Source: a virus | Strand: one strand, 5' to 3' | Length of the DNA: 37,386 nt | IMG/VR virus record: IMGVR_UViG_3300034196_000044 | Location: 1 to 37,386 of that record | Shown here: positions 1 through 37,386 of the stretch, one piece after another | How the letters are laid out: each line of letters starts with the position of its first letter | Position numbering within the stretch: the stretch's first letter is position 1 | Made by a program: the position numbers and the translations under genes | The notes under the pieces: generated by a model | Told to the model about the DNA's origin: nothing | Database searches by the model: none | What the model saw: only the letters and a program-made list of their open reading frames with translations

Positions 1-91
1 CGGCGAACTCGCCGAGCTGGGCGCGGTGCGCCGGGTTAGACAGTTCGTTTATCGGTAAGGCGAGCAGCGTGATATAGTCCTTCTTGGACAT
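1..91 (-). CDS. 5' fragment of the 50-aa hypothetical gene (duplicate of the gene at 37198-37350)
   Basis: This is the start of a minus-strand reading frame, with the ATG at 91-89 (MSKKDYITLL...), cut by the start of the window. The complete gene lies at the other end because the window wraps. A ribosome binding site (GAGAGGT) sits just upstream. On the circular molecule it lies 73 bp downstream of the small parB-like gene and on the same strand, so it probably belongs to the same transcription unit. Confidence 0.6.
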   Translation of the reverse strand, partial: MSKKDYITLLALPINELSNPAHRAQLGEFA

Positions 92-127
92 GATTGCACC
101 TCTCAACAGGGTTTTGGTTATGTCTGC
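1..127. repeat. Left copy of 127-bp exact terminal direct repeat
   Basis: Bases 1-127 are identical to bases 37260-37386. This means the sequence closes on itself as a circle of 37,259 bp. A length of exactly 127 equals a common maximum k-mer of de Bruijn assemblers, so I read it as an assembly overlap and not as a biological terminal redundancy. It contains the 5' end of a small minus-strand gene whose full copy is at 37198-37350. Confidence 0.93.
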
Positions 128-164
128 GCTCGGTCACGGTTGCCGCCGTGGCCGGGCACTTCTT

Positions 165-473
165 TTACTGCGGCAGGTTCTTTATGCGCCTGCGCAGCTC
201 CTCGACGTCGGTAGCCTTGAATCGCCCCTCTCCGCTTTCGTACTTCTCGAAAAGGTCGTCGAAGGCCTCGACGATGAAGTCTTTCAGCGCGACGCTTTCC
301 GCGCTCATGTTCTTGAGCTCTTGCAGGCCACGGGCGTAGCGAGGGTGGCCGTTGAAGTACACGCGTTCGGTCTTGGAGGTGCCAAGTGCCTGGATCGCTC
401 GCAGATCGCCAGCGCGCGGCGGCGTTGCCGGCGCGGGGGCGAAAAGCGCGTTCTTATCGAGTTTCTTCGTCAT
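165..473 (-). CDS. Small ParA partner, putative centromere-binding (ParB-like) protein
   Basis: This 102-aa protein starts at ATG 473 and overlaps the end of parA by 4 bases, the usual coupling of a partition pair. I see no recognisable ParB/Spo0J domain. The N-terminal third is low-complexity (Ala/Pro-rich). The C-terminal half is charged and probably helical (residues about 50-102). In type Ib partition systems the small ParA ATPase works with a short unrelated DNA-binding adaptor of roughly 70-120 residues, and both size and position fit that role. The function is inferred from context only. An alternative is an unrelated protein translationally coupled to ParA. It may bind the CGCAAAAACGC repeat clusters found at four places in the window. 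Confidence 0.7.
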   Translation of the reverse strand: MTKKLDKNALFAPAPATPPRAGDLRAIQALGTSKTERVYFNGHPRYARGLQELKNMSAESVALKDFIVEAFDDLFEKYESGEGRFKATDVEELRRRIKNLPQ

Positions 474-1129
474 TTCAATAGCTCCAATACTTCGCTTGTG
501 ATCGCCTCGAACTCGGTGCGGGCCTTGTCGGTGGTTGGCAGATCCATAACGCTCAAGCCCTGCGCAACACCCTGGGCGTAGGCTTGCCGCTTAACGGTTT
601 GGGCGGAGAACACATAGAAGCCTGTCGCGTCTAGCTGCTCCCTGATGCCTCGCTCGAGGAGAGTGTTGGGGATCGCCTGGCTTACGAGCAGGGCGCCTCT
701 TGGCTGGCCCCCGCTGAGCTCTTGGCGCTCCCTGATTACGTTGAGCGTCGCTTCGCACGCCCATAGGTCGTATGGGCTAGGCTGCACGGGAACGATAACG
801 AGGTCGGCCACCTTGACAGCGGCGGCAGTGAGTACGTCGGTCTGTGGCAGGCCGTCGATTATCACGATGTCGTAATGGCTCGCCACGCCTGGCAGATCCC
901 GCGCAAGGTTCTTGCCCATGGATACGACAGGGATAGCGCCGATGTCGATCTCGCCATCCTCTGCCGGCGCCCTGCGGCCTGCCCACTTTGACGACGAGCT
1001 TTGTGGGTCGTGGTCGAGCAGTAGAACCTTAAGGCCGTGTTTTACGGCTAGGCAGCTTGCAAGGTTGGTGGCGGTGGTTGTTTTGCCGGCGCCTCCCTTT
1101 TCATTCTGTACCGCGACAATTTTTGCCAT
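470..1129 (-). CDS. parA: ParA-family partition ATPase
   Basis: This 219-aa P-loop ATPase of the ParA/MinD superfamily would segregate the low-copy linear plasmid-prophage. The deviant Walker A motif is at residues 10-18 (EKGGAGKTT), followed by a conserved LLLDHDPQ strand near residue 37 and a VIIDGLPQ Walker B-like strand near residue 90. There is no N-terminal helix-turn-helix, and the length matches the short type Ib ParAs, unlike the longer SopA of N15. The ATG at 1129 is preceded by CAGGAG. The next gene overlaps its stop codon by 4 bases. About 40-90 bp upstream lies a cluster of ACGCAAA repeats, a possible centromere or operator for autoregulation. Confidence 0.93.
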   Translation of the reverse strand: MAKIVAVQNEKGGAGKTTTATNLASCLAVKHGLKVLLLDHDPQSSSSKWAGRRAPAEDGEIDIGAIPVVSMGKNLARDLPGVASHYDIVIIDGLPQTDVLTAAAVKVADLVIVPVQPSPYDLWACEATLNVIRERQELSGGQPRGALLVSQAIPNTLLERGIREQLDATGFYVFSAQTVKRQAYAQGVAQGLSVMDLPTTDKARTEFEAITSEVLELLK

Positions 1130-1171
1130 TGCGTGGTGCTCCTGGGTTTATCGGGTTGTGCCGCCATGATA

Positions 1172-1220
1172 GACGCAAAAACGCATAGACGCAAATGCGC
1201 AAAAACGTATAAACGCAAAT
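1172..1220. repeat. Repeat cluster A of RCGCAAA motifs (putative centromere/operator)
   Basis: Four close copies of the motif lie just upstream of parA: ACGCAAAAACGC at 1173-1184, ACGCAAAT at 1189-1196, GCGCAAAAACGT at 1197-1208 and ACGCAAAT at 1213-1220. Near-identical 12-mers recur at 7483, 11186 and 13969, always in intergenic DNA. The placement next to parA and the dispersed copies recall the scattered centromere sites of N15. The role in partition is inferred. Confidence 0.65.
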
Positions 1221-1223
1221 ATC

Positions 1224-1415
1224 TCAGACGCCGACAAAATAAACAGTGCCGCCCGCGAGGGCGGTGTCCTTTCTCGCTTTGCCTTTAGTCCCGTTATTGC
1301 TGGGCCTTCCTGCTCGCTTCGAGGCGGTGATCCTTTCGTGTATGACCGTTCCTTTATGGCCTACCCTTCTCATTGGCCTTTCTTGGCTTCCGCCTACAGT
1401 TGTGCGTCTGTCCAT
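1224..1415 (-). CDS. Doubtful small basic ORF between parA and the telomere
   Basis: A 63-aa reading frame on the parA strand, very rich in Arg, Lys, Gly and Thr. I do not recognise it. An internal ATG at 1373-1371 (MRRVGHKGTV...) is preceded by AAGG and could be the real start. The opposite strand has an equally long open frame with a hydrophobic translation, so coding is not certain. If real, it would sit next to the hairpin end of the linear prophage and could be cotranscribed with parA. If not, this stretch is non-coding sequence between the partition repeats and the telomere. Confidence 0.22.
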   Translation of the reverse strand: MDRRTTVGGSQERPMRRVGHKGTVIHERITASKRAGRPSNNGTKGKARKDTALAGGTVYFVGV

Positions 1416-1534
1416 TGCCTATCCCATAAATAATGGTAGGGCTAAATATGTATAGAGCGAAACCCATACACGCAAACCCCTCCCTTCATACCTGTACACC
1501 CCTCCCCACGCATACACATTCAGCCCTACCATAA

Positions 1535-1613
1535 GGAGGGCCGAAAGTGCATACACATTCCCCCATTATATACAGTATATAATGGGGGAATGTGTATGCA
1601 CTTTCGGCCCTCC
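1535..1613. other. telRL: 79-bp palindromic telomere resolution site
   Basis: Two perfect 39-bp arms (1535-1573 and 1575-1613) are centred on a single A at 1574. The core reads ATTATATAC-A-GTATATAAT and is flanked by G/C blocks. Palindromes of this kind next to a protelomerase gene are the substrates that are cut and rejoined into hairpin ends. The two outer flanks differ, so the window shows the joined circular or virion form and not the hairpin-ended prophage. The odd-length centre is unusual, because the known sites I recall are even and fully symmetric. Confidence 0.92.
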
Positions 1614-1670
1614 CCTAATTAATATACACATTGGGGGAGGGCTTGTTGTGTATTCATATGTAGATAGGGC

Positions 1671-1700
1671 TTGATGTGTATGTGTTGACAGGTATATAAT
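1671..1700 (+). promoter_or_regulatory. Putative protelomerase promoter
   Basis: A -35 element TTGATG (1671-1676) and a -10 element TATAAT (1695-1700) are separated by 18 bp, ending 42 bp before the protelomerase start. An alternative -35, TTGACA at 1685-1690, has no good -10 at normal spacing. The repeat at 1674-1682 covers the -35 and another copy lies in the leader at 1715-1724, so occupancy by the protelomerase would be expected to block transcription. Confidence 0.6.
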
Positions 1701-1742
1701 CTGGTCTATGGTTAAATGTGTATGCCAAAGGAGGCGCGCAAG

Positions 1743-3428
1743 ATGAAATCGCAAGGCACAAAGAAGGCGGTAAAACCTGGCCCTGATTCGGTAGCCGCGC
1801 AGAAGGTCAAGGCTGATCTGACGGCGCACATGCGGGAGCAAGAGCGCGCCACCTTCGGCAACGTCGGCGGGGCTACTCGGCAGAAAATAGAGCTAGGCGT
1901 GATAATCACGGATCTACTAAGAGACGTAGAGCAGATCGATAACAACGAGGATCTGAGCCGCGCTGAAAAAACCAAACGCCTCGGCAGGCTGGCCCATAAG
2001 GTCAGAACAAAACTGTATGAGGACGGGCGCAAAAAGGAGGAGGACAAGCTCAAGGCGACGACCTATCGCCGCTACCTGACGGACATCCGCAAGGCTATCA
2101 CCGCCAAAAACTGGCGCCATCACTCGATCGAGGAGGCCTGCCGGCGCCTGGCCAAGCGTCACCCTAAATACGCCGATCAGCTCTTGGCCATGGCTCAGAT
2201 CGAGGACATTACGCCCCTTCGGATCGCCCACCGCGACCTCAAAAACGAGATCCGCCGCGATGGTGATAACGAGGCCTATATGGCCGTGCGTGACATGAAG
2301 CTCGATCACGAAATCATGCGCCACCTTGCGTTACCGCCCGTTACCCGTGATCAGCTCGCCGAAAATGCGGCAGACGTGCTCGAGCACAAGGCTACCAACA
2401 CGATCGAGATCAACTACCACTGGCTTGTAAAGACTGCCAGCGAGCTCCTGGCCGCGCAGCAGTTGCGCAGCGACGGTTCTGCCGCGCCGTTTTACTCCTA
2501 CCTTGCTCTCGGGATCGCCATGGCCACCGGGCGCCGTGCGGTCGAAGTGCTCAAGCAAGGCCGGTTCAAGAAGGTCGGCGACTTTGAGCTCGAATTTAGC
2601 GGCCAGGCCAAGCAGCGCGCCGGCGTCGACTACAGCTCGAGCTATCGGATCTACACCTTGCTCGATGCCGATACCGTGCTCGATGCCATCAAGCGTTTGC
2701 GCGCGATGCCGGAGGTAATAGACCTACAGGACAAGGACAACACCGAAATAAACCGGCGCACCGCGAAGACTCTCAACACCTTGACCAAGCGCATTTTTAA
2801 GGATGACGAGAGGGTTTTTAAGGACTCCCGCGCCATTTGGGCGAGGGTTGTCTTTGAATCCCATTTCAAGCGGGACCCGCGCTGGCGCAAGGTGAACGAG
2901 GAGGTTTTCTGGCGCGAGGAGCTTGGCCATGAAGACATGGACACGCAGGAGAGCTACAAGCAGTTCAAAATCGACTATACCGCGCCGCCAGCCGAGGCCG
3001 AGGGAGCAAGCCGTTTCGCCAGTCGCCTCGAGGCGCTCGAGGCCCTTGATTCGCACCCCAGCATCCAGGGGCGCGAAGCAATGGAAAAAATTCATTCCTG
3101 GGTGAAAGCGACTATCAAGACAGAGCCTGCGGCGCGGATCATTCAACGAGCGATCGCAACGAACGTCGGCAGCTACCGCCCGATAATCAAAGAGTACCTC
3201 GAAGTTGCATCGGAGGCCCTGGCCAGCCCTAGCCGCCCGCTAAGTGCCATTGCCGCCGAAGTGCCGGCTGAGGTGGTGAAGGCTAAGCCGCACTTGGTTG
3301 CACATAAAGCCGATGATGGTCAGTGGGTTGCAGTGCTCAGTATCAACGGTGTCGAGGTTGCTCGGGCCGAGGATAGCGACCGCATTGCCGCCAGTAAGGC
3401 CGCTTTCTCTATGATTGCGAAGGTCTGA
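1743..3428 (+). CDS. telN: Protelomerase (hairpin telomere resolvase)
   Basis: This 561-aa enzyme resolves the replicated palindrome at 1535-1613 into covalently closed hairpin ends. It shows the tyrosine-recombinase-like active site of the TelN/TelK family. Arg is in ATGRRAVEVL (about residue 264), Lys in SGQAKQR (about 290), the second Arg in IWARVVFE (about 368), His in LGHED (about 396) and the nucleophile Tyr in ESYKQ (about 405). The His-to-Tyr spacing of 9 equals that of TelK (H416/Y425). The N-terminal 150 residues are charged and helical and precede the catalytic core. The C-terminal part after 420 is an accessory domain. It is somewhat shorter than TelN (about 630 aa). I chose ATG 1743 because AAAGGAGG lies 8 bp upstream; an in-frame ATG at 1716 has no such site. 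The gene ends convergently, overlapping the next gene by 20 bp. Confidence 0.95.
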   Translation: MKSQGTKKAVKPGPDSVAAQKVKADLTAHMREQERATFGNVGGATRQKIELGVIITDLLRDVEQIDNNEDLSRAEKTKRLGRLAHKVRTKLYEDGRKKEEDKLKATTYRRYLTDIRKAITAKNWRHHSIEEACRRLAKRHPKYADQLLAMAQIEDITPLRIAHRDLKNEIRRDGDNEAYMAVRDMKLDHEIMRHLALPPVTRDQLAENAADVLEHKATNTIEINYHWLVKTASELLAAQQLRSDGSAAPFYSYLALGIAMATGRRAVEVLKQGRFKKVGDFELEFSGQAKQRAGVDYSSSYRIYTLLDADTVLDAIKRLRAMPEVIDLQDKDNTEINRRTAKTLNTLTKRIFKDDERVFKDSRAIWARVVFESHFKRDPRWRKVNEEVFWREELGHEDMDTQESYKQFKIDYTAPPAEAEGASRFASRLEALEALDSHPSIQGREAMEKIHSWVKATIKTEPAARIIQRAIATNVGSYRPIIKEYLEVASEALASPSRPLSAIAAEVPAEVVKAKPHLVAHKADDGQWVAVLSINGVEVARAEDSDRIAASKAAFSMIAKV

Positions 3429-3669
3429 TGTGATGCACATTCTCTGACGCTTTTGGTGCCGAGGCATACGCCACCGGCACCGCCTCCCCTACCTGCCCCG
3501 CTAGGTCCAGCGCCTCGAGCGCTTTCCCTACTTCCTGCCGCATCAAATCGTTTACTTCCATAACGCTGGCCAAGTCAGCGTTTGGCCCCGCCTTTGCCAT
3601 CAACCCTAATGCCGCTTCAATCCGATGAAGTCGGCGCGCTGCTTGCTCGATGTGTTCCATGTAGTGCAT
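3409..3669 (-). CDS. Small LexA-box-controlled protein, candidate antirepressor
   Basis: This 86-aa acidic protein starts at ATG 3669 (MHYMEHIEQAARRLHRI...), with GGGAGGG about 7 bp upstream. It is predicted to be largely helical: an amphipathic N-terminal helix (residues 1-25) and a second helix rich in Leu and Ala (about 35-60). There is no recognised domain. A perfect LexA-type box lies 38 bp upstream of the start. In related temperate phages, short LexA-controlled proteins (Tum of 186, AntC of N15, and small-protein modules of linear plasmid prophages) inactivate the repressor. Position beside repA and cI, size and promoter all fit, but the antirepressor role is inferred. Alternatives are another SOS-induced small regulator or a replication modulator. 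Its 3' end overlaps the protelomerase gene tail-to-tail by 20 bp. Confidence 0.8.
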   Translation of the reverse strand: MHYMEHIEQAARRLHRIEAALGLMAKAGPNADLASVMEVNDLMRQEVGKALEALDLAGQVGEAVPVAYASAPKASENVHHIRPSQS

Positions 3670-3706
3670 TTGGTAGCCCTCCCTATTTCCGTGCTGGCAC
3701 TGTAAC

Positions 3707-3726
3707 CACTGTATTTCTATACAGTG
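3707..3726 (-). promoter_or_regulatory. LexA (SOS) box
   Basis: A perfect inverted repeat has arms CACTGTAT (3707-3714) and ATACAGTG (3719-3726) around TTCT. Inside it is CTGT-N8-ACAG (3709-3724) with an A/T-rich spacer, the gammaproteobacterial LexA consensus. An extra half site, CACTGTAA, lies at 3698-3705. It stands between repA's stop codon and the start of the 86-aa gene read on the minus strand, so it should make that gene DNA-damage inducible through host LexA. Confidence 0.8.
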
Positions 3727-3731
3727 TAATC

Positions 3732-6700
3732 CTAGTGCGCTCCTTGGTGTAGTCGTTGCGCGTAAGCGAGCATGAAGCCGATTTGCTTCTCGTCCGCCCC
3801 GTCCCGAGAGAGGCCAATTGCCACCTCGGGCGCGAGAGCTTCTACCAAAGCTGCAATTGATGCACCGAGAGGATTGAAAGAGCGACGAGCGGCAGCGTAA
3901 ATACGATTGCGGACATCAAGGGGATACTTTTCATCTGACGCTATACCCTCACTCTGCAAAGTCTCCCCCTCGACCGTTGGGGCGGCCTCGAGGCCAGGTT
4001 TTGGCTGGTGCGCGGTGCTGCTGTGCTCGTGGGTAGTCAGTGAGTGAACGCCGATGGCCGCGCGGTTTGTCACGTACTGCGACATAAACGACCAGTGCTC
4101 AGGGTTGATTTGATACAGCACTCGACCGTGGGACTTGCGGTTTTTCACGCCCAGGCCAATTTTGACCAAGATCGACTTAACGAGCGTGGTCGCACAGCCG
4201 CGTTTCCCTCCAAATTTGGCCAGTTTCCCCAGCTTGAGCGAGTTGTAGAGCTCCACCGACTCCTGTGAGGTGTGGATGCGGTCCAAAATTTCGCGGCAGG
4301 CGTCGGCTGAGAACTCGCCAGCGCCCGTTACGGGATCGAGCCCTAGCGTGGTGAAGGTTTCGAGCAAGAACGCCCTTGTGGCCGTTTTGAAGCGGGTTTT
4401 AGACAGAACCACCCGTGCCTTGCGTTGGGCCTTGTCGTAGGCCCTGGCTTGCGCCTCTGTCGATTGCAATAGTTCCAGGGCGATAACCTTTGAAATACCT
4501 CGATCATCGTAAAATGCCACGTCGTCAGGCGTGATCTCAGAAACTCCGAGCTGGTGCTCGATCTGATAGCGATCCATCTGCGCCGCTTCCTCCTCGCTGC
4601 GCACTTCCATGCGGTCAAGTTTGGAAAATTGCTCATCAGTTGGGGTCTGTACGCTTTCGATCAGTTCCATGCGGCGCCCGAACACCAGCTGGCCGCCGAG
4701 CTTGCGATTTTTGCGGGAGGCCCGTGCGAGTAGCTCGTCGGTGGCCATGCGCACGACCTTGTAACCGTCTGCGTGCAGCATCATTAGCAGGTTGTTGGCG
4801 AAATTGTTCTTGGCGCGATTTTCGCTCGAGGTGCTGGCGAGGAAAAGCTCGTCGAAAGCGGTTTTTTGCCGGCGCAGCAATATCTCTGTGGTCGTTTCTT
4901 CAAATTCGCAGCTGATGGCGTCAGCAGCCAGCCAGCCGCGATAAATCGCCTCGCGGTCTGTTTCGCGCTGGGTGTTTGTGTGGCCGATACCGATCAGGTA
5001 GTTACGGGCTGTGCGATCGCGGCGGAGCATCTGAACAGCATCGCTCGGGCCGATGGTATTGCCGCTAAAAATACCAATGTGGTGTTGGAAATGCGGGATA
5101 GTCATCGACACGCCCGAGGAGATCGCCGGCGAGTAGATCAGAGCGTCATAGTGAACGGCCTCGCCGCACGGATCGGCGAGAAATGCGTCGACTGCGGGGT
5201 CTGATTTTGAGTCGCGATGAATCAATAAGAGCTTTGTTTCTGGCCGCTTTTCGAGGACAAGTGCCGCGAGCTTCTTGGCGCTTTCAGCCGAATCGTTGGC
5301 CACCAATACGCGGTTGCCGGCGAGGATCAGGTCGAGCGCTTTCTGCCATACCGTGTCAGTGTCGGAGTGGGTTACTGTGATGTGGCTCATAGAGCCGGTG
5401 ACATCGATAATTGTGATCGGGCGGCCTGGTGCTGCCTCCTCGCACAAGCGGATCACGGAATCGTTGGCGTCGGCGTCACAAAGCAAAACCCGTTTGGCGC
5501 TGGCCATGGCCTCGAGTAGCGCGTCCATTACACGAACGGGTGAATCCACCGGGCCTGTAGTGGTGTGGCGGATAACCTGGCTCGCCTCGTCGATGCACAG
5601 TGTGTCGATGGTAGTGAACCAACTGCGATCATCGCGGTTATAAAACCTGTCCTTGGTCAGTGAGTTAACGCAGCATGCCATGTGTGTTACGTCGAGCATT
5701 TCAACTGATGTAACTTGCTGGTAATGCTGAATATTCAAGCGGCTTGCAGCGTCATCGAGCAGGCTGATCCGGTGGGCGATGTAGGCGGCCCGTGGCGAGT
5801 TCTGCATCACCGGCGCGATCAACCCCTCGGTTTTTCGGGAGCCCATAGGGGCGCGAACGATGACAAAACCCTCGAGTGACTCCACCAGATCCGCAATGTG
5901 GTCAGGCAGCACAGTGCCGCCGTGGCTGGCCACGACGCCCGGCATTTTCAGGTAACGAACGTTTGGCTTTGTCAGGGCGGCAGCGGAGAAACCGCGCAGC
6001 TCCTGCACCTCGCTCAGTTTCAGCTTGGCCAGCCATACCGCGCGGCGTCTGATTTTGAATGTGGAGAAGTTGAATCCGGTCGGGAGTTCATCGATCACGC
6101 GGTCGATCACCTGGCGCGTGCTGAATTTGATCGGGACGAGCAGCATGCCGGCGCCGATTGCATCAAGCGCCGCTTTCTCGGCTGATAGTCCGCTGATAGA
6201 GATTCGTTGCAGGCGGTACTCGAAATAGTCCTTTGCCGACTTGTAAGAGTCACGCGCTCGAAGTGCCTTTGCCATGGCCTTTAGGCCGAAAAGGCAGTGG
6301 TAGTCATTCCAGTCGGTAGGGCCTTCGTAGGCCACGCGGAACTTGTTGAGCTCCTCCTCGCCGAGATCCTCGAAGGATGGCAGCACGGCCCAATGCTCAA
6401 AATCTCGGTGAATATCCAGGGCAGCCAGGCGCCCGGCGTTGCCAGATCGGGACCATTGGTCATCATCGGCAGCGTTGATAATGCGCAGCTTTTCATGGCG
6501 ACGTTTGTAGAGCTGGATCACTTTGCGCAGGTTGCCAACGCTGAACGTGATAATCACGGCAACTGAATTTGATGCTGAATGCTCCGCGAGGAAAACGCTC
6601 GCGCCGGTGGCGAAGCCCTCCACGGCATACACACGCTTGGCGCCTTCGATGTCACCAATAATGCAGTGCAGGCCATCCATCTTTACGCCTGTGCCCTGGT

Positions 6701-7472
6701 ACTTGCTGCGGTCGTAGATCCGTTGCAGGCCGCCGAAGTCGCCGTCGATGTTGAACATTGGCACGGCAGTAAAAATGCCGTGACGATCACGCATACGCTT
6801 CAATTGCACGAATTGAGCGATATCGCTGATCTGCTTTCGCTGTAGATAAGGGGCGCTGCCGTCCTCGGCGCCGAGCAGCTCTACCGTGTCGGTGTCTTCG
6901 ACCTGGGTGCGCTTGTCGCGCAGGTACTTGAATTCAACGGCGCCGCCCCTGAACCACACTTGTTCATAGGCATCGCGCTCGGCCTCGGCGCGAGCAAGGA
7001 TCAGCGCCTCAAGCCTGTCGGCCTCGGCGCGTTTACGGGCACGCTCCTCGCTCTTGGCCGCCTGGGCCTTTTTCCATTCTTCGTGCTTGCTGTCGGAAAC
7101 GAGGCCGCGATCGCGCTCGTACATTTCCAGCAGGGCCGAGAAGCCAGACCAGACGCTCGAGCCTATGGAGGCGTTGTTGTTGTTGAAGGTGAGTTGCGGC
7201 AGATCTTTGCCGTTGTCCAGCTTATAGAGCTGGCCCCACACCATCAGCTTGCCATTCTGCTTTTTGTCGGTCGCGCCGATTTTTCGGCGGTATTTGGTGC
7301 CCTTGCCTACCGAGTAGGTGACGTCATTGCAGATAGATGCCCAGTCGACGCCGACTTGACTCGCCGTGTCGGCGATCTCGTTAAAGCAGTAGTCGAGCAG
7401 CGAATCGGGGTTCGAGTGAAAGCGATCCTCATAGAAGGATTGCAAGCCTGTGGTTTTGTCTAAATCGGTCAT
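3732..7472 (-). CDS. repA: Replication protein RepA (CyRepA1/N15 type primase-helicase)
   Basis: This 1246-aa multidomain initiator of the N15 RepA class (N15 RepA is about 1320 aa) combines primase and helicase functions for plasmid replication. A Toprim-like segment has Glu in VEGFATG (about residue 285) and acidic residues in NAADDD (about 335-338). A P-loop APMGSRKTE is at about 541-549 and a Walker B DEAS at about 628-631. A helicase-like C-terminal lobe follows. The C-terminal third is basic and may bind DNA. I chose the ATG at 7472 (MTDLDKTTGL...), behind GGGACG. The in-frame ATG at 7601 lies upstream of the repeat cluster at 7483-7510 and would translate through it, so it is less likely. 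In N15 the origin lies inside repA; I could not pick one out here. Confidence 0.93.
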   Translation of the reverse strand: MTDLDKTTGLQSFYEDRFHSNPDSLLDYCFNEIADTASQVGVDWASICNDVTYSVGKGTKYRRKIGATDKKQNGKLMVWGQLYKLDNGKDLPQLTFNNNNASIGSSVWSGFSALLEMYERDRGLVSDSKHEEWKKAQAAKSEERARKRAEADRLEALILARAEAERDAYEQVWFRGGAVEFKYLRDKRTQVEDTDTVELLGAEDGSAPYLQRKQISDIAQFVQLKRMRDRHGIFTAVPMFNIDGDFGGLQRIYDRSKYQGTGVKMDGLHCIIGDIEGAKRVYAVEGFATGASVFLAEHSASNSVAVIITFSVGNLRKVIQLYKRRHEKLRIINAADDDQWSRSGNAGRLAALDIHRDFEHWAVLPSFEDLGEEELNKFRVAYEGPTDWNDYHCLFGLKAMAKALRARDSYKSAKDYFEYRLQRISISGLSAEKAALDAIGAGMLLVPIKFSTRQVIDRVIDELPTGFNFSTFKIRRRAVWLAKLKLSEVQELRGFSAAALTKPNVRYLKMPGVVASHGGTVLPDHIADLVESLEGFVIVRAPMGSRKTEGLIAPVMQNSPRAAYIAHRISLLDDAASRLNIQHYQQVTSVEMLDVTHMACCVNSLTKDRFYNRDDRSWFTTIDTLCIDEASQVIRHTTTGPVDSPVRVMDALLEAMASAKRVLLCDADANDSVIRLCEEAAPGRPITIIDVTGSMSHITVTHSDTDTVWQKALDLILAGNRVLVANDSAESAKKLAALVLEKRPETKLLLIHRDSKSDPAVDAFLADPCGEAVHYDALIYSPAISSGVSMTIPHFQHHIGIFSGNTIGPSDAVQMLRRDRTARNYLIGIGHTNTQRETDREAIYRGWLAADAISCEFEETTTEILLRRQKTAFDELFLASTSSENRAKNNFANNLLMMLHADGYKVVRMATDELLARASRKNRKLGGQLVFGRRMELIESVQTPTDEQFSKLDRMEVRSEEEAAQMDRYQIEHQLGVSEITPDDVAFYDDRGISKVIALELLQSTEAQARAYDKAQRKARVVLSKTRFKTATRAFLLETFTTLGLDPVTGAGEFSADACREILDRIHTSQESVELYNSLKLGKLAKFGGKRGCATTLVKSILVKIGLGVKNRKSHGRVLYQINPEHWSFMSQYVTNRAAIGVHSLTTHEHSSTAHQPKPGLEAAPTVEGETLQSEGIASDEKYPLDVRNRIYAAARRSFNPLGASIAALVEALAPEVAIGLSRDGADEKQIGFMLAYAQRLHQGAH

Positions 7473-7482
7473 TTCGTCCCTT

Positions 7483-7510
7483 GCGCAAAAACGCAAAGAC
7501 GCAAAAACGC
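7483..7510. repeat. Repeat cluster B (CGCAAAAACGC type) in the repA leader
   Basis: GCGCAAAAACGC (7483-7494) is joined to ACGCAAAGACGC and ACGCAAAAACGC (7499-7510), making three overlapping copies on one strand. The cluster lies 10 bp upstream of the repA start codon. It could be a partition site, a RepA-binding iteron or both. The same 12-mer occurs at 11186 and 13969. Confidence 0.65.
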
Positions 7511-7550
7511 TTATGCTTGACACCCCGAACGCCAAGCCTAAACTGATGGC

Positions 7551-7692
7551 GTGTGTCAACACGTCCGCCTTTTCAAGATGCCTGCCCGCTAAAACAGACA
7601 ACTCGATATTACAAGGTTGGATCAGTAAGGCCCCTTTGTGGGGAAATTCAAGCAGAAAGGCTGGGGCCGGAAACCCCGGCCTTTTTGCTTTT
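7551..7692 (+). ncRNA. Putative counter-transcribed RNA opposite the repA leader
   Basis: On the plus strand a promoter-like pair, TTGACA (7517-7522) and TAAACT (7539-7544) with a 16-bp spacer, is followed about 140 bp later by a strong intrinsic terminator. No convincing protein is encoded between them. The region includes a CCCC-TTTGT-GGGG hairpin near 7630-7642. It would be transcribed against the repA leader, in the place where plasmid copy-control RNAs and phage immunity RNAs are found. The existence of the RNA and its role are inferred. Confidence 0.42.
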
Positions 7693-7693
7693 T
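7659..7693 (+). terminator. Intrinsic terminator, plus strand, between repA and cI
   Basis: The stem GGCTGGGG (7659-7666) pairs with CCCCGGCC (7674-7681) around a 7-base loop and is followed by TTTTTGCTTTTT. The T-run makes it functional for plus-strand transcription only, although the nearest genes (repA, cI) are on the minus strand. This is the main evidence for a plus-strand transcript here. Confidence 0.75.
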
Positions 7694-7748
7694 GTGCGTC
7701 TTGAAAAAGTAAAAAAAACTAGCGGGTTGCCGCCAGTTTATCCATATT

Positions 7749-7784
7749 CTCTGTATTCAGTGGAAAACTTTTCTCTGTTTATCG
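7749..7784. promoter_or_regulatory. Putative CI operators upstream of repA
   Basis: CTCTGTATTCAGTG (7749-7762) is an imperfect dyad, and CTCTGTTTATCG (7773-7784) shares its left half. The same half, CTCTGTAT, starts the dyad at 8531-8544 on the other side of cI. They overlap the cI 3' end and lie where a repA promoter reading leftward would be. Repressor binding is inferred from the shared sequence only. Confidence 0.4.
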
Positions 7785-8444
7785 AATGATGCCCCTAGAG
7801 GTCCTCATTACCATGCCTATGACTACCCCAATCGCTCGAAAATTGCCATCAATCTGCTGAACGGGAAACTGTGGGTTCAATGCACGCAAATAGCTTTGTG
7901 AGCCATCCTGAACAAGCTTTTTGAATGTGGGCGCGGTTGACTCGGCGGTGTATCCGATCACGAAATCATTGACTTGAGGCTCTTGGCTTGGGTCGATGAA
8001 AATCAGCGCGCCGGTTGGAAAGGCCGGGCCTGCGGGGGCATGCATTGATTCATCACGGACGCGCAGGAAAAAGCCTCGAGGCGTCTGGCTGTCGAGTGGT
8101 ATTTCCCACGGCGTACCGCTTGGAAGCCTAGATATATCAGGGCTTTGAGCCCATTCGGCTGCCATTTCCCATGGCACAACCGGAGCTCTTTTTGAGTGCT
8201 CAGACGGTGCCAAAGGCGAATTTGGCGACGCGCTTTCCTCGATCAGCTTGTCGATCGTTGTGCCAAAAGCTGCTGCGATCGCATAAGCCTTGTCCACCGA
8301 AGGGTTTGAATTTTCCTTTTCAATATCGCTCACGTACCCGGTGTAGATCTGTCCGCCCGTCTCATCGCAGAGCCGTTGCATGGACCATCCGAGTTCTCGG
8401 CGACGCCGCAATACAGCGGGGCCAATCGTTATCTGTTTCTTCAT
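7779..8444 (-). CDS. cI: CI-like repressor (HTH plus S24 peptidase fold)
   Basis: This 221-aa prophage repressor has an N-terminal XRE-type helix-turn-helix (residues about 8-70, including the recognition segment TGGQIYTGYVSDIEKENS) joined by a linker to a LexA/CI-like S24 domain. The catalytic Ser is in DESMHAP (Ser133) and Lys in TFKKL (Lys175). At the place where related repressors have Trp-x-x-Ala-Gly, this one reads PWEMAAEW (residues 91-98), so the scissile Ala-Gly appears to be Ala-Ala. I chose ATG 8444 (MKKQITIGPA...) because AGGAGG precedes it by 11-12 bp; an upstream in-frame start would add 29 residues unlike the family. It diverges from the early operon and lies between operator-like dyads. 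Confidence 0.92.
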   Translation of the reverse strand: MKKQITIGPAVLRRRRELGWSMQRLCDETGGQIYTGYVSDIEKENSNPSVDKAYAIAAAFGTTIDKLIEESASPNSPLAPSEHSKRAPVVPWEMAAEWAQSPDISRLPSGTPWEIPLDSQTPRGFFLRVRDESMHAPAGPAFPTGALIFIDPSQEPQVNDFVIGYTAESTAPTFKKLVQDGSQSYLRALNPQFPVQQIDGNFRAIGVVIGMVMRTSRGIIR

Positions 8445-8530
8445 AGCGGCTTGTTCCTCCTGGCGCCTATTGTCCTCTCTGAATGCTGAACGCATCCATT
8501 CCGTAAGCAGAGATTTTCTTGCGTATTTCA

Positions 8531-8564
8531 CTCTGTATATAGAGAATGTGGGTCAATCCACATT
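8531..8564. promoter_or_regulatory. Putative operators in the cI/early-operon divergent region
   Basis: Two adjacent dyads lie in the 147-bp interval between the divergent starts. CTCTGTATATAGAG (8531-8544) is symmetric apart from one base pair and shares CTCTGTAT with the sites beyond cI. Immediately next to it is a 20-bp perfect dyad with arms AATGTGG (8545-8551) and CCACATT (8558-8564) and a 6-bp spacer. They are unrelated in sequence, so one may serve CI and the other the regulator encoded at 8592. Confidence 0.5.
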
Positions 8565-8591
8565 TGCCCCATACCGAGAGGGTTTTTTGCT

Positions 8592-9212
8592 ATGGCGAAT
8601 CGCACGGAAAAGGAAGTCTTGCTCTACCAGACTGCGGAATGGTTTAAAAATTCTCCGTGGTCAGTTGAGGCGTTCGCCCACGATGCACTAGCCCCCGCGT
8701 TGGCTGCCGCTGGTCTGATCGAGCCGCTTGGCGTGCCCGACGACGGCGCAGAGTACCTGCGTGATCGTAAGGCCTGGGGTCAGCAGATCTCCCGCATTTT
8801 TCACGGTACCAAGCCGTTTCCGCTTGAATGGAAGTGGGTCTGGATTAACAAGGTAGCAGAGCCATATCGCACCAAGATCCTAACCGAGTGCCAGGCGCTA
8901 GCCGGTTGCATGAATGTGAAGCTTCCCGAGATCCGTACCGTTGATGGCGTGCGGTCTGCCCGGGCGCGCATTGGCGACGTGATGGTCGAGGTTGGCGAGT
9001 TCTTCACCTCTGCGGCTGATCCTTCTGGCGATGGCCAATACGATCGAGAGGACTGCCAGGTCGCCGCCAAGGAAATGTTGACCAAGGGCGTCGAGGCAAT
9101 CCAGGCGATTTTGGCGGAGCTGCAAGCGGTTTCAGCGGGCACCGGAGTTGATCTGCCAGCCCTGGCGCTTTCGCCGCTGGCGGCGTTTGCTGGGGGTGCT
9201 GGCCGTGACTGA
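8592..9212 (+). CDS. Putative early transcriptional regulator in cro/cII position
   Basis: This 206-aa protein is the first gene of the rightward early operon, divergent from cI. Residues about 55-90 (KAWGQQISRIFHGTKPFPLEWKW region) look like a helix-turn-helix of the kind seen in phage CII-like regulators, where an 'LNG..PFP..W' pattern is common. The C-terminal half is acidic and helical and ends in an Ala/Gly-rich tail. A GAGAGGG lies 11 bp upstream of ATG 8592. The position argues for a lysis-lysogeny switch protein that acts on the divergent operators. I cannot assign it to Cro or CII by sequence, and a replication accessory role is possible. Confidence 0.7.
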   Translation: MANRTEKEVLLYQTAEWFKNSPWSVEAFAHDALAPALAAAGLIEPLGVPDDGAEYLRDRKAWGQQISRIFHGTKPFPLEWKWVWINKVAEPYRTKILTECQALAGCMNVKLPEIRTVDGVRSARARIGDVMVEVGEFFTSAADPSGDGQYDREDCQVAAKEMLTKGVEAIQAILAELQAVSAGTGVDLPALALSPLAAFAGGAGRD

Positions 9213-9534
9213 TTCAATCTCGGTGCCAGAATCAAAAAAACGCGTTCGTCCGGTTCGTACTGACAAAATCCGCCAGCAGGACGCGAAGCGCCAGGCAGAG
9301 GCCACCAAGCGCAAGCAAGAGCGCGAGAAAGCGCTCGGGATGCGCGTTTTCTCCGGTGAGATCTACCGAAAAACCGACGAGGATCTCGCCGCCCTGGTTG
9401 CGGCCACCGGCTGTGAGGAGATCGAGGTCGTGGCCAACATGATCTCGAGGCTGCGCGAACTGCAAAGCCGTGATCCTCACGCCTTCGATGTTTTGACCAG
9501 TCACAAGCCGTTGCCGGAGGTGTGGCATGGTTGA
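9205..9534 (+). CDS. Hypothetical early protein
   Basis: This 109-aa protein is not recognised. The N-terminal half is very basic and probably one long helix (residues about 10-45, rich in Arg, Lys and Gln), suggesting nucleic-acid binding or coiled-coil contact. The C-terminal half is a compact mixed segment (IEVVANMISRLRELQ). I chose the GTG at 9205 (then TDSISVPESK), which overlaps the previous stop codon by 8 bases and has GGGGGTG upstream; the longer frame from 9148 adds an unlikely Trp/Arg-rich leader. The gene overlaps the next one by 8 bases, so the operon is tightly coupled. Confidence 0.72.
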   Translation: MTDSISVPESKKRVRPVRTDKIRQQDAKRQAEATKRKQEREKALGMRVFSGEIYRKTDEDLAALVAATGCEEIEVVANMISRLRELQSRDPHAFDVLTSHKPLPEVWHG

Positions 9535-9784
9535 TTGGATGAAACTTTTCGTGCTCTCGCCCCATATTCGCGTGCTGGCCATCAACGAGGCGCCAGCCGG
9601 TGGCCCCGCTGGCGTCGTTCGCCTTGAGGCCCGCGTTTTTGGTCATAGCGTCGAACGGCAATACGGACACGCGACGCAGGACGAGGCTGATTTTGAGTTC
9701 GGGCGCCTAGACCCCGTGTCTGTCGCTGACTGGCTGCAAAGCGAAGGCGCGAAGCGGGAGGCCGAACATGCCCGACGCATGTGA
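9527..9784 (+). CDS. Hypothetical early protein
   Basis: This 85-aa protein is not recognised. It begins MVDWMKLFVLS behind a good site (GGAGGTG). The centre (residues 25-50) looks like a beta-strand hairpin and the tail (60-85) is a charged helix. It overlaps the neighbours on both sides by 8 and 17 bases. It is translated as part of the early operon and may assist replication or host takeover, but nothing in the sequence shows which. Confidence 0.72.
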   Translation: MVDWMKLFVLSPHIRVLAINEAPAGGPAGVVRLEARVFGHSVERQYGHATQDEADFEFGRLDPVSVADWLQSEGAKREAEHARRM

Positions 9785-10007
9785 CTTCATGGTCGATCTA
9801 CAGCTCGACGCTGCGGATTTGTTCATGGCCAACCGTGTGGCCGCGTCGATGGCCATCGCCGCCGGTTCGGCTGATTGCATTGCCTGCGGCGATCCTATTG
9901 CGGCAAGTCGCCTCGAGGCAGCGCCTGAGGCTTGCCGCTGCGTTCCCTGCCAAACCCTTTTTGAATTCCACGGGAGCCGCGCGTCATGGAAGCCCGTCAA
10001 GTATTGA
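9768..10007 (+). CDS. DksA/TraR-family C4 zinc-finger protein
   Basis: This 79-aa protein has the TraR/short-DksA layout: an N-terminal helix (residues 1-32) and a four-cysteine zinc finger, CIAC...CRCVPC, at about 37-62. TraR-type proteins of plasmids and phages bind the RNA polymerase secondary channel and change promoter choice without ppGpp. Length and Cys spacing match that family. GGGAGG precedes ATG 9768. It overlaps the next gene by 22 bases. It probably shifts host transcription during lytic growth. Confidence 0.85.
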   Translation: MPDACDFMVDLQLDAADLFMANRVAASMAIAAGSADCIACGDPIAASRLEAAPEACRCVPCQTLFEFHGSRASWKPVKY

Positions 10008-10852
10008 GCCTGGGGCATAAGCCCCACGGCTCGCCCCAGCGCCCCGCCACGCCTGATTTTTTGTTTGTTGAGGTCGATGATCAGCCTCAGGCGAAAAAAA
10101 CGCCCCAGGTACGCAACCGCAAGCCACGCCGCAAGTTTGAAGCGCACGAAAGAGGTATGGCCCGCCAGTTGGTGGTTGGCTCATTCCTCGGGCCTCAGTT
10201 CTACAGGGAGGACGACGGCAGCTATGTCGCCCCCTATACCACCGAAACAACCCGCGACGCGTTCCCCCGCCGCTTGCTCGAGGAACTGGTCGTTTGCCCG
10301 ACTGAGGGCGGCCCTGATGGCCGCTTGCCTGCTGACTACGTGGCCGGCCTGGCTCGAGGAACCACCCGCATGATCGCAAGCGAAACGCGGCCAAAGAAGA
10401 AAGGCGCCATTCCCCTCGGCCCGTTTGCTTTTCAGGATGCCCACGTCGTCAAGGTGGTCGGCAGCATGGCCACGGAATACGGCCAGTGGCTGCGCTACGG
10501 CTATGGCGACTCAAAGGAATGGGCCGACGAGGCCGGGCTCGTTGTTGCGCTGTGGGCTCGCCTCGAGCCGAAGCTCGGAAAAATCCAGGCAAAGACGCGA
10601 AAGCTTGTGCAGGCCCTCGCCCACCTCGCCGTGCAGAACTTCCGATCGCTGGCCAATAGCGAGCGCACCGTCCACCCCGCCTGGCGCTTGCGCGAGCTCC
10701 TGGGCGTGTCTGAATCGAACTGGGATCAGCACTGGGCAAAGCGCTGGCAGCTTTGCGAGGACGAGCTCTGGCTGCTCGATGGTGAGGCCCTGGCGGATCT
10801 GCTGAAACGCTTGGACGGGTACGAATTCGTTTTAGTCGACCGGGGGCTCTGA
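9986..10852 (+). CDS. Putative late-gene antiterminator (Q-like)
   Basis: This 288-aa basic protein ends the early regulatory block, just before the late promoter and terminators at 11540-11667, the position of gene Q in lambdoid phages. The N-terminal 60 residues are Pro/Lys/Arg-rich and probably disordered. The C-terminal part (residues about 215-265) contains a helix-turn-helix-like stretch, RELLGVSESNWDQHWAKRW, that resembles the C-terminal DNA-binding part of some phage Q proteins. The assignment rests on position plus this weak similarity. It could also be a replication or packaging regulator. The start is supported by GGGAG upstream of ATG 9986. Confidence 0.72.
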   Translation: MEARQVLSLGHKPHGSPQRPATPDFLFVEVDDQPQAKKTPQVRNRKPRRKFEAHERGMARQLVVGSFLGPQFYREDDGSYVAPYTTETTRDAFPRRLLEELVVCPTEGGPDGRLPADYVAGLARGTTRMIASETRPKKKGAIPLGPFAFQDAHVVKVVGSMATEYGQWLRYGYGDSKEWADEAGLVVALWARLEPKLGKIQAKTRKLVQALAHLAVQNFRSLANSERTVHPAWRLRELLGVSESNWDQHWAKRWQLCEDELWLLDGEALADLLKRLDGYEFVLVDRGL

Positions 10853-10853
10853 A

Positions 10854-11177
10854 ATGGTCACGCCTGTTACGCTTTGCCGTCATTGCGGCTCGGAGCCTGT
10901 TGAGCGCCACGATACCGCTACCGACCGAACGTTGGTTGCGTGTTCGGGCTGTCGCGCTCGAGGCGCTGCGAGCCTGTCAGTTGGTTACGCGCGGTCGACG
11001 TGGCGCCTTGTAAACGACGAGACGCTCCCGGACCACGGCTGCAAGAAATCTGCCCCTCCTCGGTTCTTTCAGCGGGAGGTGCTGTGGGGCTGGTACTGTG
11101 GCGGCTGCAATGAGCAGGAGCCGGGGTTCTCGACTCTCGAGGGTGCTGTCGCCGGCTGGATGCGCTCAACTCGATAA
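10854..11177 (+). CDS. Zinc-ribbon protein, Lar-like
   Basis: This 107-aa protein has a CRHCGSE...ACSGC zinc ribbon (Cys at about 8, 11, 30 and 33) and a second Cys pair, WYCGGC, near residue 82. The N-terminal arrangement is that of phage/plasmid Lar-type restriction-alleviation proteins, which are typically 60-100 aa and carry C-x2-C pairs and a W-N/E motif. It follows the Q-like gene by 1 base and is the second last gene of the early operon. The Lar-type role is a guess from the metal site; the protein could be any small zinc-binding regulator. Confidence 0.75.
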   Translation: MVTPVTLCRHCGSEPVERHDTATDRTLVACSGCRARGAASLSVGYARSTWRLVNDETLPDHGCKKSAPPRFFQREVLWGWYCGGCNEQEPGFSTLEGAVAGWMRSTR

Positions 11178-11228
11178 ACGCATTTGCGCAAAAACGCTTT
11201 TACGCTTTTACGCAAAGACGGAGAAACG
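11177..11228. repeat. Repeat cluster C (CGCAAAAACGC type)
   Basis: AAACGCATTTGCGC is followed by the exact 12-mer GCGCAAAAACGC (11186-11197), two TTTTACGC units and ACGCAAAGACG. It fills the whole gap between two early genes and reaches the ribosome binding site of the next gene. This is the third of four dispersed clusters. Confidence 0.65.
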
Positions 11229-11229
11229 T

Positions 11230-11520
11230 ATGAATGTTCCTGAGTTGGAAAATTTTTTAAAGGGCTTGTTGCGCGGCGAATTCTCTAATTTGACCATATC
11301 GTTCAATGAGCACAGCGATTCCTACCTGACGGCTGAGAAGGCCGTCGAGTATGGCGACTATGATCGCGTACAGTGGGTGAGCGACGAGGAGAAGGTCAGG
11401 GCTATCGAGGCGAATAGCGTTTGGATGCTGCAATGGTATCCAGACACGCCCATCGGATCTCATACGATCGCAGCGTCGACTTTGGCCGCTTGCCTGGATG
11501 CTCTACAGAATTTTAAGTGA
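11230..11520 (+). CDS. Hypothetical protein
   Basis: This 96-aa acidic protein (MNVPELENFLKGLL...) is not recognised. It appears to have an N-terminal helix (3-15), beta strands in the centre, then WMLQWYPDTPIG and a C-terminal helix. I chose ATG 11230 because GGAG precedes it and the upstream frame would be translated through the repeat cluster. It is the last gene before the late promoter. Acidity and size would suit an anti-host or inhibitor protein, but there is no direct evidence. Confidence 0.72.
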   Translation: MNVPELENFLKGLLRGEFSNLTISFNEHSDSYLTAEKAVEYGDYDRVQWVSDEEKVRAIEANSVWMLQWYPDTPIGSHTIAASTLAACLDALQNFK

Positions 11521-11539
11521 ATAAGTATTGTGATAAAGC

Positions 11540-11568
11540 TTGCAAAAGTAAGGATAAAAAGCTAGATT
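11540..11568 (+). promoter_or_regulatory. Putative late promoter (pR'-like)
   Basis: A -35 TTGCAA (11540-11545) and a -10 TAGATT (11563-11568), 17 bp apart, stand in an A/T-rich 165-bp gap between the early and lysis genes. Two intrinsic terminators follow within about 100 bp. A strong promoter followed at once by terminators is the layout of Q-controlled late transcription. Confidence 0.55.
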
Positions 11569-11599
11569 AATCACTCTGACACAAGACCGAACCAAAAAA

Positions 11600-11620
11600 C
11601 CCGCCAATCGCGGGTTTTTT
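11600..11620 (+). terminator. Intrinsic terminator 1 of the late leader
   Basis: The stem CCCGC (11600-11604) pairs with GCGGG (11610-11614) and is followed by six T. It is preceded by an A-run, so it could also work in the other direction. It lies about 30 bp after the predicted late transcript start. Confidence 0.75.
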
Positions 11621-11642
11621 CGTTTCTGCGTCTTCAATTTGA

Positions 11643-11667
11643 GCCCCGCCCCTGTGCGGGGCTTTTT
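11643..11667 (+). terminator. Intrinsic terminator 2 of the late leader
   Basis: The stem GCCCCGC (11643-11649) pairs with GCGGGGC (11656-11662) and is followed by five T. It lies 18 bp before the holin gene, so late genes can only be reached by reading through it or by antitermination. Confidence 0.8.
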
Positions 11668-11685
11668 CGTTTCTGGAGGCCCTCA

Positions 11686-11940
11686 ATGGTGGGCAAAGAT
11701 GTCGTTTCGACAGTAGCAGTGGCGAACGTCTCTGCCGGAGCGGAGGCCGTCAAGCTGGCCCCGCTCGCTGCTGCGTTCACCGTCGGCGGCCTGACCCCGT
11801 TCGATCTGGCTTATATCCTCGCCGGCATTTACTCGGTGATCCTGATCCTGCATTTCGTTGTGGGGAAATGGATCTTGCCGGTGTGGCGAATGCTGCGTGA
11901 TAAGCGCGCCGCTCGAGGCGCAGCGGGTGGCGGTAAATGA
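11686..11940 (+). CDS. Holin (pinholin-like)
   Basis: This 84-aa membrane protein is the first gene of the lysis cassette. A strong transmembrane segment is at about residues 40-62 (LAYILAGIYSVILILHFVV), with a weaker Ala/Gly-rich segment before it (about 22-36), and a basic C-terminal tail (RDKRAARG) that should remain in the cytoplasm. A weak first segment followed by a strong one is the pattern of S21-type pinholins, which pair with signal-anchor endolysins such as the next gene appears to encode. GGAGG lies 7 bp before ATG 11686. It overlaps the endolysin gene by 4 bases. Confidence 0.85.
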   Translation: MVGKDVVSTVAVANVSAGAEAVKLAPLAAAFTVGGLTPFDLAYILAGIYSVILILHFVVGKWILPVWRMLRDKRAARGAAGGGK

Positions 11941-12485
11941 CGCTTATTCAGCGGATCATTGCTGCTGTCACGTTGTCGCTGGCCGCTGCGGGATTCACCG
12001 TCAACGAGACGGGCCTGCCCGCTCCGGTTGAGCGCGCGGCAATCATCGCGGGCTTGATGATCCTCACGCCTGAAATGGAAGGGACGGTCTACGAGGCCTA
12101 TCCCGACACGGGCGGCGTCTGGACGATCTGCACTGGCCATACGAAAGGTGTGCGCCGTGGTGACGTGGCCACCCCTGACGAGTGCGCCGCGTACTTGCAG
12201 GGCGATATGGGCGGCGCGGTCGATTTTGTAATGCGCGCGGTTCCAGGGGCGACGATCTGGCAAAAGATCGCGATGGCCGATTTTGTCTACAACGTCGGGG
12301 CAACGGCTTTTATCAAGTCGACGATGTACAGGATGGCGATCGCCGGGCAGTGGCTTTCCGCTGCCGAGCAGTTTCGCCGCTGGACGTTTGTAGCGGGCCT
12401 TGACTGTCGAATCCCGGCGAACAACTGCCAGGGCATCCCCAAGCGGCGCGAAGTGCAGCGCTCTCTCTTTCTGGTGGGCCAATGA
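11937..12485 (+). CDS. Endolysin, GH24 lysozyme with N-terminal signal-anchor
   Basis: This 182-aa muramidase cleaves the glycan strands of peptidoglycan. The catalytic triad in T4-lysozyme spacing is visible: Glu48 in MEGTVYEAY, Asp57 in YPDTGG and Thr63 in WTICTGHT. The N-terminal 20 residues (LIQRIIAAVTLSLAAAGF) form an Ala-rich, weakly hydrophobic segment typical of SAR endolysins, which are exported by Sec and held in the membrane until the holin fires. The normally conserved Gly of the TIGxGHT motif is Cys65 here (TICTGHT); a cysteine in this position could regulate activity. The ATG overlaps the holin stop codon. Confidence 0.93.
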   Translation: MTLIQRIIAAVTLSLAAAGFTVNETGLPAPVERAAIIAGLMILTPEMEGTVYEAYPDTGGVWTICTGHTKGVRRGDVATPDECAAYLQGDMGGAVDFVMRAVPGATIWQKIAMADFVYNVGATAFIKSTMYRMAIAGQWLSAAEQFRRWTFVAGLDCRIPANNCQGIPKRREVQRSLFLVGQ

Positions 12486-13009
12486 AAGTATTCAATATTT
12501 GGTTGCTCGGGCTTATCTGCGCGGCGCTGATCTTCTGCACGGGCGCCCTGTTCGGTTCGTGGTACGAAACGCGGGCGGCCAAGGACCTCGAGGTCAAGCA
12601 GGTGCGCAAGGCCTTCGAGCAGGGCATGGCTCTCGGCACGGTGAAAGAGTCCGTGGTTACCGAGTACGTCGATCGCATTGTCACGGTTTACAAGGCCGGG
12701 GCGACCATTACGAAAGAGGTGCCGATTTATGTTTCTAAGGCTGCTGACGCATCCTGTGTGGTTCCTAATGGCTTTGTCCGGTTGCACGACGCAAGTGCCG
12801 CAAACGTGCCCGTTTCCGGAGGCCCCCGCGTCACTGATGACGCCAGCTCGGGAATTGCGCTCTCTACCGTCGCCGAAACCGTTGCCGACAACTACACCGA
12901 CTGCAAAGCTAACGCTGAGCAGCTGAGCAAGTTGCAAAAATGGGCGCTTGATTCTCACGGCGTAACGAGTGGAGGTGTGAATGGCTCGCAAAACGTACCG
13001 GGCAAGTGA
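12482..13009 (+). CDS. Rz: Rz-like i-spanin
   Basis: This 175-aa inner-membrane spanin subunit has an N-terminal transmembrane anchor (residues about 5-25, IWLLGLICAALIFCTGALFG) followed by a periplasmic, mostly helical domain (about 30-80) and Cys residues further on. It acts with the nested o-spanin to fuse inner and outer membranes in the last step of lysis. The start overlaps the endolysin stop (ATGA). The o-spanin gene lies wholly inside it in another frame, the classic Rz/Rz1 arrangement. The long C-terminal part after the Rz1 region is less conserved in appearance. Confidence 0.88.
   Translation: MKVFNIWLLGLICAALIFCTGALFGSWYETRAAKDLEVKQVRKAFEQGMALGTVKESVVTEYVDRIVTVYKAGATITKEVPIYVSKAADASCVVPNGFVRLHDASAANVPVSGGPRVTDDASSGIALSTVAETVADNYTDCKANAEQLSKLQKWALDSHGVTSGGVNGSQNVPGK
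12729..12926 (+). CDS. Rz1: Rz1-like o-spanin lipoprotein, nested in Rz
   Basis: This 65-aa outer-membrane lipoprotein is encoded in another frame inside Rz. MFLRLLTHPVWFLMALSGC ends in a lipobox (LSGC) with the lipidated Cys at residue 19. The mature part is Pro-rich (CPFPEAP, SLPSPKPLP), as is usual for Rz1. AAGAGGTG lies upstream of ATG 12729, which I prefer over an earlier in-frame start at 12678 that would put an Arg-rich stretch before the signal peptide. Confidence 0.88.
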   Translation: MFLRLLTHPVWFLMALSGCTTQVPQTCPFPEAPASLMTPARELRSLPSPKPLPTTTPTAKLTLSS

Positions 13010-13286
13010 GCTGCGGGCAGGGTTGACGGTTTTCGTTTCTTGTTTCGATTGGGCGTCTCGCGCCGGCGTTGGCCGGGTAGAGGTTCATTTGATCGGCTCG
13101 GAGCGTGATCGTATGCCTGCTCCTGGCGAGATCTTTCCGTATCGAGTAAGGCCGTCTTGCGCGCGTGCCGGCCTGATTGACGGCGGCGCCGTATTTTTCA
13201 AAACCCGACGCGCTGCACAGCGAGACGCTGATCAGCGTGCAAGGGAATTCAACGCGGCCAGGCGCCGAAATGGAGTTGCACAGTGA
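12981..13286 (+). CDS. Hypothetical protein of the lysis/packaging junction
   Basis: This 101-aa very basic protein begins MARKTYRASELRAG. It overlaps the end of Rz by 29 bases and the next gene by 4. The N-terminal half looks like a small beta barrel (GLTVFVSCFDWASRAGVGRVEVHLI) and the C-terminal quarter is an Arg/Ala-rich helix. It is not recognised. GGAGGTG precedes the ATG. It is coexpressed with the late genes and could be a nucleic-acid-binding protein. Confidence 0.75.
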   Translation: MARKTYRASELRAGLTVFVSCFDWASRAGVGRVEVHLIGSERDRMPAPGEIFPYRVRPSCARAGLIDGGAVFFKTRRAAQRDADQRAREFNAARRRNGVAQ

Positions 13287-13762
13287 TTGATCAAGAGCGG
13301 CGCGTCGAAGCAATTATCGTTGGTGCTGGCCTTACCGCGCCCCGTCTCACTCCGGCCATGATCGATCAGCTGATGGCCGGCGTTACCTATTCGACGCATG
13401 TTGTGCCCGGCACGACGACTACCGTGGCTTATGCCATTGCGCCAAGTGGGTTCGTGCTTTGCATCGGCGAGAGTGCGTGCGCCAGTCCGGAGAACTTCAA
13501 CCCGGCGCTCGGCATTGAGATCGCCATGACTAAGGCGCGCGACCTGGCCCGGGATAAGTTGTGGGAGCTCGAGGGCTACCGGCTCAAGCAGGCGTTGCAC
13601 GAGGTGAGTACCGGCAGCGCTACCCATGCGCTCGAGCAGATCCGCGCCGTGCTGAGCCGTGGCGTGGTGAGCACGGTCAAGCCGCGCGGCCCCAACGAGC
13701 CGTGCCCTTGCGGCCTGCCCCCCTGCATCGCTGCCGCTGAGCGTGCTGCTGCCGGAGGCTGA
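13283..13762 (+). CDS. Gp49-like phage protein
   Basis: This 159-aa protein matches the pattern of the phage Gp49/Gp66-like family: LTAPRLTPAMID, then GTTTTVAYAIAPSGFVLCIGESA, then ASPENFNPALGIEIAMTKA and LWELEGYRLKQAL. Family members are usually about 100-110 aa; this one has a C-terminal extension ending in a Cys-rich, Pro-rich stretch (EPCPCGLPPC). Its function is unknown and it is common near lysis or packaging genes. The start is GTG 13283, overlapping the previous stop, with TGGAG upstream. Confidence 0.82.
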   Translation: MIDQERRVEAIIVGAGLTAPRLTPAMIDQLMAGVTYSTHVVPGTTTTVAYAIAPSGFVLCIGESACASPENFNPALGIEIAMTKARDLARDKLWELEGYRLKQALHEVSTGSATHALEQIRAVLSRGVVSTVKPRGPNEPCPCGLPPCIAAAERAAAGG

Positions 13763-13960
13763 GTAGGAGCGCACCGCGATGGTGCGCCTTGGTGCTTTTG
13801 GGTCCTCCCCCCGCCCCCCTGCCCTTCACGGGTCGTAAACTCGCGGCCCTCGCGCGAGTCTGGTGTTTTTTTTCAGGTCCTTACTTCCTTACTTGAGGCC
13901 CCCGGCTAGCTGCGACCCACTTGACCGTGAGGCCAGGCGCTGCGGGGCTTCAACCTATTT
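13763..13960. other. Non-coding region before terminase, candidate cos
   Basis: There is no gene here. It holds a GCGCACC/GGTGCGC hairpin (13772-13790), a C-rich block (13801-13824), a 21-bp dyad with arms ACTCGCG (13839-13845) and CGCGAGT (13853-13859), and eight T at 13866-13873. In phages with lambda-type terminases the cos site lies directly upstream of the small terminase gene and shows such a dyad. The same dyad with the T-run might instead terminate lysis transcripts, although the 6-base gap is poor for that. Confidence 0.4.
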
Positions 13961-14029
13961 ACGCATAAGCGCAAAAACGCAAAACCGCAAAGGACTAAAA
14001 ACGTCTTTGCGCTTTTGCGTTTTTCCGTT
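13961..14029. repeat. Repeat cluster D with a 20-bp inverted repeat
   Basis: It contains the exact 12-mer GCGCAAAAACGC (13969-13980). Arms at 13973-13992 and 14005-14024 pair with one mismatch over 20 bp around a 12-bp spacer. It stops 15 bp before the small terminase start. It is the only one of the four clusters with a long inverted repeat. Confidence 0.68.
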
Positions 14030-14044
14030 TTGGTCCTTTCTCCC

Positions 14045-14632
14045 ATGGGCAAGATCATCAGCAAAAAAGAGCTGGCCGATCTGATCGGAAAGTCTGAGCG
14101 CTGGATCACCAACCTGATCGACGACGGCCTGCCTGTGGCCGGCGGCGGAGGGAAGGGCGTCGCGCTACAGATCGACAGCCAGGCGGCGATTGAGTGGCTG
14201 ATCGCCCAGGCGCTCCGCAAGGAAATCGGCGATGAGGATGACGAAGACGGCGGCGCCGGTTCGGCCTCGTCTGAGGATCGGATGCTCAAGCGTGCCCGCC
14301 GGGAAAAGTTGCAGATCGAAATCGACTACGCCCGGGGCCGCCTTGTGCCGGTCAATGCCGTGGTGTTCTTCCACACCACCATAGCGGCGGTGTTCGCCAC
14401 GCAGCTCGATTCGGTGGCGAGCCGGTTGGCCAGTGACTTAGCGGTGATCGATGAGCCTGCCAAAATCCGAGCTCGACTATTTGAAGAAATGCGGCGCATT
14501 CGAGCCGCTACTTCCGACCGACTTGAACAAAGGTCACTTGAGCTCGTTGCTCAAGTTGGCCAGCTCCGTATCGACGGCGGCGACGATGGTGAAAGCCCCG
14601 CCGCCGAGGACGGCGGACGAGTGGGCGCGTGA
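14045..14632 (+). CDS. Small terminase subunit (Nu1-like)
   Basis: This 195-aa DNA-recognition subunit of the packaging motor begins MGKIISKKELADLIGKSERWITNLIDDGLP, a winged-helix HTH like lambda Nu1 and its relatives. The middle is an acidic linker (DEDDEDGG) and the C-terminal part is helical for oligomerisation and contact with the large subunit. The ATG at 14045 has only a poor ribosome binding site (CCTTTCTCCC upstream), which is odd; the upstream in-frame start at 14015 would be inside the repeat cluster. It overlaps the large subunit gene by 47 bases or more. Confidence 0.88.
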   Translation: MGKIISKKELADLIGKSERWITNLIDDGLPVAGGGGKGVALQIDSQAAIEWLIAQALRKEIGDEDDEDGGAGSASSEDRMLKRARREKLQIEIDYARGRLVPVNAVVFFHTTIAAVFATQLDSVASRLASDLAVIDEPAKIRARLFEEMRRIRAATSDRLEQRSLELVAQVGQLRIDGGDDGESPAAEDGGRVGA

Positions 14633-16538
14633 CAACCGGGTGATGCCGCCATCGGCGCCGATCCCTGGCCCGTTCAATCCTGACACGAACCCGTACATGC
14701 GCCCGGTGGCCTGGGCCTTCGCGCAGCCCTGCTTTAGCCGCGTCACCTTTGTGATGGGAACGCAGATGGGCAAGTCGGTCACGATGGAAAACATCTGTGG
14801 CCACCGGCTCGACGAGGACCCCACGCCGATCATGTACGTGGCGCCTACAGCGCCGCTGCTGAAAAGCACGGTCGTTCCCAAGTTTATGGACATGATCAAC
14901 GGCGCGGCCTCGTTGCTGAAAAAGCTCGATGTTGGCCGGTCGACGACGTTCGTGAAGTGGCTCGCCGGAACCAAGCTGCGCTTTGCCTGGGCGGGCTCGC
15001 CTACTGAGCTGGCTGCTGACTCCGCCGGGTTGATCCTCGTTGATGAAGTTGACCGTATCGTCAACACCAGCGAGGGCGACACAACCGAGATCATCGAAGC
15101 CCGGGGCGACGCCTACGTCGATTCGAAGGTCGGCTACACCGCGACGCCAACCGCCGGCAAGGTCACCAAGCGACCACATGAGGGCACCGGCCTGTGGCAC
15201 TGGCAGAAGGGCAAGGCTACTGCAATTCGGTCGAAGGTCTGGCAGTTGTGGCAGTCCGGAACGCGCCATGAATGGGCGGTCCCGTGCCCTGAGTGCGGGA
15301 AGTACTTCATTCCGTGGAGTGACCTTCTGTGGTGGCCCGGCAAGGGTTCTGCGGAGGAATGCACGCCGGACGAGGCCGAACAGCACGCCCGACTTGTCTG
15401 CCCTAACACGGGCTGCATGATCGAGGACAAGTGGCGCCCCTGGATGAATGCCCGGGGTATTGCAGTGGCCCCCGGCGAGTCAGTCAGTAAAAAGGGCCAG
15501 ATTGTAGGCATCGCCGAGACTGCGGGCTTTACGCATTACTCGATCTGGATCTCGGGCATGTGCAGCTTCGCGGCTAAAAAGTCGTATGGCTTCCTCGCCA
15601 AAAAGCTGCTGGGTGCCCAAATCTCGGGCGATCCGGCCACATTGCAAGGCGTACTAAACACCGGCTTCGGGGAGTGCTACGCCGAGGCGGGCGACGCGCC
15701 GAGCTGGGAGGAGATCAAGGGCATGCGTTACGGCTATGCAGAGGGCGAGATCCTGCTCGCGCCTCGCAAGATGTATTGCACGATCGACGTGCAGAAAAAC
15801 CGCCTCGTTTATGTCATTCGCGCGTGGTACGCCGGGCTCGCTTCGGCACTGGTGGAGCATGGCGAGTTATGGGGCGATACCGATCAGGATGAAGTGTGGG
15901 ATAGCCTGGGCGAGCTGATAGACACGGAATACGGCGGCTACACGATCGACCAAACGGGTATCGATATCGGTTACCGGGACGATCAGGTTTACCGCTTTAT
16001 CAACGAGCACAAGGGTAAGGCGGTCGCGTTGCGCGGTCGTGACCGCTTGGAAAAGCCTTTCAAAAAGGAGCTCGTTGAGGTCAGCAAACAGGGCAAGGTT
16101 CGCAAGCGCGGGGATGCCCGTTGGGCATTCGACTCGCCGTTGGCCAAGCGCTGGGTTCATAGCCGATTTGGCCGGCCAGATACTCGGCCAGGTTGGTGGA
16201 TCGTTCACCAGCAAGTGACCGACGACTACTGCAAGCAGTTGGTAGGCGAGGAGTGGCGGGAGGCCGAGGGACGTTTCGCCCAGGTCGGAGAAAACCACTA
16301 CCTCGACTGTGAGGCGATGCAGTACGTCATGGCTCTGCGCGATCGGTTGCAGCGGCTCAAGGCGGGGGCTTTGACGCTGGCACAGCTCAAGGTTGCGATC
16401 AAGGGAGAGCCTGACGCAAATCCTGTAGATCCTGTCGCCGTGCCGGCGCCCTCGGTTTCTGAGGCGCCTGTGGCCGATGTGCAACCCGCACCGGCTCCGC
16501 CGGCCAAGCGCCCGCGATTCAAAGTCAACAAGAGGTAG
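14586..16538 (+). CDS. Large terminase subunit (lambda GpA family)
   Basis: This 650-aa packaging ATPase and nuclease belongs to the GpA family (lambda gpA 641 aa). The P-loop GTQMGKS is at about residues 58-64, the Walker B LILVDE at about 149-154, then a Cys cluster CPECGKYFIPW and the nuclease domain, whose first acidic strand is MYCTIDVQKN. A Pro/Ala-rich tail ends in KRPRFKVNKR. I chose ATG 14586 (MVKAPPPRTADEWARDN), which starts at the family's usual N-terminus. The frame is open back to an ATG at 14451, giving 695 aa and a 182-base overlap with the small subunit gene; I cannot exclude it. Confidence 0.94.
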   Translation: MVKAPPPRTADEWARDNRVMPPSAPIPGPFNPDTNPYMRPVAWAFAQPCFSRVTFVMGTQMGKSVTMENICGHRLDEDPTPIMYVAPTAPLLKSTVVPKFMDMINGAASLLKKLDVGRSTTFVKWLAGTKLRFAWAGSPTELAADSAGLILVDEVDRIVNTSEGDTTEIIEARGDAYVDSKVGYTATPTAGKVTKRPHEGTGLWHWQKGKATAIRSKVWQLWQSGTRHEWAVPCPECGKYFIPWSDLLWWPGKGSAEECTPDEAEQHARLVCPNTGCMIEDKWRPWMNARGIAVAPGESVSKKGQIVGIAETAGFTHYSIWISGMCSFAAKKSYGFLAKKLLGAQISGDPATLQGVLNTGFGECYAEAGDAPSWEEIKGMRYGYAEGEILLAPRKMYCTIDVQKNRLVYVIRAWYAGLASALVEHGELWGDTDQDEVWDSLGELIDTEYGGYTIDQTGIDIGYRDDQVYRFINEHKGKAVALRGRDRLEKPFKKELVEVSKQGKVRKRGDARWAFDSPLAKRWVHSRFGRPDTRPGWWIVHQQVTDDYCKQLVGEEWREAEGRFAQVGENHYLDCEAMQYVMALRDRLQRLKAGALTLAQLKVAIKGEPDANPVDPVAVPAPSVSEAPVADVQPAPAPPAKRPRFKVNKR

Positions 16539-16545
16539 CCCTCAA

Positions 16546-17058
16546 GTGGAACCAAAAACGCTAAACGCTGGCGACTCTGTTGCCTGGGCGCGGGATGCGG
16601 CTGCCTATCCGTCGTCTGCCGGCTGGGAGCTCAGTTACGCATTCCGGGGGCCTGGGCAGTTCGACGTAAAAGCCTCTCCCGGCTCGCCTTATCAGGTCGA
16701 GCTTCCGGCCTCGGTGACGGCGGAGTACCCGGCAGGGCTCTACCGCTGGGCCTGTTACGTGACGCGCGGCGACGAGCGCAAAACCTTGGGGTTCGGCGAA
16801 ACAACGGTTGTTGCGAACTGGCAGGGGCTTGCCGGTGCGGATGTTCGCAGCCATGCCCGGCGAATGCTCGATCTCGTTGAGGCGGCCCTCGAGAAGCGAA
16901 TCCCGAAGGATCAGCAGAGCTACGAAATCGACGGCATGCGGCTTGATCGGATTCCGATCGAGCGGCTTGAGGCCTTGCGTGTGCGTTACGCACGGGAGGC
17001 CCGTGCCGAGCAACGCCCGGGCTCTCCGTTCGGGAGGGTCGTTAAAACGAGGATGTAA
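16546..17058 (+). CDS. Head-tail connector with gpW-like C-terminal domain
   Basis: This 170-aa protein lies between terminase and portal, where lambda has gpW (68 aa). The last 65 residues (VRSHARRMLDLVEAALEKRI, then SYEIDGMRLDRI and ERLEALRVRYAREA) match the gpW pattern of two helices around a beta hairpin. The first 100 residues form a separate beta-rich domain (SYAFRGPGQFDV, YQVELPASVTAEYPAGLYRW), perhaps Ig-like. It therefore looks like a gpW with an added N-terminal domain. The start is GTG 16546, after GAGG; no ATG is well placed. Confidence 0.78.
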   Translation: MEPKTLNAGDSVAWARDAAAYPSSAGWELSYAFRGPGQFDVKASPGSPYQVELPASVTAEYPAGLYRWACYVTRGDERKTLGFGETTVVANWQGLAGADVRSHARRMLDLVEAALEKRIPKDQQSYEIDGMRLDRIPIERLEALRVRYAREARAEQRPGSPFGRVVKTRM

Positions 17059-17061
17059 GGC

Positions 17062-18552
17062 ATGCGCCTATTCAGACGCGCCGCCCGGGCGCCTGCGCCT
17101 GAGCGTGCAGAACCAACGCTGCCCGACGATCCGGGCAGGGCCGCGCAAGTCAGCGCGGCCCGTAACTTCCAGATGGCCAGAAATTCACGGCTGACTCAAA
17201 GCTGGTCGCGGCGCCTGTCGACGGCTGATGCTAATCAGTTGGTTTATGCGGATCACGCGACGCTGACCGCCCGGGCGCGCGAGCAGTCGATAAACAACGG
17301 CTACGCAAAGCGGTTTTACCGGCTGCTAAAGCAAAACGTCATTGGTCCCTTCGGGATCGGGCTCATGTCGAAGGCGGTAGACGCCGCCGGCGAGCCCGAT
17401 CGGGAAACGCGGAAAAAGATCGAGGCCGAGTATTGGGAGTGGTGCCAGCGGGGAAACTGCGACGTTACGCGCAGTTACTCGTTTACCACGTTCCAAAACC
17501 TGTGGGTCGAGACTCTCGCCCGTGATGGTGAGGTGCTGGTCAGGATCGTTAAGGGGTTTGGAAACAAACACCGCTTTGCCGTGCAGATCCTCGAGGCCGA
17601 TCGCCTTGACGTGAATCTGAATGAGCTGCTGAGCAACGGCAACCGGATTCGGATGGGGGTCGAGCGTGATGAGTGGGAGGCGCCTGTCGCCTACTGGCTG
17701 TTGCGTGACCACCCTGGCGATGTGTTTCGCGGGCCGCCCGAGGAGAAATATCAGCGCATTCCTGTCGAGGAGCTCCGTCACACATTCGACCCGTGGCGGC
17801 CGCACCAGTCGCGCGGCTTTACGTGGACGCATGCCTCGGCCCTCGAGCTGCATCACCTCGGCGAATACCGAAACTCTGAAATGGTTGCGGCGGAGCAGGG
17901 CGCCAAGATCACCGGCGTCTATGAGCAGAACGCGGAGTTTATTGATCCGCCGTCTGATGACGAGGCCGACGCCGAGATCGAGGAGGTGGTCGAGGCGGGT
18001 ACCAACAAGCTTTTGCCCTATGGCGTGACTTGGAAGGCCTTCAACAACAACCACCCGTCGACGAACTTCGCGCCTTTCACCAAGGCGGGCTTGCGCGGTA
18101 TCGCTGCGGGCCTGGGGCCTGGCTACAACAAGCTCGCGCAGGATCTCGAGGGCGTGAACTTCTCCGCGCTGCGCGCCGGCGAGCTGGACGAGCGCGACTT
18201 CTACAAGGTCACGCAGCAATTCGTCATTAGCGAGCTGATGAATTTTGTCGGCCAAGCATGGCTAGAAATGGCGCTGCTCTCGGGCCGCCTGAAGCTGTCG
18301 CCGCGCGACTTCGATCTCTACAAGGAAATCGAGTGGGCTCCGCGTGGCTGGGATTGGGTGGACCCGAGCAAAGACTCCAAATCGGCCACCGAGTCGATCG
18401 GCAATCGCACGAAAACGCGAAGTGAGTACATCCGCCAAAGCGGTCGTGATCCCGATGAAGTATTCGCGGAAATGGCCCGGGAGGAGGAGCACTTGCGCTC
18501 GCTGAACCTGCTCGGTGCTGCGGCGCCGGCTCCAAACACCGAGGAAAAATAA
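17062..18552 (+). CDS. Portal protein (lambda gpB family)
   Basis: This 496-aa dodecameric portal at the capsid vertex belongs to the lambda gpB family (533 aa). Family features are the N-terminal ADANQLVYADHATLTARARE and NNGYAKRFYRLLKQNVIG segments, the LEADRLDVN motif, HTFDPWRPHQSRGF and the C-terminal DLYKEIEWAPRGWDWVDP stretch. It starts 3 bases after the previous gene and its stop overlaps the next start by 1 base. It is followed by the protease-capsid fusion in the usual head operon order. Confidence 0.94.
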   Translation: MRLFRRAARAPAPERAEPTLPDDPGRAAQVSAARNFQMARNSRLTQSWSRRLSTADANQLVYADHATLTARAREQSINNGYAKRFYRLLKQNVIGPFGIGLMSKAVDAAGEPDRETRKKIEAEYWEWCQRGNCDVTRSYSFTTFQNLWVETLARDGEVLVRIVKGFGNKHRFAVQILEADRLDVNLNELLSNGNRIRMGVERDEWEAPVAYWLLRDHPGDVFRGPPEEKYQRIPVEELRHTFDPWRPHQSRGFTWTHASALELHHLGEYRNSEMVAAEQGAKITGVYEQNAEFIDPPSDDEADAEIEEVVEAGTNKLLPYGVTWKAFNNNHPSTNFAPFTKAGLRGIAAGLGPGYNKLAQDLEGVNFSALRAGELDERDFYKVTQQFVISELMNFVGQAWLEMALLSGRLKLSPRDFDLYKEIEWAPRGWDWVDPSKDSKSATESIGNRTKTRSEYIRQSGRDPDEVFAEMAREEEHLRSLNLLGAAAPAPNTEEK

Positions 18553-20408
18553 TGCCAAAGCCGAAAAATCCGGAGACCGACGCGTCGCCGGAGATTTTGT
18601 TGCGCCAGTTGGAAGGTAAGCCCCTGCATCGCTCGATGCTGGTCGACCTGTCCACCCTGGACGAAGAGAAGCGCACCGTTGAGGTAGCCGTCTCGAGCGA
18701 GTTCCCCGTCCGCCGTTGGTTCGGCATGGAGATCCTCGATCACTCGTCTGCCTCGGTGAACCTGGCTCGGCTCAAGTCCGGCGCGCCGTTCCTCGACATG
18801 CACGATCGCTGGACGCAAATCGGCGTGATCGAGGATGCCTGGCTCGATGACGACAAGAAGCTGCGCGCCCGGGTTCGGCTCTCGAAGAATCCCGGCGCCG
18901 AGGAGATCTGGCAGGACATCAAAGACGGTATTCGCCAGAACATTTCGGTGGGCTATGACCCTATCGAAATGGTCCTCGAGCGCACTGAGGGCGATGTCAA
19001 GTACTACCGCGTCACGCGCTGGGAGCCCTACGAGGTTTCGAGCGTTTCTATCCCGGCTGACCCGACCGTCGGTGTAGGCCGCTCCCTTCCTGAAATTGAA
19101 AAACCGGACACACCCGTTCGAGGAAATCTGATGCCTCCTGAAAACATTGCTGTACCCGACGCGGCCTCGATCGAAGCCGCTGCAAACCAACGTGCAACCG
19201 ACATCCTGACGCTGTGCGGGCGTCACGGCATGCAAGAACAAGCGCTGCCATGGCTGAATGAGGGCCTGAGCGTTGAGGCGGTTCGCGCCAAGATTCTCGA
19301 CGGCATGAACCCAGTGGTTACCGCGCCGGCGCCTCAGGGCCGTGCGAAGGGCGATCTGCCGCAATTCAAGATCGACGTGTCTGCCCGTGGCATGGGCCTG
19401 AACAACGAGGAAGTGAATCGCTACTCGTTGATTCGTGCCCTGAACGCTGCGGCCACTGGTGACTGGAAAGACGCCGGCTTCGAGCGTGAGGTGTCGATCG
19501 CAATCGGCGATGCCATGGGCAAGGAAGCGCGCGGCATCTATGTGCCGCACGATCTGTTGGCCGCGCGTGGCATGTCCACTGCTGCTGGCAGCGGTAAAGA
19601 GCTGATCTCTACCGACCTGCGTACCGACCTGTTTGTCGACATGCTGCGCAACAAGGCGGTGATGATCGCGCTCGGGGCCAAGGTGCTCTCCGGCCTGCAA
19701 GGCGATGTAGACATCCCGAAAAAGGTCGGCGGTGCGAACTTCTCGTGGATCGCTGAAAACGCGAACGTGCCGTTGTCGAGCATGGACCTGACCACCCTCG
19801 GCCTGAAACCGAAGACGATCGCCGGTGCTATCCCGGTATCGCGCAAGCTGCGCAAACAGTCCTCGATGAGCGTCGAAAACCTGATCGTTCAAGACCTGAT
19901 CAACGGCATTGCCGTTGCGCTCGATCTGGCAATGCTGATCGGCACCGGCCAGGACTCGCAACCGCTGGGCCTGCTCAATCAGCCCGGCGTGCCTGGCCTC
20001 GAGTACCTGGCGAGCGGTATCAAGTTCGGCGATCTGGTGGACATGGAAACCAAGGTGGCCACCTTCAACGCTGATGTAAGCGCCATGAAGTACCTGACCA
20101 GCGTTGTGCAGCGTGGCTACGCCAAAAAGACCAAGGAAGATCCGGACGGCTCCGACAGCACCAAGATCTGGCGCGATAACCAGATCAACGGTTACGGCGC
20201 TATGGCCTCGAACCAAGTGCCGGCGGATACCTGGGTGCATGGTGACTGGTCGCAAGCAATGATCGCGATGTGGGGCGCGCTGGATCTCAAGCCTGACCCT
20301 TACGCGCTGGCTGGCAGCGATGGCCTGATCGTGCGCGTGTTCCAAGACTGCGACGCCGGTTTCCGCAACCTGTCGTCGTTCTGTGTGAGCAAGAAAAAGC
20401 CCGCGTAA
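18552..20408 (+). CDS. Prohead protease-major capsid fusion protein
   Basis: This 618-aa protein joins a U35-type prohead protease to a HK97-fold major capsid protein. The protease catalytic residues are visible: His84 in FLDMHDRW, Ser132 in NISVGYD and Glu161 in YEVSSVSIPADP. Residues about 180-310 form a linker and scaffold (delta-like) segment. The capsid part begins near residue 330 and continues to the end, with the typical LISTDLRTDLFVDML, GGANFSWIAENANVP and FQDCDAGFRN stretches. Separate genes are usual in HK97; fused versions exist in other proteobacterial phages. An internal start may also yield free capsid protein. Mature capsid would be released by self-cleavage. Confidence 0.93.
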   Translation: MPKPKNPETDASPEILLRQLEGKPLHRSMLVDLSTLDEEKRTVEVAVSSEFPVRRWFGMEILDHSSASVNLARLKSGAPFLDMHDRWTQIGVIEDAWLDDDKKLRARVRLSKNPGAEEIWQDIKDGIRQNISVGYDPIEMVLERTEGDVKYYRVTRWEPYEVSSVSIPADPTVGVGRSLPEIEKPDTPVRGNLMPPENIAVPDAASIEAAANQRATDILTLCGRHGMQEQALPWLNEGLSVEAVRAKILDGMNPVVTAPAPQGRAKGDLPQFKIDVSARGMGLNNEEVNRYSLIRALNAAATGDWKDAGFEREVSIAIGDAMGKEARGIYVPHDLLAARGMSTAAGSGKELISTDLRTDLFVDMLRNKAVMIALGAKVLSGLQGDVDIPKKVGGANFSWIAENANVPLSSMDLTTLGLKPKTIAGAIPVSRKLRKQSSMSVENLIVQDLINGIAVALDLAMLIGTGQDSQPLGLLNQPGVPGLEYLASGIKFGDLVDMETKVATFNADVSAMKYLTSVVQRGYAKKTKEDPDGSDSTKIWRDNQINGYGAMASNQVPADTWVHGDWSQAMIAMWGALDLKPDPYALAGSDGLIVRVFQDCDAGFRNLSSFCVSKKKPA

Positions 20409-20429
20409 GCAGGCCCTGGCGCACTGGGA

Positions 20430-20448
20430 GGGGGCTACGCCCCCTTTT
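20430..20448 (+). terminator. Intrinsic terminator after the capsid gene
   Basis: The stem GGGGGC (20430-20435) pairs with GCCCCC (20439-20444) over a TAC loop and is followed by TTTTC. It is moderate, so it may attenuate rather than stop transcription between the capsid gene and the connector genes. Confidence 0.65.
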
Positions 20449-20471
20449 CATTCTGATTATGGAGTCCGTTC

Positions 20472-20957
20472 ATGGATCTCGTATTGAGCTATCTGGTCAT
20501 CGTCCTGAGTGAGATTTGGCACAAGGGCACGCTGCTCAAAGTAGGAACGCCGCTGGAAGTGACGCGCGCAGAGCGTTCGGCAATGTTGCCGGCAACGGCT
20601 CGCGATGCGACCGACGAAGAAATCGCGAAGTATCGCGGCGGCGCCGCGCAAGGGGGTATCGATGCGTCTTCTGCATTGTCTGCGGTGCAAACCGAACTCG
20701 CCTCGCTGGAGGAGCAAAGTAAGACGCTCGAGGGTGAAGTCCTCGCGCTGGGCTTGACCAAGGGCCGGTTGGCCGAGGAAGTAGGTCAATTGCAGGGCTC
20801 CAAGCAGGAGCTGACGGGCGAGCTCGAGGCCCTGGAACAAAGCAAGGAAGAGCTGGCCAGCGAGCTCGAGGCCCTGGAACAAGGCAAGGCCAAGCTGGTC
20901 GAGGAAGTGGCCGAGCTGGAAAAGGCGAAAAAGGCTGCCGCTAAGGCGGCGAAATGA
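20472..20957 (+). CDS. Head-associated coiled-coil protein with internal repeat
   Basis: This 161-aa protein has a short N-terminal domain (residues 1-50, VIVLSEIWHKGTLLKVG...) like small head proteins that follow capsid genes, then an uninterrupted heptad coiled coil from about 65 to 155 rich in Leu, Glu and Lys. A 14-residue unit, ELEALEQ(S/G)K(E/A)(E/K)L, occurs twice in tandem, matching a 42-bp DNA repeat (20820 and 20862). It ends in an Ala/Lys tail. It may be a decoration or assembly factor. It overlaps the next gene by 4 bases. Confidence 0.8.
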   Translation: MDLVLSYLVIVLSEIWHKGTLLKVGTPLEVTRAERSAMLPATARDATDEEIAKYRGGAAQGGIDASSALSAVQTELASLEEQSKTLEGEVLALGLTKGRLAEEVGQLQGSKQELTGELEALEQSKEELASELEALEQGKAKLVEEVAELEKAKKAAAKAAK

Positions 20958-21343
20958 TCGGAGACGATGACTTCGATAGCTTTTTCGACCCTGACGAATT
21001 CGGTTGCACCGTTGACCTGATCGAGCCTGGCCAGGCGCCTCGCTCGGTCAACGGCATGTGGGGTGCGCCGGTGGCCAGCGGTCGTATTCAGCGCGCCGGC
21101 ACCGTTAAGACGGCGTCGCAGGTCAAGGCCAGGCCAAATCAGCGGTTTTTGCAGTTGCCAAACGACGAGGTGCCGGCGGATCTGCCCGGCACCAAGTTGG
21201 TGGCGGATGATGCTGAGTATTCGATTGTTGACGACGAGCCTCTCGGCCGGTTGCGCACGCTGCTGACACTGGTGCCATACGGTGACCGCGAGGCCCGTGC
21301 CTCAGACGGAAAATCGCATGGCTGGCTTCCAACTAAATCTTGA
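20954..21343 (+). CDS. Head-tail joining protein (lambda FII-like)
   Basis: This 129-aa protein begins MIGDDDFDSFFDPDEFGCTV, a pattern of lambda gpFII-like attachment proteins, and continues with a small beta-rich core (VNGMWGAPVASG, FLQLPNDEVPADLPGTKL, YSIVDDEPL) ending in LRTLLTLVPYG. It would cap the portal-connector complex where the tail docks. It overlaps the previous gene by 4 bases and the next by 26. Confidence 0.82.
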   Translation: MIGDDDFDSFFDPDEFGCTVDLIEPGQAPRSVNGMWGAPVASGRIQRAGTVKTASQVKARPNQRFLQLPNDEVPADLPGTKLVADDAEYSIVDDEPLGRLRTLLTLVPYGDREARASDGKSHGWLPTKS

Positions 21344-21848
21344 TATGTCGGCGGGCTTCGCGGCGGTGCCCGAGATCCTTAATCGGTTGCGTAAGGATCT
21401 CGACCTCGCTGCGGCTCGGGCGCTGCGCAAAACGGCCAACTGGCTGCGCACGCACAGCACCCGGGAGATCGCCAAAGAGCTGCGGATCACGCAAAGCCCT
21501 TTGCGACATCGGTATGACGTGTTTACCCGGGCGTCAGGAAAGGAGGTGAAAGTTTGGGTCGGCTTAAAGCCGATCGCCGTTCACTACCTGGGCAAGCCCA
21601 AGGAAACGTCGACGGGGGTGTCGGTTGGCCATCGGAACTATGAAGACGCATTTATCGCCAATCCGAAAAACGGTGCATCGATGGTGTGGGTTCGCAAGGG
21701 CCGGGAGCGCCTGCCGATCGAGCTGGTTAGGGAGGATTGGGAGGGGCCAGCGCTGAGCGTGCTCGAGCGTTGGGAAAAGCGTGCGCAAGTGCGGTTCGTT
21801 GAGTTGTTTGAACAGGAGGCGCGCCATGTCCTCGAGAGTGCTCGATAA
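21318..21848 (+). CDS. Tail-completion protein, lambda gpZ-like
   Basis: This 176-aa protein shows the lambda Z pattern: an N-terminal helical part (LRKDLDLAAARALRKTANWLRTHSTREIAKELRI) and a beta-rich C-terminal half with VWVGLKPIAVHYLG and MVWVRKGRERLPIE. GpZ-type proteins sit at the head-proximal end of the tail. ATG 21318 (MAGFQLNLD) is preferred over 21282. It overlaps the genes on both sides by about 25 bases. Confidence 0.83.
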   Translation: MAGFQLNLDMSAGFAAVPEILNRLRKDLDLAAARALRKTANWLRTHSTREIAKELRITQSPLRHRYDVFTRASGKEVKVWVGLKPIAVHYLGKPKETSTGVSVGHRNYEDAFIANPKNGASMVWVRKGRERLPIELVREDWEGPALSVLERWEKRAQVRFVELFEQEARHVLESAR

Positions 21849-22362
21849 GCCGTCTGATCTATTTTTTGCCATTGGTGACGCCATTCTGGCGGCAGATCTT
21901 GGCGTTGACGTGGGGAATTACGACGACTTTTCCGGGGTTGTCGGTGACGCCACGGTGTTGATCGAGATCGAGCGCAACGGCCATGGGCGTCGGGCCAGCG
22001 ATGGCCGCGCGGCTCACGATCTAACGATCTCCCTGCACGGTGTGGTGGCCAGGTGGAGGGCTCACTCCCCACTTGAGGCCGTCAACCTGGCCAGCTTGCT
22101 CAAGGATCTCGCCACGGATAACCGATGGGGCCTGCCAGGTGCTCAGTGTGATATTCCCCGCAACGTCGAGGCCGTGCCGTCGATGTTCTCCACTGGTGAA
22201 TCTGGGTACAACGCCTGGGCCGCCACGTTCACGCAGACGATCTATATCGGGCAGCCGCTGCTCGATGATCCTGTGATCTCCCCGGCTGGGCGAAGTTGGG
22301 AGATCGTTGTCGGTACGGGGTCTGGCTTGCCGGAAGACTTCAAGGAGGTTTTCGATGTTTGA
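21826..22362 (+). CDS. Hypothetical tail protein upstream of gpV
   Basis: This 178-aa protein (MSSRVLDKPSDLFFAIGDA...) is not assigned to a named family with certainty. It has alternating strands and helices and an ISLHGVVARWRAHSPLEAVNLA segment. AGGAGG lies 7 bp before ATG 21826. It lies between the gpZ-like gene and gpV, where related P2-type tails carry a conserved protein of about this size, probably a tail-terminator or completion factor. Confidence 0.78.
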   Translation: MSSRVLDKPSDLFFAIGDAILAADLGVDVGNYDDFSGVVGDATVLIEIERNGHGRRASDGRAAHDLTISLHGVVARWRAHSPLEAVNLASLLKDLATDNRWGLPGAQCDIPRNVEAVPSMFSTGESGYNAWAATFTQTIYIGQPLLDDPVISPAGRSWEIVVGTGSGLPEDFKEVFDV

Positions 22363-22966
22363 CGCATTGCTGCGTATGCGGCTCGGCCCGATCGTCGACA
22401 TGTTGCTCGAGCTGGAAACGGGTATCGAGGATCTGCGCCGCCGTTCTGATGGGTTTTGTAGAATCGGAGTGTGCAGTGCGGTCGATCCGGCGACCAACAC
22501 TTGCAACGTTTCACACGGGGATCTGATGACCCCGGCGATCAAGTTTTTCAACCCGAGCGCCGGCGAGCAGAGCGAATCCCGCATCCCTTCGGTGGGTGAG
22601 CAGTGTTTGTTGCTCAATTACGGCGGTGGCGAAAGCGGCGGGCAGTCGGTCGCGCTGTTCGGTTTGAACACCTCGCAGTTTCCCCCGGCCTCGACTGTGG
22701 CCACGCTGACGCGCAGGACCCACAAGGACGGCACGGAAAGCAGCTACGACGATGAATCCCACACCCTGGACTGGAAAAACGGCCAGACGGCGTTTAAGGG
22801 CTCCCGGGAAGGGGTCGAGCTTTCGGTCGGAGAGGCCAGTTTTTCGATGGCCCCCCAGGCTATCGAGCTGAAACTCGGCGAGGTCGGTTTCCGGATCGAT
22901 GCGGCGGGCTTCCACTTCCTCGGGCCTCTGGTGGACCACCAAGGGCGCCTTATCAGCAAGGTATAG
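22355..22966 (+). CDS. V: Baseplate spike/assembly protein gpV
   Basis: This 203-aa protein is P2 gpV-like (211 aa), the membrane-piercing spike at the tip of the tail tube. It has an N-terminal OB-fold domain (VCSAVDPATNTCNVSH...VGEQCLLLNYGG) and a C-terminal beta-helix (IELKLGEVGFRIDAAGFHFLG). ATG 22355 follows AGGAGG and overlaps the previous stop. It opens the V-W-J-I baseplate block in P2 order. Confidence 0.9.
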   Translation: MFDALLRMRLGPIVDMLLELETGIEDLRRRSDGFCRIGVCSAVDPATNTCNVSHGDLMTPAIKFFNPSAGEQSESRIPSVGEQCLLLNYGGGESGGQSVALFGLNTSQFPPASTVATLTRRTHKDGTESSYDDESHTLDWKNGQTAFKGSREGVELSVGEASFSMAPQAIELKLGEVGFRIDAAGFHFLGPLVDHQGRLISKV

Positions 22967-22973
22967 GCCTCCC

Positions 22974-23306
22974 ATGATTGGCATCGACAGAGATACCGGG
23001 GCAGCGGTCGACGACTGGCTGCAATTCGTGCAGCGCGCAACCCGGGCGCTGACTACGCCGATCGGCACGCGGCAAAAGCGCCCTCTGTACGGGTCGCTGT
23101 TGCCGGAGTTGCTGGGCAAAACGGTCGGCGACGACTTGTTGATCCTCGCGCAGAGCCATGCGGCAGAAGCGTTCTATAACGAGGCGAACGGTATCGGCGA
23201 TTTTGAGCCGGATGTGATCGTCGCCAGTCGCCGAGGTGCTGGGCTGCTGCTGCGGTTCGCCGGCACTTGGAAAAACCGCAAAGAGTCGTTCGAGGTGGTG
23301 GCATGA
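22974..23306 (+). CDS. W: Baseplate wedge protein gpW (gp25-like)
   Basis: This 110-aa protein belongs to the P2 W/T4 gp25 family of baseplate wedge initiators: it begins MIGIDRDTGAAVDDWLQ, continues with IGTRQKRPLYGS, a typical signature of this family (R/G-S-x-L-P-x-L), and ends KNRKESFEVVA. The start has a weak binding site (GGCCTCCC). It overlaps the next gene by 4 bases (ATGA). Confidence 0.9.
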   Translation: MIGIDRDTGAAVDDWLQFVQRATRALTTPIGTRQKRPLYGSLLPELLGKTVGDDLLILAQSHAAEAFYNEANGIGDFEPDVIVASRRGAGLLLRFAGTWKNRKESFEVVA

Positions 23307-24298
23307 GCATGTTGATACCCGGTCAAAATCAGTTGGCCGAGCCGGCAGTCGTCACCGTCGAGGAGTTTGAGGCGCTGCTCGCCGAGTTCAAAGCGTTCGT
23401 GATTGATTACGTTGCGCTCAGATCGCCGGAAAACGCGGCAAAGCTGAAAACCAGCCTGGAAAACGAAAGCGAGCTGCTGACGCTGGCCCTTGAGGCCTTC
23501 TGTGTGCGGTTGCAGACCCACGAACGCAAGTACAACGCCCGCATCAAGCAGATGCTTGCGTGGTGGGCAACTGGCAGCAACCTCGATGCCCGCCTCGCGG
23601 ACATGGGCCTCGAGCGGCAACTGCTGGTCGCCGGAGATCTTGCCGCGTTTCCCCCGGTCGAGCCGATCTATGAGAGCGACGATGACGCCAGGCTGCGTTA
23701 CTACCTGGCCCCGCATGCGCCGGCGGCGGGGTCGCGCATGCAGTACCGCCGGGAGGTGCTGACCCTCGGTGAGCGGCCTATCGTGAAGGTCGAGCCGCTG
23801 AGCTCGGGCGTGGTGTCGGTCACTTATACGTTTGACCCTGACGGCTTTGCCGCCCAGGTGAAGGACGGCAACGGGCGCCGAACGGCCCCGGGCAGTGTGT
23901 TGGTTACGGTGCTCTCGCGCTCGGGCGATGGCACCGCGTCTGCGGATCTGCTCGCGGCGGTTCGTAAGCATTTCGCCCGGGATGACGTGAAGCCGGAGAC
24001 GGATCTCGTCACCGTGCAGAGCGCGAAAATTAAGCGCTACAAGATCCGGGTGGTGGCCAAGATCAACGCGGGGCCTGATTCGGGCCTGACAAAGATCGCG
24101 GCTGAAAAACAGTTGCAGGCCTATGCAGACTCTTGTCATCACCTCGAGGGCCGTGTAGATCCGAGCTGGATCGATTACACCCTGCACGCTTCCGGCGCCG
24201 TGCAGCTCGAAATCCTCGAGCCGTTGGCGCCTATCGCGACAACGGCCTCTGAGGCCCCGTATTGCACGGGGATAGAGGTAGAGGTGCGCACTTTATGA
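23303..24298 (+). CDS. J: Baseplate protein gpJ
   Basis: This 331-aa protein belongs to the P2 J/Mu gp47/T4 gp6 family that forms the baseplate wedge ring. Characteristic stretches are NARIKQMLAWWATGSNLD and YYLAPHAPAAGSRMQYRREVLTLGE, with SVLVTVLSRSGDGTAS and a C-terminal tail (VQLEILEPL). It overlaps gpW and gpI genes by ATGA junctions, so the four baseplate genes are translationally coupled. Confidence 0.92.
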   Translation: MSMLIPGQNQLAEPAVVTVEEFEALLAEFKAFVIDYVALRSPENAAKLKTSLENESELLTLALEAFCVRLQTHERKYNARIKQMLAWWATGSNLDARLADMGLERQLLVAGDLAAFPPVEPIYESDDDARLRYYLAPHAPAAGSRMQYRREVLTLGERPIVKVEPLSSGVVSVTYTFDPDGFAAQVKDGNGRRTAPGSVLVTVLSRSGDGTASADLLAAVRKHFARDDVKPETDLVTVQSAKIKRYKIRVVAKINAGPDSGLTKIAAEKQLQAYADSCHHLEGRVDPSWIDYTLHASGAVQLEILEPLAPIATTASEAPYCTGIEVEVRTL

Positions 24299-24930
24299 GT
24301 GACGAATCGCCTCGCTACAGTCTTTTGCCAGCCAACAGCTCGGCTCTTGAAAGAGCGCTCGATCTCGGTTTCGGGAATCTGCTGGATCGTATCGCGCCGC
24401 CTTTTCCGGATCTGATGGACCCACACGCAACGCCAGTTGAATTCCTGCCTTATCTCGGCGCCGATCGCGGCGTCAGCGAGTGGAGCTCCGAGGCGCCGGA
24501 AGCTGAAAAGCGTCTGACTGTGGCCCTTGCCTGGCCAACCAAGCGCCAGGCGGGAACGCGCAAGGCCTTGGAAAGTGCTGTGAAAGGCTTGCAATTGGTT
24601 CCCGATATCCGGGCTTGGTTTGAGCAGGCTCCGCTTGGAGCACCTTACAGTTTCACCGTGCGCGCCTTTTCGCTGCTGCCGTACAGCCCGGAAATCGACG
24701 CGCGCCTCGATAGGCGCCTCGCAGACGCTAAAAGCGAGCGCGACACGTTGTTTGTATCGGTTGGGTTGAGTGCGTCGGGTACTCACTACATTGGCGCGGC
24801 CACTGTCTGCGGTGAGCTGACCACTATCTATCCAATCACTATCGAGGGGCTCGAGGCGACCGGAAGTGCTTTCCGGGGTGCTGGCCTGTACGTCGTTGAG
24901 ACAACCACTATTTCTCCTTTGGGGTCCTAA
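24295..24930 (+). CDS. I: Baseplate protein gpI
   Basis: This 211-aa protein belongs to the P2 I family (176 aa in P2), which links the baseplate to the tail fibre. Typical segments are SRYSLLPANSSALERALD-like N-terminus, FPDLMDPHATPVEFLPYLGADRGV and TVALAWPTKRQAGTRKALESA. The extra C-terminal part (SGTHYIGAATVCGELTTIYP) may hold the fibre. The fibre gene starts directly after its stop. Confidence 0.9.
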   Translation: MSDESPRYSLLPANSSALERALDLGFGNLLDRIAPPFPDLMDPHATPVEFLPYLGADRGVSEWSSEAPEAEKRLTVALAWPTKRQAGTRKALESAVKGLQLVPDIRAWFEQAPLGAPYSFTVRAFSLLPYSPEIDARLDRRLADAKSERDTLFVSVGLSASGTHYIGAATVCGELTTIYPITIEGLEATGSAFRGAGLYVVETTTISPLGS

Positions 24931-27177
24931 ATGTCTGATTACTACACTCTGCTTACGAATGCGGGGATCGCTCACGAAAACGCCTGCAAAGCTGCGGGTG
25001 TGCCAATCAAGCTAACGCAAATCTCGGTAGGTGATGGAAACGGAGCGGTTTACAACCCGGCGGCAACCGCGACGGCTCTAAAGCGCGAGGTTTGGCGTGG
25101 TCCGCTGAATGCGCTGTTCCAGGATGATAAAAACCCGAGCTGGCTGCTGGCGGAGGTAACGATTCCGCCTGAGGTTGGCGGTTTTTATGTGCGCGAGGCC
25201 GGGATCTGGACCGATACAGGCATTTTGTACGCCATCGTCAAATATCCGGAATCGTTCAAGCCTGTGCTTGCTACGTCGGGTTCGGGTAAAGAGTTCTATA
25301 TCCGGGCCATTTTCGAGACGAGCAATGCGTCGCAAGTAACCCTAATGATCGACGACACGATCGTAAAGGCCACTCGGGCCTGGGTGATTAGCTATGTGGC
25401 TGATGAGTTGGCCAAGCTCGATGGTAAGCAGTCGGTTCGGGCAGCCACTACCGCGAATATTTCTCGGTTCGGAGCGCAGCAGATTGACGGCGTTGCGGTT
25501 GTGGCTGGCGATCGCGTTTTGGTCGCAAATCAAAGCGCGGCTAAGGACAACGGGATTTATGTTGTTACCAATGGTTTGTGGGAGCGTGCGGTCGACGCTG
25601 ATAGCGGCCTTGATGTTACGCCGGGCCTATTTGTAAGTGTTGAAGTTGGTACTGTAAATGGTGATAGCGTCTGGCAGTTAGTCACAGATGCGCCAATAGT
25701 TCTTGGTGTAACGCCGCTAGTTTTTGAAATGATGGTCGGGCGAACGGGTGTCAGTGCGGGGGCTTATCGTGTTGTAACCGTGGATAAGTACGGCAGAGTT
25801 ATCGGCGGTACTAATCCCACGACACTCGCAAGTAATGGCATCACGGACGGCCTTACTTCCACGCCGCAATCTGGCGTTGTGGGAGCCATCGCCGACATAC
25901 CAGTAACCACTTTGGGAACCTACATACCCGCAACTACCGATAAACCGCCAACCTCGAGCAATGGTTTATTTCTGCGGATGAAATGGCCGGGTGGAAATAC
26001 TGCATTCGATATTTTCGGTCACATAGGCGGCGGTGGCGATATTTTAGCTTTCCGCCGAGTCCTTGGTGACGGTTCGTATGTGATGAGGCACGTTTATCAC
26101 GATGGGAACTTTAATCCTGCCTTGAAAGCCAACTTGGATAGCCCTGCCTTGACTGGGGTGCCGACAGCGCCGACAGCGCCCCCTGGTAGCAATTACGGCG
26201 AGGTTGCAAATTGTGCGTTCGTCTCGGCGGCGATCAATACCTACGCAACCACAGTAACCGCCTCGTTAGCGACTAAGGCCCCCTTGAACAGCCCGGCGCT
26301 GACGGGCATTCCTACGGTGCCTACTGCTGCGCCGGGAACCAACTCGCTCCAGGCCGCCAACACCGCTTTTGTTGCTGCGGCCATCGCCAAACTGGTCGAT
26401 TCATCGCCGGGCGCATTGGACACGTTGAACGAGCTGGCAAGGGCGCTGGGGAACGATCCGAACTTTGCTACCACCATGGTCAATGAGTTGGCCAAGAAGG
26501 CCGAACATGCCACGACGCTGGCCGGTTACGGTATTACGGATGCATACCGCGTCGTCGATGTTGATTACAGGCTGAATGGCAAGGCCAACAAGGCAAACTC
26601 TCTGGCCGGATATGGGATCGGTGACGCGATTCGCAATAACAACCCGCTGCCAGGTGAAAGCATTGATATTCATGGTGGAACCTATGCGTTCCTGTCGTCC
26701 CCTTTAGAATCAACTGTTGCTCAAAACTGCTATTGGGATGGGGTGGACTGGGTACGTCATGACGGTACAAAGGGTGCGGTATGTATCAGTGCTGCTAATG
26801 GTGTGGCGCAGGTTAGAACGGCGCTACCTGGAGCTGGCCCGATTCGTTGGGCCACAAGCGATCTGTTATGGACGTCTTCAAACGCGACTGTTTCGAGTTC
26901 AAATGGTACCGGAACCCTGAAACTCCCAAACGGCTGGATACAGCAGGTGTTTGATGTAACAGAAAGCCTGCACGCGGGTGACGTTCGCTACTTCCCTGTG
27001 TCCTTTCCAAATGAGTGTCTTGGCGTTTTCCCTTCCCTTACCAGCGCTACAGCAGGAAGTTATGCAAATAACAGCGGCCTTTGCGTTGGCGACGTCAACA
27101 AAGATCGCTTTGTGATCAGCGCCGGGGGGAATTTCTCGCCCGAAGGTCGTTTTCGTGTACTTGCAATAGGAAGGTAG
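24931..27177 (+). CDS. H: Tail fibre protein (gpH-like)
   Basis: This 748-aa receptor-binding fibre has the P2-H/collar-type N-terminus (MSDYYTLLTNAGIAHENACKAAG) that attaches to the baseplate via gpI and continues to about residue 155. The middle has triple-repeat shaft elements: SPALTG(V/I)PT occurs twice about 50 residues apart (about residues 405 and 455), and LAGYGI(T/G)DA occurs twice near 530 and 555. The C-terminal 150 residues form the host-binding tip (WIQQVFDVTESLHAGDVRYF...). From about 25,560 to 27,170 the base composition is visibly more A/T-rich than the flanking genes, as is common for exchanged fibre tips. It sits directly upstream of its chaperone. Confidence 0.92.
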   Translation: MSDYYTLLTNAGIAHENACKAAGVPIKLTQISVGDGNGAVYNPAATATALKREVWRGPLNALFQDDKNPSWLLAEVTIPPEVGGFYVREAGIWTDTGILYAIVKYPESFKPVLATSGSGKEFYIRAIFETSNASQVTLMIDDTIVKATRAWVISYVADELAKLDGKQSVRAATTANISRFGAQQIDGVAVVAGDRVLVANQSAAKDNGIYVVTNGLWERAVDADSGLDVTPGLFVSVEVGTVNGDSVWQLVTDAPIVLGVTPLVFEMMVGRTGVSAGAYRVVTVDKYGRVIGGTNPTTLASNGITDGLTSTPQSGVVGAIADIPVTTLGTYIPATTDKPPTSSNGLFLRMKWPGGNTAFDIFGHIGGGGDILAFRRVLGDGSYVMRHVYHDGNFNPALKANLDSPALTGVPTAPTAPPGSNYGEVANCAFVSAAINTYATTVTASLATKAPLNSPALTGIPTVPTAAPGTNSLQAANTAFVAAAIAKLVDSSPGALDTLNELARALGNDPNFATTMVNELAKKAEHATTLAGYGITDAYRVVDVDYRLNGKANKANSLAGYGIGDAIRNNNPLPGESIDIHGGTYAFLSSPLESTVAQNCYWDGVDWVRHDGTKGAVCISAANGVAQVRTALPGAGPIRWATSDLLWTSSNATVSSSNGTGTLKLPNGWIQQVFDVTESLHAGDVRYFPVSFPNECLGVFPSLTSATAGSYANNSGLCVGDVNKDRFVISAGGNFSPEGRFRVLAIGR

Positions 27178-27180
27178 CGC

Positions 27181-27633
27181 ATGAAATTTTATTTCAGTCC
27201 ATCAGTGACTGCCTTTTATCGGTCTGATATCAGTGGCGAGCTTGGCAGCGATGATTGCTCGATGCCTGATGATGCCCTTGAGGTGTCTAGCGAGGTATAC
27301 GAGCGGATGTTGCGAGTCCGGGAGGAAGGTGGCCGAGTTGTCCCGGATGAAGACGGGATGCCGGTTGCAGCACCGGCCTTGCTCCCAACCGCCGAGGAGC
27401 TGGCCGAAAAGGCGCGGCGCTGGCGAGACGGGGTGATATCCAGCAGTGAGTGGATAGTGGCCCGCCATCGTGACGAAATGGATATGGCCCAGGAAACCAT
27501 GATTACGCCTGAGCAATTTTCGGAGCTATTGAGGTACAGGCAGGCCTTGAGGGATTGGCCGACCGTAGAAGGGTTTCCAAGTGCAGACCGGCGCCCAAAA
27601 GAGCCGGACTGGCTCGCTGATCAAGTCCAATAG
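27181..27633 (+). CDS. G: Tail fibre assembly chaperone (gpG-like)
   Basis: This 150-aa protein matches the Caudo_TAP family: N-terminal FYFSPSVTAFY, a central TAEELAEKARRWRDGVI helix and the C-terminal LLRYRQALRDWPTVEGFP-type signature (usually YR..L..W). It helps fold and trimerise the fibre encoded just upstream. The start follows the fibre stop by 3 bases. It is followed by a strong terminator. Confidence 0.92.
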   Translation: MKFYFSPSVTAFYRSDISGELGSDDCSMPDDALEVSSEVYERMLRVREEGGRVVPDEDGMPVAAPALLPTAEELAEKARRWRDGVISSSEWIVARHRDEMDMAQETMITPEQFSELLRYRQALRDWPTVEGFPSADRRPKEPDWLADQVQ

Positions 27634-27657
27634 CGCCCCGCACTGACGGGGCGTTTT
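27634..27657 (+). terminator. Intrinsic terminator after the fibre chaperone
   Basis: The stem CGCCCCG (27634-27640) pairs with CGGGGCG (27647-27653) and is followed by TTTTC. It separates the fibre module from the membrane-protein gene. Confidence 0.75.
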
Positions 27658-27688
27658 CTTTTCCGCTTTTCCTTCTGGAAGTTCAACG

Positions 27689-28363
27689 ATGAAAAACGCT
27701 TTCAATAGCGCGGCCTGGTTGTGCGCGTTTGTTTTTGCCGGGTTGCAATGGTTGGGCCTGGTCGTGTTGCGCCTGGTGCTGATCGTGCTGGGGCTTCCTG
27801 TGGTTGCTCTGGCGGCGCTGTTCCCGGTCGCCGGGGTGTCGCTGAGTGATGGTCGCCCTATCGTCAACCTGCGCCGCTGGGCCTGGCTCTTTGGCAATGA
27901 CTTCGATGGTCTCGATGGCGATAAGCGCAACTGGTGGGCCGATAACTGTGACGCCCTGGTGTTGTTTGGTTTGCTCCCGTTGCTGCGGCGTCTCGGTTTG
28001 CCGATCGGCTCGCTCCCTGTGACCAGTTGGCTTGCCCGCTGGTGGTGGGCGGCCCTGCGCAACCCGGTCAATAACATGCGTCTTTTGCCCGTTTTTAGTT
28101 GCCCGGTGGGCGAGTGCCTGATTGAGCATCTTGGCGCCGCCCTGGTCGAGGACAAGCCCGGGCAAGCGGGCTGGCAGTTCGTCAGTGCGCGTCGCCCTGG
28201 TGGTCTGGCTCGTTGGTACGGCCTGTATTGCGTCTGGCAATTGACCGGCGAGCGGGCTTTTGTGCTGCGTCTGGGCTTCAAGATCAAGCCCGAGCATGCG
28301 TTGGCCGCCGGTGAGCCGGCCAAGGGGATGACCTTCAAGCTAAACCCCTGGAAATCCATTTAA
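27689..28363 (+). CDS. Membrane-associated phage protein (DUF7338-like), possible moron
   Basis: This 224-aa protein has a strongly hydrophobic N-terminus (residues about 7-48, AGLQWLGLVVLRLVLIVLG... two membrane passes) followed by a soluble, Trp-rich domain (RRWAWLFGNDFDGLDGDKRNWW, ARWWWAALRNPVNN) and a conserved-looking C-terminus with PWKSI. Such proteins recur between tail-fibre and sheath genes in myoviruses, and I think they match a DUF7338-type family. It has its own GGAAG site and lies between two intrinsic terminators, so it can be transcribed independently. It may be a virion-assembly protein or a lysogenic-conversion factor, but no function is established. Confidence 0.75.
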   Translation: MKNAFNSAAWLCAFVFAGLQWLGLVVLRLVLIVLGLPVVALAALFPVAGVSLSDGRPIVNLRRWAWLFGNDFDGLDGDKRNWWADNCDALVLFGLLPLLRRLGLPIGSLPVTSWLARWWWAALRNPVNNMRLLPVFSCPVGECLIEHLGAALVEDKPGQAGWQFVSARRPGGLARWYGLYCVWQLTGERAFVLRLGFKIKPEHALAAGEPAKGMTFKLNPWKSI

Positions 28364-28389
28364 CCCTTTCTCAAAACACCCCTCAGAAG

Positions 28390-28408
28390 GCCGCCATGCG
28401 GCTTTTTT
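28390..28408 (+). terminator. Intrinsic terminator between membrane protein and sheath block
   Basis: The stem GCCGC (28390-28394) pairs with GCGGC (28398-28402) over a CAT loop and is followed by six T. Confidence 0.72.
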
Positions 28409-28427
28409 GTGCCTGGAGCTGCTGAAA

Positions 28428-28637
28428 ATGGCGACCCGTCAAAGTTACACCGTGCTTATCCCGTTTCCGAAAGGTGGCGGGCATTGGTCCGTAGTCGGCG
28501 AAAAGCTCGAGCTGCTGGACGTGCAGGCATCCGCCCTGCGTACCGCTGGCCGCCTTGCGCTGACCAGTGACCTCGAGGCGGCTCAGGCCGCCGAAAAATC
28601 TACCAAGGCTAAGGCCACCAGCGCGGAGGCCAAATAA
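28428..28637 (+). CDS. Small protein preceding the tail sheath
   Basis: This 69-aa protein (MATRQSYTVLIPFPKGGGHW...) has a short beta-rich N-terminal half (VLIPFPKGGGHWSVVGEKLELLD) and an Ala/Lys tail. GGAG precedes ATG 28428, and the sheath start overlaps its stop by one base. It is probably a sheath-associated small tail protein. It is not otherwise recognised. Confidence 0.75.
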   Translation: MATRQSYTVLIPFPKGGGHWSVVGEKLELLDVQASALRTAGRLALTSDLEAAQAAEKSTKAKATSAEAK

Positions 28638-29803
28638 TGGCTGAGGTTCTCAATTTCGAGCATAACGGCATCACGATCAACGCCACGGAATCGCCCGAGG
28701 CAATGGGTGGTTTGGGCGATAACGTGATCGGCCTGGTGGGCACGGCGCCGAATGCGTCTGTCGATCTGCCGCGTAACTCTGCGATCCGTATCAACAACTT
28801 TGCCGGCCAGGCGTTGCTTGATCCGACCGGCGCCGAGGCGGGCTCGCTGTTCCATGCGGTCTATCAGATCCTCAAGGTAGTTAAGGTGCCGATCTACGTT
28901 GTGATCGTTCCGGAGGGTTTGACGCCTGCCGACACGATCAACAACGTCATGGGCGGAATTGATCCGACTTCGGGCCAGAAAACCGGCCTGATGGCCCTGT
29001 CTGACGTTCCCGAGGATCTGACGATTATCGGCGCCCCGGGTTTTACCGGCACCAAGGCGCTGGCGGGTGAGTTCGCAGCCTTCGGCAAGCGCGTGAAGGC
29101 GCGTGTAGTGCTCGACGGCAAGGATGTACCTGTAGCGGGCCAAGTCACCTACAGCGGCGAGCTGGGCGGCGCTGAGCTGGGTTTTGATCGTTGTTTGGTG
29201 ATTCACCAGATGCCGGCGGTTTACTCGAAGGCGGCCAAGGGTAACGTGTTCCTTCCGCCGTCGACCCTGGCCATTGGCGCCCTGGCTGCGGTCAAGCAGT
29301 GGGAAAGCCCGGGCAATCAGGTCACTTTCGCCGAGGACGTGTCGCGCACGGTTGAATACAACATCCTCGACAAGTCGACCGAGGGTGATCTGCTCAACCG
29401 CTACGGCGTTTGTTACTACGCGCGGACCATTCTCGGCGGGTTCTCGCTGATCGGTAACCGCTCGATTACCGGCAAGTTCATCAGCTACGTCGGCCTCGAG
29501 GACGCTATCAGCCGCAAGTTGGTTAAGGCTGGCCAAAAGGCCATGGCTAAAAACCTGACCAAATCGTTCATGGATCAGGAGGTCAAGCGCATTGACGACT
29601 GGCTGCAAACGCTGGTCGCCGACGAGACGATCCCGGGCGGTAAGGTCTATCTGCACCCTGACTTGAACAGCGTCGAGAAGTACAAAAACGGGACGTGGTT
29701 CATCGTCATTGAATACGGTCGCTACGCGCCAAACGAGCACATGGTTTATCAGCTCAACGCCAGCGACGCGATTATCGAACAATTTCTGGAGGACGTTCTC
29801 TGA
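28637..29803 (+). CDS. FI: Tail sheath protein gpFI
   Basis: This 388-aa contractile sheath subunit of the P2 FI type (396 aa) has the N-terminal FEHNGITINATESPEAMGGLGDNVIGLVGTAP, the central YAVYQILKVVKVPIYVVIV-like region and the C-terminal FVIVIEYGRYAPNEHMVYQLNAS. It demonstrates a myovirus tail. It is followed immediately by the tube gene, whose ATG overlaps its stop by one base. Confidence 0.95.
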   Translation: MAEVLNFEHNGITINATESPEAMGGLGDNVIGLVGTAPNASVDLPRNSAIRINNFAGQALLDPTGAEAGSLFHAVYQILKVVKVPIYVVIVPEGLTPADTINNVMGGIDPTSGQKTGLMALSDVPEDLTIIGAPGFTGTKALAGEFAAFGKRVKARVVLDGKDVPVAGQVTYSGELGGAELGFDRCLVIHQMPAVYSKAAKGNVFLPPSTLAIGALAAVKQWESPGNQVTFAEDVSRTVEYNILDKSTEGDLLNRYGVCYYARTILGGFSLIGNRSITGKFISYVGLEDAISRKLVKAGQKAMAKNLTKSFMDQEVKRIDDWLQTLVADETIPGGKVYLHPDLNSVEKYKNGTWFIVIEYGRYAPNEHMVYQLNASDAIIEQFLEDVL

Positions 29804-30309
29804 TGTTTACCAACCGCGTAAGACAGGCCATTGCGGCCACCCTGCAAGGCCTCCCGCTGTCCGCTACAGTCGAGGAGTTCGATCCGCCAAAGATCGAATT
29901 CGATATGGAAGAAATGCGCGGTGGCCGCTTTATCGCCGAGGAAATGGCGAAGGGCGGCAAGGTGCTTACCAGTAAGATCACACTGCAAGGTGTTGGTTTG
30001 CCGATCATGCTCGCGCTGGGCGTAAAGCTCGGCGACGACATCCTGCTCAACGTGCGCGAGGGTGGCCAGGATCAGGACGGAAAAACCTATTTCACCTATC
30101 ACACCGTGGGCGGAAAGATGAAATCGCTCGAGGAGAAAACCCTCAAGATGGGGGATAAGCCAGTTACCGTGCTCGAAATCGCCTGCCGAACTTACAATCG
30201 CCTGGAAAATGGTTTCCCGGTTATTGATATCGATGTTCGCACGCAAAAGTTCTTCATGAACGGCGTGGACATCCTGGGCTCTGCCCGCCGCGCGGTTTTG
30301 ATGCCCTAA
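29803..30309 (+). CDS. FII: Major tail tube protein gpFII
   Basis: This 168-aa tube subunit of P2 FII type (172 aa) begins MFTNRVRQAIAATLQGLPLSATVEEFDPPKI and has the family's KIEFDMEEMRGGRF region and a C-terminal EIACRTYNRLENGFPVIDIDV. It forms the inner tube inside the FI sheath. It shares the 1-base overlap with FI and is followed by an intrinsic terminator. Confidence 0.95.
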   Translation: MFTNRVRQAIAATLQGLPLSATVEEFDPPKIEFDMEEMRGGRFIAEEMAKGGKVLTSKITLQGVGLPIMLALGVKLGDDILLNVREGGQDQDGKTYFTYHTVGGKMKSLEEKTLKMGDKPVTVLEIACRTYNRLENGFPVIDIDVRTQKFFMNGVDILGSARRAVLMP

Positions 30310-30335
30310 TCGGTTCTGACTCCTAAATTTTGATC

Positions 30336-30358
30336 GCCGCCCCACGGGCGGCTTTTTT
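30336..30358 (+). terminator. Intrinsic terminator after the tube gene
   Basis: The stem GCCGCCC (30336-30342) pairs with GGGCGGC (30346-30352) over CAC and is followed by six T. It lies 22 bp before gpE. Confidence 0.75.
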
Positions 30359-30379
30359 GTGCCTTTAAGGAATTGCCCA

Positions 30380-31003
30380 ATGTCTTGGACTCCGCCTGTT
30401 CACCTCTTGTTGTGCCCGATTACCGGAGAAGACGATCAGTTGATCGAGCATATCCAGCTCAAACCGTTGTATTACGCTGCACAGAAAGACGCGCTCGCCA
30501 AGGCCGGCAGCGATGAAGATGACCAGTTTTTCGAGTTGGCCAAGTTGGCCACCGGCTTGCCTGGCAAGGTGCTGGATCGGCTTATGCGCCCGGATTACGT
30601 GACAATTGCGCAGTACGTGCATGATATGTCGACCCGCCCGGCCTCGTATTTCCTGGCCAACGCCGCTAGTGATGCGGAGCTCGAGGGTGATTCTCGCGCC
30701 GAGTCCGCCGGTTCGGCAGATCCGGAGAATCTCGACGAGGTGCATTTGCTGTTCCCGCTCAATGTCGCAGGCGCGCAAGTCACCTCGTTGAGCCTTCAAA
30801 TGCCGGCTCTGATGGCCACCAAGACAATGAAAAAGCTCAAGACGCCGAAAGAGCGCGCCGAGTTCATTACCGCCCATTGCACCGGCCTGATGATCCCCGA
30901 CCTTGCGCTGTTGAGCGTTCCTGACTGGACCCAACTACAGGAGCGTATCGACGATTTTTTAAACAAGCCGGCGGCCTTTTTTCGGAACGCGATATCGAAG
31001 TAA
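30380..31003 (+). CDS. E: Tail assembly chaperone gpE
   Basis: This 207-aa protein is the gpE-type tail assembly chaperone at the usual position between the tube and the tape measure. It carries LLCPITGEDDQLIEHIQLKP, a helical middle and MKKLKTPKERAEFITAHC. It is longer than P2 E (91 aa). A slippery TTTTTTA at 30955-30961 lies near its 3' end and leads to the E' extension, so it is made in two forms. Confidence 0.88.
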   Translation: MSWTPPVHLLLCPITGEDDQLIEHIQLKPLYYAAQKDALAKAGSDEDDQFFELAKLATGLPGKVLDRLMRPDYVTIAQYVHDMSTRPASYFLANAASDAELEGDSRAESAGSADPENLDEVHLLFPLNVAGAQVTSLSLQMPALMATKTMKKLKTPKERAEFITAHCTGLMIPDLALLSVPDWTQLQERIDDFLNKPAAFFRNAISK

Positions 31004-31125
31004 TTCTCGACGTTGTGCCGCTCGTTTACTCGGTGACCGAGGCGGAGATTCTGGAATGGGATGCCGGTAAGGCGTTGAGGCGCTATGACATAGCGCTCAA
31101 GCGTCTCGGGGCTAAAAAGGAGTGA
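30955..31125 (+). CDS. E': E' extension by programmed -1 frameshift
   Basis: TTTTTTA (30955-30961) is read in gpE phase as xxT-TTT-TTA, a canonical -1 slippery heptamer. After slipping, the frame stays open to TGA 31123-31125 and encodes KQAGGLFSERDIEVILD and on to EWDAGKALRRYDIALKRLG. The fusion, 30380-31125, would be 248 aa. P2 makes E+E' by the same -1 mechanism, and the extended chaperone is needed for tape-measure assembly. There is no separate start codon with a good site for the extension. Confidence 0.82.
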   Translation, partial: FFKQAGGLFSERDIEVILDVVPLVYSVTEAEILEWDAGKALRRYDIALKRLGAKKE

Positions 31126-31131
31126 CGCGGC

Positions 31132-33873
31132 ATGTCTGAGGGCAAATATTCGCTCAAGCTCGCGGCGGTTGATGCTTACTCGAGCACTTTCGGCGACATG
31201 GGCAAGAAGGCCGGAAAGTTGCAGGAGGCGCTTAAAGAGCAGCAGGCGGAGCTCAAGAGGCTCAATGCTCAGGCCAAGGATATGGCCGGTTTCGCGAAGC
31301 TCGATGCTGATGTGAAAAAGACCGAGAAGTCGCTGACCAGTGCCCGTGCAGAGCAGGCGCGGTTGACCCGTGAGCAGAGCGTGGCCAGCACCCGTGCGGC
31401 AGAGCTGGCCACGGCCTACGGCAAGGCTGTGGTGGTTACAAAGGCCCTAGAGTCTGCGACGGAATCCTCGGCGGTCGATATTGCGTTGGCCCGGGCAGAG
31501 CAGAAGCGGCTCGGGCAGGAGCTGGACGCGGTTACGCGCGCCTCGAAACGGCTCGACACGCAGCAAGACCGGGCGACGATAGGGGTTAAGTCCCTGGAGC
31601 GCGCCCAGCGCCGCGAGCGTGAGGAGCTGATGCGCCTCGGCAAATCGCTGACAGATGCCGGCGTCGATACCGGCAAGTTGGCCGTGGAGCAATTGCGGCT
31701 CAAGCGCTCCACGGACTCGGCTAACGCGGCGTTGGCGGCGCAGCGGGCAAGGCTCGATGCGATCAATGCAAAGCAGGGGAGAATCGATGGCAACCGGGCT
31801 GCTCGGGGCGAGCTGCGCGGGCAGATTGTCGAGACGGCTGCCGTGGGCTACTTGGCGAGTAGGCCTATCAAGCATGCCATGGAGCTGGAAACGGCCATGG
31901 CCGACGTGGGCAAGGTCATCGACTTTTCCGGCGATCAGCGGCAACAGATGGCCTCGGCCAACCTCAAGCTGGCCAGCGATCGGTTGATCGCCTCGGGCGG
32001 CATCACTGGTGTGGATCTGGCGCAGATTCAGTACGCGGCGGGCCAGTCGGGTATTGGTAACGACAAAAAGAACGCTGATGGCACTGTGGACTCCGCCGGC
32101 AAGCAGGCCGCCGTAATGGAGTTTACCCGGGACGCGGCGATTATGGCCTCGGCGTTCGACATCGGCGCCAAGGACGCCGGCGAAACCATGGCGGGCTGGC
32201 GGGCTTCGATGGCCCTCAATCGTGACCAGACGCTCGACCTGGCTGACGCAACGAACTTCCTCGGCAACAACTTTAATGCCACTGCCGCCGACATTGCGTC
32301 GGTAGTGAAGCGTTATGGCGCCGTGGGCAAGGCGTCAGGCCTTACGCCAGAGGAAACCGCCGCGCTTTCGGCGGCCTTCTTGAACCCTGGCACGGAAAAG
32401 GAAATCGCCGGTACCGGGTTTAAGAACTTCACCGCGGCTTTGACAAAGGGCGATGCGGCGACCAAGGGTCAGCGCACGGCCTGGAAAGAGCTGGGCTTTG
32501 ACCCTGAGGATCTGGCTGTCGAGATGCAGGGCAATGCGCCTGCGACGATTATGAAGGTGCTCGAGGAGCTGAGGGATCAGCCGCTCGAAAATCAGGCGGC
32601 GCTGGCCACGCAGTTGTTCGGGTCTGAGTCCATCGGCGCGATTCAGCCGCTGTTGCAGAATTTGGCAGAAGTTGAGAAGGCCTTCGGGCTCATCAAAGAC
32701 AAGTCGAAATACGCCACGTCTGCGATGGGTGAAAACGCGTCGATGATGCAGGAGGCAGCCGGGGTGGCCAACACCTCGAAAACCGGTCTGAATGCCTTTG
32801 TCGCCAGGTTGACTCGCCTTTCAACGGTCGTCGGTAACGCTATGTTGCCTGCGCTCAATGCGGTACTGATCCCGCTGGGCGCTGTTGTGGACGGATTTAG
32901 CTGGTTTGCTGAAACCTTCCCGGGCATCACAGGCACGCTTGCTGTGGCTGCGGGTGGGTTGGCAGCGCTCAAGATTGGCGCGCTCGGCCTCAAGTTCGCC
33001 GGCTTGCTGATTGGCCAGGCGTTTAACAAGGCCGGATTAGCTCGCGCCAAGCTGGATGGCACTACGTCGCGCACGGCTATCGCGGCGGATCTCGCCGTGG
33101 GTCGACTCAATGCTGCAATGGCTCGCATGGGATCGACCGGGAGCCTTGCCGATGTTGCCGGCGGCAAGGGTAAGCGTCGTCGCCGGCGTCCGGGCGTGAA
33201 ATCGCCGGGCCTGGGTGGTGCTGCGGCTGGGGTTGGGGATATCGCTGGAAAGGCGGGGTCGGCCGCTCCGCTGGGCGGTAAGGCCGCGAAGGTGGCCGAC
33301 GCCGCCAAGATAGCCGAGCTCGGAAGGGCGGCCAAGGCCGCAAAGGTGGCCAAGGTCGCCGGCAAGCTGGCTGCGCCGCTGCTGATCGCCACTGCTGCCG
33401 TCGAGGGCATTACCGCCTTGCAGGAGGGCGACGCTCCTGGCGTTGGCTCGGCGGTTGGCTCTGCGGGTGGTGCGCTGGCCGGGAGCTACGCTGGTGCTGC
33501 GATGGGCGCCACGATCGGAACTTTCATTTTTCCGGGTGTGGGTACGGCAATCGGCGGAGCGCTTGGTGGGCTCGCTGGCAGCGTTGCCGGCAGCGAGGCG
33601 GGTTCGTGGCTCGGGGAGAAGCTTGGCGCCCTGGTGGACCGCCTGAGCTCGCCAGACGAGGTGAGCAAGGATATTCCGAGCGTCACCAACGCGGATAATC
33701 GGCAAATGCAGTTCTCGCCGATTATTCATATCAACGGCGCGGATCAGGCCACCACTACAGCGCTGGCTGACACGGTTATGTCGCGTCTTCGCGGGGAGTT
33801 CGTGCCTTTGATGATGGCGCCTGACCAGCTCGCCCAGCGGCGAGGCGCTGCTTTGACAGATGGAGGTGGTTAA
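31132..33873 (+). CDS. T: Tape measure protein gpT
   Basis: This 913-aa protein sets tail length and is threaded inside the tube. The N-terminal 220 residues are a charged coiled coil. A TMP-family core with ELETAMADVGKVIDFSGDQR and LSAAFLNPGTEKEIAG follows. Hydrophobic segments are at about 590-640 (GITGTLAVAAGGLAALKIG region), and a glycine-zipper stretch near 770-830 (SAVGSAGGALAGSYAG, GAMGATIGTFIFPG-like) could insert into the host membrane. The preceding gpE/E' pair is its chaperone. A short tail of lower charge ends the protein. Tail length about 130-140 nm would be expected at 1.5 Å per residue. Confidence 0.94.
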   Translation: MSEGKYSLKLAAVDAYSSTFGDMGKKAGKLQEALKEQQAELKRLNAQAKDMAGFAKLDADVKKTEKSLTSARAEQARLTREQSVASTRAAELATAYGKAVVVTKALESATESSAVDIALARAEQKRLGQELDAVTRASKRLDTQQDRATIGVKSLERAQRREREELMRLGKSLTDAGVDTGKLAVEQLRLKRSTDSANAALAAQRARLDAINAKQGRIDGNRAARGELRGQIVETAAVGYLASRPIKHAMELETAMADVGKVIDFSGDQRQQMASANLKLASDRLIASGGITGVDLAQIQYAAGQSGIGNDKKNADGTVDSAGKQAAVMEFTRDAAIMASAFDIGAKDAGETMAGWRASMALNRDQTLDLADATNFLGNNFNATAADIASVVKRYGAVGKASGLTPEETAALSAAFLNPGTEKEIAGTGFKNFTAALTKGDAATKGQRTAWKELGFDPEDLAVEMQGNAPATIMKVLEELRDQPLENQAALATQLFGSESIGAIQPLLQNLAEVEKAFGLIKDKSKYATSAMGENASMMQEAAGVANTSKTGLNAFVARLTRLSTVVGNAMLPALNAVLIPLGAVVDGFSWFAETFPGITGTLAVAAGGLAALKIGALGLKFAGLLIGQAFNKAGLARAKLDGTTSRTAIAADLAVGRLNAAMARMGSTGSLADVAGGKGKRRRRRPGVKSPGLGGAAAGVGDIAGKAGSAAPLGGKAAKVADAAKIAELGRAAKAAKVAKVAGKLAAPLLIATAAVEGITALQEGDAPGVGSAVGSAGGALAGSYAGAAMGATIGTFIFPGVGTAIGGALGGLAGSVAGSEAGSWLGEKLGALVDRLSSPDEVSKDIPSVTNADNRQMQFSPIIHINGADQATTTALADTVMSRLRGEFVPLMMAPDQLAQRRGAALTDGGG

Positions 33874-34256
33874 TGCGGCAGCAAATGGCGTTGGGTGGGT
33901 TCATCTTCGGTTTGTCGCGGAATTTTGCGTATGAGCGCCTCGAGCGCTCGTCGGATGGTGGCTGGGTGAGCCTTGACATCATCGCGAGCAAGCCCAAGTC
34001 GCACCAGACGGGCCAGGGCCTGGAGACGCTGCGGATCAGTGGCAAGGCGATGTATGCCCCGGCTACCGATCGGCTCAATGAGTTGCGTGAGCTGCAAGCG
34101 CGCCGGGTGCCCTTCCCGCTGGTCGACGGCGTTGGCCGTAATTGGGGCCGCTGGCGAATCGACAAGGTGACCGAGCAGCAAAGTTTCATCATCGACGACG
34201 GGACGCCGATGGTCACCGAGTGGACGGTCGAATTGCAGGAGTTCGTCAATGCGTAG
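33873..34256 (+). CDS. U: Tail protein gpU
   Basis: This 127-aa protein is P2 U-like (159 aa): MALGGFIFGL at the start, then a conserved GLETLRISGKAMY and WGRWRIDKVTEQQSF. It overlaps the tape measure stop codon by 1 base and gpX by 8 bases. In P2-type tails it helps finish the tail-tip/baseplate hub. Confidence 0.92.
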   Translation: MRQQMALGGFIFGLSRNFAYERLERSSDGGWVSLDIIASKPKSHQTGQGLETLRISGKAMYAPATDRLNELRELQARRVPFPLVDGVGRNWGRWRIDKVTEQQSFIIDDGTPMVTEWTVELQEFVNA

Positions 34257-34461
34257 GGCTCGAAGCGTCGCCGGCGACACGGCAAACCTGTTGCTGTACC
34301 GCGAGCAGGGACGATCCGACGACGCGGCGGAGGAGGCGCTCTGGCGCCTGAATCCGACGCTCGCTGAGTTCGGTCCGGCCCTGCCTGCGGGTGTGTGGGT
34401 GATATTGCCCGAGCTGGAGCCGCGACCGAGTGTCGCCGCGCCGGTGTCGGCCTGGGATTGA
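34249..34461 (+). CDS. X: Tail protein gpX (LysM-like)
   Basis: This 70-aa protein is P2 X-like (67 aa). It contains the LysM-like run GDTANLLLYREQGRS, the DAAEEALWRLNP turn and LPAGVWVILPE. It joins the hub between gpU and gpD. It ends 9 bases before gpD. Confidence 0.92.
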   Translation: MRRARSVAGDTANLLLYREQGRSDDAAEEALWRLNPTLAEFGPALPAGVWVILPELEPRPSVAAPVSAWD

Positions 34462-34470
34462 GGGGGATTT

Positions 34471-35487
34471 ATGTCACTTGGATTTACGCCGGCAGTGGAG
34501 ATCTACGGGGCCAATGCCGCCTTGCTCAATGAGCGCCTGATCGATTGGGAGCACACCGACGCGGCGGGGATTGAGTCGGATACGCTCAAGTTGACGGTGG
34601 ACCTCGAGGGCCTTGAGGGGCTCCCAAGCGTCGACGGTAAGATCGGGTTGCGCGTGGGCTATCTGGAGTCAGGGCTCGTCGACAAGGGCGAATTCGTCAT
34701 CACTCGACGCACGCCTAACCTGTTCCCCCTGCAACTGCTGATCGTGGCCACGGCGGCGCCGTTCAAGGTCAAGGACGAGACGGGGTTTAAGGCGCGGCGA
34801 TCGGCCAGTTATGGGCCTACCACGCTGGGCGCTCTGTTCCGTGAGATTGCGTCAAGGCACGGTTTCTCGCCGCGCGTGGCGCCTGAGCTGGCCATGATCA
34901 AGGTCGCGCATATCGATCAGTCTAATGAAACTGACATGGGGTTTCTGACCCGGATTGTGCGGGATCACGACGCGGTGACCAAGCAGGTCAACGATCTGTG
35001 GGTATTGGCCAGGCGCGGGCAAACCAAGTCGCTGTCGGGGCAGATCCTCGCGGACGTGCCTCTCTCGGTGACGAATGACAACCGCCCGGGCGATCGCGCT
35101 TTCATCATGGCCAGCATTGACGATGACAGTCGCGTGAAGTTTCGCGGCTGCAAAACCACATGGTGGGACGGTGCTGCGGGCAAAGAGTGCATCGTCGAGA
35201 CGGGTTCGGAGCCGTTCAAGAAGGTGCGCCAGCGCTATCAGGGCGAGGCCGAGGCGATTGCCGCCGGTGAGGGAGAATCGCGGCGAATGGAGCGCGAGGC
35301 GGTCAAGTTGCGCATTGACTGCCCAGGGAATCCGGCCTTGGCTGCCGAGGGCCTGGTCGTGCTCGATGGGACGTGGCCAAGCTTTATGCAAGGGCGCTGG
35401 TCAGTCGATAAGGTGACCGCCAGCGGCAGTCGGCAGCAGAGTTACCGCTGCACGATCGAGGCGACTTATCCAGACGGTAAGAAGTGA
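34471..35487 (+). CDS. D: Tail hub protein gpD
   Basis: This 338-aa protein is P2 D-like (387 aa), related to the T4 gp27 hub. It carries YGANAALLNERLIDWEHTD, the GLPSVDGKIGLRVGYLE strand pair and TLGALFREIASRHGFSPRV. It is the last gene of the late transcript and is followed 3 bp later by a strong bidirectional terminator. Confidence 0.93.
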   Translation: MSLGFTPAVEIYGANAALLNERLIDWEHTDAAGIESDTLKLTVDLEGLEGLPSVDGKIGLRVGYLESGLVDKGEFVITRRTPNLFPLQLLIVATAAPFKVKDETGFKARRSASYGPTTLGALFREIASRHGFSPRVAPELAMIKVAHIDQSNETDMGFLTRIVRDHDAVTKQVNDLWVLARRGQTKSLSGQILADVPLSVTNDNRPGDRAFIMASIDDDSRVKFRGCKTTWWDGAAGKECIVETGSEPFKKVRQRYQGEAEAIAAGEGESRRMEREAVKLRIDCPGNPALAAEGLVVLDGTWPSFMQGRWSVDKVTASGSRQQSYRCTIEATYPDGKK

Positions 35488-35490
35488 AAA

Positions 35491-35526
35491 AGCCCCCACT
35501 GCCTCGCGGCGGTGGGGGCTTTTTTT
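35491..35526. terminator. Strong bidirectional terminator at the convergence point
   Basis: The stem AGCCCCCACTGCC (35491-35503) pairs with GGCGGTGGGGGCT (35508-35520), 13 bp with a G-T pair, and is followed by seven T and preceded by an A-run. It ends the late operon on one strand and the minus-strand gene at 35538 on the other. Confidence 0.88.
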
Positions 35527-35537
35527 GTGCCTGCAAT

Positions 35538-35879
35538 TTAGAGGCGTGCCGCGATCGCAGCGGGCACTTGCACGCTCGCCTTGGCGTCGGAGTAGAGGGC
35601 GGCGCCGCCACGGTTGGGCAGGGTGGCCAGGCGCACGGCGCGGATCTGCGCCTCGCTGTTGGCCGCCAGCCATGCGTTGCCCTGCTTGAGCCAGATGCTC
35701 CCGCCAGCGCCGTACTTGCACGTCGCCCACTGCACGCCATCGAGCTTTTTCAGCGAGCAGGAGGCCTCGGCGCCGGAATTGCGGTGCGCCTCCTCGAGCT
35801 GCCAGGCCGGGTACTTGATGTAGGTCGTCAGGGCGGCCACTGCCACGATGGCCAGAATGATCTTGTTCGTTCGCGTCAC
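35538..35879 (-). CDS. Small membrane/secreted protein
   Basis: This 113-aa protein has an N-terminal transmembrane or signal segment (residues about 5-20, KIILAIVAVAALTTYIKY), then a soluble domain with two Cys (CSLKKLDGVQWATCKYGAG) that could form a disulfide in the periplasm. I chose GTG 35879 because AGGAGG lies 8 bp upstream; the earlier in-frame GTG at 35909 has no such site. It is convergent with gpD and separated from the upstream operon by a terminator, so it may be expressed from the prophage. It is a candidate lysogenic-conversion protein, but this is inference. Confidence 0.78.
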   Translation of the reverse strand: MTRTNKIILAIVAVAALTTYIKYPAWQLEEAHRNSGAEASCSLKKLDGVQWATCKYGAGGSIWLKQGNAWLAANSEAQIRAVRLATLPNRGGAALYSDAKASVQVPAAIAARL

Positions 35880-35915
35880 TGCGCGTTCCTCCTCGGTGAA
35901 GGCTCGCACGGTAAC

Positions 35916-35940
35916 AAAAAAGCCCGCCGGGTGGCGGGCT
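35916..35940 (-). terminator. Intrinsic terminator for the minus-strand gene set
   Basis: On the minus strand AGCCCGCC (35940-35933) pairs with GGCGGGCT (35928-35921) and is followed by six T. It lies between the gene at 35957-36256 and the one at 35538-35879. Confidence 0.75.
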
Positions 35941-35956
35941 TGTGGGGCGGGTTACA

Positions 35957-36256
35957 TTACTCGGCCAGGATCTTGCCGATAGGGCTTAGGCGAAATTCGC
36001 CAGGCTTGAGGCTTGAGTCCTCGACAATTTTGAGGCCGCAAAAATGGTCGGTTGGGTCGGCCAGCCACTCACTGAGCCAGGTATGCAGCAGCACTGCATG
36101 GCTCCGCTGTAGCTCTGCGGTCATGGCGATGGTGTCGTGGCCTTCTTGGACCTCGATGCGCACAACTCTCTCCGGGTAAATGGCCGAGGGGGCGATCGTT
36201 ATGCTGTAGCCAGGGCCTGGCAGCGTGATGTCGAGTTTCGGTTTGCTTCGGCTCAC
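35957..36256 (-). CDS. Hypothetical protein
   Basis: This 99-aa protein (read from GTG: (M)SRSKPKLDITLPGPG...) is not recognised. It looks like a small alpha/beta domain with beta strands in the first 40 residues and a helix-rich C-terminal half (LQRSHAVLLHTWLSEWLADP). GTG 36256 is preceded by AGGAGGTCG and overlaps the previous stop by 4 bases. The whole run from 37350 to 35957 is translationally coupled. Confidence 0.75.
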   Translation of the reverse strand: MSRSKPKLDITLPGPGYSITIAPSAIYPERVVRIEVQEGHDTIAMTAELQRSHAVLLHTWLSEWLADPTDHFCGLKIVEDSSLKPGEFRLSPIGKILAE

Positions 36257-36651
36257 TGCGCGACCTCCTTAAGTTCAACTTCGTCAAAGGATGGGCTCTG
36301 CGCTTGGGCGGAAAGAATCCTAATGCCAAGCCAGCCGTGCGGAGTGCCATCCTCGCCGCCGTAGCCCTCGTTGTCGCGGATTTTTTTGGACCAGTTGTCC
36401 GCGATCCAGCCGCCCGAGAATTGAGCGCCGAGGTCGCCGAGCATTTGATAGATGGCATTCACCCCAAAAGATCGAATAGCGGCGCGCACAGCGTCGCCGT
36501 CCTCGTCTTCAATCTGATCGTCAGCGCCAGTCCAGAAGCGCAGGTGCTGTTCGGCGCGTTCCGGCGTGAGCTTTTCGTGGTCGACCTCGAGCGTTATTTC
36601 AAATCGGTCGCCAAACGTCTCGCTTACTTTGTAAGTCTTGATATTGCTCAT
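36253..36651 (-). CDS. DUF2528-like phage protein
   Basis: This 132-aa acidic protein matches the pattern I recall for DUF2528 (YKVSETFGDRFEITLEVDHEKLTPERAEQHLRFW near the N-terminus, WIADNWSKKIRDNEGYGGEDG near the end). Function is unknown. It overlaps the genes on both sides by 4 bases. A Trp/Asp-rich surface and high acidity would fit an inhibitor or small regulator, but there is no evidence. Confidence 0.8.
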   Translation of the reverse strand: MSNIKTYKVSETFGDRFEITLEVDHEKLTPERAEQHLRFWTGADDQIEDEDGDAVRAAIRSFGVNAIYQMLGDLGAQFSGGWIADNWSKKIRDNEGYGGEDGTPHGWLGIRILSAQAQSPSFDEVELKEVAQ

Positions 36652-36812
36652 TTTTTCTCAATCCTTTGCGATGGTTGGTCGTGTTGGCTCCACTCGTTGC
36701 GCAGGTTGCGCGCCACGCGTGCGATGAATAGTGATGCTCGAAAGCCCCAAAGAGCGGCGGCGAATAGCAGTGCGCAGGCGATCTCGAGGCCGCTTGATGA
36801 TTCCCGGCTCAT
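36648..36812 (-). CDS. Small membrane protein, 54 aa
   Basis: A 54-aa frame (MSRESSSGLEIACALLFAAA...) too short for most ORF cut-offs. One transmembrane segment at about residues 9-30 (LEIACALLFAAALWGF) is followed by a basic, hydrophilic tail ending QRIEKK. GGAGG lies 9 bp upstream of ATG 36812. Its ATG overlaps the stop of the upstream gene and its stop overlaps the ATG of the downstream gene, which strongly supports coding. Function unknown. Confidence 0.72.
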   Translation of the reverse strand: MSRESSSGLEIACALLFAAALWGFRASLFIARVARNLRNEWSQHDQPSQRIEKK

Positions 36813-37198
36813 TGTGCAGATCCTCCCGGCAGGGTGGGGGCGCCGTCAATTTCCTGTTGCAGCCAGGCCAGCAGCTCGCCGCGAAGGTGCGCGTTTTTGC
36901 TGGTGGGCATTCGCCCCGGGATTGCGTGGACGTACTCGGAAAGGTTGCGAAACTGAGTGCGGCAGATCCCGAGGCGGTGGGTGAGCAGGTTGTGCTCGAT
37001 CTCGGCGTCGCCGATCGCATCGAACAGCGGCTGCATGATCTGGTTGGCCAGGGTGACCACTTCGACGATGTGCGGATCTACGGTGGTAACGTTGCCGAGG
37101 TAGTGGTCGATCATCCGCGTGCCTGCGTAGTTGAGCTGTAGGCGCAGGGCGAGGGCCTGGGCTGCGTGCTCGAGGGCGTGTGCTTGGTTGATAGCCAT
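36809..37198 (-). CDS. Hypothetical helical protein
   Basis: This 129-aa protein is predominantly helical. The start MAINQAHALEHAAQ (ATG 37198) follows AGGAGGG and overlaps the stop of the 50-aa gene (TAATG). The middle (IDHYLGNVTTVDPHIVEVVTLANQIMQPLF) and C-terminal half show no recognised family. It is part of the translationally coupled minus-strand set. Confidence 0.75.
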   Translation of the reverse strand: MAINQAHALEHAAQALALRLQLNYAGTRMIDHYLGNVTTVDPHIVEVVTLANQIMQPLFDAIGDAEIEHNLLTHRLGICRTQFRNLSEYVHAIPGRMPTSKNAHLRGELLAWLQQEIDGAPTLPGGSAQ

Positions 37199-37350
37199 TA
37201 CTTGGCCCTCCTGAGGAGCGCCATCAAGGCCTCGGCCACGCATGGCGCCGCTAGCTCGCCGGCGAACTCGCCGAGCTGGGCGCGGTGCGCCGGGTTAGAC
37301 AGTTCGTTTATCGGTAAGGCGAGCAGCGTGATATAGTCCTTCTTGGACAT
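37198..37350 (-). CDS. Small hypothetical protein, 50 aa, crossing the repeat
   Basis: A 50-aa frame, MSKKDYITLLALPINEL and on to a basic end (LMALLRRAK). GAGAGGT precedes ATG 37350. Its stop overlaps the next start (TAATG). It is the first gene of the set after parA and its partner on the circular map. Function unknown. Confidence 0.72.
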   Translation of the reverse strand: MSKKDYITLLALPINELSNPAHRAQLGEFAGELAAPCVAEALMALLRRAK

Positions 37351-37386
37351 GATTGCACCTCTCAACAGGGTTTTGGTTATGTCTGC
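37260..37386. repeat. Right copy of 127-bp exact terminal direct repeat
   Basis: Identical to bases 1-127 and consistent with an assembly overlap of a circular molecule. Genome length without the second copy is 37,259 bp. Confidence 0.93.

Follow-up and report, generated by a model that had tools for sequence, protein, structure and literature searches.

A predicted LexA-controlled antirepressor gene between telN and repA in linear-plasmid phages of Pseudomonas and Halomonas

What is the role of a small gene that lies behind a strong LexA (SOS) box in a phage of the linear-plasmid (telomere) kind, and why should the host SOS response control it? The DNA analysed here, referred to as the window, is a 37,386-bp IMG/VR virus record which, besides the genes for a protelomerase (telN), a replication protein (repA) and a cI-like repressor, also encodes ParA, a CII-like activator and a Q-like antiterminator. 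We propose that its 86-aa gene (the smORF) very probably encodes a LexA-repressed antirepressor, so that the linear-plasmid prophage would be induced through the host SOS response. Of the functions considered for this gene, antirepression has the best support, and it is the step that we infer.

The smORF lies on the minus strand in a gap of roughly 300 bp between the convergent telN and repA genes (Table 1). The initial annotation had placed it in the immunity region, which is incorrect, as the telN-repA gap is about 4 kb from cI. A near-perfect long palindrome at window positions ~1536-1612, between parA and telN, is the expected telomere resolution site. The cI gene itself is flanked by CTCTGTATA-type repeats at 7747-7788 and 8497-8548, which are candidate cI operators (e.g. 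CACTCTGTATATAGAGAATG at 8529-8548).

Table 1. Positions of the smORF, its control elements and the neighbouring and putative target genes in the window.
Feature	Position	Strand	Evidence and remarks
telN protelomerase	1716..3428	+	Pfam PF16684, E 6e-30; convergent, overlaps smORF 3' end; one border of the slot
86-aa smORF, predicted LexA-controlled antirepressor	3409..3669 (stop included)	-	ORF, dN/dS, family, AlphaFold
smORF start codon ATG	3667-3669	-	read in sequence
Shine-Dalgarno GGGAGGG of smORF	3677..3683	-	read in sequence; GGAGGG-like site in most relatives
LexA (SOS) box CACTGTATAGAAATACAGTG	3707..3726	-	17/20 to consensus; same place in all short-gap relatives
repA replication protein	3732..7472 (start codon uncertain)	-	PHROG 4913, E 1.5e-294; upstream of smORF, co-oriented; other border of the slot
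cI-like repressor (HTH plus S24 domain), predicted smORF target	7779..8444	-	Pfam HTH_3 and Peptidase_S24, PHROG 4 transcriptional repressor
Repressor codons A95-A96, at the Ala-Gly position of self-cleaving repressors	8157..8162	-	aligned with VP882 WVQAGLW and 52 clade repressors
CII-like activator	8592..9212	+	PHROG 4834, E 1.4e-44; first gene divergent from cI

The box has the form CTGT-N8-ACAG with perfect 8-bp arms, starting 5 bp past the repA stop codon and 37 bp upstream of the smORF ATG. Its match to the SOS consensus (17 of 20 positions) is far from a chance level: when the 384-nt region was dinucleotide-shuffled 3000 times, no box reached 16/20. No other CTGT-N8-ACAG occurs in the window, nor any second strong LexA site, the runner-up scoring just 13/20 (at 30923, within coding DNA). 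Across the 1.04 Mb of sequence fetched from related loci, comparable boxes elsewhere are almost absent, N15 having one and the window a further, weak one. In five Pseudomonas and Stutzerimonas genomes carrying such a prophage, two boxes of the same type are found just upstream of the host lexA gene, and at 14-16/20 they score no better than the phage box. The match to host boxes covers Pseudomonas and Stutzerimonas, no strong box being found upstream of two Halomonas lexA genes. A search between repA and the smORF for a sigma-70 consensus promoter or a terminator found neither. The SOS box recognised in the initial annotation is confirmed by these data, as is the claim that it serves one gene only, since the adjoining gene, telN, converges on the smORF and overlaps it at the 3' end. 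The proposed control by LexA is strongly supported by the conservation of the box in relatives (see below) and by the host lexA boxes, and on this sequence evidence we regard it as nearly certain.

Relatives were collected with a protelomerase profile, which returned 53 IMG/VR loci and nine GTDB loci; named records came from further searches among plasmids and phages. Wherever the telN-repA gap is short, in Pseudomonas, Stutzerimonas and Halomonas alike, a CTG-N10-CAG box stands right after repA, with a small ORF 21-44 bp further on. This short gap (about 280-430 bp) holds the smORF alone, without a phage transcription factor gene, and the host LexA box is present instead. The family comprises 58 smORFs, of which 51 are distinct; the latter is the fairer count, as the 58 include contigs or phages that were retrieved in duplicate. 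Two further boxes, at L027 and L060, were read by eye where a script had misjudged the gap boundaries, and are additional to the 58. The smORF is mostly unannotated in the five matching Pseudomonas RefSeq plasmid records. One member is ORF35 of the Halomonas phage phiHAP-1, which occupies the same slot behind the same type of box and is annotated only as 'hypothetical'; this phage has been reported to be induced by mitomycin C (PMC10305713). By hhalign, the smORFs of Pseudomonas are homologous to those of Halomonas (Prob 95.6, E 1.3e-8).

Repressors that cleave themselves require an Ala-Gly (or Cys-Gly) scissile site plus a Ser/Lys dyad. Neither dipeptide is present at the scissile position in any of the 52 repressors of boxed loci. 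The catalytic Ser is lost in 29 of the 52, having been replaced by Thr, Leu, Gly or Ala; parsimony on the tree counts six such changes. In the Halomonas members, the dyad Lys is replaced by Arg. In the window, cI has Ser133 and Lys175, but Ala95-Ala96 at the scissile position. Repressors of the VP882 type (L004, L051) and that of HY01, whose loci are without the box, have WVQAG and keep both Ser and Lys, and the VP882 repressor (WVQAGLW) has been demonstrated to be autoproteolytic (PMC10432266). The association of the box with a non-cleavable repressor is largely one evolutionary split across the clade, within which the Ser was lost several times. Judged from their sequences, the clade repressors would not be inactivated by self-cleavage. 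An 'LPAGT' in the linkers of some repressors was rejected as a cleavage site, being ~15 residues past the expected position and absent from the window. Three VP882 relatives (L052, L053, L056) also have repressors without Ala-Gly, yet there is no LexA-box smORF in their telN-repA gaps, which are 1.07-1.14 kb long and contain different small genes, for instance an ORF of 77 aa or a gene for an XRE-like protein of 113 aa.

The repressor might nevertheless still cleave itself under SOS conditions, slowly and at Ala-Ala in the window, with the smORF as a mere helper. The dyad, which is retained in the window and in 15 of the 52 clade repressors in all, is in keeping with this. We consider it unlikely, as the absence of the scissile Gly throughout, the repeated loss of Ser and the Lys to Arg change in Halomonas mean that the clade as a whole keeps the box but not the cleavage.

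The smORF itself is a real coding gene under purifying selection, as shown by its low dN/dS (0.05 against its closest relative, 0.05-0.24 against its nearest relatives and mostly 0.1-0.4 across 21 pairs), the concentration of codon changes between relatives at third positions, and its Shine-Dalgarno site. AlphaFold predicts a two-helix hairpin (helices 2-30 and 33-62, pLDDT above 90 in the helices) followed by a disordered, proline-containing C-terminal tail. Searches of Pfam and PHROGs with the single 86-aa protein and with 25 family members gave weak matches of the coiled-coil type only. A TarH match (1e-4, in four of the 25 members searched) was put down to helical composition and rejected, and a resemblance to the small Pseudomonas proteins DUF3077/DUF6124 was considered, without a Pfam match in its support. 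A PDB sequence search gave weak matches only, the best being to designed helical proteins; in fold searches the hits were generic helical hairpins, all with E at 0.17 or above, and tblastn of the 86-aa protein against phages found nothing relevant. The statement in the initial annotation that the protein has no recognised family therefore holds for Pfam and PHROGs, and fails in that the smORF forms a clade-wide family with a weak similarity to Qtip.

Qtip is the product of qtip, a proven antirepressor gene of VP882, and acts by sequestering cI (PMC10432266). VP882 is likewise a linear-plasmid phage, with qtip as a small ORF running counter to telN in the telN-repA gap. The same slot is occupied by smORF72 of a Vibrio phage (PMC11323111), whereas smORF63, the other small ORF of the Vibrio 1F-97 phages, sits by par. 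Qtip is 79 aa long, compared with 84-98 aa for most members of the smORF family, and both are predicted to be two-helix hairpins, the Qtip model being built from a single sequence with a pLDDT of 70. An hhalign comparison places the smORF profile and Qtip in the same register (E 0.005, Prob 7%). This score lies above those of all 300 composition shuffles and of 350 background ORFs, a lenient control as most of these are not helical. Among pattern-preserving shuffles, 0 of 250 matched or beat Qtip with the full profile and 2 of 250 with the Halomonas profile. A search of VP882-type records with the smORF profile found no member and did not pick up Qtip in VP882. Homology of the smORF and Qtip is plausible. 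The two differ in control, as Qtip is expressed via the phage transcription factor VqmA (quorum sensing) rather than through LexA, and VP882 has no SOS box. They differ also in the partner repressor, with Ala-Gly kept in VP882 and not in the boxed clade.

The logic of an antirepressor under LexA control has been proven in Gifsy, 186 and N15 (PMC3121763). By description, GfoA, GfhA and GftA of the Salmonella Gifsy phages are such a case, a non-cleavable repressor being likewise paired with a small LexA-controlled antirepressor (PMC3121763); however, these are integrated lambdoid prophages, with the antirepressor in an operon behind dinI and short repressors without a C-terminal domain. Tum of coliphage 186 is also a LexA-controlled antirepressor, but it is 146 aa long with a DinI-like second half, and 186 is not a linear-plasmid phage. 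N15 is likewise a linear-plasmid phage with telN and repA, a non-proteolytic repressor and an SOS-controlled antirepressor, AntC. However, its telN is distant (about 31% identical), and its telN-repA gap is 3 kb long with other genes and no SOS box, the N15 box being elsewhere. The window smORF is not in an immunity locus of the N15 type, as both locus and gene order differ from those of AntC. In the N15 record, a 17/20 SOS box is found just upstream of gene 26, which is UmuD-like (L073:5676, about 21658).

The divergence of the smORF and cI bears on whether the smORF protein acts on cI. With telN and repA removed, the pairwise distances of smORF and cI are correlated (partial r=0.54, permutation p 0.0005; 0.66 in Pseudomonas alone), compared with -0.05 for telN and cI with repA removed (0.15 in Pseudomonas alone). 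The residual correlation of the smORF is 0.37 with repA and about 0.1-0.15 with telN. All such partial correlations are indicative rather than proof. Mosaic phages bear on the specificity of any such action. When L044 is compared with phiHAP-1 (L003), the smORF is 98%, repA 97% and telN 97-98% identical, but cI only 41%, and by these identities L044 is a mosaic in which cI was swapped and the smORF left unchanged. One smORF would therefore need to act on two very different repressors. L017 and L018 have identical smORFs and cI DNA-binding domains that are only 69% identical. Both mosaics speak against strict lock-and-key matching of smORF and cI; an antirepressor of broad specificity, as known in Salmonella (PMC3121763), would fit them, as would another target. 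L017/L018, and likewise L021/L025, are heteroimmune partners, with identical or nearly identical smORFs, cI C-terminal domains of 94-95% identity and DNA-binding domains of only 69%.

Another reading of the locus is that the smORF encodes an SOS-induced accessory protein that modulates RecA, LexA or cell division, or helps in host takeover, but does not act on cI, so that induction would take another route. The generic hairpin fold, which offers no functional clue, and the replacement of cI next to an unchanged smORF in L044 would both be compatible with this. Yet the one strong SOS box in the window serves the smORF alone. This gene also occupies the qtip slot, in a phage whose repressor has no cleavage site, and its divergence tracks that of cI. 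It also has no Pfam or PHROG match to proteins of the DinI, UmuD or SulA types. We therefore regard an accessory role as quite unlikely. Alternatively, the smORF could target RepA or TelN, encoded on either side of it, and for instance switch plasmid to lytic replication after DNA damage. Its adjacency to both genes, the residual correlation with repA and the joint retention of repA and smORF in L044 would be in line with this, but the partial correlation is larger with cI and low with telN, and such a role leaves no SOS route for the inactivation of cI. It is in our view very unlikely. That the palindrome is a phage cI operator rather than a LexA box is extremely improbable, for although the candidate operators near cI share the core CTGTATA with it, all relatives preserve the CTG-N10-CAG spacing despite variation in the cI DNA-binding domains (69% identity in L017/L018, 59% in L003/L044), and the cI-cII regions of the fetched loci hold no comparable LexA-type box.

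Under the favoured reading of the smORF as an antirepressor gene, host LexA bound at the box would hold the gene off in the lysogen. Upon DNA damage, RecA-driven cleavage of LexA would release it, and the small helical-hairpin protein would neutralise the phage cI, probably by binding. This would free the lytic genes, and presumably also the CII-like activator, and lead to lysis. Such an indirect route of induction would be needed because the Ala-Gly site is gone from the clade repressors, often together with the catalytic residues. It would also resolve the puzzle of how phiHAP-1 can be induced by mitomycin C despite a non-canonical repressor. LexA on the box could, in addition, block read-through from repA, a gene that has to be transcribed in the lysogen, and so keep the antirepressor off; this is conceivable because no terminator was found to separate the smORF from repA and the box follows repA directly. 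The initial suggestion of a LexA-controlled antirepressor is thus supported, the role of antirepressor being drawn from independent kinds of evidence, namely the loss of cleavage, the qtip slot, the co-divergence with cI and the mitomycin report for phiHAP-1.

Silpe and colleagues searched only phages with predicted autoproteolytic repressors, and pairs of a transcription factor and a smORF. According to the accessible text of a 2025 paper, HAP-1-like phages encode no such transcription factor-smORF module (PMC12802170). Our sequence comparison shows that these phages do carry the smORF, with host LexA as its apparent regulator. The SOS smORF arrangement across this Pseudomonas/Halomonas virus family seems to have been overlooked, and the authors of that paper may list the ORF without comment in supplementary tables, which lie outside the accessible text. 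We tentatively suggest, as an idea falling just short of probable, that Qtip and the LexA-controlled smORFs belong to a single antirepressor family occupying a single slot. The wake-up signal would have been switched through promoter control, from host LexA to a phage quorum-sensing factor or the reverse, with self-cleavage of the repressor kept or lost reciprocally. If true, a cleavable repressor pairs with a quorum-sensing smORF and a non-cleavable repressor with an SOS smORF. Apart from this idea, the SOS smORF would by itself supply the missing induction switch for a clade of Pseudomonas/Halomonas phage-plasmids, including phiHAP-1, that was reported to lack such a module. These phages would also offer two natural contrasts, one between a self-cutting repressor and an antirepressor under LexA as ways of sensing DNA damage, and the other between quorum sensing and SOS as signals at one locus.

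Some of the collected records have peculiarities of their own. Three 'circular plasmids' of 75-79 kb (L002, P. aeruginosa NZ_CP096940; L068, P. corrugata NZ_CP102178; L069, P. monteilii NZ_AP022474) contain telN twice in inverted orientation, and repA and cI, where visible, are likewise doubled and inverted. Each probably represents a linear plasmid of roughly 38 kb, closed by hairpins at its ends, that either formed a head-to-head dimer or was misassembled. A phage contig of the Halomonas type (L066) is filed under Spirulina subsalsa FACHB-351, and is probably contamination from an associated bacterium.
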